DNA of 64,000 nt from Anthostomella pinea. Taxonomy: Eukaryota; Ascomycota; Sordariomycetes; Xylariales; Xylariaceae. The position numbers and the translations under genes are program-made. The notes below the pieces were generated by a model. The model made no database searches. It saw only the letters and a program-made list of their open reading frames with translations, and was not told where the DNA came from. Position 1 is the stretch's first letter, and the number at the start of each line of letters is the position of its first letter. Of the stretch, positions 1 through 64,000 are shown in pieces. The stretch is taken from positions 7,998,001 through 8,062,000 of the forward strand of contig CAUWAG010000003.1 in NCBI GenBank assembly GCA_963556695.1, in the 5' to 3' direction.

Positions 1-2690
1 TCTTCAGGGACCCGGGAGATGGATGGGTAACATCGATTCCCACAAGCATGGTCTTGTCTTCAGCGATAAGACCGAGGCGCGAGCGGTCCACGCTTTGGTT
101 GTTGCCACCCAATTTCAGGTTGAACTTGAGCGCAACGTTCGACATGCTGGTAGCAAATTAGAGTCAGTAATGACTCCTTTTCGACGAGAAATAAAGAGTC
201 GGAATGCGTATCTCGGGAGCAAGGACTCATGACAAAGGCCAGAAGAGGAAATTCGCCCCCGAGACACGGCTAGAAGGGGCAATAAGAGACTCGAAAATGT
301 ACATACTACTGATCCTGGCCCTTCTCCTTTTTTAGCTTATGTCCAACCGTGCAAATGGTGTGGATGCCGAATTTGACATCGCCGAGTTGTTTGATACGGT
401 TGTATATCGGGACCAGTCTCTCCGGGAGGATGATCAGTAGTAGATCCAGGGCTTGCGCCGCAACCTCCAGGTTCTTGTCCAATACCGGATCGTCCTGGCT
501 TTCGAGAACCCATCTCCGTCCGGCGACTGCGAGAAGTTTGAGTCAGCAATTGCCATTCAAAAAGACAATGGGAGAGGTCTCGGGACCAATCTAAGGGTGT
601 CTGAAAGGGGTGGGGGAAAACCGGAAAAGTTGCTTACTGGGCTCTGTTGTCTGCATTCCGACGTTTCTTAATACCTGTACAAACTTCTTTACCACTTCAA
701 CCAGACTGCTACTGTTGGTGAAAGCATCCTTATACTCGGGGAGCGATGGGAGCGATATGAGCACATATGACCACTTGGGCATGACCCCGCACTTGTTGAA
801 CTGGATTTTTTCCATGTTCCAAGTGCCATTGCGAGTCTGGGCGGGCTTGCCCCTGTAAGTCACCTTCGGGGCGTCGAGCTGCCGTCCCGGGACCGTGATG
901 AGACGCGGGTTGACAGAGACATGAAATTTGTTCTGTGTGAGTTAGCCGGGAGCAGGAACCAGTCAGCTATTGGAAATGTGTACATACCAGGATCGGGTTT
1001 GTCTGCGTCGAGAGACCAACCGTGCGAATGCCGTCCTTGACGATTGATCCCATGTTTTCCATCGGTCTGCGAACTGCAAACTGGATCATCTGCTCCGTCT
1101 GACTGGGCTCCAGCGCCGAGGCATTCTGGCCCTCGCAGACCATGCAAACCTCAGTAGGCAGATAGATCGGATTCTCTCTCGTGTGGACATTGACAACCGG
1201 CAGGTCGGGATCAGCGATCCTGCGGCCGTATGCTGCAGTAGACGGTGTCAATGACTCCGATCGCTTCGAAGATAGGGCGAAACTTACTCCTCAGAAAGAA
1301 GTCGTACACGCTAATATATCCACCAGCGGTTGGCGGACCGGCAACGGGCTGCTTGCTTGACTTGGGCCCTTTCTTCTTGGACGAACTCAGACTTGCTTGC
1401 GGGGGACCTGAGTTTCTCTGGCCTGAAGCAGAGGCCTCCAGCCAGAATTTGACGGCCTTGGCTCCCGCACCGTATTCCGGGACGATTGGCGGGTGCTCTG
1501 GAGGGGGTTTCCCTGTGCGGCCATCTTCGAGGGTTGCCAAGCCAAGAACGGTCTTGATGCGAGGGATTTCTTCGCTTTTCTTATTCTTTTTTCCCTTCAG
1601 ATGCGTAGTTCTAACGCGGAGCTTCCACAAGAAGCTGTTCAACTTGCGCTTCTTCCTGCCGCATTTAGCAATCAGTTGGTCCAGGGCCCGAGCATCGTAG
1701 AAAGCACCATGGCTGACATTGACATTGACCAGTACGCGGTTGGCGGCGACACGGACGCTGGCAAAAAAGCCACGAACGGCAGTCAGGCTTTTACCAAGAT
1801 GAAAGGTTTTGGCGTCAGTTTCAAGCGAGAATGTCTTGCTAGACCCAATGGTGGCGAGATTGCCCGCAGACTTGGAATAGTGGTTCAGGAAAATGTTGAA
1901 GGCCTGAATCATGTCCAGTTTGCTGTCATAAGCAGCTGACCAATCTGTAGAAGTCAAATATTCGGCAAGCTCACGAACACTGAGCGTGTTTGTGAATTTC
2001 AAAGTGACCTCGTACGTTGTGGCCTGGGCCAGGGGCTCGTCCTCGCCCTCAAAGCGGTAGGTAACAGGGATGACCACATCGTCGCTGGGAGGGATAACCA
2101 CCTTGCCGCCGGGAGGGATAACCACCTCGTCGCGGGGAATCTTTGTTCGCGAGAACAGGGTTGACTTGAAGTCAGTGACAATGTCCTCGTGCATCGGGGC
2201 CAGCTTCGAGGTCTCGAGAAGGAGTCGGACGATCTGGGTTCGCTTTTTGCCACCAGCATCGTCAGGTTTCATGGTGATCGCATAGCGATAGAGGGTAAGT
2301 TGCGGTGCCACAAGTATCTCGACGTAATTGGCCCACAGCGTGATGACCTTGCCCCGAGTGCCGTAGCCGGGTCGCGCGGGAAACTGGTCATTAAGCTTGA
2401 CTGAAGCGAGGGACAGGGCATTCTTGTTGGAGGCTTGTAAAGCATCCTCTAGCTTGTGAGCCAAAGTGTTCGGGGGTGGCGCAGGTCCAGGCCTGTTCAT
2501 GGAGATCAGTGGGTGGATTCTTCCTTTGCGTTTCAAGTGGAAGAGAGGTAGAGGAGCGGTGAACTCACGAGAACGGCGGTTCACGCGGTACACTAGGTCC
2601 ACCACCGCGGCCGCCGCCACCAAAGCCGGATCCGCCGCTGTTGCCTCCAGCAGGAACACGCCGGCCGCCTTTGCCGCCTTGGAAAGCCAT
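1..2690 (-). CDS. Argonaute (QDE-2-like), 3' end outside window
   Basis: Argonaute binds small RNAs and, when the PIWI triad is intact, slices targets in RNA silencing. Six exons read on the minus strand: 2569-2690, 1288-2492, 988-1232, 638-932, 307-526 and 1-146. They give about 744 residues before the window edge. The N-terminus is Gly/Arg-rich (MAFQGGKGG...). It is followed by the N domain (RPGYGTRG.VITLWANY), linker 1, a PAZ domain split by an intron (YISVYDFFLR then TYGRRIADPDLPVVNV), linker 2, a MID domain (LLLIILPERLVPIYNRIKQ) and the start of PIWI (YMSNVALKFNLKLGG, GIDVTHPSPGS). The Asp in GIDVTHP is the first residue of the catalytic triad; the others lie outside the window. The start at 2690 is chosen because the next exon joins in frame after removal of the 2493-2568 intron. 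The last intron (147-306) is the introner-like element described separately. The family assignment is secure. Confidence 0.93.
147..306 (-). mobile_element. Introner-like element, copy A (intron of Argonaute)
   Basis: This 160-bp intron of the Argonaute gene has donor GTATGT at 306 and acceptor CCAG ending at 147. Splicing restores the conserved GQDQ|YMSNVALKFNL junction. Its sequence is closely similar along its whole length to the 168-bp intron at 38520-38687 in an unrelated gene. The similarity stops at the splice sites and both copies are in the sense of transcription. The neighbouring exons show no similarity. A 6-bp hairpin (GAGTCA / TGACTC) surrounds the likely branch-point region, and an 11-bp stem (CGTGTCTCGGG with CCCGAGATACG, one G.T pair) folds the middle. 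Calling it an introner-like element is inference from these two copies. Confidence 0.8.
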
Positions 2691-5600
2691 GGGGATATCA
2701 GGAGTTGTCAGCACTAAGTGTCTTGGTTGAGGGGCATGACAAGCAAGCTGAGTTGTGTTTGAGGAAGGTCGGTTTCAAAGGTCGGTTTGAAGAAGGACGT
2801 TGACCTTGATGTTGTTGTCGTTGTTGCTGTTGTTCAGAGAGGCGGCGTGAAGAACATTGAAGGCAGAGGACGGTAAGACCTGGGGCGACGAGATGAAGAA
2901 GTGGGGGCGGTACGTAGGTACCTAGCGCGCTTGCCCTGTGAGTGAGCCCGAAAAAGGAAAGGCAATAATTTCTGTCGAGTACGACCCAGTGCGACTGGAC
3001 CGTGAAGGAAGCTGCCTGTCAATACGCTTCGGGTTCACGGCTCACGGCTGCGTGAAGTTGGAGGGATGGAGGCCTGTGATGTTATTGAGCAACTTCCAAT
3101 GGAGGTCCGAGGTTGCCTTTACTTGGAAGGAATCAAGTCAGACTCAGACTCAGACTCGGACTCGGACTCGGACTCGGGCTTTCTACGACAACCTGAAGCA
3201 CAAACGGAAAGAACGCTGCCCATTGGCGCAGCTGCCTCACGCTAGAGCCTAGGTTCTTTCTGCAGCGGCCTTGAGACTTGACAAGACTGCAACTGCAAGA
3301 TACTGCAGGTGCAAAAGCGACATGGAGTTACCCCAACCTCGATGGGGAATCGGTGTGTTGCCATAGGGTACTTGCATGTAACTTTTTATATCTAGGTACC
3401 CGGGCGGTCTCGCGTGTTTACTTGCCACTACCGAATCCTACCTAAGTTATGAAAACATCTCTGTGGACGCGGTAACTTTTCAAGATGAAATCACCCAGAT
3501 AAGCATCTTGATATCCGCTTTGCGCTCTTGCTTCTGCTACTTATAGATAGACATGGTACGGTGGAAGGTGGTAAGTACATCGGTATGGTTTACTGTTTGC
3601 TAGATGGTTTATTCGTATGTGAGCTTGGGTGGCGCCTGCCCAGAACTGGGACTATTGGCCATCCATAGCCATCTATCGCCTTGTGACCTTCCAGTTTCGT
3701 TGCCCTGTCCTGCTGCTGCTGCTGCTGTAGCTGCTGGGCTGGCTGGGTATCAACCCCTCACTACGATGTTGGGCAGTAATAAGCCCGTGGAAGGCAAGAA
3801 AGGCGGAAACCCTGTACATAAGGTAGGTAGGTATCACCATGTAACAGCTGGGAGCAGCTGCCGTCTAGGACAGCGACGGTGGCCCTGTGCATACCCTCAA
3901 CCATGGGCCCCTACGCGGTAGCCCGACTTCGATGGCAAGAGGTATCAACAAAAGCAAGGCCTTAGTCAGGTGCCGCGAGAGAATAATCTCGGAGGTGCAT
4001 GACAAAGTTGCTGTAGCGGAAGGCCTGGATCCCACCCAGCCCCCAGATCAAGCATCGAGCATCATTCCTTCCGTCTAGCCTACCTCCACCTGCAAACCAT
4101 CAGAAGTACGTCATGCAAGAGATGAACTTCTCCATTCAGACACATCCTGATTGAGGATTGGATTACGTACTCGTTCAAGCCGATGGAGCCAAGAGTACCA
4201 GGGGGTATTGTGACTGTAGGTTTGTGGTCATCCTAGACTTTGCTCGACTCAGCACACCGTCAACATGAAGTGCTATCATCATTAACCATACAATTGATCG
4301 TATGTAGAAAGAAAGGAATCTAGAAGACTCCAGGGGCAACGCGGACTAACAAAACCTCATTATATGATCTTGGCCGCGCGCAAGGTCATGTCATGGTCCT
4401 CCATGCTGGCGTCACCAATGTGAACGGATTGACCAACCTTGAGTTTCTACATACAACCGTCTGTTTAACAGACCGCTTGGATGTCCCCCGGACGGGAAGA
4501 CTCACTGTTCGGATTGCTGGTGACTCCAGACTGACCTTGGTTCCAGATTGTACGCGAAGAAGAGAACAAACTATGAAGCTACCGTAGCTAGAAGACATGG
4601 ACAGGTATAAATAGTGGTCAGCCCCTGTAGGGCTACCTAGTGCCGTACCAAAAAGCTTGCACAAAGGCCGCCAAGGCGGTATGATGTGATCAACAGTGTA
4701 TACCTGCTGATCCTAGCGCGGCGAAAATACGGGTATATAGGAGCGCTTCACCGCTAGCAGCTGATCTAGTCTCGACACTAATGCTTGAATGGGGAAGCTT
4801 GAAGCCGTATTCGGGTGCTAGTGAACTCTATTTACACCACCCACTGTCGGTTTGGGGTCTCGGAAGATATTTATAGGGATGTTGCGGGAAGACTAAAGGT
4901 GGTGGCGTGTTCAAGTTTAGAGTCAATTTGGAGATAACATCCTTGCCTCGGAGGGGAAGACAATTATAAAACAGGTCACACCTGGGTGGACATTGCAGCA
5001 GACTCCAGCTTAGTCCTTTCTGGCTGCTTGGATTCATGTTGTGTGAGACGTATTAGAATGCCTTTGCTGCAGTAACGTCGGGGGCATACCATGATGGACG
5101 AGTTTCTGTGCCTGGTAAAGTATCGGAGTCAGCCAAGTCGCCCAACAAGTCGTCAAGGTACGAAAACTAACCTCCGCAGCTTTGGGAGGCACTGCTGGCG
5201 TAGAAAGATTACCCTCTGCGTTGGTCAATATGCAAGCCTTACAGTTCCACCAGCTACTGGCCAGGGCTACTACGATCATTGGAAAACTTACAATATACTA
5301 TAGACATGAGGATTAACGGAAGTAGATATTGGTCAAGCTTGGCTACAACAGCGACAGTCCACGAAGTTCTTCAATAAGTACACATAGCTCAGGTTTGAGA
5401 GCCCTTGCTGTGGAATACTCTCTTTCCAAAATGTCTCGCGCGGCAGCGCAAGCGTGACCTAAACTCAGCTCATATGTACCAGTTGCGCACAGCCACACGT
5501 TGCCTTCCGAGAATCTCTGTTCGCTATGATTACCTCTATAGCATCAGGGTCCTGACGTTTACGATGGATCCCTCCGAACAAGACTGAAATCGCGTTGGGA

Positions 5601-8600
5601 CTGCTACAGCGCGCCAAATCGTGTTCACACTGCATCTTTGTCGGCTGAGCAAAATCCATGATTGGGTGTCTTGGAGTGCTGCCCGCTCCATCTAAACTGT
5701 CAGGCCAAGCACCACCTGCCCTGCAATGCCTTTTAGTGTATGGGGTGACAAGTCCACGCCTAGCTGGGACCTGTGCGGTTGAATCCGTTACTTTCGTAAG
5801 CAAGAGCAGAAGCGGCTGTAGGGAACGGCTCTCACGTGTTCAGGGTAGGTAGTCGCGATATTCTGTGTCGCTCAAAGGATCTCGAAGGCGACTGCGAAAA
5901 GATGCGCATGTCTCAGTCACAGGTACGCGTAGATCAAGACTGAGTGAACAGGCATCGGAGCTGATGCACGATACTACTGCCTTGTTCAAGGGAAGAAGTT
6001 CAATATTCTGGACACTATGGGCAGTTATCTTTCTCTAGCCTTTATTGACCTAGGGAGAGGGGGCTGCACTGAATGTGCTATGATCTGAAGCCATCCGATA
6101 GTTCGACTTCAGCCAGCCGGCAATGGATATGGTAGTCGCCATGACACATAGTCCGAGTTTTTGACGAGACTATCGTGACTATGTGGTTACTTGCTAGATG
6201 GATGGGAGTGAACTGCATCCCTTCTATTCTCCTCACTGGCAGAATATTTGTGTGCATGATGCCACCGCCAAGCCTGGGAGATCGTTATTTCTGAGTGTAT
6301 GTTACGCATGTAAGACTTTTTGGCGTCTGCCACTCTTCATACAGCACCAACAGCGGCATGAAACTCGGTCCCATAGTTCAAGGTGCGACAAGCTTAGGAA
6401 TACAATCAGAAAGCCATCAATGTCGATGTGCTGACCTGAGTAGAGCGATATCTTTCTCCTTCGTTACAAGGTGCCAAGCCAAGATAGCAGTACTCACGTT
6501 GCAAGTCTCTGGCGAACTCCTTGAATGAGTAAAGCCGTTAGCGGCGACGGCCGACTTGCCTTATCCGAGTCCATACCTCTTATTGCCATGCAAGGCGCCT
6601 CCAAGCACCCAACCAGTCCGAACGTCTGAACTACAGTGAAGGCACAGCGCGGGAAGTCAACACACCCGATCGAGTCCCCAGCATTGCCTTCTCGCGAGTC
6701 AATCCACTCTGCAGCAACTCGGATCGTGAACTAGACATTGACAATCCAGCCCCTTACCTGACGTGGCCAAAGACATGAAACTGACACGTCGCAGCGGACC
6801 AAAAGTCGACTCGCTATATCTGCCCCAGTTAAGCCACCGCGATGGACGCCCACCTCGTGCCGACGTATTAGCCACCGAGTCGAAGCGTCTGGTTCGGCTT
6901 ACCAGCAACGCCCGAATTGCCGGAGGAGATGCGTCGCGGGAGCCGGTCGTGATGCTACTGTGACAGGGAGGTCTTTCTTTGGGTTGGACCCCTCCATCTT
7001 GTCAAAATCTGGGGTTGGCCCACGGCATTGACGTCTCTTGGCGTTCAGGCAGAGAAACCATCACGAGCCATCACGACTGATGTCGGTGGGGAGTTGAACA
7101 CCATCTCGGTGGTTCCTCGCTAGTTATTGCATGAGTGTGTAAGCGAGGCCACATGGCCTTGGGACGGCATTGCGTATGTCGGTGAGCGGCACAGTTGCAG
7201 CGCCGTGACGCAGGCCAACCAACGAGGCATTTGCGACTTTTCCCGGCTTTTCAGCCACGTTCACCAAAACCTGGGGTATCCGGGGTAGTCATCGCCTATG
7301 CTCGTGCAGGACCTGGACTACCGGTTGGTATCAAGCAGGCAGGTGGCAGTCTGAGCTGGGGTGGTGTCATACCGTCCCGTCGCGCGCGAATCCGCGCTAC
7401 TCGCCATCGTCAGACGGCGGTCCTCCCGTCAGCCTGAGACACACGGCTCGTGGCTCAACCAAGAAGGTAGCGCGATCGCGTTGTGGGGTTTGCGGACTGA
7501 TTTCCCGACGAGCCTGACCAAACTGTACTGAAAGCTACTTGTACCACTGTGATGTGGCTAAGCAGGACATCTTATACCATACCTAGAACTTAACATGATT
7601 CTCACAGGAATAGTCAACGTGAACGGGTACCTATATCATATATTCCAGCAGTGAAGCATCGACGGGTGACAACATGTGCAGCATAGCACAGCATTGCACA
7701 ACATCCGTGATGATATGTTTGACGCGCGGTGACAGCGGATAGGGACTGAGAAGCGCCAGCCACCTGCGGATAGCAGCATGTATAGGACGCCACAGGGAGG
7801 CGTTCAGCCTGTCAGCCCAGTGCAGGTCCCCGGACGCCACAACATGTCAGATCAGACCTGGGATGATCGGCTCGCTGCGGTTTCACACGGGCGGGCGCCT
7901 GCAGCCCTCTCTGGTTTCAACGTCGCGTCCTCGCACTGCCGTTGCGTCTCGAGCAGCACCGCAGCACCAGCACCGCAGCCGGCAGATGCCCAGTGACACC
8001 CCGGCGACTCCAGTCGTGCGACGCGAGGGCACTCATCACTCGGATCGGATGAAGGAAGTCACAAGCAAAAACAACAATAGAACGAATATCTGACCTTGCC
8101 TATAGGTAAGGTACCCTTACCCCGCAAAACCCCAGATTTGCTTCTGCCATCTGGTCCCTGTTCCCCAGTCCGCTTGGTCTATACTCGATGCGTATTATAC
8201 CGTAGTCCTCGACGGCAGAAGCGAGACCCCTCGAGGCTCGCCGCTTGAGCGATCATCCCGTCTGCTGACCGCCAGGACCCATTCGCTTCTTCCTGTCACT
8301 TCTCAGATTTCCTCTCGCCGCCGCGTCCCCAGCTTTTCCCCGCACGGGGTGATGACCCACCGCCTCTACTACTGTGCCAGGGTCAACGGCGCGTACCTAG
8401 CGGTACTTACTACTTCTTGGGTCACATCGTGACACAGCTGGTCGGGAAGGCTTACCGGACGCAACGAACACATGGTATCAGCAGATCAGGTACGCAGGGC
8501 AGAGACATTTTCGCTACGGGCCGCAAGTCCATATTGCGCCCATACGCCCATCCGGTCCCATCCAATCGCAACCTGCCAGACGCTTCCCCAGTCCTCGCTG

Positions 8601-10009
8601 TCCGTCCCAGGGGTTGCCCTTGCACCCACATGCAAGACATTCTGAGGCGCCTCTCCAGCATTCTTAATTGCCTCGACTTCTCCGCCAATGGTATTTCGAG
8701 GGACCCGCGATTTTCTGGGGAATTCTCAGGAAAGGCGTTTCATCCACAGCCAAACCTAACCCTCGGTCTAGAACAGGGCCGGAAAATCCACAAAGAGTGG
8801 ATGGCAAGACCTGACGGGAAGGGTGGGCGGCCGCTTCTACTTCTGAAAAGTTAATCCCCCATTCGGAAAAATCCTGGGCCCCAGACGCCCCCTATCAAGA
8901 TCCGCCCCCACACAGCGCATCCATTCCGCTTGCTTGAACGCATCGTGGGTCAACGCTCCCTTCATTTTCCGGAGGACATGATCTCCAGTCCAAGTCGATC
9001 GTCCTCCAGTCTGGCCTGACGTCCTTACACCCTCACCATCGTAGGATCATCGCCGTAGCCGACACTATCCACCTACATATCCAGGAACCGAGAGTGACGA
9101 GGGGCATCCCATTGGTCTGTAGGCTGCCTGCCAGTGACGCCCAGCCACCCGAACCCCAGATTCTCGGTCATCCCGTCTGCAGTCTGGAGAACAGATGATG
9201 ACGAGACCCACCCTTTCGGATCTGAGGTCCTTCGAAGCCTTGGAAGGAGGCTTACTATAATAATAGTCATCCGGCCCAAGAGAGGAAGACAAGGGCCAAC
9301 AACAGAGCCTCTGATTCGTCACGAGCTGGGGATTACTTCCAGAATAGGTCCAGTAAGGCCGTCTGTTCATGCGTTGTATATGCCAGCAACTTGCGAATAT
9401 GCTATGTATGTGCAAGTGCTATGTAGGTATGTGCAAGCCAAGTCCTCATACTATTTACTTTTTCCTCGTCTCAGTCGTTCGTCACTGCGTCAGGCAGGTA
9501 CACCGCCATGATCTGACGTAGTATGATATCCGTTCATTCATTCGTTCATTTGTCCGTTATGTTTTTTGCCCAGTACCACCGTACCCCAGACCCCATCATC
9601 AAAGAGAAAAGGGTCCACGCTGCCGCCGGCCCGCTTCCTGCAAGCAACCCCACCCCCCCCTTTTTCCCCTGGTTCCCCTTCCACCCCAAGAAAGACTGAC
9701 CCCACCATGCATTCAAGGCAGAGAGGTATCATCGCTGAAACAACAACAGCAAGACGAATCAACCTTGAAAAAAATCATAACTTTCGTCCCGTCAACCCCG
9801 TAGGCCCTGTCCCTGTCTGACAGTTGGCCATGGAACCCCTGACTGACTCGGCAGCTCGACCGAGAAGAAAGAAAGCTCATGTGATCGGCTCTGTTCGCCA
9901 CATACACACGTAAACCCGCATACGCCTCGTAACACTCGTAATAGGTACACACCCCATCCGTAGTTATGTACACATGAATCGTCACCAGTGACCAGTGAAA
10001 GATCAGCAC
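2691..10009. other. Gene-poor intergenic region
   Basis: I could not recognise a protein or RNA gene in these 7.3 kb. Open frames are short, overlap on both strands and show no domain. A hexamer microsatellite of ACTCAG/ACTCGG units lies at 3136-3178. Palindromic motifs of the ACCTAGGTA type recur, for example near 2914, 3390 and 8390. The 9500-10009 part is probably the 3' flank of the transcription factor gene. Confidence 0.5.
3136..3178. repeat. Hexanucleotide microsatellite (ACTCRG)n
   Basis: About seven tandem six-base units occur, changing from ACTCAG to ACTCGG part-way. The tract lies about 450 bp upstream of the Argonaute start codon, in promoter or leader sequence. No coding role is evident. 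Confidence 0.85.
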
Positions 10010-12594
10010 TTAATGCCCAAAAGAAAAAGCCGAGCCATCCAAGCCGGTAGTAGCAGCAGAAGCAGGCGAAGTAGCCGCTCCCAACTGCAGTCCACCATCG
10101 CCACCACCACCAACGCCAGCAAAGGAGACCCCGCCGTCGTGCAGGTTGCCGAACTGCTGCTGCGCCCACTCCATCTCCTCAGGCACGCCGCCCCCCCACA
10201 TCATGCCGTCGAGGTCCCACAGGCCCCCGTGCTGGTCGGGCACGCCGCCCCAGAGCAGGCCGAAGCCCTCGGGCTCGAGCCCGATGGGCGACATGTGCAG
10301 CTGTTCTGCGGCTGCGGCCATTGCCGCTTCGAGCCCGCCCACGCCGCCGTGGTCGGTGATGACCTGCAGGCGCTGCTGCTGCCGGGGCGGCGAGGAGGCG
10401 CTGTTGTCGTTGTTGGTTCCATTGTTGCGGTGAGCACGCATCCCGGGCTCCAGCTGGCGCGAAGCCTCGTACATGTGCCAGACGACCTCGCGCGAGCGGC
10501 GCGCGGCGAGCGACCAGTCCTGCATGGCGTCGAGCAGATCCAGGATGGTCTCGACCTGCTTGCGCCAGCCGTCGACGCGCGGGCTGTCCCACTGCCAGAA
10601 GACGGACACGAGCGGGATCATGGCGGCCTGGTACAGGAACCAGACGGCGTTCCACCCGCTCATCTGGTTGCGCGTCCACTCGCGCGAGATGTCCTCGATG
10701 GTCTGCGCCGCTAGGTCGCGGCACGCCTCGATGGCCGCGATGTCGTGCTCGGCCGCGTGCGACGCGCCGCTGCTGGCCAGGTTGAGCAGCACGGGCCGGT
10801 GCAACAGCATCCGCAGGTTCTGGTACCGCCACTTCATGATGCAGCGCGCGATGTAGAGCGGCTCGGCGCAGGGGTCGCTCGTCCGCAGCAGCCACGGCAG
10901 GCTGCTGTACCAGTTGACGAGCTGCCCGTCCAGGTTGCAGCGGTCCTCGGTGCGCAGCAGGGGCGAGATGGCCAGCATGTCCTGGATCGTCGTGGCAATC
11001 TTGCAGAATTTGATGTTCTCGATCAGCGGCAGGATGCCTGCGTGTTGGGCCGAGTCCCTGCCGGAGCTGACGCCGGTCTCGGCGGGACGGATGTTGATGG
11101 CTGGGCCCCACCGTCCGAACGAGGGCCGGCCCATGGTAGTCGTGGCCCAGGTATCGAGACAGAACAAGCTCCACCACGTGCGTCTTCGAGTCTCCGCGGC
11201 GGCGATTTCATTGCTGGTACCAGACGGCCCATGGGCTAGGCTTTCGCGGTGAAGTCCAAGGGCGCTCGCCATCCGTATGGCAGCTCCGACTACGGCGTTC
11301 GCCATGTTCGGTCTGTTGATGTAGTGTAAGTAGTAGCCTCCTACCAATGCCAAGGCCTGGACGATCTCGATGTGGCTGCTGCCAAAAGAGTCCACTGGCA
11401 GATATTCCATAGCCCGGCTGTAGTAGTTGATGTGATTGTAGTCGTCCGATTTCATCGCCACGATGCTGCCCATGGCAAAAACCATGTTCAGAAGCGCAAG
11501 CCACGGGGCGTCGAACCTCTGGCCTTCCAGATAGTCTGCGCGAAACGATGCCTCGTCTAGCATGGGGATGAAGACGTGAATCCGCTTGAAGTATGCATCA
11601 ATCAAGGTCTGACCCTTCCAGGACCACGGTACCCGTTGCGGCTCTTTCGAGTTCGTGACCTTCTGCCGCATGGTGGGCAGGTTGTGTGCCATCTCGACGC
11701 TGTTGAGCGGTGGTGTGAGGGAGCTTCGCAGGCCTGGCTGCACTTTGAGCATTACCATGAGTGCAGCCTTGATGGACGAAGCCCCGAGGTAGGACGCTTG
11801 GCGGTCGACCGAAAGGGACAGGGCGTTCACATCGTCCGCCTCGACGGGGATTGGGTCTCGTCCGCGGCGTTCCTCGTCCCATTCCATGTCCCGAGACGGT
11901 AGTTGCTCCAGCGAAGAGAGGCTAGAGAGGCCATGGTCGGATCCTGACAGGGTCGGAGATCCCATGTCACCGGAGAAGGGCGAGGTATTCAGTGGCGGCG
12001 ATGGGAGTGCGGTAATGGAGTCATTGATGGGACGATCGAGAAGGTTGAGCAGCTCCTGCCGAGGCAATGGTAGTAAAGACTGCATTTCGTGGTGGGGAAA
12101 CAAGCGCTTGAGTATCGACCGGCATTCCTCTAGGGATTGAGACAAGGCCTCGAGAGTTCTACATAGGGTTAGATGGTATCGTGGCCATTACAGTCCAGGC
12201 AACCTACTTTCTGGATGGGATCACCCGCTGACGATGCTTGTCGTAGAAGCATCTTTTAGGGGCTCGACTTGAGAGGCATTGCCCACATGGTTGCTGCCCA
12301 TCGCAGCGACTGTAGTCCTGTCAGTTGACTCGGCTTCTTCTGGAATGTCGCACAAGCCCTACATCTTTCTTCGCTTGCATTCAGCGCATGCATGAGGTGT
12401 AGTAATTCGCTTGGCTGCGCTTGTACTACTTGACTTGGCGCTTTCTGTAGAGTCTGCTGAGTGCTTCCGAGGAGTAACTCCTTGGACTGAGTCTGGTGTC
12501 AACGGCACTTCTTTCTCGGTCTTCTGAAGGGGTGGTCAAACTTACAGGTGTGGAACATGCCGCCTTGCGTGGGGATAGGGATACTCGGTGCCAT
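10010..12594 (-). CDS. Zn2Cys6 fungal transcription factor
   Basis: This is a nuclear binuclear zinc-cluster regulator. Four exons (12546-12594, 12363-12486, 12208-12309, 10010-12158) join to 807 residues. The zinc cluster is split by an intron and reads CAECKRRKIRCDGQQPCGQC then LSSRAPKRCFYDKHRQR. Its cysteines are at about 50, 53, 60, 66, 69 and 78, with spacing C-x2-C-x6-C-x5-C-x2-C-x8-C. A short linker and likely coiled dimerisation stretch (KTLEALSQSLEECRSILKRL) follows. A Fungal_trans middle homology region lies at roughly 250-480 (WWSLFCLDTWATTTMGRPS). The C-terminal tail is Gly/Ala-rich. The first intron (12487-12545) is the least certain: its acceptor was chosen to keep the frame from the ATG at 12594. 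Target genes cannot be read from the sequence. The neighbours are not a metabolic cluster, so context does not help. Confidence 0.9.
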
Positions 12595-15500
12595 CTTGGC
12601 TCAAGCCGTCCCTGGTAGACGGAATCTGATGGAGGAAGTCGACGAGTAATGTTGACCTGCACGAGACTCGATGTAATATAGAGTCATATATAAAGTTGCC
12701 GAAGCTGGTATCGACAGTTCCTGGGGTTATGGGGAGGATGGGCTCAACCGATGACGGACAGGGTGGGAGACGATGAAGACTTATATAAGACATGGCCATG
12801 CAACCCTCTGGCTGTGGGGGACGTGGAGGATCTGGACAATCTGGAGATGAAGGGGTCGGCAGCAGATCCCTTGGTGTGGGGAAGGCAGCCCGCGTTGCGT
12901 TAGCTTGGTCAGGAACAGGAGGACTATATCACATGGGCTATACCCTAGGTACAGAATACTACATGACAGGCAGACAGGTCAAGCCGGGAGAAAACAAGGT
13001 ACGGAACCCAAGAATGCGGGTGTTGTGTACCAGAGCAACTTAAGCTGCTACGGACGGGTGGAGGGAGCATTCGCAGTGGAGGTCAAAGGTCAAAAGGTCA
13101 ATGGTCAATGCCGTGTCGTCGAGCCGTCGAGTCTTTACTAAGACGTCCACGTTACCGCCACATTCCAGCCAGCCAACCATACAGCTGGATTACGCCTCGC
13201 CTAAATCGACACTGTCTTCTGTAAGATTCTACCTGGTAAGTGCACTTAAACGAGGTTTGTATAGATTGATACGTGATTTCTTGATGCACATTCCCGTCCA
13301 AAAGAACATATTCTTAACTGACGTCGTTCATTGCGGGATTGATCATTTCAGAGTCGTATTTGTGCGCCGTGTGTGCTGCTGTGGTGCCGTGTCTAGAAGA
13401 ATAGGTATGTAGGAAATCCAGCTGGAGACAGCTGGACTTGGTTTGCGCGCAGTGCAGAGGGAAGCTTCGAAGAAGCTGGTAAATGAGATGTTCGCCACGA
13501 GAAACGAGAGTTGGTTGATAGTCTGCGGCGTGAGTGAGGGTACGGGAGACAGTGGGGGGCGACGTGTTGGATCTGACCCCGTTCGGTTTGGAGTAAGGTA
13601 AGAATTATCTCAGGAGCCAAGCGAGCGGTCTCGGGCACCCGTTGATCAGAGCATTATCAAGCTCATCTTAACATCGGCTTCGTAAACCTTGGGTAATGAG
13701 GATGAGAATCGTGGATGCGAATGGGCGACAGGAGATGAGAGCAGGAATGGCGTTTCACTTTTAGCTCATCAACGCCTGACTGCTCAGGGCAAGGCTTTCC
13801 GTGCGGTTCGGCGAGTCATGTTATGCGCCCCTGTCTCCGGCAGTAAGCAGCATATGCAAAGAAGCAAGTTGAAGCAACAACTGGCGGGCCCTGAGCTGCG
13901 AGCAGGCGTCGGACGTCGGTTGTGAAAATGGACATGCTGCCCGTCCCGTGGGGAAGGGGACTGGGGTAAAGGCCCATACAGTATTGGGCAGGATGGCAGC
14001 ACGGCAAATGGGCATTCGCCAAATGGACTTCTGTACCTTTCCATGCGCACTTCCCACACATGACCTGCGCGTCTCCGGGGTATCTGCCCGCTTGAATGCT
14101 TCGAGAGAACAACCCAGCGTCACGACAGTCGAACGCACAACCCTTCTATCGGCGTCGTTCCTCGCACGAAACCAGCCACAGCACCCACACTCGTGGCATA
14201 CTGTATTACTATTCTGGCGGTGACAAGGACCGATTTGGAGAAGCCACCTCGGCAACTCGGCCGCACTTGGTTCTCCAGATCTTACTGGCCAGGCTGTGGG
14301 TCTCCCGGAGAAACCCCTGCTGCCATGGGTTTTATGATCATCAACGATTTCCCCCGCGATCCCTTTCTCCTTCTCAGATCCTCGAGGGGTGATCGGCCGG
14401 CGGAGATTCGCAAGTTAGCCGTCAAAGGGTTGCAACGAGACAGCGTGAGAGCGCCGGCCAGATGACCTAGCGCTTGTCGTGAGCACAGGCGACGGCGGTG
14501 TATCTTGGTGTGTGCAGGGGTACCGCAGTCTGCCAGTCGCGACTCGCCGGCCATGTGGTAAACTTCGGCCAGAGAGCCGTGTGATTTCTTTTCTTTCGAC
14601 TTCTGGGGTAGCCGGGGGCCCGAAAAGATGAGAGTGGATGATGGTGCATGGACGTGCGGAAGTATGATGAGCCAGATGCCGCTCGAGTCCACATGACCGG
14701 GGTTTAATATATAGAACGTCGCAAAGCGCAGACTTAGCGCTCATTGTCAGGCACATATACCGCGTAACTCATACCAAACCCATGTTTCGTGCCGCGAATA
14801 GCACGAACTGCACCATGACTTTCAACCGCTCCGGGTCAGATAGAGTAGCGTGCCGGCGGGAATCCTGGAATGAAGTTCTGAGTGACATTCTGCCCAAGGA
14901 CGTGGTCCGTCGGATTGCCTCAGTCAAGTGCACTTGTCTCGAGCTGAGCTGATCACCTTTCACGCGTGCTGGAATGGTATCAAAGCGAAACGAATGGCAT
15001 TCCTAATGCGCCGTGAAGTACCGTACTATGCCTGCGTGCCGGAGTACTACTCATCTAAGCCACCCCAGGTCTTCGGTTTGCCTGCCTCGGGTTGTCGGTA
15101 CGCGGTTACAAATTGTCGTCTTGGTAGGTCACAAGGTGCAGTGTGGTCCTTTTCCTGCCTGCAAGCCTGCGAGATACAGGGTGTATCTGTATGCAACCAT
15201 CGCGCTCGGCCGATCTCTACGTACCAATCAGTCATGATGACGAGAAGGGAGAGGGTGGACCAAGCTGGTAGGCCAACGGCCATGCGTCTCTACCAAATCA
15301 AGATGGACTTCTGTCGCATATGTAGCAAGCTTGGGCGAGTTCGGGTCCCTGAGCGTTCTGCTCCGGATCAGCCGTGAGCCCTGGCTGCTGGCTGGCTGCT
15401 GGCTGCTCGTTCCTTGGTCCGAATGTCCAGTTCCTGCGCATCCCACAAACTCACCCGTCCAGTCATCAGCCGGCCAGCATACCCCACACTGCCTCGGTTA

Positions 15501-17547
15501 GATGGCTGCACCTCAGATGGTCGTACATAATGTGGAGTGCATTGCGCATTCGACGCAGCAGCTGACACGGCAAAACTGTATAAAGGCAATGTGTACGCCC
15601 TTCGCTTAAGCACCATGATGCGTGCAGCGAAAGAGACACCGAGGAAAAGCGACGGCGGCTCTGGGGCTTGACGGCTTGGCAGGACCTCTCGCAAGCAGAG
15701 TCTCTGCTGCAAGCGGCCATTGGCATATTGAGCCTGTCTATTTCTGTCCCCACATACCCAGAGTCAGATCCTGCTGGGTCCATATATGAGATATGGGGCA
15801 CTCGGCCTCTCGAGAGGAGGGCGCATCCGCCCTGGCCGACGTGTTCTGTCATGAGAGAGTATCGCGTAGGTCCACCATTGCCTCCGGGCAGCTGAGTACC
15901 AGCCAGCCTCTGTAGGTGTGCTGTCGATATAGGACTATAGTCGATGGTAGTGAACAATAGTTCGCGTAGTTGCAGATGGAGGCGGTGGCTAGACGCGGCT
16001 CTGGGCGTGTAGTTCATCTATATGCTCTGATTTCGATATTGGGTTATGAGGTCGCCAGTGGCAGGACTGTGTTCATGACGGCTTAATCATCCGTCGTTGG
16101 AAGAGCTCTCTGGCCAATGAGTATCTGCAAGCCACTTCGTGCTGACAGCGGTTGACGTATGCAACCTTGAGCGAGGTAGTCCGTTTCCGACCAACACCAC
16201 GTGCCTCACGGTCCAGATCGAGTCATGTACCCTATTCCCCTTGAAGGTGCCAGCAAAGCTGGACTAGGCCGTGAAAGGGCAGATGTACATCTGTCGTGTG
16301 TAGTTGGTATACTCGAAGTTTGGCCGAGCATCTGCTGCGCCATACATAAGTAAGTCGGTGTCCAATTAGAGGTCGTGGAGTCAAGGGCTACATTGTCCTG
16401 TAGATTAAATTTGCCCTCCAATTTAAAAATCATGGAAACACACAAGAAACCTGGAGAAGCGTCGCATCGCCACTTGCGCATCCATACCATTTTCAAATGC
16501 CAGAAACACCCAGAGGGTCCTATCACTCAAAGTCCAAGCAGTCTCCAAGGCCGCGTTCGAGAAGTTTCGTGTACCACACTGGTCAGCAAGATCCATACAT
16601 GCAATGGCGTAGAAAATATGACGCACCTGACCAGATTAATATGTGTGTAATAAGCCATAGGATGAGCTGACGGAACTGACCTGACGGCCTGGGTGGCTCT
16701 AACCAGAGCCGCAGGATTGACCCGCTGTCATGTAGCTGTTGCTGTCTCTGTGGTGCGTTAATACATACCAAGACATCGTCCCCAATACATTGAAGATGAT
16801 TCAACTGGGTGACTTGGTGTGATTGGGGTACTTGGGGTAAGGTAAGAAGGTATAAAGTCTTTCCAAGAAGCATATATGTCTCTGAACGGGGGACCGCTAC
16901 TGCAGGGCAACACAGATTGCATGTTGGATTGTCAGCCAACCGCAGCGATGCCCAAAGTGGGAACGACCACTGCCCAACAGGAAGAAACTGGATAGAGCCT
17001 CGAGAGCGGATTCACGGAAACAGTACGGCAACGAGAAGACCTATCGCGCTCTTGTGCCTGACGTTGATCCGTTCGACCTTGAACACCCGAGGCCGAATTC
17101 TGGTTGCACACGTAGTAGACGGCAAACTGACGTATCCAAGTTCTTACTTGGTGTCAATGTGATTATTCTGGGTCCTGTTGCTTGCAAGTGGTAGTATCGA
17201 CGTCACTCATCTCATTCAGCCGAGCGGACAGCACTTTTCCTCTCCAGGGAAAGCCGACAAGACTCTGAAACTTCGACCCTGAAGGCGTCTGATGGTGGCT
17301 ACACGCAGACCATGAGGTTACCTACTGCAAAGGGCCTGCGGTCCGAGGTCTGTCCCCACTCTGGCGCTCAGAGAGCAGGATGGTGTGAACATGTAGGGTA
17401 GTATCGTCATGCCTGCCAATGGAAGCTTCCAGGCTCTCCAGATCTCCACAATCTCCAACTTCCCCATGATTACAGCCGGATCTACAAGGCGAACTCCGGA
17501 CGAGCCGCCTATGAGAACGCCGCTTCCAATTGCTGGTAGCCCACATC
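12595..17547. other. Gene-poor intergenic region
   Basis: This stretch of about 5 kb lies between the transcription factor start and the end of the ULA1 gene. The longest open frames (about 110-180 codons near 13.8, 14.3 and 15.5 kb) overlap each other on both strands and show no recognisable domain. The 5' part presumably holds the transcription factor promoter. I see nothing else to support. Confidence 0.5.
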
Positions 17548-19376
17548 TTACAGGCGAAGTACCTGGCACCGGCTGCTGATGCCGTCGAATATGCACGTAT
17601 CGTCGATAGGGATGTACTGCTTGGTGATGATTTTTATCATCTCCTGTGCCACCATACCGCCAGTGATTGCGGAAATGTTGTGGAGTTCCCCTCCTCCGGC
17701 GCGTGCAACTTCCTGAGCAACTTGCCAAAGCCTTTCATGTCCCGCTGCTTCAGGTACAGCGTTGGTGATGGTACTCACAATCTCTTCAGCAGTAGCTGCT
17801 GGATTGTGAGCGGTCGCCGTGAGTGCCAGGTAGATGAAGAAGTTGGACGCCGGTAGACTAAAAGCACCACAAGTTGCAACTTTCATAGCCTCCGCCTCCT
17901 CGTCGCTTGCCTTCTCGGTATCTGCAAGGTGTCAGTACATCTACAAGTAAGGTATCTCCTTACAGTGTTGTACTTACCGAATACCTGACTGAGGTTTAGC
18001 TGCCTTGGCTTTGCATTAATGAGCTTCACGAAGCGAGCGTTCTTGCAAAAAAGGTCCACCTCGGTGGGATCGACGTCTTTGCCACCTGGACTTGCTCTAA
18101 CCGTCTCCAGCACCTCCTGTGCATCTTTTCGAGCTTTTGCCTTGTATATACTCTGCAGCTTGACGTAGACGCTCGACTGTGCCTTCATGTCGGGTAACGC
18201 TCCAGGCAAGGGAAGGCAGCCATGCTTGTGGTAGAACTGTTTGATGGCTCTGGCGATCACCCAGAACATGGATTCGAGTTCGGCCTAGCGATGTTAGCCG
18301 ACGATACTTCAAGCATACCCTAAGATAATTACCTCATCGGATACTTGATGATTAAACACCTCCTCCACCCCCGCCTCCAACTCCGGTGCCTTGATGTTCT
18401 TGTTGATAGCGGCAACAGCTTCTTGGAAATTCTCTTCGCCACCCTCGGGGTTGTTAGTCCTCGCGCCCCTTGTCACCAATTTGCCGAACTCTGTCTTATC
18501 TTTAAAGCCATTGGGATTCTCTCCACTGTGCGACTGTCGCCACTGCTCCAGGTAGTGAAGTAGGATGACAACATATGGTACGTGGCCATGTTCATGATCG
18601 TCTAGTGCATCGATGTTTCTGGTCATTTCTTTCGCGAACTCCACAAGCTCTGGCCAAGGGTTGAGAAGGCGGAGATCTGCCGTTTTCTCCACCTCCGGAT
18701 GGGTGTCGACAATCGGGAAGGTACCAGGTAAGGCTATACGGAAATAAGAGTAGAACCCCGCGGAGTGAATGGAGATGACTGGTGTCCTGTGCTGACTGCT
18801 ATATGCCTCGATCGTCGCGAGATCCTCCTTTCGGATAGGATTGGTGTATATGATCAGCGTAAAGATGGGTGAGGTCTCTAAAACGTTGGCAAGGTCAAGG
18901 GGGCCCTAGCATACGGGTTAGCTCCTTGCCCAAGCGACTTGAGGAGTCTCAAATACCTTCTCCTTGGGGAACCAGTCCCCTTGAACCTCTGGGTTCAGCT
19001 CCTGGAGGAGCTTGGTGCAGCATTCGGATCGCAGTCTCCCCAAAGAGCTCTCGTCAAGGAAGAAATTCACACCTAGGTCCGCTTCGTTCACGAGGGCATC
19101 ATCTGCTATGGTGAATTTTCCAATACCTGCGACCTCGTTAGTCTCACCGGGTGTAGAGAGCTCATATCTCGGAGGTTGCCTACCTGGCAGGACGAGATTC
19201 TTGAGGGTTTCCACGCCGACGGTGCCTGCGCCAGAGTTGACTAGCAGGATATTGGCGGACTCCAAAGCTGCTTGACCGCTGGCAGCCCACAGTCTGAGCT
19301 GTCGGTCATACTTTTTCTCCTTCTCTGTGGGCCCGTGCAGCATCGGCGGCGTTTGGCTCACCACAATCTCAGTCAT
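17548..19376 (-). CDS. ULA1: NEDD8-activating enzyme E1 regulatory subunit (APP-BP1/Ula1)
   Basis: Ula1 pairs with the catalytic Uba3 subunit to activate the ubiquitin-like protein NEDD8/Rub1, which then modifies cullins. Five exons (19184-19376, 18957-19126, 18333-18905, 17978-18284, 17548-17921) join to 538 residues, a normal family length. The N-terminus has the family signature KYDRQLRLWAASGQAALESA, followed by a Rossmann-type ILLVNSGAGTVGVETLKNLVLPG. The middle holds LLNPWPELVEFAKEM and HVPYVVILLHYLEQWR. The C-terminus (ISAITGGMVAQEMIKIITKQ, YIPIDDTCIFDGI) matches the end of APP-BP1 proteins. As expected for the regulatory half, no E1 catalytic cysteine domain is present. All introns are 48-57 bp. 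The family assignment is secure. Confidence 0.93.
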
Positions 19377-22012
19377 CTTCTGTCGGCGCGGGATGCCCGC
19401 TGTTTAACTCGGATTTTCGCCGTACTGGAACCGTCCGCCTTGCCTGGCTGGTCTGAAAATGGCGCGAGATGTCTTGATAAGTTCAAGACCAACGAAATAT
19501 TGTCGTTGCTTGGGGTGCTGGCGCGAGAATTGGCTGATTTTGAAGGTTGGGCGTCGAAGGCAAACAGCAACTGAGAGCTCTGAGGTGTGACGTTGGGATG
19601 TGGGCCAGGTGGCTTGGCCCTTACTTCCTCTAGCCACAAGCCACACTTGCGTCTCCTCTCGTCTCCAGCTGGCAGCAGCTGACAGGACTGGCAGACTCGT
19701 GGCACCTCCTCTCTGCATCCGCTTGCTTAGATTCGCAACGTCTACAGGTAAGTCCGATAAGAGTGGGATGTTTGGGACAATCGTAGCCTGACTACGCCTG
19801 ATAGTTCAGGATAATGTCCCGATTGCGTGACCAGGGACGATCCTGGCATTTCTGCTTCTGCTTTCGTATCCACGCTGTGGCTACTGTCACGGCACTAAGT
19901 AGCAGCCCCACAGCTCCAGGGGTCCAACCCCTATATATACCAGATCCTATCACCTAGCTAGCTTCATAGTTTCTTTCCTTCTTCACGTACATCAACAAAG
20001 TCATTTTTACAGTCACTTGCAGCGGAACCGTGACAGCTACATTCCCTAGATTACGTGAGGCTGTTCTTATGTGTTGAAACTCAAGGACCTGTTGCTGACA
20101 TATACTTTGACGAAATAAGGTGTAAAAATTTGAGTCTTTTGGTTCAGAGTTCCTACTCCAGAGACACTGACTCTCGAATCGGCCCAAATCTCTATATCGA
20201 TCTAAGTGACGAATGCAAGCCAGGGGTTGTGCCTGTTTGTTACACCCTTCCATGACTAGCCCTTTCGGATGGCATGCATCCAGTGCTTGCGCACCATCAT
20301 ACAGTCTCCAAGTGAACTTGATACTCGGGGCGAATCGCACTTCAATCAATCCCTTCCGAGGTTGTTAGCAACTAGCCGCTGCTGAGATGGTCTTTCTAAG
20401 TAAGATGACCAGACCAGGATGCTCTGTTTCAAGAACCACGTTCTATACCCTTAAAAAAGGCAGAGGGACCTAGCTGATGTACCATGGTTCAGTTCGTTGA
20501 CTGCAATAAGTTTATGCCGCATAGCATTCCACATGTAGAATAAGCAACCTAGGAAAGGTCGGGGTGTTGGGGAGGCTCTGTGATGATTTGCAGGCTTCGG
20601 TCTTGATAAGTCTGAAGACCCGCATACTTCTACTCAGGACGCCAAACCCCGACGTCGTGATCAAGAACGCCAGCGTGAGAGCTGACGCATGGCCCCGTGG
20701 GTACAGTTGTATTTCTGACACATGCTGCTGACCAGGCCCCCAGGTCTTGCCTATCTGTCAAACGATGGTGGCTTGAAAATGCACCAAGAACCGCAACAAT
20801 GCTAGGCGCTTACCAGCACTCATCCGTGCTCATCACTATGATCTTCCAGCCTCAAGATGACCCGATTAAGCACAGGAAGAGCAGGAAGCCGTCGCAGAAG
20901 CCTACAGCAACTGACCAGTCGATATGATCGTTCATGGCAATGCCTCTCTTCGTATGTCTTGGAACTTGTGGTAGAGACGTCGCAGACGTTGACAGAAGAC
21001 CGTAACAATACCAGATACTGAACTTGGATGGGCGGAGTCGCTGGCGTCAGCGCTTCAGGGGGTTGAGCTGCAGACTGCAGTCGCAGCTCACTCTCTCGCA
21101 ATTGGAAGACCATGCCTTAAAGTATGCAGAGCTGCCGCCTCAAGGTATGATCCCATGCAGCCACCGCAGTACACCTGCTTGGTGGGGGAAGAGCCTCTCT
21201 TGGGGGTCAGAAATGCCAAGATAGGCATTCAGTGCCGATAACTTTCGATCCTTGTATAAGGTACGTCCGATGACGAAGATTCGGCTTAGGGGCCGTGTCT
21301 GCTTCACGGGCTGAGCTCGGTCGGTACTTGCGGAGTAACCTGCATTAAATTGATTTACTGTAGCTTACTGTACTGATTAGAGCTTATGAGTAGAAGTCCC
21401 GAAGACAGCCAACCTCTGTTACCAGCGGCCATTCGACCCCCTGAAGAGCGCAAGGAAACGTCGGGTCACCTTATCCGGTGTTGAGCCAAGCCTCAAGGGG
21501 CTAGAATATCTTGGCTCCTGGAACGGGGACGTTGTGATGACTACGGACGATCTCGGCACCCAAGCTATCTGCTAGAGGAGAATGGCCCTCGTAGCGCCCT
21601 GATCTATTCTAGTAGGTCCAAAGTGGCCGATCGAGAGGCTCTCGAGATCCGGTCGGATTTGGTAATGCGGTGTTGTCTTACCCGGTCCTGGCACGGTAGC
21701 CAACGACTTTGAACTTCGAATGACAGTAGCTGGCGAACTTCTTCGTGAGTATTTGTACTAATTGGCAGGAAGTGGCACCGGCCTCTTGCGTCTGCTTCTC
21801 TATATAATTTGTCGACGGTGAGTCCTAGCAGAGACCATTCAAGGCTCTGGTCATACGCGAGTGCTCATAATCGTGGAACAATTAGCGTAGCAGGTTATGT
21901 GCAAAGAGTATGGTGCTGCTGTATCATGTAGCTTAAACCAATACGAAAAAGAAAGGGAAAAAAGTTCGGGTGCGGAGGGCCAAAAAGGAAAAGAAGAAGA
22001 AAAAGAACATGT

Positions 22013-22096
22013 TAGCCGCTAGGGGAATCGAACCGCTGTGCCTAAGGATATAGAATAAGAATACTCCGCTATTCGCTAGGCCGCACCAACCCGGCT
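22013..22096 (-). tRNA. tRNA-like locus, possibly decayed
   Basis: On the minus strand a perfect B-box GGTTCGATTCC sits in a T-arm with four of five pairs. The 3' acceptor half AGCGGCT plus discriminator A pairs over five bases with AGCCG at the 5' end. A run of five T (a Pol III terminator) follows within about 10 nt. The 84-nt length would suit a long-variable-arm or intron-containing tRNA. However, I cannot fold a convincing D arm or anticodon arm, and two acceptor pairs are broken. I therefore assign no amino acid. It may be a pseudo-tRNA or a tRNA-derived sequence. Confidence 0.4.
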
Positions 22097-24104
22097 ACCA
22101 GTCAAACCTGATAAACTCGTATATATATCTTGTACCGTTGTGGGTGGAATAGGGGGGCTGGGCTATAAGCTTTGCAAGGGCAGCCACGTTTTTTATCTTC
22201 CCATTGCGGTAGATGGCGTACTTCCTGTCGCCAAAGCCAAATTCCACGGCGCACCAGACGAAGCCCTTCGCACAGCAAGACCCTTGGCAAAGACCAAGTC
22301 ACCTGCTTTGAAGTACGAAGAAGTTGTGCCGATGCTCTTGGGGGAGGATAGGTAGTCCGACATGTACGATATAACATCGATGCTGAAAGTGCCGTCGGAA
22401 ACTAATGTAGACTGACAGGCGTTGTTGTCCGAGGCCTCCCGGCCCTGCCGGCCAGGACGCTTGCAATGAGCGACATACCGTTCTTTCTCAGCCCTGGACT
22501 GGGGGATATAAGGCGGCCAGCTAGAATGGTACCCAACCTACACATGGTGGATCCTCACATGTCCCCAGCAATGTGTCCACATACTCGGGTTCCCACGCAA
22601 GAAGAATAACGGCCCAGGAACCATGACCATGGCCAGACAGGAAGCACACAGAATGAAGGCCTCACGTGGTTCGGCCGCATCCAAGCCATCGAAACAGACC
22701 AGAGCCTCGCGTTGACTCTTCTCAAAGAGGAAGAACAACCTTCCGCTCTCACGCCCCTTTTCAGTTCTCACTGTTATGCGCGCTACTTCCAGCACCGACA
22801 GGCCCAAGGCAAGGCAGACACACAATGTCAGCCGAGGTGGACCTGGTTGAAGTTATCCAGCGTAGATGACCAAAAATTAACTGTGTTAGGTTCAGGCCCT
22901 GGCTTGAGCTTTGCCGGAAACCCATCCGTGCTCAAGCCCATTGAAATCCCCGCAGCGGTGGAGATGGTGATGTGCATAATGATAAGGTAATCACCTAGAC
23001 TCAGGAGTCAGCCATTGTCCTAGGGGTGACGGACGGGAATAACCCACCAACTGTTGCTAGGTATTCGTATATAACGAAGTTCGTCGACGACCGGACTGCT
23101 TGAGGATCCTGAGCTTTCTTTGGTTTGGGAGTGACTAGTGTCGGACAGGACGTTCGGACGTACAGCTTCCCAAAGCCCAGAGCTCTTGTTAAACGCCCGT
23201 GCTACTGGTATCTGGCGATGACATCCTCTCTCGAGTTAGGGTGAAGTTCAGAACGGTCTTTGAGGAACGGGGTTATCGTATGCGAACTGTATCGTACAAG
23301 CGTCTAGAGACTGAACGTTGGCATTGTCTCCGGGAGGAGGTTGCGTAACGGTGCTCGTGAGATTGTCGTTGCTGTGAAACAACTGCAAATCTGCTATCTT
23401 CAAGAATGGCACGTGTGCACACCCCTGTGACATCAATGACTGCCTGGCCTCCGGTAGCCTAAGTTAGGTAGGTATCAAGGGAACCGTTATGGATTACGTG
23501 ACCAGGTTGTGAGGTGACCCCTGACGAACCGGTCCCCAGAGTGGGCCTAATAAGCGAATGCGAAGTAGGATGGAAGCGATGCGAATGGCCTGCATTTGGT
23601 TGGCTCAGTACGGTACTGACCGTCAAATCGGGAATGACGCCAAGAGATATACCGATTTAGTCATTTCCTACGCCAATGGAAGGATCAGCAGACAGGTTGC
23701 CTACATGTGATGGCTGTGTTCTACATTGGCCGGACGAAAGGCCGGGCTGAGGTCTAGGTTGAGTTTGGTGCCATTGTTGTGAAGGAAGACAATGTGGCTT
23801 CGCATCGCATTCATCTTTACTCGACTGCCGCTTGCCTCGGGCGGTGTGACGCTGCCACAATGGTTGATGGTTGCCACGGCTCCATCAATTAGCCCGCCAC
23901 AGTGCCGTCTGGTGTTTGACACCACTCTTCCAACCGGCCCTATTCTCACAAACATCCCTCGAGGTACATAATAGAGGGAGGGTTTCACAGAAAACGTTGC
24001 TCGGGAATTTGCCATCTGACCATTTCGATCGCGTGGCACAACACTGTCACATGCCATCCGAAACTAGCAAAACATTCGACTTTGCCGCTTAACACCAAAA
24101 ACGA

Positions 24105-24137
24105 CCACGGCCACGGCCACGGCCACGGCCACGGCCC
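24105..24137. repeat. Hexamer repeat (CCACGG)n in MFS leader
   Basis: About five exact tandem CCACGG units end 15 bases before the start codon of the MFS transporter at 24152. They would lie in its 5' untranslated leader. Confidence 0.85.
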
Positions 24138-24151
24138 AGCTCACCAGCAGC

Positions 24152-26089
24152 ATGACGGAGACATCAGCTAAGATGTTGGATGCGGAAACGAAAGAGGAGG
24201 AGCAGCGTGCAACTCCTCTTTTCAGCAATCCGGCGGCAGCAGCCAACCCCCCGGATCGTGCAGAGCTGCCGCCGTTGCGCCTGGCCCTGCTAAGTTTTGG
24301 GTATGTCAACCAAATTAGAGACATGTTGACAAACTGAAACTAACCGGTGGATAGTCTCTCGGTTGGACTCTTCCTGAGCTTCCTCGACACTTCTATCGTT
24401 GCTACCAGTCTCTATACCATCGGGGTCGAGTTCGATGACCTCGAAACCGTGAACTGGGTAGCGCTCGCCTACACCTTGTCGTACCTCGGATGCGCGGTCT
24501 TCTTGGCTCGCATGTCTGATGTCATAGGCCGACGCGGTGCTTTCCTGGTATCCTACATCATCTTCATTGCTTTCTCTATCGCTTGTGGCTTCGCGGAGAG
24601 CCTAGGACAGCTCATTGCATGTCGTGCACTCCAAGGAATTGGAGGCTCAGGTACGCGACAATATGAAGCCTGCACAAGGTGTAGTTGCTGACAATCCCTT
24701 CAAGGCCTTTACTCCATATCGATGGTCATCTTCCCCGAAGTCTCCCCACCTAGACTGCAGCAGCTTCTAGGAGGGGTGATTGGAATGATCATCGCCATGT
24801 CTAGCGTACTGGGTCCGATACTGGGTGGCGTATTCACCCACTATGCAACGTGGAGATGGATCTTTTGGATCAAGTACGTCCTCTTGACTTGACTGACCGA
24901 CCGTGTTAGCAAGTATACGGTGCTGACCTATCATTCAGTGCTCCGATTGGCGCAGTGTCGATAGCCCTATTCTACTTTACCTGGCCGAAACCCCAATACC
25001 TGCCAGACCAAGAGCGGAGAGGCTGGAGGGAACTTGACTATCTCGGCTCGGTCCTTTTGATTGCCTCGGCGGTGTCAGTAGTGTTTGCTTTCCAGAGCGC
25101 TGCAGGTAACCAGGAACACTGGACGCAAGCAATCTTCCTGGCGCCACTAATCGTTGGTCTGTTTGGTTCGGTCAGCTTGCTCGTATGGTCGATGTTTGTA
25201 GAGCGGCACTGGGGCGATACAATGGCTGCGGCGATCCCTATACGCCTCCTACATAATCGGGCCTATGCCTCGGCCGTTCTCAACACCATGTTTCTTGGGT
25301 TCCCCTATCTCCTCACTGTCTATGCATTCCCGCTAAGACTGCAGGTGGTCAACGGTAAGGGTGCCCTCATGGCGGGGGTGATGCTTCTCCCCATGTTGGG
25401 ATCAAGTGCTGTAGGCTCCTTCTTGGCTGGCATGGTGAACGGGAAGAAGGACAGAAACTTCGAGACGTTGATCGTGGGCACATGCTTGATGGTCTCGGGC
25501 TGCGGACTTATGTCGACACTTTCAGATTCGTTTGATCTCGAGGCGAAGGCCTTGGGTTTCCTGGTCTTCGTCGGCCTTGGCTTCGGAATGACGATCTCAA
25601 CTGCAACCATGCTCACGTCGTTACATTCTTCCATCAGAGATCATGGTCAGTTCCCGCCCATGCAGACACAACGATTTGGATGCTAACAGGAAAATAGCTC
25701 CGGCGCAGGGCATAGTGGCGCAAGTTCGAGTCTTAGGTGGCAGTATCGGTATTGCAGCTTCGTCGGCTATCCTGGGTGTGACACTCCGGAAGCAGTTTGG
25801 GGAAACCGTCTCACCTGAAGAACTGTCGTCACTCAAGGGAAGCGGTAGTGGCCTGACTCCGAATCAAGCTGCTCTAGTCAGACAGGCATACTCGGATGCC
25901 TTCAACGAGGAGATGCGGGTGTGTGCAGTCGTTGCCGCCGTGGCCGTACTCTTCACCTTCGGCATCTTCAGTCGAAAACGCGTTACGCCAGATGAACACA
26001 GACAGCAGCAGATCCGGGACGAGGTTCAACGAAGGAGAAATGCGGCTGTCGTGGATAGGCCACGATCGTTTGAGATGCAGGTCCTATGA
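24152..26089 (+). CDS. Major facilitator superfamily transporter, DHA14 type
   Basis: This is a plasma-membrane drug:H+ antiporter-like protein. Five exons (24152-24300, 24355-24650, 24705-24873, 24939-25645, 25698-26089) join to 570 residues. Membrane helices run throughout, in the number expected for a 14-helix member. Family signatures include LSVGLFLSFLDTSIVATSL in helix 1, then RMSDVIGRRGAFLVSY (loop 2-3 motif A), ALQGIGGSGLYSI and the helix 5 motif C-like GPILGGVFTHYATWRWIFWI. The N-terminal 45 residues are hydrophilic and the C-terminus ends in a charged tail. The substrate cannot be read from sequence. Such transporters often sit in metabolite clusters, but no biosynthetic gene adjoins this one. 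The second intron uses the acceptor TTCAAG. Confidence 0.92.
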
Positions 26090-27120
26090 GGCTGGCGAAA
26101 AATGACGAATAAGCCAACAGTCTGCTTTTGCCTAGACTAGATTATGGCTGCATAGATAGTTAGATACCCACCTACCTAGCATGCTAGACATTTAATGCAG
26201 AGGGGGGACGTTCCTGTCTGCATCTGCTTTGTATTCCAGAGTTGAGACTGAGCTCGAACTCTGGCTTTATTCTCTGTCATGTAATAGCAATCTGCGTGTC
26301 GTTCGACGCGGTTCGAAGAGAAACACGCCCAGCAACCATGCTGATCTTGGTCACAACTCGAAAGCACATTTTGAGAATCATCAGGGTGCATATGTATGAG
26401 TCGCTTGATTAGCCGTAAAGGCTGCTGCTGATGTTGTTGGTGGATCAAGATCTTCTAGAAAAGCCAGACGGCGAGATCTTCAGTTAGTCGTTGTAGCTCG
26501 GGTTGGCTGACTGGTGCAGTTGGCAGATGGAGGAGCTCGGCAGGAGCCGCAATTGATCTGAGGCTGGACAGTGGGGACATTGGATCGAATTCAGCTGCTA
26601 AACTGACCCCCGGCCCCCTTGCCCCTTGCCCGGCCCCTGCCACCAAGGTCGCGCTACAGCTACAGCCACTGCTGGGCCCGGGCGCATCTTGCGTGCGGGC
26701 GTGCACCGTAATTTGTCGATACGGTGTCAAGGGTGTCTTAGCGCACCAGCAGCATCGCTAGCCGTCCAAGGTGCCAAGGTTCCATTGATGAATTCGACAC
26801 CTCTTTTTATCTCCAGCTCCCCCATTGTACCACAACCAGCAGCTGTATGAACAAGGACCACGACATCCCACTACGGACCCGGGCTCTATCTCTATGGGTG
26901 CTTCACCGTTAACATTGAAGCTCTTACCAATGACATCGTGAACACATCTGGGGCCTCCTTTGCGCTTGCGACCTCGCGCCGCGCCCTTTGCGATCAAGGT
27001 CGCCCGTCACGAGCCCTTGATTTTGAACTCGACCGCGAATACCCCCTTGCGCGCTTTTGTCGGCGGTCAGCTGGCACACTCCGAATGCTGCCTTCATATG
27101 CATCTGCGACAAACTCCAAG
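26090..27120. other. Intergenic region
   Basis: This is the 3' flank of the MFS transporter and the promoter of the mannosyltransferase gene, both transcribed rightward. Short open frames cross it without recognisable domains. Confidence 0.5.
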
Positions 27121-28947
27121 ATGATGGCCCGCCATCATCCCGGGGTTTCCAATGGATACCCGCGCGGGAATACCTTCGACCTCTCTCCCCACAGGTTGCC
27201 AACCCCTTCAACACCAACGCCCTCTCTTCACCCCAACCAGGAACAGCTGTTCACTAATACAATCCTCGTACACTAGATTCCAGCCTCGAGCCTCGACACC
27301 GGCGAATCGTCGACGGAGGAACCTCTTGATACGGCTTGGCATGGGTGCTGTTCTGCTAATACTATTCGGCCTTTTCGTTTGGCCAGGGAGCGCTTCACTT
27401 ACGTCGCTTTTTTCATTTGGCCTCATCAGTTCGAATGGCGATGTTTTGATGGATACCGTGCGTTATTATGATCTATCCAACGTCCAAGGGACTGCTCGTG
27501 GATGGGAGAGAGAAGAACGGATCCTACTCTGCGTACCTTTGAGAGACGCCGAGGCGCATCTCCCAATGATGTTCTCACATCTCCACAACTTCACATACCC
27601 CCATCACCTTGTCGATCTCGCCTTCCTCGTTTCCGATTCGAAAGACAGAACGCTGGACATGCTGGTAGAGAAGCTCGAGGAGCTGCAGGATCACGAGGAT
27701 CCGAAGCAGCCGTATGGGGAGATATCCATCATTGAGAAAGATTTCGGTCAAAAAGTCAACCAGGACGTTGAGAGTCGTCACGGATTTGCTGCTCAGGCAA
27801 GTCGCAGGAAGCTCATGGCACAGGCGAGGAATTGGCTGCTGAGCGCTACACTCCGTCCCTACCATTCGTGGGTATATTGGAGGGATGTCGACGTAGAGAC
27901 GGCGCCATTCACCATCCTGGAGGACTTGATGCGCCATAACAAGGATGTCATCGTGCCAAGTAAGCCCATGCTGATTATAGGACCTGTCTGACGTGGCATC
28001 TAACGCACTCATAGATGTCTGGCGACCTTTACCTGACTGGCTTGGTGGCGAACAGCCGTACGACTTGAACTCCTGGCAAGAATCGGAGACGGCGCTAGCA
28101 CTTGCGGACACTCTGGACGAGGATGCCGTGATTGTGGAGGGCTATGCTGAATATGCTACCTGGCGTCCTCACTTGGCCTACCTGCGTGATCCTTACGGAG
28201 ACCCAGATATGGAGATGGAGATCGACGGAGTGGGCGGTGTCAGCATATTAGCCAAGGCTCGCGTGTTCCGATCAGGCGTCCATTTTCCTGCGTTCAGTTT
28301 CGAGAAGCACGCCGAGACAGAGGGCTTTGGGAAGGTATGGGTTCGTCATATACTTTTCATGGCACATGCTTACATGTTTCGCAGATGGCAAAGCGGATGC
28401 AATATTCGGTTGTTGGTCTTCCTCACTATACCATCTGGCATCTATATGAGCCTAGTGTGGACGATATCCACCACATGGAGGTAAGTTATCCATACCAGAG
28501 ATTTATAAGTTTCTAGACTGACCCCGACTGCAGGAGATGGAACAAGAGCGCCTTGCTAAAGAGGCGGAAGAGAAGGCCAAGGAAGAACGAGAGAAGAAGG
28601 CCAAGGAGCAGTTCAGTGACCCCAACAGCCAATGGGAGAAGGACCAGTCGGAGATGCAGGATATCGCGAAACAAGCGTCAAAGGAGCAGAAAGAGAAGCC
28701 GGACACGAAGGGTTCGAAACTGCTCTCCGAGCAGGAATCAAAAGCAGACCCCAAAGAGGATACCAAATCGCAACCCAAGAAGGATACGAACGCGCAATCC
28801 AAGGACGCAAATGCTCAACCCAAGAAGGATACGGATGCTCAACCTAAGAAGGACACGAATGCGCAACCCAAGAAGGGAGCTGACGAAGGAGCTGGCCAAG
28901 CTGCAGACAAGCCGCGGAAGGTCAACCAGGCCAAGGCAGAGTCCTAG
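27121..28947 (+). CDS. ANP1: GT62 mannosyltransferase, Anp1 type (mannan polymerase II complex)
   Basis: Anp1 is a Golgi type II membrane protein that extends the alpha-1,6-mannan backbone of N-glycans. The proposed exons are 27121-27194, 27277-27959, 28015-28334, 28385-28480 and 28534-28947, giving 528 residues. A cytosolic Arg-rich stretch (NRRRRN) precedes one membrane anchor (LLIRLGMGAVLLILFGLFVW). The GT62 catalytic domain follows: ERILLCVPLRDAEAHLP, LVDLAFLVSDSKDRTL, the DVDVET metal-binding DxD, IVPNVWRPLP and HYTIWHLYEPS. The C-terminal 135 residues are a Lys/Glu-rich coiled region with 24-nt repeats (NAQPKKDT units). The 5' end is uncertain: the 27195-27276 intron has a weak GTTGCC donor. 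An intronless start at the ATG at 27152 is also in frame and would give 545 residues. Confidence 0.9.
28771..28882 (+). repeat. 24-nt tandem repeats coding (N/D)AQPKKDT
   Basis: About five imperfect tandem units lie in the last exon of the Anp1-like gene, each coding roughly eight residues (QPKKDTNA and variants). One unit is shortened to 21 nt. All length changes keep the frame, so the repeat varies protein tail length only. Confidence 0.8.
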
Positions 28948-30093
28948 CCTACCTATCACGAACTCGATGACAATCACAAACCTCGGAGCGTACCCAGCGC
29001 ACTTTGAAGCACTTGCTAGCCTTGATGGCTGGGGCACTATGTTCAGGTGTGACTGCGACTGACTTACCGCGTATACATGAAGATGAAGGAGTCAATTCTT
29101 GAGACCACACGGTCCGTTTGCATGGGAGGGAGCATGTGGAAGAACAACAGCGGTGTTCGCTTGTAACAATCTAAGGATCCATGGACGGATCATTGGCTAT
29201 GGCGTTTGGGTGCTTATTAGTGTTGAGGCATGATCATGAAGCATGCGCAGGTTTCAAGCGCGGCAATGGGATTGATTTTACCACTGTATAGACCGGCTTT
29301 GAGGCTATATCGGCATAGATCTGTAATCGGACTCTGGTCTACCAGACCACACCCCCTGTAGATGTATCTCGACCTTCCTAGCGTTATTCATTGGGAACTG
29401 AATCGTGACAACATGTGGAGAAAAGTTTGTTCTTTAATTTACTTATACATGTGTCCTTACCTCACGACATTAAGCACATTGAATTATAATAGAGGTGGGC
29501 GGTACTGAAATGGAGGTGTATTGAAGTACACACTTTTAGTAGACCACGTGGTGCTTCCACCGGTCTATTGTAGCTAAGACTTCCGATTGGAGATATTATG
29601 GCGACAATTTCGCAAGAGAATCGGTAACAGCTACAAAAAGACTGTCAACAAAACCCAAACCCAAAATCCAAACTTTGCTGTAAAATATTCAGGGGCGAGG
29701 GAGTTCAGCCTTGGAGAAGCCAGGTCGTCTTAACTCCGGTCATTGCCGCCACGCTGGCTTAATTGGAATCGGATTACTTAACAGCCGCCTCCGATACAGC
29801 TCGCCCAGTTGAGCCATCCAGCCATCAAGGCACCCTGCACATAATATTTCCAAGCTCCAGACACCAGACACGAACGCGACACACCTCGACCACGGCCACC
29901 GCTTGAAGCATCGCATCGCATCGCATTGCCTGTGTATGCGCCGAACCAAGCCCGCAATTACCCCGGTTCACCATTCGGATTCTCGTCCGCGCCGTTCCGC
30001 CCAGTCGCCAACTCCACCGACCTCGATCCTCGAAAGTACTCGGCGGACAGAACTGATTCCGTCCCGTGGGAGGCTGCCGTCGTGTAGGCGAGG
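28948..30093. other. Intergenic region
   Basis: This 1.1-kb spacer between two rightward genes holds the 3' flank of the Anp1-like gene and the promoter of the ARF GEF gene. No gene or repeat was recognised. Confidence 0.5.
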
Positions 30094-33000
30094 ATGAGTC
30101 GAGATGCGAAAGGAAAGGCCCCGGCGGACCCAGAGATTGCGACCGGCCGGGACAGCTTGGAAATGCGACCACGCCCAAGCACGTCCGCAGTTCCGACCAT
30201 GAGCAGCGCCACCCAGCCGCTCAATATGCAGTACCGGAGTCGGTCCGTCGCCGTCGCTGTGGACCCTGTCTCTCTCGTGATTTCGGAATGCATCTCAGTC
30301 ACATCGGTCATGCGGAAGCATGCGCGGTGGGCAGGCTCGTCGGTCTCGTCCATCCTGGGCGGCAACCCCAACCCCGTCCAGCTCGGGCCCCCAAGTCCCC
30401 TTCTGCGCCCTGGAAGCAGAGCCTCTACGACCAGCATGGGAGCCGATGGCGTGCAGGACTTTGGTCTCGCGAACCGGTGGGGCCTGCGCGGGAAGAAGGG
30501 GAAGAGCATGCAAGATAATCCGCTGATGGCAGGCTTTGGCCGTTTGCGCCATGAGCTGTCCAGCTGTAAAGGTAGGGTGCCATTCAATACCCTTGGCGTT
30601 GAGATGACCGTCATGACAGCTAACAAAGGTCTAGATATACACGAGTTCGACGCACCTACACTCCTAAACCCATTCCTCCAAGTAATACAAGCTTCCTCGA
30701 CATCCGCCCCTATAACCATCCTTGCGCTCAAGGCGATCCGAAAATTCCTCTCCTATGGCTTCATCAGCCCCGATTCCCCCCGCTTCCCTCTTGCCATGCA
30801 ATCCTTGTCGACAGCGGTCACGCACTGCAGGTTCGAAGCCAGCGACTCCGCGCAGGACGAAGTTGTGCTGCTCATGATCTTGCATCTGATGGAAGATATG
30901 TTGTCAGGTCCAGGCGGTGCGCTACTGAGTGATGAAAGTGTGTGCGAGTTGATGGAGACTGGCTTGACCATGTGCTGCCAGTCACGACTGTCTGAGCTTC
31001 TCAGAAGAACAGCCGAGGCGGCTATGGTCCGCATGACCCAGATCATCTTCGAACATCTCAAACATCTAGAGGTGGAGGCTGGCGATGACCTGGAAGCACT
31101 CGATCAGCAGGCGAACGGCGACATGGCGGTGGTTAGGATGGTGCCGTCTACGAATGGTAATAATGTAATAGCCTCGACCGACGCGCCTGTGGACGAACCA
31201 AGAACGTCTTCAAGTCTGGAGAACACGGTCAACGGGATGGAAGAAAGCTCCGTGACGGAAGTTTCGGAGGTTGAGGAAGAATTGCTTGAGATCAAACCCT
31301 ACTCGCTACCATCGATGAAGGAACTCTTCAGGGTTCTCGTTGACCTCTTGGACCCCCATGAAAAACAGCAAGGGGACACGATGAGGGTGATGGCTCTACG
31401 TATAATACACGTAGCCCTCGAAGTCGCCGGCCCTTCGATAGCCAGGCACCCAGCGCTGGCTGTGGTTGCTGAGGACCGCCTCTGCCGTCATCTCTTTCAG
31501 CTTGTTCGCTCTGACAACATGGCTATCCTGCAAGAATCTCTCATTGTTGCCGGGACGTTGCTCGAAACCTGCCGAGGGGTGTTGAAACTGCAACAAGAGC
31601 TCTTCATATCTTACCTCGTTACATGCTTACACCCTCCCGTCGAGATACCGCGGGAACCGAATATCGACCCGTCACTCTACGATGGGATCCCTCAGCGGCC
31701 AACGGTGGCCAAACCTGCAGCTTCCCAACCAGGCAGTGGGAGAGCCACACCAGTCCCGGTTAGGGACCGGCAAAGGCTGGGTCTGGAGGGTGGCGCACGG
31801 AAGCCCGATGCTCGCCAGGCAATGGTTGAGAGCGTAGGTGCTCTGACTCGTATGCCATCGTTCTTGGTCGAGCTTTTCGTCAACTACGATTGTGATGCGA
31901 ACCGCGGCAACCTATGTCAAGATATGATCGGGCTGTTGTCGAGAAGCGCTCTGCCCGATTCGGCCACATGGAGCACCACGAGCGTTCCTCCGCTTTGTCT
32001 CGATGCGCTGCTTGGCTATATCCAATTCATCACAGATCGTCTGGACGATGAACCAGTCACGGACGGGTTGCCGGATCAAGACAAACTCAGAGCACAACGG
32101 CGCAGGAAGAACGTGATAATTAAAGGTGCAATCAAGTTCAATGAGAAGCCGAAAGATGGCCTCGGATACCTCAAGGAACAGGGCATTCTCGGCGGAGACC
32201 CAGTGTCAGCTGCTGCCTTCCTCCGAGGCACTTCCCGTGTTTCCAAAGCAGTCATTGGTGAGTTTCTCTCCAAGAAGGGCAACGATGAGTATCTTGAGGC
32301 ATTCATGAATCTCTTCGATTTTGCCGGCAAGCGCGTCGACGAAGCACTACGGCAGTTGTTGGAGAATTTCCGTCTTCCTGGAGAATCGCCACTCATCGAG
32401 CGAATCGTAACGGCCTTCGCGAAGAAATACTTTACCACTTCAACTGGTATAGAGAACGAGGACGCCATCTTCGTTCTTACATATGCCATCATCATGCTCA
32501 ACGTCGACCAACACAGTCCAAAGCTGAGAAATCAGAAGCGTATGGAGCTTGTCGACTTTGAACGACAGTTACGTGGCGTTAACGGCGATAAAAACTTCGA
32601 TCCCGAGTTCGTCCAGGCCACCTTTGAGGCAATCCGCACGAATGAGATCATTCTTCCCGATGAGCATGATAACAAACACGCGTTCGATTACGCTTGGCGG
32701 GAGCTCCTCCTGAAGACGGAATCCGCCGGACCGTTGATACCCTGCCATACGAACATTTACGATGCTGACATGTTCGCAACAACCTGGAAGCCGATCGTTT
32801 CTACCTTGTCATATGTCTTCATGTCGGCAACGGACGATGCAGTCTTCTCCCGTGTAGTTACCGGATTCGACCAATGTGCCCGGATTGCCTCCAAATATCA
32901 GACCATGGAAGCATTGGATCGCATCATTAAAAATCTTAGCTACATGACGACTCTCGACACGGATAGTCTCTTCAATACCTCACTCAACACGGAGGTCAAG

Positions 33001-35302
33001 GTTTCAGATGATGGCGATAGCGTCATGGTCAGCGAACTCGCCGTTAAGCTCGGCCGGGATTTCAAGGCCCAGCTCGCTACTCTGGTACTGTTCCGTGTGG
33101 TGAAAGGAAGCGAGCATATGATTCACCATGGATGGGAGCACGTAAGTTTTGTGTCAAGTGTTCAATATTCCAAGCTGACCCTGTTAGATTGTCCGGATAT
33201 GGCTCAAGCTATTCGTCAACTCTCTGATTCCTTCGTTCTTCAGCAATGATCAGGAAGGGCTGAAGTTGCCAAAGATTCCTCTTCATACGCCGTCCCAAGT
33301 TATAGATCGAGCTGCGAAGACTGTCGACACTGGCTTGTTCTCTGCCCTTTCCTCATACATCTCCAGTTATGCTGCTGACGACCCACCCGAACCGTCGGCT
33401 GAGGAGATTGAAAGCTCGCTAAGTACCGCTGACTGCATCAAAGCTTGCGATCTAGAGAGTGTGTTTGCGAACATCACGTAAGTCTCTTGAGTGAAGCCTC
33501 TCATGTTAACCTTAAGACTAACACAATGCAGGAGTATCCCTGTCAACTCACTCACACCACTTGTCGAGGCTCTGTTGAATGAGCTGCCGGATGACGAAAG
33601 CTCAACTGTACCAGTGATTACTGTGAAGCCTGAGGGCATTCCATCTTCGCCTGGGAGCGGGACGTCAAAACCCTCTTCAAAGAAGCCTACATACGATCCT
33701 TCTATCGTTTACATACTAGAGTTCTGCAACGTGCTTGCGTTAAGGGACAGGCAAGCGACAGAGCTTCTTGGCAAGACAGTTGCGGAAGCTCTCCAAGCCG
33801 TTTTGCGTGATTCTTCACGTTACCACCCTGTTCTTGTGTCCCGCGCCGCCTACTACCAGTTCAATATGCTCAAAGCCAGCTATGTAAGTTGTATCCGATG
33901 TTTCTGTTTTCTACCAATGTCGCTGACGATTCAGGATCATGATTTTGTACGGGCGCCCGTTCTGTTGCATACGATATCCAACTTCACTAAGGAGACAGTC
34001 GCCAAGACGTCGCAACTTGTTTTGCAGGGTCTGAAGCTCTGTATTGAGCAACCCGGACCTCTCCGAAGCGAGATCATGACCTCGCCCGACTTCTGGCTCA
34101 TACTGCGCACGCTCGCTGGCAACCCCAACTCATCACCAACTGTCTTCGAGATCCTGGAAGGAGGTGTCTCAGGCTCACCCTCGGCGATCATTGCGGATAA
34201 CTACGAGGCCGCGATCGCTCTGCTGAACGAATTTGCCACAGCTGCTAAAGTTGGGGCGGTCGTTGAGCAGAAGGGTGAGAGACGGCAGAGGAATACTCGG
34301 CCGCCAAAGAAGGATACACCCAGGTACGTGATGGCAGATCATTTGGTTGGCGCATCACTAATTAGTCTCAGTGAAAATGCAGTGGTCTCGCGGGGTGTCA
34401 AAGCTATCAATCTGATTTCTAGCATGACAGCGCGTATCCCTCACTTGATGAATCAATCGCATCTGGCGAGTAGTGAAGGTTGGGTGATCATCCCCTTACC
34501 TCATCTCACGGTCTCTAACAGCTTGACAGCCTGGTCTGCATATTGGCTACCAATCTTCCAAGCCCTGACGACGCAATGCACCAATCCTTGCCGCGAAGTA
34601 CGCCACTTGGCATTCTCGTCGCTTCAAAGGTCACTACTGTCACCAGAATTGACCTGCAGCGACCACGAAGAATGGACCGCAATTTTCGGCGAGGTGTTAT
34701 TCCCTCTTATTCTGAGGCTGCTGAAGCCCGAGGTTTACTCGTCTGATCGTGATGGTATGAGCGAGACGAGGGTACAAGCTGCTTCCCTGCTCTGCAAGAC
34801 GTTCCTCCAGTACCTTGTACTGCTCTCTAAGTGGGACGGCATGTTGGATCTATGGTTGCAGATTATCGACATCATGGACAGGCTCATGAACAGTGGGCAA
34901 GGCGATAGCCTGGTAAGCATCTCGCTGAATTCACAACTATGACCAGATGATTAACGTGTTTTTTAGGAGGAAGCTGTTCCCGAAAACTTAAAGAACGTCT
35001 TACTCTTCATGGCGAGTAGTGGATACCTTGTGCCCCCGAGCAAGGACTCGTCGCAAGAGAGCCTCTGGGTGGAAACGTGGAAGCGGATAGACCGCTTCCT
35101 ACCAGATTTGCGCAACGAACTAGCGCTGGAAGAACCCGAGACACTAGGCGAGGCGCGGTCACAGCCGGAAACAGAGTGGGTGCCAGCAGAATCGCAACTG
35201 GCGCCCGAGTCAAAGCCAGTGGAAGAACCCCACGTTGAAGGGGAGGAACAACAGACGAAGCAAGAGCACGAGGCAGAGAAGGAGCCAATCGCTGCGGCCT
35301 AG
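30094..35302 (+). CDS. GEA2: Large ARF guanine nucleotide exchange factor (Gea1/2, GBF1 family)
   Basis: This protein activates Arf GTPases on early Golgi membranes and drives COPI coat assembly. Seven exons (30094-33141, 33188-33477, 33532-33883, 33935-34323, 34372-34478, 34530-34912, 34967-35302) join to 1634 residues, typical for the family. The N-terminal DCB/HUS region opens with SLVISECISVTSVMRKHARW. The Sec7 domain covers about residues 678-855, starting FNEKPKDGLGYLKEQGILG. Its catalytic glutamic finger is in FRLPGESPLIERI (Glu about 763), and the helical core reads IFVLTYAIIMLNVDQHSP. HDS regions follow. The C-terminus is a Glu/Pro-rich low-complexity tail. Two introns (34324-34371 and 34479-34529) remain open in frame, but removing them restores the conserved SENAVVSRGVKAI and SSEAWSAYWLPIFQALTTQC. 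Fungi usually have one Gea gene; GEA2 is used as a family name. Confidence 0.95.
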
Positions 35303-35740
35303 GTGCTTGGAGGTCGCCTGAGTTCCGTGCATAGTTCGTGATGGGTGGTTTTAGAAACGGGTCGGCGTTGCCTCTGTTCGGAATGCCGCTGTATCCTCTA
35401 CTTTTATTACCATAGCACCGTCACCTGCTTGTATATTAACATGACTCTCGAACGGTGGGCTTGGGACGAAGATAATTCTTTGCCTCTTTACGTCGTTCGT
35501 GCACAATGTCTTGTCTTGACTTTCATGTAAAGCGAGTTTTTAGGAAGACTTCCTTGTTTCTCCTTTTGCCGCCGAAGCGAGGCAGATTGGCCAACGTGTA
35601 AAATCCTATAACGACAACAATTTCCGTCATTCCTTTTCGACCTTGTATGCCGAATGCAAGTGAATGTCGTTTCTTATCCTCCTATCGAGATTACCTCTTT
35701 ACCGCATATGCATTGATTAAAACCCTTGTGCTTTCGTAGT

Positions 35741-35873
35741 AGCGGCAGTAAAACGTTAATTAGTTATAAGTCTAGTTGTAACTAGTTTGTATTTTAATAG
35801 GTGCTTAACTAAGTTCGCATAAAAAAGACCTTGTTTAAAATATATTTAAATACTTAAATTATAATAAGGTGGT
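35741..35873 (+). repeat. Direct repeat, copy 1 (less mutated)
   Basis: This 133-bp AT-rich sequence begins AGCGGCAGTAAAACGTTAAT and ends ATTATAATAAGGTGGT. It is repeated in the same orientation at 36456-36589. Most differences between the copies are C/T and G/A transitions. Copy 1 keeps more C and G, so it looks like the less mutated one. It could be a terminal repeat of a small decayed element. No coding remnant of a transposon was recognised between the copies. Confidence 0.8.
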
Positions 35874-36455
35874 TGTTGGAACAGGCTTGAACGATCAATC
35901 ATAATACTCGAGTATTGGGTCAAGGTCATGATGTTGCTGATGGTTGGATTGGGAAGTTGTTGGATTGAAGGTGAGCACAGAGGGCACCTTGATAGGTAGA
36001 CACTGGAACCTAGTTGTTCCGTCCCGATCCAGTCCCCTCTGGCACAAAACAGCCACGGTCGCACAAGGACACCCAAGACACACAGAATACACACATACAC
36101 TTCAACCTCACGATTGGCTCAAATCTGACAGAAGTCTAGCTGGACCTGCAGGTCTGGCTAAGTGACCTCACAACCCAGTATTTAATCTCTTATCTAATCA
36201 TACATGTGGGTTCTATATGGATGGTTTGACTGTGAAATCACATGGATCTAACAATAATGTTATAAAAACGTTAAAGATATATTATAATATAGTAAAAATA
36301 AGGTTAAATAAAAAACGCCGGATAAAAAGGCATATTAACGCGTTTATAAAATAAAATAAACTACTTTTTAAAAAAACATAAACGCGAAAATAGCGTAAAA
36401 AATATTACCAGATTCACAATTTACTTATAAATATCGTTATTTATACCTTTACAAT

Positions 36456-36589
36456 AACGGTATTAAAACGTTAATTAATTATAAGTTTAATTATAACTAG
36501 TTTATATTTTAATAAATCTTTAATTAAACTTATATATAACGAGATTATATTTAAAATATATTTAAATACTTAAATTATAATAAGGTGGT
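36456..36589 (+). repeat. Direct repeat, copy 2 (RIP-like, more AT-rich)
   Basis: This is the second copy of the 35741-35873 repeat, in the same orientation. Where copy 1 has AGTCTAGTTGTAAC this one has AGTTTAATTATAAC, and similar C-to-T and G-to-A changes occur along it. The last 40 bases are nearly identical. The pattern fits repeat-induced point mutation acting more strongly on this copy. Confidence 0.8.
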
Positions 36590-37087
36590 ACCTATTACCT
36601 AGGGCTCTGCCTTCTGGCAGGGGCCCAGAATACCATGTTACGATGACTAGTATTCTGGATTTCTACTTGCTGTCTAGAAGGATGGGAGCTTTTCCCATCC
36701 GAAAGGTCTCTTTAGTCTAGATACAGTGCAAACGGTACCTTGTCCCTTGGGCAACAATCCGGCCCAACCGACAAGACACCTGACAGCTGGAATCAGCTGG
36801 ATCCACAGGGCAGCCATCCTAGTAACCTTATTGTATCTATCCTTAAAGGACAATAGACATGATAAGCTACTAGTGGCTGATCCAGTGGCTGGGATCCACA
36901 CCCTTGCTCCGTGGGGAATAGGCAGACCCCATGCATGGGTGCTGCGCATTGACCACATTGAGGCTGAATGCTCTCCATTTGACTTGATCCAAACCGCAAC
37001 AACCAAATTCTTGACCAAACACAGGCAAGGTCATATCAAGAGATTAAGCACGTTCACTGCGTCGCAACCGAGATCCTAAACTGCATC

Positions 37088-38020
37088 ATGGCTTCCAATC
37101 CGCCCATCGCCACGTATGTGTCATTGCACTCCGACACATACAGCCCTGGCTTTGTCGTTGGTCCCGCCGCAGCCGATAGGTACCTAGCTAACCCGTCGCG
37201 CGCGAAAAAAACAGTGTATACGTGCGCAACCTCGAGGAGCGCGTCAAGCCCGAGCCGCTGAAGGAGTCGCTGCGCGCCATTTTCTCCGAGTACGGCACCA
37301 TCCTCGACATCGTGCACAAGACGAACCTTAAGGCCAAGGGCCAGGCATTCGTCGTCTTCGACAAGCCCGAGTCCGCCGTCCAGGCCATCGAGGACGTCCA
37401 GGGCTTCGAGCTCTTCGACAAGCCCATGCAGCTCGCCCTTGCGAAAACACGGAGTGATGCTACTGTCGCTACTACCGGAAGCAAGGACGAGTTCGAGCTG
37501 CACCAGCGGAGAAGACTAGCTGAGAAGGGTGCGTCTATACGAATCGACCTACCCTACCCTACCCTACTCTCTTGCGTTTGGTCTTGCGCGCAGCCAGCTA
37601 ATCCTGCCCCTCCCAACAGACAAGAAGAAAGCCGCGGAAGCAGCCGAAGAGCAAAAGCGGCTCCAGCGACCGGGCGCCGTCCCACCCACCGAAGCCAAGA
37701 AGACGACGCGCGGCGCGGCGCCGGGGGGGCTCAAGGCGACGGGCCCGGCGGTCAACGCGGTCGTGCCGGACGAGTACCTGCCGCCGAACAAAATCCTGTT
37801 CGTGCAGAATCTGCCGGACGACTACGACATCGAGGGCCTCACGGCCGTCTTCGGCCGCTTCGAGGGCTTCCGCGAGGTGCGCCTCGTGCCGGGCCGCAAG
37901 GGCATCGCATTCATCGAGTACGAGGCCGAGGCGGGCGCCATCACGGCCAAGGAGAACACGGCGGGCATGGCGCTGGGCGAGGCCGGCAAGCTTATCAAGG
38001 TCACTTACCAGCGCCAGTAG
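37088..38020 (+). CDS. U1A/U2B''-type snRNP protein, two RRMs
   Basis: This is a spliceosomal snRNP protein that binds a stem-loop of U1 or U2 snRNA. Exons 37088-37113, 37215-37528 and 37620-38020 join to 246 residues. RRM1 has RNP2 VYVRNL and RNP1 KGQAFVVF. A Lys/Ala-rich linker follows (DKKKAAEAAEEQKRLQRPG). RRM2 has ILFVQNL and KGIAFIEY and ends TYQRQ. Size and arrangement match the U1A/U2B'' family; the two cannot be told apart reliably here, because many fungi have a single protein. The exon-intron joins restore MASNPPIAT|VYVRNLEERV and RRLAEK|DKKKAAE. The introns, 101 and 91 bp, are longer than most in this window and do not resemble the introner-like element. Confidence 0.92.
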
Positions 38021-38226
38021 GTGGTTGGTGTTGGTGTGGGTGTTACCGGTTTCTACGCTATACCCTGCTCTGTAGATACGGCGCTATGAATAGATCATCT
38101 GGTTCAAGACAGCTGAATGTTGGAATGAGATATCACAGATTATGCCGGGTTTGCCTAACCTCATGCTTCATTCGCCGATTCCTAGTATATGTACATTTTA
38201 CACATGCGATACTAGGTACAATACAG

Positions 38227-39233
38227 TCAGTATAAAAGCTCCAATCCACAATTCCCAAGCCGGAACCTCGAGCGAAGCCCCTCGTTAGCTAACAGATCCG
38301 CCTCGCGATTCTGAGCCCGCGGCACCAGCCACCAGTCGACGGCGACCTCGGTCCGCTTGGCCGTGAGCCAGCCGTTGGTCGCCCACTTTTCGACCCAGCT
38401 CGTCATGCCTTCGACCAGGTACGAGGAGTCGGACTTGACGACCACGTGCTGCACGGGGCACAGCTTGTCGCAGGACTCCGGTATATTGCAGGGGAACTGG
38501 CCGCCGCGCACCGTATTCCCTCACAAATTGGAGTCAGTAATTACTCCTTTTATATGTTTTGCCGGAAAACAGGGAGTCGTAATGCACGTCTCGGGAGCAA
38601 GTGCTCTTCTTGACACAGGCTAGAAGAGGAAATCCGCCCCTGAGACACGGCCGGAAGGGGCAATAGGAGACTCTAAAATGTACCTACACGGCTGCACGGC
38701 CGTCAACGCGCCGATGGCCGCCGTCAGCTCGGCGCGCTGGCTCGTGTGCGGCGTCCCGGCCGGCGGCACGACGCGAAATGACAGTTTCCCTGCGTCATGT
38801 CCGTTGCGCTGTCATACAGCTCATCGTCGCACTGCTCGTCGTTGCCAAAATACACGCCGCACGCAGATGTGGTCGCGCCGGCGGTGCCATTGCCGGGGCA
38901 GGCGCCGTCCACGGCTACGATCAGCGAGTCTAGGTGGTAGCCGTAACGGCCACACTGCGATATCTGTGATTAGTGATTGCCTCCGTGATGAGATTCGTCT
39001 TGTCTGGTAAAAGTAGGTTCTCACGGGACATGTCCCCGGTGCGGAGCTGGCGCACCGCACGTGGACGAAGCCGCTGTTGCCGATTACTTCGAGGTTATTT
39101 GCGTGTCGCGGCCCGTGCTTGAGGTAGGAGGGGAAGGGGAAGCGGTTGGGGTCGAGCCAGGGAAGCCGCCCTTGTGATGCGAGTGCGTGTAGGTCTCTTC
39201 GCCGTCGGAATCGGCCATGTCGGTGTCGGCCAT
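38227..39233 (-). pseudogene. RNase H-like gene, probably broken
   Basis: The RNase H fold can be read in pieces on the minus strand. All four catalytic acidic residues are present: Asp in LIVAVDGACPGNGTAG, Glu in SQRAELTAAIGAL, Asp in HVVVKSDSSYLVEG and Asp in NREADLLANEGL. The pieces are not in one frame. A shift is needed near 39160 to join the ATG frame (39233) to PWLDPNRFPFPSYLKHGP. Another is needed between about 38790 and 38812 to join YFGNDEQCDDELYD to FRVVPPAGTPHTSQRAEL. I found no intron that fixes either. About 20 residues usually found between WLTAKRTEVA and WWLVPRAQNREAD are also missing. Two introns have good splice sites: 38955-39024, and 38520-38687, which is the introner-like element. 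Sequencing error is an alternative to true decay. Confidence 0.7.
38520..38687 (-). mobile_element. Introner-like element, copy B (intron of RNase H-like gene)
   Basis: This 168-bp intron has donor GTAGGT at 38687 and acceptor GAG at 38520. Splicing gives the in-frame join ALTAVQP-W-NTVRGGQFP. It aligns end to end with the 160-bp Argonaute intron at 147-306. By eye it is about 85 percent identical outside one variable segment, where copy B is about 8 bp longer. Shared blocks include TACATTTT.GAGTCTC, ATTGCCCCTTC, GTGTCTC, TTTCCTCTTCT, CTTGCTCCCGAGA and the 3' end AGGAGT.ATTACTGACTC. The orientation is sense in both genes. Confidence 0.8.
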
Positions 39234-39245
39234 GATGGACGGGTG

Positions 39246-39345
39246 TGAGTGACAGACTTGATGTGAATGAGACAGGGATCAGGTGGCGATGGGTATGAGT
39301 GACAGACTTGATGTTGATGAGACGGGGCCAAATGTGGCGATGGCT
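39246..39345. repeat. 50-bp tandem duplication
   Basis: Two adjacent 50-bp units, each beginning TGAGTGACAGACTTGATGT, lie just upstream of the first ATG of the RNase H-like gene. They differ at about ten positions, so the duplication is not recent. Confidence 0.85.
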
Positions 39346-39839
39346 GTTCTGTCGCCTGTCGTTTGAGTTCACGCGATTCCTGAACGGTACTGTACGTCTA
39401 CCCGTTTGCACATGTCATCCTTTGTCCCGAGCCTGTGGTCTTTCCGTTTGGTGTTTTGATTACCCCAACTGCCCTGCAACCTACCTCGCTCTAGACTCTA
39501 GCAATTGCCGGCGTCTTTGCCTTTGTTGTGTGGGGCTGGCGAGGCTCTTTTCTGCACGCAAGCCACTCGCGCTGGACAGGTGAACCTGGGATGAATCTGC
39601 ACAGATCTACGGTATGTATTTGATGTCTCATTTATGTGCCACGAAATGATTACCACGCTGTTATTACTTCCTGGTGTCTTCTCTCCATTAGCAATAAACG
39701 ATAACAATATGAAGAGAGAAGATGAGCAAGATGGGAAGTGCCGAGTAGGCGAGACCGAAAGCGAGAGAATAAACTTTTCCCCTGGCCTCCATGTGCGAAG
39801 GTCTTAAATAACATGATGTGGGTCCCGTCTATACATACA

Positions 39840-40341
39840 GCGTCGCCAGCAACTCCAGCCCCTATATCAATAACACGAAGTTGTGGTCGGATCGTGAGCT
39901 GCAGTCAGCGCGCTATGGCCTAGAGCAAGGGCTTTGTCGAAGAAGCAGGCGTACGTCAACCAGGCACACTCCATCCTTCACTAGTATTACGAGAACCGGC
40001 TGCTACGTTGTTGGGCCAAAATCACGACTTCTAGGAGATGGCTGAGCTACTTGGTGTACAAGTCGATCATGCCGCCCAGGCTTCAAAACTCATGCCTTTT
40101 CGCGCTCTATGATACATGGCAATTGCTTAGGCAGACATCCGAAATAGGTCCTGCTTGCCTTGATGGAACCGGGAGGCCATCGCTGGTCTATATCTGCTTC
40201 GATGGCAACGAAGACATGGTGCGACTGAAAATGGCAGACCATCTTTCAGGAGTTCCTGTATTCGGCGTACTAATTTCCAGTGGCATGGTACTGGGACAGA
40301 ACATCGGTTACGAAGGCTCTGCTTCGGCGTTCGAAGCTTGA
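39840..40341 (+). pseudogene. Possible degraded coding remnant, family unknown
   Basis: Coding-like text can be followed across broken frames. It runs FVEEAGVRQPGTLHPSLVLR up to a TAG at about 40031, then MAELLGVQVDHAAQASKLMP. After a one-base shift near 40108 it continues YDTWQLLRQTSEIGPACLDG and SLVYICFDGNEDMVRLKMAD to 40341. I do not recognise the family. The breaks could mean an old gene or chance open frames. The rest of the 39346-40662 interval holds nothing else I can support. Confidence 0.25.
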
Positions 40342-40662
40342 CGGGCCTCAACAGCATTCTACAACATGACGGGAACGACACCACCCCGACGCTAACCGAG
40401 CTCGAGACCGGGTTTCACGACGTTCATTTGCCAAGAGCGCACTCTTCTCGATATATCGTTCCCGGTCCTACATTTCATTCCCACAACATATATCTCTTCG
40501 ATAACCTACATAGGTTTCCAGCTCGTCACACAACATCTAGTAGCCCTCTTCGAAGATAGGTATCTCACACTTCAATAGTTTCGCTGGGCTTCATCTTTGG
40601 CAAATCACTCTCCTATCAACTCGCCACCAGACCACCGTCCAGCAACTGGGCCAACCACAGCC

Positions 40663-41814
40663 ATGGCCCAAAGACGCCTACCCCCCCTCCGCCTCGGCAT
40701 CGAAGCCGTCAAGACCGACGACGTCTCGCTCATGTCCGCAGTCATCGCCCAAGCCTCGGAACCCGACTCCCGCCAAAAAGCCGCAGAAGTCATGCAGCGC
40801 AGCCTCGCCCGCGCCTGCTCTCGCCATGCCCTTAAAGTCCTCCGCTACCTCCTGGACGAGCAAGGCGCCGACGTCCACACCATCCACCCTAGAAACCTCT
40901 TCCATGCCGAAGGCACGGGCCCTTCGACCGAAGTCCTAAAGATTCTGCTGCAGCATGGTTGGGATATCAATAGCCGGCAAGATCGCACCGATGCCCCCTT
41001 GCTCTGGCGCGTGACGGGTGATTATGAGTTGACGAAATGGTGTCTCGACCACGGCGCCAGCGTGCATGTTCCCGGCGACACGCCGTCGCCGCCGAGCGGT
41101 AGTGGTGCCGGTCCCGTGCCGCGGACGCCGCTGCTGGAGTGCGCGGCGCGAAGCGGCAACGTGCAGACTTTCGAGCTCCTACGTTCCGCAGGTGCGAAAA
41201 TGACGCCCGCGGTGTTGTGTCGGGCGTGCGACGCAGCGGCGCTGTACGTCCCTTCCCCGGCTAACACGACGAGCATCGACATGGACCTCCACAACTCCGC
41301 TCGCGAGGAAAGGATGGCTGTGGTCCGATACTTGGTCTCCACCCTGCACCTCGACGTGAATGCCGAGGGTCGTTGGGCGGGCTCCAGTTGCACGACTCCT
41401 TTGTGCCATGTCGCGGACAGGAGCAACCGCGGCGACAAGGACGCCAGGGAGCTGATCTGGTTCCTTATGGATTCCGGGGCGGATCCGAAGTTGAAAGGTT
41501 CGAAGGCGGAGCTGGGGGATGGGCTGGGCTTGAGCGCCGTGGAGTGCGCGGAAATGATGGGGAATGAGGGCTTTCTGGCAGCGGTCAGGGAGTGGGAGGA
41601 GAGAAAGAAGGGCGGGAGTGAGGGTGCCCCGTTAAATAGAGCCGTGACATGTATATCCACAGATCTTTACGTTTGCAAGCGATACTCATGCCTTTCTCCG
41701 AATAGCACCAGTAGTGAGAATGATGATAATGACGTTAGGGGGGTTGAAGGGCTTGTTACTGTCCTGTTGCATGGCGGCTCGATACGACTCAGTGAACTGT
41801 TGTCAAAAGTATAA
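40663..41814 (+). CDS. Ankyrin-repeat protein
   Basis: This single-exon gene codes 383 residues from the ATG at 40663, which has a good fungal start context (CAGCCATGG). Helical repeats of ankyrin type can be seen: ALKVLRYLLDEQGADVHTI, STEVLKILLQHGWDINSRQ, DYELTKWCLDHGASVHVPG, TPLLECAARSGNVQTFELLR and ARELIWFLMDSGADPKLKG. They cover about residues 60-290. The N-terminus is unremarkable and the last 80 residues are low in structure, with a Ser/Asn/Asp patch. No enzymatic domain is fused. Ankyrin proteins bind other proteins, but no partner can be named. Fungal genomes hold many such genes, often variable between strains. Confidence 0.82.
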   Translation: MAQRRLPPLRLGIEAVKTDDVSLMSAVIAQASEPDSRQKAAEVMQRSLARACSRHALKVLRYLLDEQGADVHTIHPRNLFHAEGTGPSTEVLKILLQHGWDINSRQDRTDAPLLWRVTGDYELTKWCLDHGASVHVPGDTPSPPSGSGAGPVPRTPLLECAARSGNVQTFELLRSAGAKMTPAVLCRACDAAALYVPSPANTTSIDMDLHNSAREERMAVVRYLVSTLHLDVNAEGRWAGSSCTTPLCHVADRSNRGDKDARELIWFLMDSGADPKLKGSKAELGDGLGLSAVECAEMMGNEGFLAAVREWEERKKGGSEGAPLNRAVTCISTDLYVCKRYSCLSPNSTSSENDDNDVRGVEGLVTVLLHGGSIRLSELLSKV

Positions 41815-41996
41815 TTTATGCAAGCCGTGAAGCGCAAAATATCATAGTGACTTGTTCGACACCGAGCCAAACGTCAACACGTGAAACACGAACGCCTGCA
41901 TGCATGAGAACCTAAGTATACACAGACCACCCTGCCCTATGCCTCACCCCCACGCACCACGTGCGCTCGATGAGGTATCGAACTTCGACCCCGACT

Positions 41997-43103
41997 CTAG
42001 AATATGACATCTTCTTCCTCGCCAGTAGCCAACATGTCAGCTGGCCCTGAGTCATCATCCGGCTGAACGTTCTCCTGATCTGCCTTTGCCGCGGCTTCCT
42101 TCTTGGCCTTCATCTCAGCGTCTGCAGCAGCAACGTCGCGCTGTTTCTTGCCGGCAACTTTCTTCAATCTGTAGAACTCTTCTCGGTCCAGCTCGTCGAG
42201 TTCGGAGTTGATGTCTTTACCTATATTAGTACGGGCCAAGAAATAGTGGAGCGGGTCAGCGTACACTTGATGGTGTTCTCTGTTCTGGGTATAATGACGT
42301 GCTCACTGCCGACAATATTAGCTGGAGCCCTTCAGGCAGCACTGGAGACTATTACATGGCATTGACTGTCAAGAAGGTTAGCTTAGAAGACCACAGAGAC
42401 TGGCACTCGTAGCTTACCTCTTCGGTTGACAACCTTGATCACCTCATCCAAGATGACAAAGGCAGTCTGCAGACTCGCAAGTTCGACCAGCGTCTCTACA
42501 GCGCGGGCGTATGTCTCTCTGCATCTCTGTACTTGTTGACCACCCTTGCCAAGACCCGTCAGGCCGAAATCGTTATTTCCCTCCGTCAGGTAGCTCTCGA
42601 AGGCGGGCAGGAAGACACCAGAAACGTTCTCCTGCTTCGTGCGTAACCGAAACCGTGCTGATCGCGCAGACTCCTGTACTTGATAGCCTATGTCTCCTCC
42701 CACGGCGTACGATACTTCTGCCAGGGAAAACGCAGCGATCTGCATGACCCGTCCCATCTTGCGCTTCGCCTCGTCGATTCGCCGCGTGATGTCTATACTA
42801 TCGTCAATACCGGATCGAGGATGGCGGTTCACATCGTTTCAAGGTACCTCGGAATCGCCTATCGAAGATGTTAGTGAATAGACTATATCAAGGCGGGTGT
42901 GGTTGGGCTGGACGTACTTGGTAAGTGCCTCACTCTTGCGCTTCAGCAGGCTGTGGCCGGTCTCAGCTCCCTTTAACTTTGCCTTCATGAGACCCAACGA
43001 CTGTCTCGTCGGGAAGACCGCCTCTCGGTCCTGTAGGTCGTGTCAGTGTCAAGCGCAGCTACGGGGACAGCTTGCGCTTGCGACGTACTGCAGCTCCAGA
43101 CAT
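41997..43103 (-). CDS. VMA8: V-type H+-ATPase subunit D (V1 central stalk)
   Basis: Subunit D forms the central rotor stalk of the V1 sector, coupling ATP hydrolysis to proton pumping into the vacuole. Seven exons (43089-43103, 42918-43030, 42848-42858, 42418-42792, 42356-42365, 42265-42305, 41997-42214) join to 260 residues, the normal length. The product reads MSGAADREAVFPTRQSLGLM, KAKLKGAETGHSLLKRKSEA, then RFRDITRRIDEAKRKMGRVM, VSGVFLPAFESY, GLGKGGQQVQRCRETYARAV, LQTAFVILDEVIKVVNRRVN, AIEHVIIPRTENTIKYINSE and LDELDREEFYRLKKVAGKKQ. Two exons are tiny, 11 and 10 nt. The last intron needs donor GTACGC and acceptor AAAG to give the conserved NTIKYINSELDELDREEF. The C-terminal tail is acidic. 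The gene is divergent from SYF1. Confidence 0.95.
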
Positions 43104-43579
43104 GTTTGATAGCTATGTTCCGGCGCGTTTTAGGGGTGGTTCGGTGAGGGCGTTGGTACAGGGACTCGGGAGACCAGGCGGTATAGGAGACAAAATTCCA
43201 GATGGCAATACGAGGTCGTGGTGAAGGAGATCGGCTCGGGCTGAGCTCGAGGTTGTTCCAGGTTCCTGGCGTTGAATTGAAGCTACTCACCCACATGCTC
43301 ATGATGGGGTCCATACAGTACACATCTACAGTGTAAACAATTTCGGACGGTGTGGAGGAAATAGCTCACCATGACCAATCAGCCTGAGGCCAAAAATAAG
43401 AAAGTCGCGGTCCAAACTTCAAGATCATTCGTTCCTCTCACCACCTGCATTTGGGCGCCGACCTGACCCTCCCTTCTTAACGATGCGCTGATGCCGACGC
43501 CTGTTCCTTCGATCCGCAGCATCCAACGACTGCGATACCTCGCGCGCGGCGACCATTGTCGGTAACAAGACTGGCAGCG
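43104..43579. promoter_or_regulatory. Shared promoter between VMA8 and SYF1
   Basis: This 476-bp interval separates the start codons of two divergent housekeeping genes, so it must hold both promoters. I could not identify individual factor sites with confidence. Confidence 0.7.
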
Positions 43580-46177
43580 ATGCCTCCGAATGGGGTGACC
43601 AACGGCTCCCGTACCGCCCGACAGCCAGATCTTCACCTTGTCGTAAGTCTCAACCTGGTCGGCGCAAACTCCCGACAGTCTGCTGATGACTGAATGCAGG
43701 CAGACGAAGATGCCGTCTACGAACAGGACATCCTACGAGACCCGGGTAGCACCAAGCCATGGCTAGCATACATACAATTCAAGTTCCAGCATGGCACAGT
43801 CCAAGAGCAAGCCTTCGTCCTTGAGCGAGCTTGCCAACAGCTGCCGAGGTCGTACAAGCTTTGGAAAATGGTGAGCAGCCATTCCACAGGTCTCATCCCG
43901 CGACGGACAAGTGTGCTGACACTCGCCTAGTATTTGCGATTCCGAACGAAGCATGTCTCAAAGCTAAACGCCGCCGTCTTCGTCTCCGAGTACCGAAAAG
44001 TCAATGCGCTGTTCGAGCGAGCCCTGATCCTACTGAACAAAATGCCGCGCATATGGGAGATGTACCTCAAGTTCTTGCTCCAGCAGCCCCTCGTCACTCT
44101 GACGCGACGTGCGTTCGATCGAGCTCTACGAGCCCTCCCTATAACTCAACACAACAGGATATGGTCGCTGTATCGACCCTTCGCAAACTCTGCTGCGGGA
44201 GAGACTGCGGTGAAGATCTGGCGACGGTACATGCAAGTCCACCCGGAAGACGCGGAAGACTTCATCGAGCTCCTGACACAGGTTGGGCTATATACCGAGG
44301 CTGTAAAGAAGTACATCGATATCCTGAACAATCCGCGATTCAACAGCAAACAGGGCAAGGGGCATTACGAACTATGGAGCGAGATGGTTGATATACTGGT
44401 GGAACACGCCAACGAGATCGAGACAGGTCACGAGTCCGGCATCAACGTTGAACTGATAATACGCAGCGGGATTGATAGGTTTGCGGACCAGAGAGGGAAG
44501 CTCTGGTGTGGTTTGGCTACATACTGGGCTAGGAGAGGGAGCTTTGAGCGGGCAAGAGATATCTTTGAAGAGGGCATAACGACTGTCATGACCGTACGCG
44601 ATTTCACCCTCATATTCGACACATACGCAGAGTTCGAGGAATCCATCATCGGCGCGCTGATGGAGCTTGCATCAAAGCGAGCAGAAGAAGGCAAACTCGA
44701 CGAAGACGCGGATTTCGACTTGGACATACGGATGATGCGCTTCGAGCAATTGATGGACCGGAGGCCTTTCCTGCTGAATGATGTTCTGCTCCGACAGAAT
44801 CCCAACAATGTCGGGGAATGGGAGAAGCGGGTGGCGTTATGGGGGGCCAACAACGTCGAGGTCGTGCAAACATACACCGATGCCATTGCTGCGATCCAGC
44901 CAAAGAAGGCCGTTGGACCGTTCCACCAATTATGGGCAAACTACGCCAAATTCTACGAGAAGGGAGGGGATATCCGCAATGCGAGGATTATCATGGAGAA
45001 GGCCGTCAAGGTACCCTTCAAGTCGGTTACCGAACTTGCTGATATGTGGATCGAATGGGCCGAGATGGAACTACGGAACGAGAACTTCGACGACGCTGTC
45101 AAGATTATGGCCAAGGCCGTGCAGGCTCCAAAAAGGTCAACGGTCGACTATTTTGACGAGACTCTTTCACCGCAACAAAGGGTACATAAGAGTTGGAAGC
45201 TATGGAGCTTCTACGTCGACCTTGTCGAAAGTGTCAGCTCTCTCGATGAGACAAAGAAGGTATATGAGCGAATATTCGAACTTCGGATCGCCACCCCGCA
45301 AACAGTCGTCAACTACGCCAACCTGATGGAGGAACACAAGTACTACGAGGAGTCGTTCAAGATATTCGAGCGGGGACTCGACCTCTTCAGTTACCCGGTC
45401 GCCTTCGAGCTATGGAATCTCTACCTGACGAAAGCTGTGGACCGAAAGATTGGGATCGAACGATTGCGAGATCTCTTTGAACAAGCTGTGGAGGACTGCC
45501 CGCCAAAGTTCGCCAAGGTGCTGTATCTCATGTATGGTAACCTTGAAGAGGAAAGGGGACTGGCAAGGCACGCCATGCGCATCTACGAGCGAGCTACAAG
45601 GGCTGTGTCGGACGAGGACCGCGCTGACATGTTCAACTTTTACATCACCAAGTCGGCATCGAACTTTGGGTTACCATCTACAAGACCGATATACGAAAGA
45701 GCTATAGCAGCCCTCCCCGACGAAGAGGCCCGGGACATGTGTCTCAAGTTTGCCGACATGGAGAAGCGCCTTGGCGAGATCGACCGCGCTCGCGCTATTT
45801 ACGGTCACGCATCACAATTCTGCGACCCTCGGACGAACCCGGCCTTCTGGACGAAATGGGAACAGTTCGAGGTGCAGCATGGCAACGAGGATACCTACAA
45901 GGAGATGCTTCGGATCAAGCGCAGCGTGCAAGCGCAGTACAACACCGATGTCAACTTCATCGCATCGCAAGCCCTCGCACGCAGCCAACAAGCAAGAGGC
46001 GCGGAAACGAACGGAGACTCGGAGGTTGCGGATGCCATGGAGAAGCTGGAACGGCACACCCGAGCCCCGGCAGGATTCGTGGCATCGAGTACTGGGATTT
46101 CGGGGTCGATAAAAAACGAGCCGGTGGTGGCTTCGAATCCGGATGCCATCGATATCGATGGCATGGATGATGATTGA
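43580..46177 (+). CDS. SYF1: Pre-mRNA splicing factor Syf1 (XAB2), NineTeen complex
   Basis: Syf1 is a HAT-repeat scaffold of the Prp19/NTC complex that stays with the spliceosome through catalysis. Exons 43580-43642, 43700-43870 and 43931-46177 join to 826 residues, typical of the family. HAT repeats run through almost the whole protein, starting DEDAVYEQDILRDPGSTKPW. They continue with HVSKLNAAVFVSEYRKVNAL, FERALILLNKMPRIWEMYL, NRIWSLYRPFA and VFELWNLYLTKAV-type units (here VAFELWNLYLTKAVDRKIG). The core ends FWTKWEQFEVQHGNEDTYKE and NTDVNFIASQALARSQ. The C-terminus is acidic and ends DIDGMDDD. The start at 43580 is supported by the short first exon MPPNGVTNGSRTARQPDLHL. The assignment is secure. 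Confidence 0.96.
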
Positions 46178-46929
46178 ATGACTGATCTGTAACTTGGCAT
46201 AGTAAAAGGGGGCAGCTGGCTAGTATTCCATAAGTACATGCGCCTCTGGGTTTTGTGCAGAGGCTCATGGAGGCGCAGGTTTCTCATCTATTCATGTGAA
46301 ATTTCAGTGTATACCATATCATTCACCATCCGCCTTTTGGTTCTGTTCACCCAATCCGACAGGTACTTCTGTGCTGACAGGTGCTCTCTTGCGCGCTGTC
46401 CTTCGATGAGATTTTGAGCTGACTATTTTCTTGCGTGAGCTACGCCGATTTGTAGGGAGTAAGACTGGATGATGAGGCCTCGCATATAGCTCGCTTCTAG
46501 AATACCGACGCGTTCTTCACGACGAAATCAATTTGAAGATCCAGGAGCCTTGCCACTGTGCATATGAAATGGAAGACAGAGTCATGCCCTTTTATGCCTG
46601 TCTGTAAGGTATGTATGCTCCAATGCCTTACTTGTTCCGACGAACTCACCAACCCAGCCACAGTCCGCAATCCTATACAGTATACGTGCCCCTATCCTGT
46701 CACCAAACGCCTTCAATCATTCTCGAGGTAGCATTTCAGCCATCATCCCCTAAGCCATTCATTCCCCAGCAGCAATCTCCATCCAGGACGACTCTACTCT
46801 CCCCCAGCAAGCAAGCAGAGCAGAGCGCTCCTCACTCAAACCCCAGACAAAAACTCATATTAAAAGACTCAAGGGCTCAAGGGCTCAAGGGCTCAAAGCA
46901 GACAACCGCGCCCCGTCGGCGCGCATCTC
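46178..46929. other. Convergent 3' flanks with an octamer repeat
   Basis: This is the 3' flank of SYF1 and of the small leftward gene that ends at 46930. Three tandem CTCAAGGG units at about 46868-46897 lie just past the end of the leftward gene. No other gene is supported. Confidence 0.55.
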
Positions 46930-47476
46930 CTAGACGTTCGACTTCCGTCTAGACTGGCCGCCGCTGCCCTGCTCGCTCTGGCTCTGCTGTCGCTGTCCTT
47001 TTTCCGGAGACTGCTGTTCGGCCGACGCGTTGCTGCTGCCCTTGCTGCTGATGGACCAGCGCTTGCTGTGCGCCTTGTGGAACTCCTCGACCGCGTCGCG
47101 GTTGCGCTCCACGTGGCCGTCGCGGCTGGAAGGTGTGGCGTAGATGGAGCCCTTGCGCTTCTGGAAGCGGGAGGGGAGGGTCTTGGATGCGTCTGCGGGG
47201 GGCAGGTTAGCTTGTCGATATGAGGTGCGTAGGGGAGCATTGGGAAATGGGTGTTCGTTGGGGGTGGAGTGCTTGTCAGTGTATGGAGTTGAAGGCAGCA
47301 TCCAGCACAACGGCGTCCAGGGGTTGATGTGAAAGTGTTCTTTCACGATATAGGGACAGAAGTAGAGACTCACCCCATTCGGCCGTGTCCGAGTAGTCCC
47401 GCGAGCCAGCCCGCTCTTTCGCAGGTTCCTCGAAGGTGTCTGCGTTGGCGAATTGGGATGTCTCGACGTTGGACAT
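46930..47476 (-). CDS. Small conserved fungal protein, function unknown
   Basis: Exons 47374-47476 and 46930-47192 join to 121 residues. The product begins MSNVETSQFANADTFEEPAK, ERAGSRDYSDTAEW, then DASKTLPSRFQKRKGSIYAT and PSSRDGHVERNRDAVEEFHK, and ends in a Ser/Gln/Arg-rich tail. There is no signal peptide or membrane helix; the protein is highly polar and probably disordered. The 181-bp intron (47193-47373) is long for this window. Its ends are GTGAGT and CCGCAG, and removing it joins EW|DASKTLP in frame. I believe similar short proteins occur in other Pezizomycotina, but I know of no function and give none. Confidence 0.72.
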
Positions 47477-50400
47477 GGTCTTGCTTTGTTTGCGGATTTG
47501 GTGGTTGCTCTGTTTGCGTGGTTGGTGGTTGACTGTGGTATTATAGCATGGTCAGTCTTCGTGTGTCACCTGGGGCAGTGCATTATGGAGACAGAGGGGG
47601 AATGATAAGAGCAGAGCAGATGCAGAGGTAGAGCGCGTGGTGTTGGTGCCGCACATGGGCCAAACGAACCAGTGTTTGGTCCTGTCGTGTCGATCATGCT
47701 GCTTGCAGTCTTGGTAGACATTCTATTGCTAGAGAAACGGAGAGCGTGGTAGATAGGTACCTTAGGGGGAGTGTATGTATGTGATGGTTTAGGTAGGTAG
47801 ATATAGTTGCGGATGTTGCTTACGGTAGGTTGTTGAGTCAAGGTCGGATATGTCACAGGAATATGAGAGGTGGACAGCGAGGTTGATTTGGTGTTGCACT
47901 TTCCGTGATTTCTGTCTGGATGTCTGACTCGTTCTTGCTAAGACGAAGGGGAGGAAGGAAGGAAGGGTTGAGGTGGACTGCCACTTCCTGGATATATACA
48001 CAAAGCACTGACGTCTGGCGTGTAGGTTTGTACCTGCCCACAGCTAGCACCCCTCCATCATCACCACCTCCACCATATCCTCCTTTCACCATCCCATGTT
48101 CTCGCTTCCATCATCAGCCCAATACCATGCCTCTACACAAGGTCCTAAGCCGTCGGAGCATTGTCCATCCAGAGAGACACCCAGACAGCTCTAGCTGGCG
48201 GACCCTTGCGGCACATGGGCGGCCTCCCGAGGATTGTGTGATATGAATGGCTGCCGCTGTCCCTATGTCCTCCCATGCTGTAGCCAAGACCGTCCACGGG
48301 TGTGACGGCGAGTGTCGATATGTGATATCTCTTGGCATTACGATGTCCCACCCCAGAGATACACCACTGTACCTTACACGACTTCCAATTACCCCATCGT
48401 TTAACCTCACAGTAGCTTTGGCGCCATCCCTAGGGTACAACTCCTATCATCCCCGGGATTGACTCCTGCGAGGTCGCTAACAACATTGAAGGTGTCATGC
48501 CCCTCCCCCGCTTTCTTGAGACTCACCGGACCAACGCCCAGTCCTTCTATCAACGACTCCGTAAGCTGGCTGGCTGGCTGCTAACGTTACTGGTAGCTTG
48601 GCGGGTGGACTAACAAGCACAAGTCCCTGCTGCAGTGGCTGTGCCGTCATCCGTTTTCGAAGCCATCACGAACCGCAAGACCTGAATATGCGTGACGATG
48701 CCGATCCGGTCATGTACAAGCTTGTGGTCTCAGCTTGGGTGGCCGGAAGATCTCGCCCATGACGTCGGTCAATACCCGACCCCAGGTTACCGCGTTACAT
48801 ACCGGCCGTTTCCGTGGTATTACTCCACGGCGATCAATCTGAACAGCTGCGAGGTGGTGTGGAGGGGCTGGCAGCAGCACCAATCAGTCACGACGTGGGC
48901 TTGATTCATGAACATGTTGATTGACAGTTTGGATGAAAAAGGCAGCAGAGAACCCCCTTCCCCGCGATATGCTCGTCCATAGATTGACGAGCTGCCCTAC
49001 TTCATCATACGTCCCCTTGATTGGACGGAGCCGTCTTCGCGGCCATCTCATTGGAACGGCCGGATTGGACGACGGCGAAGGATCATTCAATGGGGGTCAT
49101 CGCATCGTCCGTTGCCCTCTCGATCGGCAGTCGAACACCCCATGTTGGGTCTACTGTAGACTCTGGACCCCCTGGCCATCGAGGCTATGCTGTCTCGCGC
49201 TTGCAGAGTCGCATCAGCAGGTGCATTTCGCAGCTTGGCGAGCAGAACTCGGGGGCGATCTGCAGAAAGCTCTTGGTGCTTCAGAGATGAGCTCCGGGAG
49301 CTTGCCATGTCGCGTAACCAACCACCTGTCACCTGTATGCGCGTGTGTGCTACGCTACGCCTGTGTCTCTATGACCCTTTCCCTGCCTGCGACAAGCTTT
49401 GGTCGTTCCCTCTTGGCTACAGTGCCGAGCGTTTGACTCGGGTGGCATAGATGTGAGACATGTCATTATCGCCTTCCTCTCTCTCGTCGGCACTCGGGAG
49501 CTGTCCAATATTGAGTGGACGGCTAGAAGGCAGGCTCGGGACGTGGCGGAAAAGATGACACGAGAACACGAAAGTGGTACATAGCCGTACTCGAACGAGG
49601 TGTTCACGGGCTTATCTGTTCCCAGGGTCCTGTTCCGATTCTGCGTTGGATATGGATCTTGTAGTGATGCTAGGTCACACCAGATGTTGGCCTTGAGCCC
49701 ACAAGCAGGACTCAATCCTCGCCAGATTCAACTCCAGTTTGACTATTCTCGAAGCTGGTAATTGGCTGAGAGTTGCAGCGGTTGACCATCAAGACGTACA
49801 TCTTGCTTGGGGCGCTGTCGTCTAGACCAAAGTCTAGGCCACGAGTCGGCTGTGGTTTCGGGGGCTGCCGTCGGAGGGTCTTACAACGCCTAGAAAAGGG
49901 CTGGAACGAATCATGGCTCCCATTGGCGAAAATCGATCCGGAGTGCGAGAGTGCACGATTTGACTCTATTATGCGTTTGTCCATTCTCGGGCCGGCTTCA
50001 ACTCATGCCTGGTTGGTAAGTAAGCCTCCACCTCAATGCGCCGAACGCCCGCAGAGGACTGGGTACATAATGGGGCATGTTGAGGACAGCGAGACTGACA
50101 GGTGTCTATAGAAGACATCGTTGAAAACCTTTGATCTAGTACTTGTCAACGGTGTATGCTTCCTGGGGTGTATAGGCTGCGATACCAAAAATAGGGGGCA
50201 CGGACTACTCCTATAAGTTAGCAGGACGCTGAAAATGAATTCTCGTTTTGTTAACAAGATCTCTATCACGACGCACCTAATAAACAGTTATCCAATCATC
50301 TGTATCATTCCAAGAAACCTTTTCCTCCATACAATATCAATGCTGATAATCTGACGACGGCGGCGGCAGCTCGACTATCTCGCTTGCTTGTATAGACTCT

Positions 50401-50980
50401 TTTGCAATAAGAACCTCCATTCTGGCTGTATTTATGATCGTAGACTACTGAAAAGCTCCAGGTCAACGTGACGACCCGGAACTTGGTCTACAGCCAACAC
50501 TCTAGTTGCGATTCCATTTCCTGCTGCAGACCTGCATGTCTAGGTGTCATCGGGCTCGTTCTTTCTACGTAGAATGGAATATACAAAGGGGTCGGAGTGA
50601 GAAGGCTCGCTTTCTACTCCGATGTCCAAGCAAAGCGGATGGCAGACGATCACTACACTCCCCCAATTGCGATTGTCCATCACTAGTTACGCATCCACCG
50701 GCGCCGAAAATCAATACTGCAGACTCCGGGGTGTCTGCGACAGTTCGTAGACATGCGCAACGATGGTAGGGTACTAGACAAACGATCAGCAGACAACCTA
50801 ACGGCCGTGAGGTGCGGTTTGATTCTTACTCGCAATGGTTCCAATGGTGAGCAGATTCCAAGGCCACAGAGGCCGCAATGCTTCAGGCCAAGTCGAAATT
50901 CGGGAAGATCAAGGCCCAACTAGTAAAAGATCCAACAACGAGACGGACAGAAGCATCACGAGAACATCGCTGCTTCCAAG
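47477..50980. other. Gene-poor intergenic region
   Basis: Nothing I recognise lies in these 3.5 kb. Overlapping frames on both strands near 49.0-49.5 kb reach 120-170 codons but have no domain. The left end holds the promoter of the small conserved gene. Confidence 0.45.
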
Positions 50981-51084
50981 CTATAGCTGAAGCTCACTGG
51001 GATCGCCGGCCTCATCGCCGCCTTCCGCAGCCTTGCTGCTAAGCCCGGACTCCCCTTTGGTATTAATCGTACTGGTTTTCTTCT

Positions 51085-51131
51085 CCTTCTTCTTCTTCTT
51101 CTTCTTCTTCTTCTTCTTCTTCTTCTTCTTC
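51085..51131. repeat. (CTT)n trinucleotide microsatellite, poly-Lys coding
   Basis: An almost perfect run of about 15 CTT units on the plus strand reads AAG on the minus strand. In the frame that continues the DUF6604 gene past its stop codon it codes about 15 consecutive lysines, then Glu-Lys-Lys. Confidence 0.9.
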
Positions 51132-51286
51132 GCCGTCTTTGAATGCGGAATATCGGTATTATCAGTCTGCTTCGCCTGCTCGTCTGCTTCTAGGAGCTTA
51201 TCTAGCTCTTCGCATCCAGCGACAAGGAAGAACCCGTCTGGCACGTTGTTCATGGGCAGGTGGCCCGACATATTCCCCATCACGTA

Positions 51287-53386
51287 CTACGTGATGTTTC
51301 TTGTCTCGAGACCCATTTCCATGTAGTATGGATTTCCCAGGGACCGTACTTCGGCGTCGGTCACGTCCTTGAGTTGAGAAAAGCACCGCCAGCACGTTCT
51401 GTGCAATTGTAGATAGTCGACAGCTAGGGCTTCGCCCTCTGAGGACAGAGTTATCAGCATCTGCTCACAGAAGCTCGGAATGTCTCTGGTATGTCTCCGA
51501 CTCTCCTCTCCTAGCAACAGGCTCAGCGCTTTTTGAGATATCCCCTGTTCATTGTTGGCCTTCCCAACGAGATTGCTAAGAGCTATTGTGAGTTTAGCGG
51601 AATGACGTAGCTTTTTGGCTTTGTTCTCGTCCACCCGGCTTCTTCGGTTGGGGTCGGGTCGTCTGTTCTTTCCGAACACTGCTGCGGAGCAACCCAAGGC
51701 CATCTGGAAGTACGCGAAGTACTGCTTCTCAGATTCCACATGGGAGTCTCCCACAAAGAGTGCACCACGCCCTTGCCTCTTTGTGACCGTATCCATACGG
51801 GGCCATGTACCTGGGCTTAAGTGTTTGAGTTGATGTCCTGCTTCATACACGTGGGCGGCACGGATTACTCCACCCCATGCGTTTACCAGATCGATGGACA
51901 CAAGATGCGTCCGTACTTGCAGATCGCATAGGAAGGTACCGCTCAAAAGCGGGTGAATTCTTAGCAGCTGGAACTGCTCGATGTTTGTGGTCACCTTATT
52001 CGCAGCTTTGGCGACGGGATCTTTTGCAATCCATGCTTGGATGACCTGATTGATTTCTCGCAACTGGTTGTCGTTCTTCTCTGCCCAATTTCCAACGTCC
52101 AGAGCTTCATGGTACTTCAGTGTTTCTGAAATGGAAGTAGAGATTGCGCGCGCTCTCACGGACAGGTCCTCGTATGGTTCGGTGAGCTGTGCATCCATTA
52201 TGGCATGGATGTTGGCGACAACATCAGTCGCGAAGCATATCCATGCCGATGGAGGTCCACCATTCAACAGGCCAGACCATCCTACCATAGTCTCGTCCAG
52301 GGCAGGGAGTTCAATTTGTCGCTCCTTGATGACTAACATGAGAACAATGATCGTCTTGATATTGCCCGTATCTAGAGCGAAGAATTCCAGCAGGCTTGAC
52401 CTGATCACTGCCAGCTTGTCTGCGAGGCTGACAGAGTGTTGCCTCAATATCGGACATGTTTCAAAGAATCCGCGAATAGAGTCAAGAACACTTCGAAAGT
52501 GTAAAGCGAAGTCTGAAATGGTGTCGGGTTCGTCGGTGGCGGGCGCTGTACTGCGTTGGTCCTCGCATAGCTTGCGTAGCACGGTTTCGTAGCCACCATG
52601 CTGGTTCATGAGGTCTTGCATGTCTGACTCTGCACCTCGCGCGACCCGAATGCTGATGTTCGTCGTCAAAGCTGCAATCTCAAGGGCAATTGCACCACTC
52701 TTGTATAGTCGCCAGGCCGTGTTGATATGCTCCCTGAGTGAAGCGAGTGTGTCGAAGAAGTGTGAAAGCGCTAGGTAACCCTCTTGAATGGTCGCTGGTG
52801 GCAAAAGTTGGTAACCGCCAGTGGTCTGCCTTCTTGACGTTGAAGGTGTCATTTACTCGAAGGGCTGATCTACAGTCATCTCTAAGCTCAAGGCGAAGAA
52901 CGGGTTTCTGGACGGTGCTGTCGTTGTTGCATCATTTCTGTTTGCGGGATGCTTCTCGACTCGATCCTCTAGTAGGAGCTTGATGTCAAGCAGTCTGCAA
53001 GTGAAATGCACATGCTCATCGTCCCCTTTGATCTTGAGTTTCGTCTCAAGTTGCGGGGTGAATTCCTCGCGGCCCTGAATAGCTCTGTCGAGTGATCTGA
53101 TAAAATCGATGGGGACTTCAACAGGAGGCTTGTCCAGTGTGGCCAGGAAGACGGCGAGGTTGCATAAAGTGTTTACCGTAAGTTTTTCCTGATTGATAAG
53201 ATCAACTGTTAGCATGAAATTTCGGTACGAGAGTATGCGCCGCATGATGCATAGATTGCTTGTTACCTCGAGTGTCTCGCGTGGATACCCATATCTGACT
53301 GCCGTTGTCGCCAGCCAGGTGACCATATGGTCAGTATGGGCTTTATACCGCAGAAGGCGGCTGGTCATGCCCGGGGGCAGATGCAT
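51287..53386 (-). CDS. DUF6604-domain protein
   Basis: Exons 53267-53386, 52874-53188 and 51287-52825 join to 657 residues. The N-terminus (MHLPPGMTSRLLRYKAHTDH, MVTWLATTAVRYGYPRETLE) and the continuation EKLTVNTLCNLAVFLATLDK with FIRSLDRAIQGREEF match the DUF6604 domain of fungal proteins. The rest is alpha-helical without a catalytic motif that I recognise. An apparent in-frame stop at 52853-52855 is removed by a 48-bp intron (52826-52873, GTAGAT...GGCAG). The TAG at 51287-51289 is harder to explain. The same frame stays open to 50981 with plausible protein (GHLPMNNVPDGFFLVAGCEE, LDKLLEADEQ), then poly-Lys. Either the gene now ends early by mutation, or a weak GTCTCG intron skips the stop. 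Function is unknown. Confidence 0.75.
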
Positions 53387-54975
53387 GGTACCGCAATGTG
53401 CTACTTGTGCGTGTAGGTGAGGCTTGCGATATTGAAAGATGGAAAGAACGTCTGATCAAAGAGATCAGTATGGGCAGACCTATGGCCGACGGACCAAACC
53501 GTATGCTTGCCAGCAGATGGGATAAGCTGATCAAGCGGACTGGTCTCAACGGAGTGGAAGCAATTGATACGGGAACGAGAGACGTAGAGTTGGTGAAGAT
53601 CTTTCGGACTATGGGATGAGATAGTATCCTCTGTGCAGACAGGTGAAATTTTGAGCTGGAGGTATCTACCTCCAAGTACTAATTCTAAACCTGAGGCATA
53701 CACAAGAATTAGAGCCCAGCAAGAACCGATGCTCTAGCGGCTAGAAATCTACCCGCATAACCATCATGCGGACGGGAAGGGATTAGTCCTGAGGCTGCAA
53801 ATTTTCGAAATAAGTTGGATGTAAGGACGTTGCACGATATGCTCGCTAACCTGTCTAAGCTGATGGCTTAATAAAGAAGTTGATGCTTCTATAAATTATT
53901 TCTCCATTATTACACACAAATGCCAGTATGCCACCAGGCCTCGTGTTATTCCTTTATATGTAGACTTCACTAACAGTGTGGATTTCCATATCGCATGAGT
54001 TAAGATCGCAGTCCCCTTTCAATACGAAACTTGTCTGTCATAATCATGAGGAGTGTCACACCCACGACTGTTTGCACCATATCTTGTCCACGGTATGTGG
54101 TGTTTGTGGCGGAGACTTATGTTGGTCTGGTTAAGCTGCTGCATGGGGCGGAGGGTTATATGGCAAAACAAAACAAAAACTGTCAGCAGATGAGGCGGAT
54201 GCTGATGGGGTGCGAACTTGCTCAATAATTCAGACATCTACATATGGGGCGGGCGCATTGGAGACGTAGGCTTCGTCCGAACTCCTTTTATACTCGGTGT
54301 AGGGTTTGATTCTCGATGAAAACCCCCCTTTTTTCTCCCCTGCTCAGACCAAACCGAGAAACAGCACAATATCAGCCCAGCCGTGGCTGAATGTAGTTCA
54401 TCGAGATTTAGAATATAGGTTTGCAGTAGTTTTAAGGTAAATATAGTCATCGCTTGACACCAACTAGAACCACTTACTGCAAGGCCGACGATGTGACGTT
54501 CAACAACATCTAGCCGCAGACCACTGTACAATGAGCCGCCGACTAAAGTGTCGAACATGCCGGGACCGTCAACTTCATATGATGGTGAGAAGACGGCGGT
54601 TCCCTGTATGTGGGAATGATGTACGGTGGTGGTGGGTGTCTATTCACGGCGATAGTGTCATATGAGGGGATTGGCGGAAGTGGTAGTAAGGAATGTTGTA
54701 CATTAAGCTCTTGGGCGTTCGGGCGTAACCATGTAACAAAAAAGTCTTTCCTTCCGTTAATGGGAGCGGTGCAACTTGTCCCCTTTCTCTACTGTGTGTT
54801 GCAGTCGACGTTGTTCCTAGACCCGTCTCCGAACTCGACAGTACGCCAAATCTTCCCCGCCACGCCCGCCCGGGCAACCGAGTCAGAGCACTTGAAGCAT
54901 TTGCATCCGCTGCGCCGAACTTGAAGGACTGCAGAGCAACACATATATCGCTGATCTGCTACCACAGCCTCCAAG
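53387..54975. other. Intergenic region
   Basis: This lies between the divergent DUF6604 gene and the broken esterase. A 73-codon plus-strand frame at 53398-53619 (ending VEAIDTGTRDVELVKIFRTM) looks coding-like but is not recognised. A hairpin with 6-bp arms (CCGCAT / ATGCGG) lies near 53753-53771. Nothing else could be supported. Confidence 0.4.
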
Positions 54976-56228
54976 ATGCCTTTAACGTCAGATCTTACGC
55001 TCGATGCGAGCAAGTGCGTATTGCCTAGCTCTCGTCAAATAAGCCATAGCCGGTTGTTGACCAGTCATCGCAGGTTCGACCCAAAAGCGATAGCGAAAGA
55101 GACGACCGAGCTCAATGACAAGCTCATGAAGAAGATGGAAGGTCAGCCTAGGTGTACGCAGCCGCCCCGTGCATTGACGACAAAGCAGCTCATAGCTGAT
55201 GGAGGCATCTAGGGTGGGAAGTTGGCGCAGAGAAGTACAGGCAGATGAGATGGAATGGCGAGACGCCGCTGCCTAAGCCTGGTATGTCTATCTGCTAAGT
55301 TACAGGTCCAGCTTTTTTGACTGAAATACACTTCAATCGATACTCATTCTCATCTCACAGTCGTCCTCGACTCCGGGAAGAACATCGAGCTCTCCTCCCG
55401 CGACCAAGGCCGCAAGATTCCATGCCGAGTCTTCCACCCCGAGAACGGCAAACCCAAAGGCGTGAGTATGTTCATCCACGGTGGCGGCTGGGTTTGCAAA
55501 GCGAGCATTTCAACGACCTTCAGAATACGAACCTCGCGAATGACTGCCAGCTTGTCGTGATCTCGGTCGGATATCGACTTGCTCCTGAGAACCCGTACCC
55601 AGCGCCAAACAAAGACTGCTACGACGTTGGCGAGTACCTGGTCGACAACGCCGAGAAAGACTACGGCGCACCATTACTGTTCATGACTGGCGGCTCAGCT
55701 GGTGCACACCTGAGTGTGGTCACTTGCTACCATCTCCTCAAAGCGCGGCCCGACTTTGCCTTCAAAGGCTTGATCTTGAACTTCGGAGCCTACGACCTCA
55801 GCGGTTTCCTCCCGCAAGCGCACCACTTCGATCTCCCTCTGGTCTTCGACGTAGACTCAATGCACCATTTCATTGAAGCCCACCTCTCCAACACCACTCC
55901 TGAACAGCGACGGGATCCCATGATGAGTCCCTTCTTCGCCGACCTGACGGAGATGAAGCTGCCCTCTGCGCTGTTCACTGTCGGCACGCTCGACTGCCTG
56001 ATGGACGACAGTGTGTTCATGAGCGCTAAGTGGAGCATGGCGGGTGCGGAGAGCATACTGAAAGTTTACCCAGGTAAGTCGCAATGGTGAGCCGTACCCG
56101 AAGATAGTTGTGCTGATGGAGATTCAGGCGCACCGTACGGCTTCGTCTTCTTCCCTCCCAAGGACAGCTCGCCAGAAATACAGGAGTCTCTCGACGATAT
56201 CCATACGTACATCAAGGAGCGCATGTAA
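54976..56228 (+). pseudogene. Alpha/beta-hydrolase esterase (HSL type), frameshifted
   Basis: Five exons can be read (54976-55013, 55074-55141, 55213-55281, 55361-56073, 56128-56228) with good splice joins. The hormone-sensitive-lipase-type fold shows the oxyanion motif MFIHGGGWV, the nucleophile elbow TGGSAGAHL (Ser) and the acid Asp in VGTLDCLMDDS. Two things are wrong. Just after HGGGW the frame shifts: WV and LQSEHFNDLQNTNLAN join only if one base is added near 55492-55495. And the usual catalytic His in the GAPHGF motif is Tyr here (GAPYGF, from a CAC-to-TAC change). Together these suggest a dead gene. A sequencing error would explain the shift but not the His change. Confidence 0.7.
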
Positions 56229-56530
56229 GGCGGTGGGCGTCGCTGCGTCAGGCATATTGAGCGCTGTCGTAGTGAAGGGAAGCCCGGCTTCGATTCGCAG
56301 TAAGACATTGGGGATGGTTCACGTAGTCATCATCCCACGACCAATGGCCCAGATCACGTCATATAGGAGAATCAGAAATCAGACACAAAGTTGTATTCAC
56401 AAGCAAGCGCCCTGGAACCTTCGGCGAGATTGATTACCGATTCTCGCACCAGTACCATTGGGCTCGTCGATCATAGCCTCTCCATGTCCTTTAGTTCTGC
56501 TGCGCGATTGGTGAGCAACCCAAAGGCATG

Positions 56531-57752
56531 TTAGACGGTTCCCTCACGCCACGTTGGGCTCTCCCGATATCCGTTCGACAAGAACTCCCAGGCCATGGAG
56601 TTCGGGAGCTCATCGGTCGCGCTGGTGTCAAGCTTGCTTGAGGTGGAGTTCTGAGCACGCGGCTCGGTGAGGCTCGACTGGATCTTGTTCCATGGAAACT
56701 TGCGGATTACGGGCTCGGTTAGTGATGACTCTATCCCCGAGTCCCAACGCCTCTTCACTGCGCCCGGCCCGCAGTCGCCTAAGCCGCATTGCCTTTCGCG
56801 GAAGAACGACGGTGGCGGCCATTTGGTTGCGAATGTTTGCCATTTTCAGTCCAATGGCGGCCGGAAGTTGCCCAGCTGGTGATATGCCATGACAGTGACA
56901 TTCGTAATCTCATTCTTCTGATCACCATCGGCAATTTGGTCCTGCCTCTCGATGGTCGTCGTGAAATCAGTGAGGCAGACTGCGCAGGAAGCAGGGGCAC
57001 TTCGCTGCTCTTTCAAGTAGTCATAAGAGCCGATGGTTCCGAAACGGTCAGGGCCGGTAGCTGCTTATTTTGGCGGTCCTTGAAAGCCCAACGAGCAGGT
57101 TCGTGTGTCGCCACTTGATGGCAGACGAAATGCCGGCAACGACGTACGATTGCCTGGCGACTGTCCTGACGCGTTCCCTCCAACGCCAGCGTGTGGCGGA
57201 CCAGGAGGTACAGTTGACCCTGAATGATCCTTGCATGCGAATGAATTCCCCAGGCCCTGTTGCCACGAGACCACGGAGTGATGGTGCATTCGAGCCGGCT
57301 CACGTCTAATCCCCGCCCAGGTCCGAGGTAATAAGCGTTCATCACGATCCGAGCGTGATGGAGCCCTATGCGAAGCTTCCCGGAACTCTCACACCTTGGC
57401 TTACGGGGCAGCTTCACGTGATGGTCGGAAGTATCGCCCAGGCGCCAGGTAGGCTGGAAGCGGTGCAGCCGCCCACATGAGTAGCAGTAGAAGAATTCGC
57501 GACTGAGGTCCCTCTCCAAGAGCAGGAGGAAATTCACTGCGCCGGAGTTGTGCAGAATGCCGCCTTGCAGGACAGCGACAATGCTACGGCTGACTCTGGG
57601 GGTAGTATCTCCAAGACCATGCAAAGCAGTTCCAATGGTAGGTTGAGGAGGATGGATCCTCTTTGGTCGTTCTCTTCCACCAGAGGCCGGTGAGATAAGC
57701 GGAGAGAACGCCGCAAGGCTTGGATTGAGGATGTAAGTCTCGGCCACGTCAT
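56531..57752 (-). pseudogene. F-box protein gene, decayed
   Basis: An N-terminal F-box is readable (LPLELLCMVLEILPPESAVA, LSLSCKAAF) in one frame. The following conserved part (NFLLLLERDLSREFFYCYSC, GRLHRFQPTW) lies in another, with the shift near 57535-57560. A C-terminal block lies in a third frame: CAVCLTDFTTTIERQD, then VTVMAYHQLGNFRPPLD and a TGA at 56846-56848 where Trp (TGG) would be expected before KW. No intron fixes these breaks. The arrangement is that of fungal F-box proteins with a Cys-rich zinc-like patch. A further 75-codon open frame runs to 56531. Confidence 0.6.
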
Positions 57753-58235
57753 AAGTACATACACGACACGACGTTGGCGCTGGGAACTCGCTAGGAACTA
57801 GTGTATAATGGGTGTTCGTAAGGATGATTTACTGGTACAAGGATGATTAGAGAAGCTGGTGGTGGCATGATCGAGAGGAGCTTGGTAGGTTGACAGTTGA
57901 TTATCTTGTTGCCAGTAGAGATCGCAATCTGTCCTTACGATGAATATGTGGCTGCCCCTTAGGTTAGCAAGCTTCACGATGGCGTTAACCGTCGGGCGAA
58001 CCTTGATGGCAGGAAAGCAGCCATGGCCACTAGATGGTTCTCCAATGAAGCCACATCGGTGAGATGCTCCCCCGCCCACATGCTTACTTTATGTAGATTT
58101 ACTCACCTATGTACGAAGCACGGTAACGTTTCCTCCTTGCCTCGCAACGATTAGTCATAGAGCTGGGCGTCGATTGCTTCCACAGTCCCCATTGCGTGAT
58201 CAAGACGATTGAAGGAGGTTGTAACATCAGTCTCG
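57753..58235. other. Intergenic region
   Basis: This is a 480-bp spacer between the decayed F-box gene and the glycosyltransferase gene. I see no feature in it. Confidence 0.5.
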
Positions 58236-59339
58236 TTATTGCATGCCCACAGCGTCGAGATTCTCGCCAGAGTACAACAGTGTCTCCTGGATTCCTCCCA
58301 ATCCCGCCGCAAAAGGAGCATAACCGCCTTCCCGTTCCGCAAAGGGAGCATAATAGCGTACATGCCCCTTGTTGATAGCCTCCCGTCTCTCGTTCACGTC
58401 CGCAAGGATCTGCTGGTCGAAGAAGGTCCGTGCTCTGCTCCAGTCGCCAGTCTTATGAGCCTCCTGTACCAGATCTCGGGAGCGGAGCATGAATTGGACT
58501 CTATTCGGTACTCTTCGGTCACCGAACCAATAGTCAGAGAAATCGCCGTACCGTGTGAACTTCTCTACCCATGTTTGGAACGATGGAGTCGGGTAGTGCA
58601 ATAGCACCGGTTCATCGCCATTGCCGGATGGCGCAAGTCGCTCGCCCTTGAAGCCCGAGAAGTCGTGCGGACCTTGGGGAATAACGCCGCGAGTGAGTCG
58701 CACGGCGCTTTTGCCGTTGCCGTAGGCCATGTAGTGAGGTCGCTGTTCGACAGTGTTGAGCCGGAACCAAACACAGTCTTCGAATGGGTTGTCGGTGTGG
58801 TGAGAAAGGGGCAGAGCTTCATGGTTCGTGAAGTGCACAGAACCTACTTCCGGCTTCTCACTCCAGCTGGCGGCAGCAGCGGAAGGTTCATAGAGCAGTT
58901 CATCAATGTCGATATGGAGAAGCCAGTCATACCCATGCTTAAATAGATGACTGATGGCATGTTTCATGTTCTGCTCTTGACGTAGAATTAATCGGCTTTC
59001 GGGGGACATTTTCTGCTCAATCTGTGAGCCACCCAGCAGCGTCACTGGCCTATCGGCGCAAAGCTGTGAGAAGAGCAGGCGCTCGGAAGGGTCGTCCATA
59101 TATATCAAGACGTGCTGTACGCCGACCTGATGAAGGTGGTAGTCCATCCATTGGACAATTTGAGGCCCTGGATTTAAAATCGTGGTTGCGATGGCAATGG
59201 ATGCCTTGCGCGTGGGACCCGACGCTTTCCCTCCATCCTCGTCATAGGTGGCGATCTTTCCAACCCTAAGGTCTGCATCATGAGAATGTGCAAAGGTGTT
59301 GGCGACCAAGGCCAGGGTGGCAGAGAGCCGGAGGAGCAT
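58236..59339 (-). CDS. Glycosyltransferase, GT2/GT92-like
   Basis: This single-exon gene codes 367 residues. The first 18 residues (MLLRLSATLALVANTFAH) form a signal peptide or short anchor, so the enzyme probably works in the secretory pathway. The catalytic region has ATTILNPGPQIVQWMDYHLH, QVGVQHVLIYMDD, EQNMKHAISHLFKHGYDWLL and the metal-binding HIDIDELLY (DxD). HYPTPSFQTWVEKFTRYGDF occurs further on. This layout is that of the Glyco_tranf_2_4 / GT92-like family found in fungi and plants. Donor and acceptor are unknown. The frame is intact, unlike its neighbours on both sides. Confidence 0.82.
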   Translation of the reverse strand: MLLRLSATLALVANTFAHSHDADLRVGKIATYDEDGGKASGPTRKASIAIATTILNPGPQIVQWMDYHLHQVGVQHVLIYMDDPSERLLFSQLCADRPVTLLGGSQIEQKMSPESRLILRQEQNMKHAISHLFKHGYDWLLHIDIDELLYEPSAAAASWSEKPEVGSVHFTNHEALPLSHHTDNPFEDCVWFRLNTVEQRPHYMAYGNGKSAVRLTRGVIPQGPHDFSGFKGERLAPSGNGDEPVLLHYPTPSFQTWVEKFTRYGDFSDYWFGDRRVPNRVQFMLRSRDLVQEAHKTGDWSRARTFFDQQILADVNERREAINKGHVRYYAPFAEREGGYAPFAAGLGGIQETLLYSGENLDAVGMQ

Positions 59340-59939
59340 CCCGAGGACCCGATCAGTACGCTCGGCTCGGAAGCGAGGGAGGTGAGAGCATATGACCCAC
59401 CTAATGCTATACGGTTAAATATATATAGAGTATAAGCAGTAGAAAATACTAAGGAAGAAAAATCAAATAGCAAATAGACATAGAACAGGTCATCTTTTAA
59501 ATACTTAGGCCCAAGGTAAAGAGACATGAATTCAGCCTGGAGCTGAAGACATGAAGTTAATAGCGACGCTTTACTATGTTTAGCCTAGCGTAGCATTGCA
59601 CGTGATGTTAGCCATGAGACAAGGGTACCGCCTTTTCCAGACAAATTGGCCAGTGCACCAACCACTTTAAGACGTATACAACCTATCCTCATTGGCTGCA
59701 GAGCCCCGGGAGGCCTGTCGTACGTAGATCTGTCGTTAGCACAATACATGGGTGTAAATTGCCTGACTTGGCGGAACAGGTGGCAGGTGCACATTCGTCA
59801 GTCTGCTTAGAAAAGACGGTATTAGGCTACCTTACCTAGGTACCAAGCTTCACTCCTGCAATACATCGCTCCTGCCAGGCCTCCTCCTGCCCGGCCCTCT
59901 CCTGTCCGGCCCTCTACTACCAGGCCCTCTACTACCAAA
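59340..59939. other. Divergent intergenic region with tandem repeat
   Basis: This is the promoter interval between the glycosyltransferase and the F-box-like gene. An AT-rich stretch spans about 59400-59510. Imperfect 15-bp repeats of the type GGCCCTCTACTACC occur three to four times at about 59880-59938 and run directly into the ATG at 59940. Confidence 0.7.
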
Positions 59940-61437
59940 ATGCAGCCATCCCCCATGCTTCTGGCTCTGCCAAATGAGTTGCTTGTCGCCATTTACGACT
60001 TCTGTATACCAGTGGACCGCTGCGATGAGATGCATCGGGAGATTCATGCGTTGAGACTGACGTGCAAGACGCTGGAGAGAGCCGTGTTCCAAGAATTCGG
60101 CAGATTCTTCATCCACAAGGTGTTCATGCTTACAGAGCACAGCCTTGACGTGTCCGTTAACATTTCGAAGTCACGCTTCGCCCAGTTCCTCAGCCATGCC
60201 TCCATCGCCATCAGCCACTTTACCCAAAAGGCCCAGCCCCTCGAAGACGTCGGGTTCTCCAAAGACTTCGACTTCCACACACGACGCAGTCGTCGCCAGA
60301 AGGTGTGCGACGCCCAGGCCGAGCTGCTGGAATCCGGCCTGGACGTTGTTCTATTGGCCAAAGCATTCGCCAACCTAGGCTACCTGAAGGTCGTAAGCGT
60401 CACTGACCGCGGGCTTTGCTGGGTATCGGCATCGGAAACGTCATGAAACAGATGCAAATCCGCCGTGAGGAATGGGTGCCGCTGGCGGATAACAAAGACA
60501 GCAAGTTTGCGGCTTGCTGCTTTACGAAGGTCCTTGCAGCCCTGAAGTTGGCCGAAGCATGCCCCAAGACACTGGAGCTCCAGGTCCGCCGCATTTCTGA
60601 CCTTGCTTTCGAGACATCGTCAGAGCCGGAGCCGGTCCTTTCGGCTATCGGTGACTTTCTCCTTGAAGTGGAGAGTTGTCATTCGCAATATGGTGTAGAG
60701 GCCCTCGAGGGGAGCGCCAAGTCTCCCGATGAGACACGACGTACGCCTTCAGACGCTTTTTGCACAAGTTCCAAAACCTCGAATATCTGGGCCTCGACAA
60801 TGCGTTCAGCGAAGGTCATGCGGCAAGAAGCGACGACTTGAGTTTTGAAGGGTTATTTAACCTCGGACCGAGGTTGCTACTCCAGCAGCCACCCTTCTTC
60901 AAGTGGCTGGCTGCGCCCGTGTCGACACGGCAGAGTGAGGCTCATGGGCCACCATCCCCCGTCGAATTTCGGCACCTTCATCAGCTGAATGTTGGAGACA
61001 TCACGGGTTCAAGTGGGTGGGCGGTCTCCACTGCCGTACGACCAGAAGACTTGCTATCGCTCATTTCCGAGCACCAGTCGACATTGCGTGTTCTCAACCT
61101 CTCCGTCTCTCTGTACAATTTCGAGAACGAAAAGTTTGAGGATCAGATGCCGAACATGTGGCAGCCCTTTCTGCGAGATCTGGTCTCTGTTCCCATGCGT
61201 TTGGAGTCCATCACCATATTTGAGCCGCGTCAGCTTGTTCATAACCACTACTTCGATGGCAGGGTCTTCCTTGGGCAGGCGCAAGAAGCCACTGCGGCCG
61301 TGATACAAGGCGGTTATACGGTGGCCCACGATGGCACCGACACTATGGACTTCATCCAGGCCTTGGCCGATCAAGCAGTAGTGGTCAAGAGGGGGGATGT
61401 TTATGATAGCAACGATAACGAGTTTGATACTTTCTGA
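59940..61437 (+). CDS. F-box-like protein
   Basis: The N-terminus carries an F-box-like helix set (LLALPNELLVAIYDFCIPVD, IHALRLTCKTLERAVFQEFG), so the protein may recruit substrates to an SCF ubiquitin ligase. Exon 1 is 59940-60392. A 59-bp intron (60393-60451, GTAAGC...ACAG) joins GYLKV|MQIRREEWVPLADN. The frame then changes near 60735-60752 before FLHKFQNLEYLGLDNAF, which looks leucine-rich-repeat-like. A 32-nt intron (60721-60752, GTCTCC...TTCAG) would restore a 468-residue product but is below the usual minimum length. A one-base indel joining DET and TYAFRRFLHKF is the alternative. The C-terminus ends at 61437. Treat the gene as possibly broken. Confidence 0.6.
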
Positions 61438-61828
61438 ATACGTCGGAACAGTTACACTTCTTGACAAAAGCACAAAGCGTGGACTGAAGGGGGACATCAC
61501 GGACCGAATTGCTGTTAAACAAAGGAGAAGGGAGATATCAAGAGATGTACACCTTCAACCTAGTGAGCACTACAGCTCGAGCAGAGGGTACATAAGCCCT
61601 CGTGAAATGATGAGCCCTGCATTAAGGGTCTCTTAAGAATATGTGATGGACGAGGACTTGCAAGTAACCCAAATTGCTAATGTCCTCCATGCCAGATGCC
61701 GCCAACCTGCTCGGGGCAGCAGTTCCTGTCTAAGCAACCGAAAGCCTAAGTCGCCTAGGATATCGTCTAGCAGCAAACAACCCGAATCGCTGCTGAAAGG
61801 CTTCGTCCCCCCAGCCGGCACACGGTCC

Positions 61829-64000
61829 CTACTCTACATCAGGCATGATAACAACCAGGTCAGCATACGCTTCCACAAGGTCGCCTTCAGCAACCCTGGT
61901 CTTGACGCAAACGCCATCGACAGGAGTTGTGATCTCGACTTCCATCTTGCTAGATTCAAGGTACACCTACATGGGAGGGAGTAGTTAGCATTTTAGCATC
62001 ATGTCTTCAATGGACGGGGTCCCCACTCACCACCGCGGAACCCTTGCTCACACGCTGGCCCTCCTTAACCACGAGTTTCCAGCATCGCCCTGGCACGTAA
62101 GCCTGGATATTGACGAAAGTATCGTCTCCGTGCTCAGGTCTGTCGTCGTCGGCTCCGGGCCGGTTGGAGGCGCTGGTTTGGATGGGCTCATGTGGTTTCA
62201 GAAGCTCGTAGAGGAACGGAGCCCTCGCGATAGCCTGGGCCTGTCGCTCAGCCGTCGCCGCGATATCGTGGCGGTTCGCGTGCAGCATTGCCTCATGCTC
62301 CGCGAGATCCAGTACACCGTCTGATATACGCACGAGCTTCTCAGCTGGCACGGAGTCAAGTTCTTCCTCGATGACGGGGAAGAAAGTGATGCGGTCGAAG
62401 AGTCGGAACATGCAGGGGTTGTCGCTATCCTTGCCCGAGTCAGCACCAATGGAGAGCAGATCCCTATTACCTCCCGCGCCGTCTGTCAGCGTCGCGAGCG
62501 CAGCCGGGTTCCAGATCGGCACTGTTCTTCCTACGAGCTGATAGCCACCAGGTGATTCTGTGGCGTATATGCATAGGTACTGCCCGCCTATACCGACACA
62601 TCCCCTCGGCGTGAACGACCTCGAAGGGTTATATTTGGTCCCGAGCAGGCGATCGCGAGGGTCCTTCGGTATAGCGCATGGCGAACCCAAGAACACGTCT
62701 CCGAGGCCTAATACGAGAAACTCGGAGCGCTGAAGGATGCACTGGATGTCGTCAATACCGTTCAAGCTGGCGAGAAAGTCTATGTTGCTCGGCAGCCAGG
62801 GGGCCTCGGCACGGATGGTGTCACCGTAGCGCTGGATGGCTGCTTGCGTTTCCTCGTCGTTGAAGGCGACCGGTAGACGAATGTGGCGAGATGGCATCTG
62901 CGTTGGGCGGGTGTAGGACTTGATATGCTCTGTGATACGAGTCAAGATAATATCGGGATGGAGTCCGAAATTGTACTTGAGGTGAAGTGTGCGGACCCCC
63001 GGTGTGAGCTCATCGATCCCACCAATCGGCCGTTTTCGGTGCTCGTCAATGAACGTCGCTATCTCGAAGCTTTGACGGAGACTGAAGTCGTCAGTATCCC
63101 CAAACTCCAACAGTAAGTAGGAATCGCCTGCTTGTCTAGCGGTGACCTTACGCCCATCATGGTGCATTTCGTTCACCGTGCAGCGCTCCTCAGCTGGCGT
63201 GTCACTTGACAGCCCACCGTACGCCGCCAATGGCGCGAGATTCTCGATGCCATGAGATAGCACCTTATTCAACTCCAATGATTGCTTAATCGTAGTGGGT
63301 TGGAAATGGACCATGTCTCCCGGCCTCAACTGGCCAAGCTTCCATAGCTCTGGCGACACCACCACGCAGAAGACCACGAAACCACCGAGACTCGGTCCAT
63401 CGCAAGTCAGCACGACGGCTTCATCGCCCGTGAAGCTTACGCTGCCGATAGAGTAAGGGCTATCGTGGATATTTGAAGGGTGGAGTCCGGCCTTGCCACT
63501 CGTCTCTCTCGCCCATTGCGGCCGCGGCCCCTTTAGACGGATGCCCAGGCGATTGCTGTTGTAATGCACAATCCACTCTCCGAAGAAAAGCGCACCGATG
63601 CTGTCGGACGTGAAGAAGTCGGGAGCGCCGTGGGGCCCGGGGACCACTCCTATTGTCCACTTGGCCTTTGGCTGTGCTGAAATGGGCAATGCCGACGCCT
63701 GAAGCAGGGCGATATCACCTCCGTCGAGCTTCTCACCGATTGGCACTATGTCTCCCGGCTGAAGCTTGCGCCCATTCCAGCCGCCCATCTTTGCGAGCTC
63801 GAAGGTGGACCTACTGCCCATAACCAGAGGGACGTCGACACCACCTCGAATCGCAACATAGACACGGTATCCATGCTGGGCCACCCCAATCCTGAGCGTC
63901 TGACCGGCCTTGATGTGCAGAGTTTTGTGCATGGCCATAGCTTCGTTATCAAGATATGCAGGTGCGCTGCCCCCAGTCACAGCCACAACAGCTTCGCAGT
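61829..64000 (-). CDS. Urea carboxylase-type biotin enzyme (urea amidolyase C-terminal part), 5' end outside window
   Basis: Only the C-terminal part is in the window: exons 62031-64000 (continuing past the edge) and 61829-61966. The order of domains is that of urea carboxylase or the carboxylase half of urea amidolyase. First comes a KipA-like domain (MHKTLHIKAGQTLRIG, VYVAIRGGVDVPLVMGSRST, TIGVVPGPHGAPDFFT). A KipI-like domain follows (YLLLEFGDTDDFSLRQSFEI, DELTPGVRTLHLKYNFGLHP, PRGCVGIGGQYLCIYATESP). A biotinyl domain at the end is split by a 64-bp intron, with the biotin-accepting lysine in SSKMEVEI. The enzyme carboxylates urea to allophanate as part of nitrogen use. Whether an amidase domain is fused cannot be seen. 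The frame is open at the right edge (EAVVAVTGGSAPAYLDN). Confidence 0.9.

Follow-up and report, generated by a model that had tools for sequence, protein, structure and literature searches.

The DNA analysed here, the window, is a stretch of 64 kb (C2:7998001-8062000) from a genome of 53.7 Mb in 16 contigs. At its left edge lies part of an Argonaute (QDE-2-like) gene on the minus strand, with an exon at 307-526, a phase-2 intron at 147-306 (copy 1, E010) and a downstream exon at 1-146 that runs on past the window edge. The intron has the donor GTATGT at 306-301 and the acceptor CAG at 149-147. From its sequence and the subfamily consensus, a near-terminal repeat, TTTTCGAGTC, was placed at 288-297 on the 5' side and an inverted partner, GACTCTAATTT, which shows no covariation across copies, at 155-165 on the 3' side. 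The sequence CTGAC at 163-167 is what we take, following the fungal consensus, to be a candidate branch point. An RNase H-like gene, also on the minus strand, has an exon at 38688-38800 (5' limit approximate), an intron at 38520-38687 and a downstream exon at 38240-38519 (3' limit provisional). The element corresponding to this second intron (copy 2, E020) extends over 38517-38687: the AG lies at 38521-38520, and the 8-nt element end GTGAGGGA finishes 3 nt beyond it, at 38517.

The two introns are strikingly alike. In a global alignment of 171 columns 131 of 157 aligned bases were identical (83%), and the score of 144 compares with -70 for the best of 300 shuffles. The preliminary description had estimated about 85% identity outside one short variable segment, which is borne out. 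It had also stated that both introns lie in the sense of transcription and splice in frame at conserved protein positions. The predicted proteins agree with this: removal of 147-306 would give ...KGQDQ|YMSNVALKFNLKLGG, which aligns without gaps to QDE-2 (KGQLGYFANVGLKVNLKFGG), and removal of 38520-38687 would give a protein whose Pfam RNase_H match spans the junction. The further claim that the likeness stops exactly at the splice sites has to be amended at the acceptor of copy 2, where the element runs 3 nt past the AG; elsewhere it stands. When the whole window was searched with a profile of the family, copy 1 and copy 2 were the only strong matches. The next best (7.9 bits, E 0.077) was the 3' part (534-589) of the second Argonaute intron (527-637, minus strand), which is possibly a decayed copy. 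Among 124 predicted introns five scored above 5 bits against two to three in shuffled controls, so we make no claim for decayed copies; four of the five lay within loci fetched as family copies and the fifth was this weak Argonaute intron.

Both introns belong to a large family. A profile run over the fetched DNA found at least 105 copies in the genome of the window, 58 on the minus and 47 on the plus strand, distributed over 13 of the 16 contigs. The possibility raised earlier of an introner-like family with further copies elsewhere in the genome is thus realised: most copies are in sense orientation in coding genes, their boundaries fall at the predicted splice sites, and the 12-nt flanks share no strong likeness except T^A (the caret marks the point of insertion). 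When the genome was searched with copy 1, with copy 2 and with a copy of subfamily B, each search gave at least 41 matches, from 40 of 86, 91 and 91 candidates, respectively; since each search scored 40 candidates these counts are lower bounds. Four sequence patterns, allowing up to three mismatches, occurred at 32, 79, 75 and 77 places, while the reversed patterns used as controls gave none. All pattern places merged with part of the BLAST places amounted to 104 places on 13 contigs. Some loci carry two copies, and one place found by pattern only (C14:3114854) was missed by the profile. Three additional places (C14:863238, C5:4225636 and C7:3182073) were listed in a further search and are not among the 105. 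The closest pair of copies is 98.1% identical and the median identity to the nearest neighbour is 89% (98 copies). A search of viral contigs with one exact pattern gave no match. At locus L034 two same-strand copies (C16:3191481 and 3191740), separated by some 260 bp, perhaps lie in one gene, and the loci L126 and L103 have two degenerate or partial copies each, which are probably old.

Both ends could be assigned in 98 of the 105 copies; in the other seven the 5' end is missing. The median copy is 163 nt long (range 70-203, 95 copies). Ninety-five of the 98 start with GT, 77 of them with GTATGT. An AG forms the end in 90 copies, 19 of which were assigned the first AG near the element end as a fallback, and CG in the eight copies of subfamily D. 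The usual element end lies 8 nt past AATTT and distinguishes the subfamilies: it reads GCTACCAG in A, GCGAG(G/A)AG in B and GCTTG(A/C)CG in D, with variants such as GCTAATAG in others. The consensus sequences of A and A2 form long hairpins when folded, at -46.1 kcal/mol in A (z -2.9 against base shuffles) and -48.7 kcal/mol in A2 (z -3.0), and have an imperfect terminal inverted repeat of 37-38 nt (shuffle p 0.0015 and 0.0025). For the B and D consensus the hairpin z-scores were +0.8 and +1.0, and a terminal inverted repeat was not significant (p 0.19 and 0.64). Common to all four subfamilies is a short pair, of which the 5' member resembles TTCGAGTC and the 3' member reads GACTC(T/A)AA. The near-terminal stem showed no covariation (712 paired cells against a shuffled mean of 715). 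Mean pairwise identity is 0.896 in A, 0.932 in A2, 0.930 in B and 0.908 in D. Because these values are similar, B and D appear to have spread about as recently as the others, and they did so without the full hairpin. The idea that B and D are the youngest subfamilies was dropped, as A2 is equally little diverged. E047 (L069) with a D-like body and E048 (L073) with a B body both bear the 3' end of subfamily A, so subfamilies may be able to exchange their final 8 nt. One copy (C6:844009, L032) has the donor GC in place of GT (GCATGT).

The position of the copies in genes was assessed in several ways. With 60 nt examined on either side and a score above -0.05 required, 95 of the 105 copies lie in a frame that is open in sense, compared with 58% of 788 random positions taken no more than 1.5 kb away; at 90 nt the figures were 80 of 105 and 46% of 746. 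Ten copies lack sense coding even by this loosest test. Chance often yields an open frame in antisense as well: at 60 nt, 70 of the 105 copies have one, and for 65 of these the sense frame is open too. The best coding strand was sense in 84 of 98 copies and antisense in 14, mostly by small margins. On each side of 67 of the 98 copies a frame is open for 50 codons or more (15, 28 and 24 copies in phases 0, 1 and 2); this does not hold for the other 31. The coding frames on the two sides of the element agree in 60 of 63 copies at a margin of 0.1, the exceptions being E011, E042 and E053; they agree in 62 of 70 without a margin and in 43 of 45 at 0.2, where one in three is expected by chance. Since any clean insertion without duplication keeps the frame, this agreement speaks for exact boundaries rather than for splicing. 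Pfam matches (E up to 0.001) ran across the junction in all nine peptides of one set and in five of ten of another, two of these five falling under Pfam's own cut-off. A target-site duplication of 3-8 nt was sought at many small offsets; the best case, 6 of 98 copies, was no higher than the top count in 40 shuffles. Two matches of three copies each (among 98) exceeded the shuffled maximum of two and were read as chance among many offsets.

The insertion sites show a clear preference. In 75 copies with well-defined ends, a set that leaves out 23 of the 98 because of fallback acceptors, shifted starts or non-GT starts, the element lies between T and A in 25, where 2.1 are expected (P 3e-20). CA was found 11 times (expected 5.2) and GG 9 times (expected 5.6). 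Counted singly, T occupies position -1 in 35 copies, G in 15, and A occupies position +1 in 37. With fallback ends retained TA still accounts for 25 of 95 (expected 2.9). When 78 copies were divided into thirds by nearest-neighbour identity, TA was found in 12, 7 and 6 of 26, from the most to the least similar. Among 92 predicted ordinary introns in this DNA, 6 lie at TA (Fisher P 1.3e-5 against the family). Because these introns lack the preference, T^A is most simply explained as a property of the insertion step. It might be thought that T^A represents YpA, a site of RNA cleavage, but CA exceeds TG only by 12 to 5 (P 0.22); this is not significant, and single-strand recognition is thus unsupported. 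A palindromic site RT^AY was likewise set aside, as the pyrimidine at +2 may merely reflect that an in-frame TA has to be TAY.

Introner-like elements were reportedly described in Dothideomycetes by van der Burgt in 2012, and DNA-transposon introners of algae are said to have been described by Huff in 2016. The Dothideomycete elements (Collemare 2015, PMC4457414) resemble the present family in that near-identical introns occupy unrelated genes and form several families. For them, however, PMC8469720 cites a preference for AG/GY sites, whereas the site here is T^A, with G at -1 in 15 of 75 copies and GG in 9 against 5.6 expected; the descriptions consulted mention no subfamily without AG, as D is here. 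The sister stwintrons and cropped sister introns of Hypoxylaceae and Xylariaceae (PMC8469720, PMC12403724) are also duplication-free, seamless, confined to the coding strand and equipped with inverted repeats near their ends, and the A and A2 consensus here folds into a hairpin. However, the donor of sister stwintrons is split by an internal intron, while the present elements start with GTATGT, and [D1,2] sister stwintrons start with GGT, while G precedes GT in the 15 of 75 copies mentioned. In the accounts consulted (PMC8469720, PMC12403724) no site bias is reported for stwintrons, in contrast to T^A here, and B and D have spread without full-length symmetry. The DNA-transposon introners of algae and other lineages (Gozashti 2022, PMC9860276) share the many copies in genes. 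Target duplications or terminal repeats occur in many of those families, whereas the present one shows no convincing duplication, and some of those elements borrow a splice site, whereas ours carry both, except for the missing AG of D. Relative to the literature consulted, then, the T^A sites, the non-AG subfamily and the hairpin-poor subfamilies B and D differ from the described fungal elements, and the family may already sit, unnamed, in the supplement of PMC9860276.

We consider it likely, with a probability of roughly 80%, that both introns of the window are copies of an introner family that inserts into exons in the sense direction. The source copy would itself supply the donor GTATGT, the branch point CTGAC and a 3' end. 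A copy would be inserted into exons of genes in sense, preferably between T and A and without convincing duplication of host bases, and would then be removed from the mRNA by the spliceosome. Could the likeness have arisen instead from duplicated genes, or from gene conversion between paralogues, without any mobile intron? Some hosts do belong to multigene families (transporters). The hosts tested are nevertheless unrelated, among them Argonaute, RNase H, nitrilase, RNase T2, UbiA, sedolisin and ketopantoate reductase genes, and, T^A apart, the 12 nt on each side of the element have little in common except for slight biases at positions -7, -4 and +2, so that we regard this explanation as highly improbable.

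The manner of spread is a separate matter. The bias for sense and exons together with the missing duplications favours a step linked to RNA or transcription, which might be reverse splicing into mRNA or into an exposed coding strand; transcription-linked, RNA-based copying has already been proposed for fungal introners (PMC8469720). The preference for T^A and the inverted ends of A and A2, on the other hand, lend some probability to a DNA-based step. In its full form this alternative holds that a non-autonomous MITE-like DNA transposon with TA targeting became an introner, a transposase moving it as DNA and selection keeping only the sense copies in exons. T^A is palindromic as DNA, A and A2 have the imperfect terminal inverted repeat described above, and most introners move as DNA according to Gozashti et al. 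(PMC9860276). Yet such an origin seems rather unlikely to us: a convincing duplication was not found, neutral intergenic copies would survive selection but few are seen, and B and D have no significant repeat although they spread about as recently. The origin of new introns is a long-standing question, and a family that appears to place itself inside exons shows how genes may gain them. The T^A preference provides a measurable fingerprint of the insertion step, where the fungal introners described in the sources consulted use seemingly random or AG/GY sites.

Subfamily D deserves separate consideration. The D-end pattern (up to three mismatches) identified eight copies, as well as the near ones E047 (end CTACCAG) and E030 (end CTTGCAG). 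In all eight the AG at the element end is absent, the end being GCTTG[AC]CG. Their centres are at C2:7531196, C5:4199498, C5:4060798, C4:2035059, C5:4093250, C11:130214, C14:2411886 and C6:335747. A sense open frame continues across the element at 60 nt in seven of the eight; E060 has no sense coding frame. Homology tests covered six loci (E065, E067, E083, E085, E086 and E090), and at each of them the flanking protein is open and matches a known family. With the element removed up to and including its CG, the nitrilase (E086) and RNase T2 (E065) align to solved structures without gaps near the junction. In sedolisin (E083), ketopantoate reductase (E090) and UbiA (E085) the junction residues align or adjoin a gap; no more than about 3 residues upstream of the junction there is a gap of 8 residues in the first, 4 in the second and 1 in the third.

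As a control for the CG end we used an alternative splice after TTG, 3 nt earlier, which adds one residue. Against solved structures this lowered the best score of nitrilase from 100.3 to 93.2 bits, that of sedolisin from 105.8 to 101.1 and that of ketopantoate reductase from 42.1 to 39.7. Pfam scores fell for RNase T2 (48.4 to 41.2), ApbA (69.5 to 65.5) and UbiA (157.5 to 155.2) and rose from 68.3 to 71.1 for CN_hydrolase and from 49.7 to 60.9 for the transporter E067, where the best match lay in a different register. These predicted junctions favour the CG end at five loci, with a mixed result for nitrilase, and not at E067. An AG at -27, within the element, was rejected as acceptor, since its use would bring a stop into E060, E067 and E090 and nine extra residues into phase-1 copies.

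Private changes amount to 0.6 to 7.4% in the D copies, and some of them may have arisen before insertion. Genes that had been dead for so long would roughly be expected to bear stops and frameshifts. That the six searched flanks are open despite this divergence favours removal of D from the mRNA at a non-AG site. We tentatively suggest, at slightly less than an even chance, that D consists of mobile introns that work without an AG acceptor, as GT...CG or GT...TG, and that a master copy lost its AG, could still be removed and multiplied to eight places. An explanation to which we also give somewhat under even odds is that D is not spliced and that the eight copies are recent insertions breaking their host genes. 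This would account for the missing AG at the end of every D copy, for the lack of a sense coding frame at E060 and for E067, where every AG between 60 nt inside the element and 90 nt beyond it would either shift the frame or bring in a stop. E047, 95% identical to a D copy, ends in AG, which means that AG-ended versions exist. GT-CG introns are, moreover, very rare; a table for Ganoderma gives 19 against 89,855 GT-AG introns (PMC11590231). It is the open sense frame across seven of eight elements, and the six open, family-matching loci with their private changes, that argue against broken genes.

The outcome matters for the manner of spread, since an element can reverse-splice only if it is excised at its ends; a subfamily without AG therefore separates the two leading models, in which copying does or does not depend on splicing at those ends. 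If D is unspliced, copying can proceed without splicing at the ends of the element itself, and this would count against reverse splicing. Either outcome, splicing without AG or no splicing, would be new relative to the literature consulted. The ketopantoate reductase-like gene (L050) seemingly holds, in addition to its D copy, an A-type copy about 480 bp away (C6:335747 and 336229).
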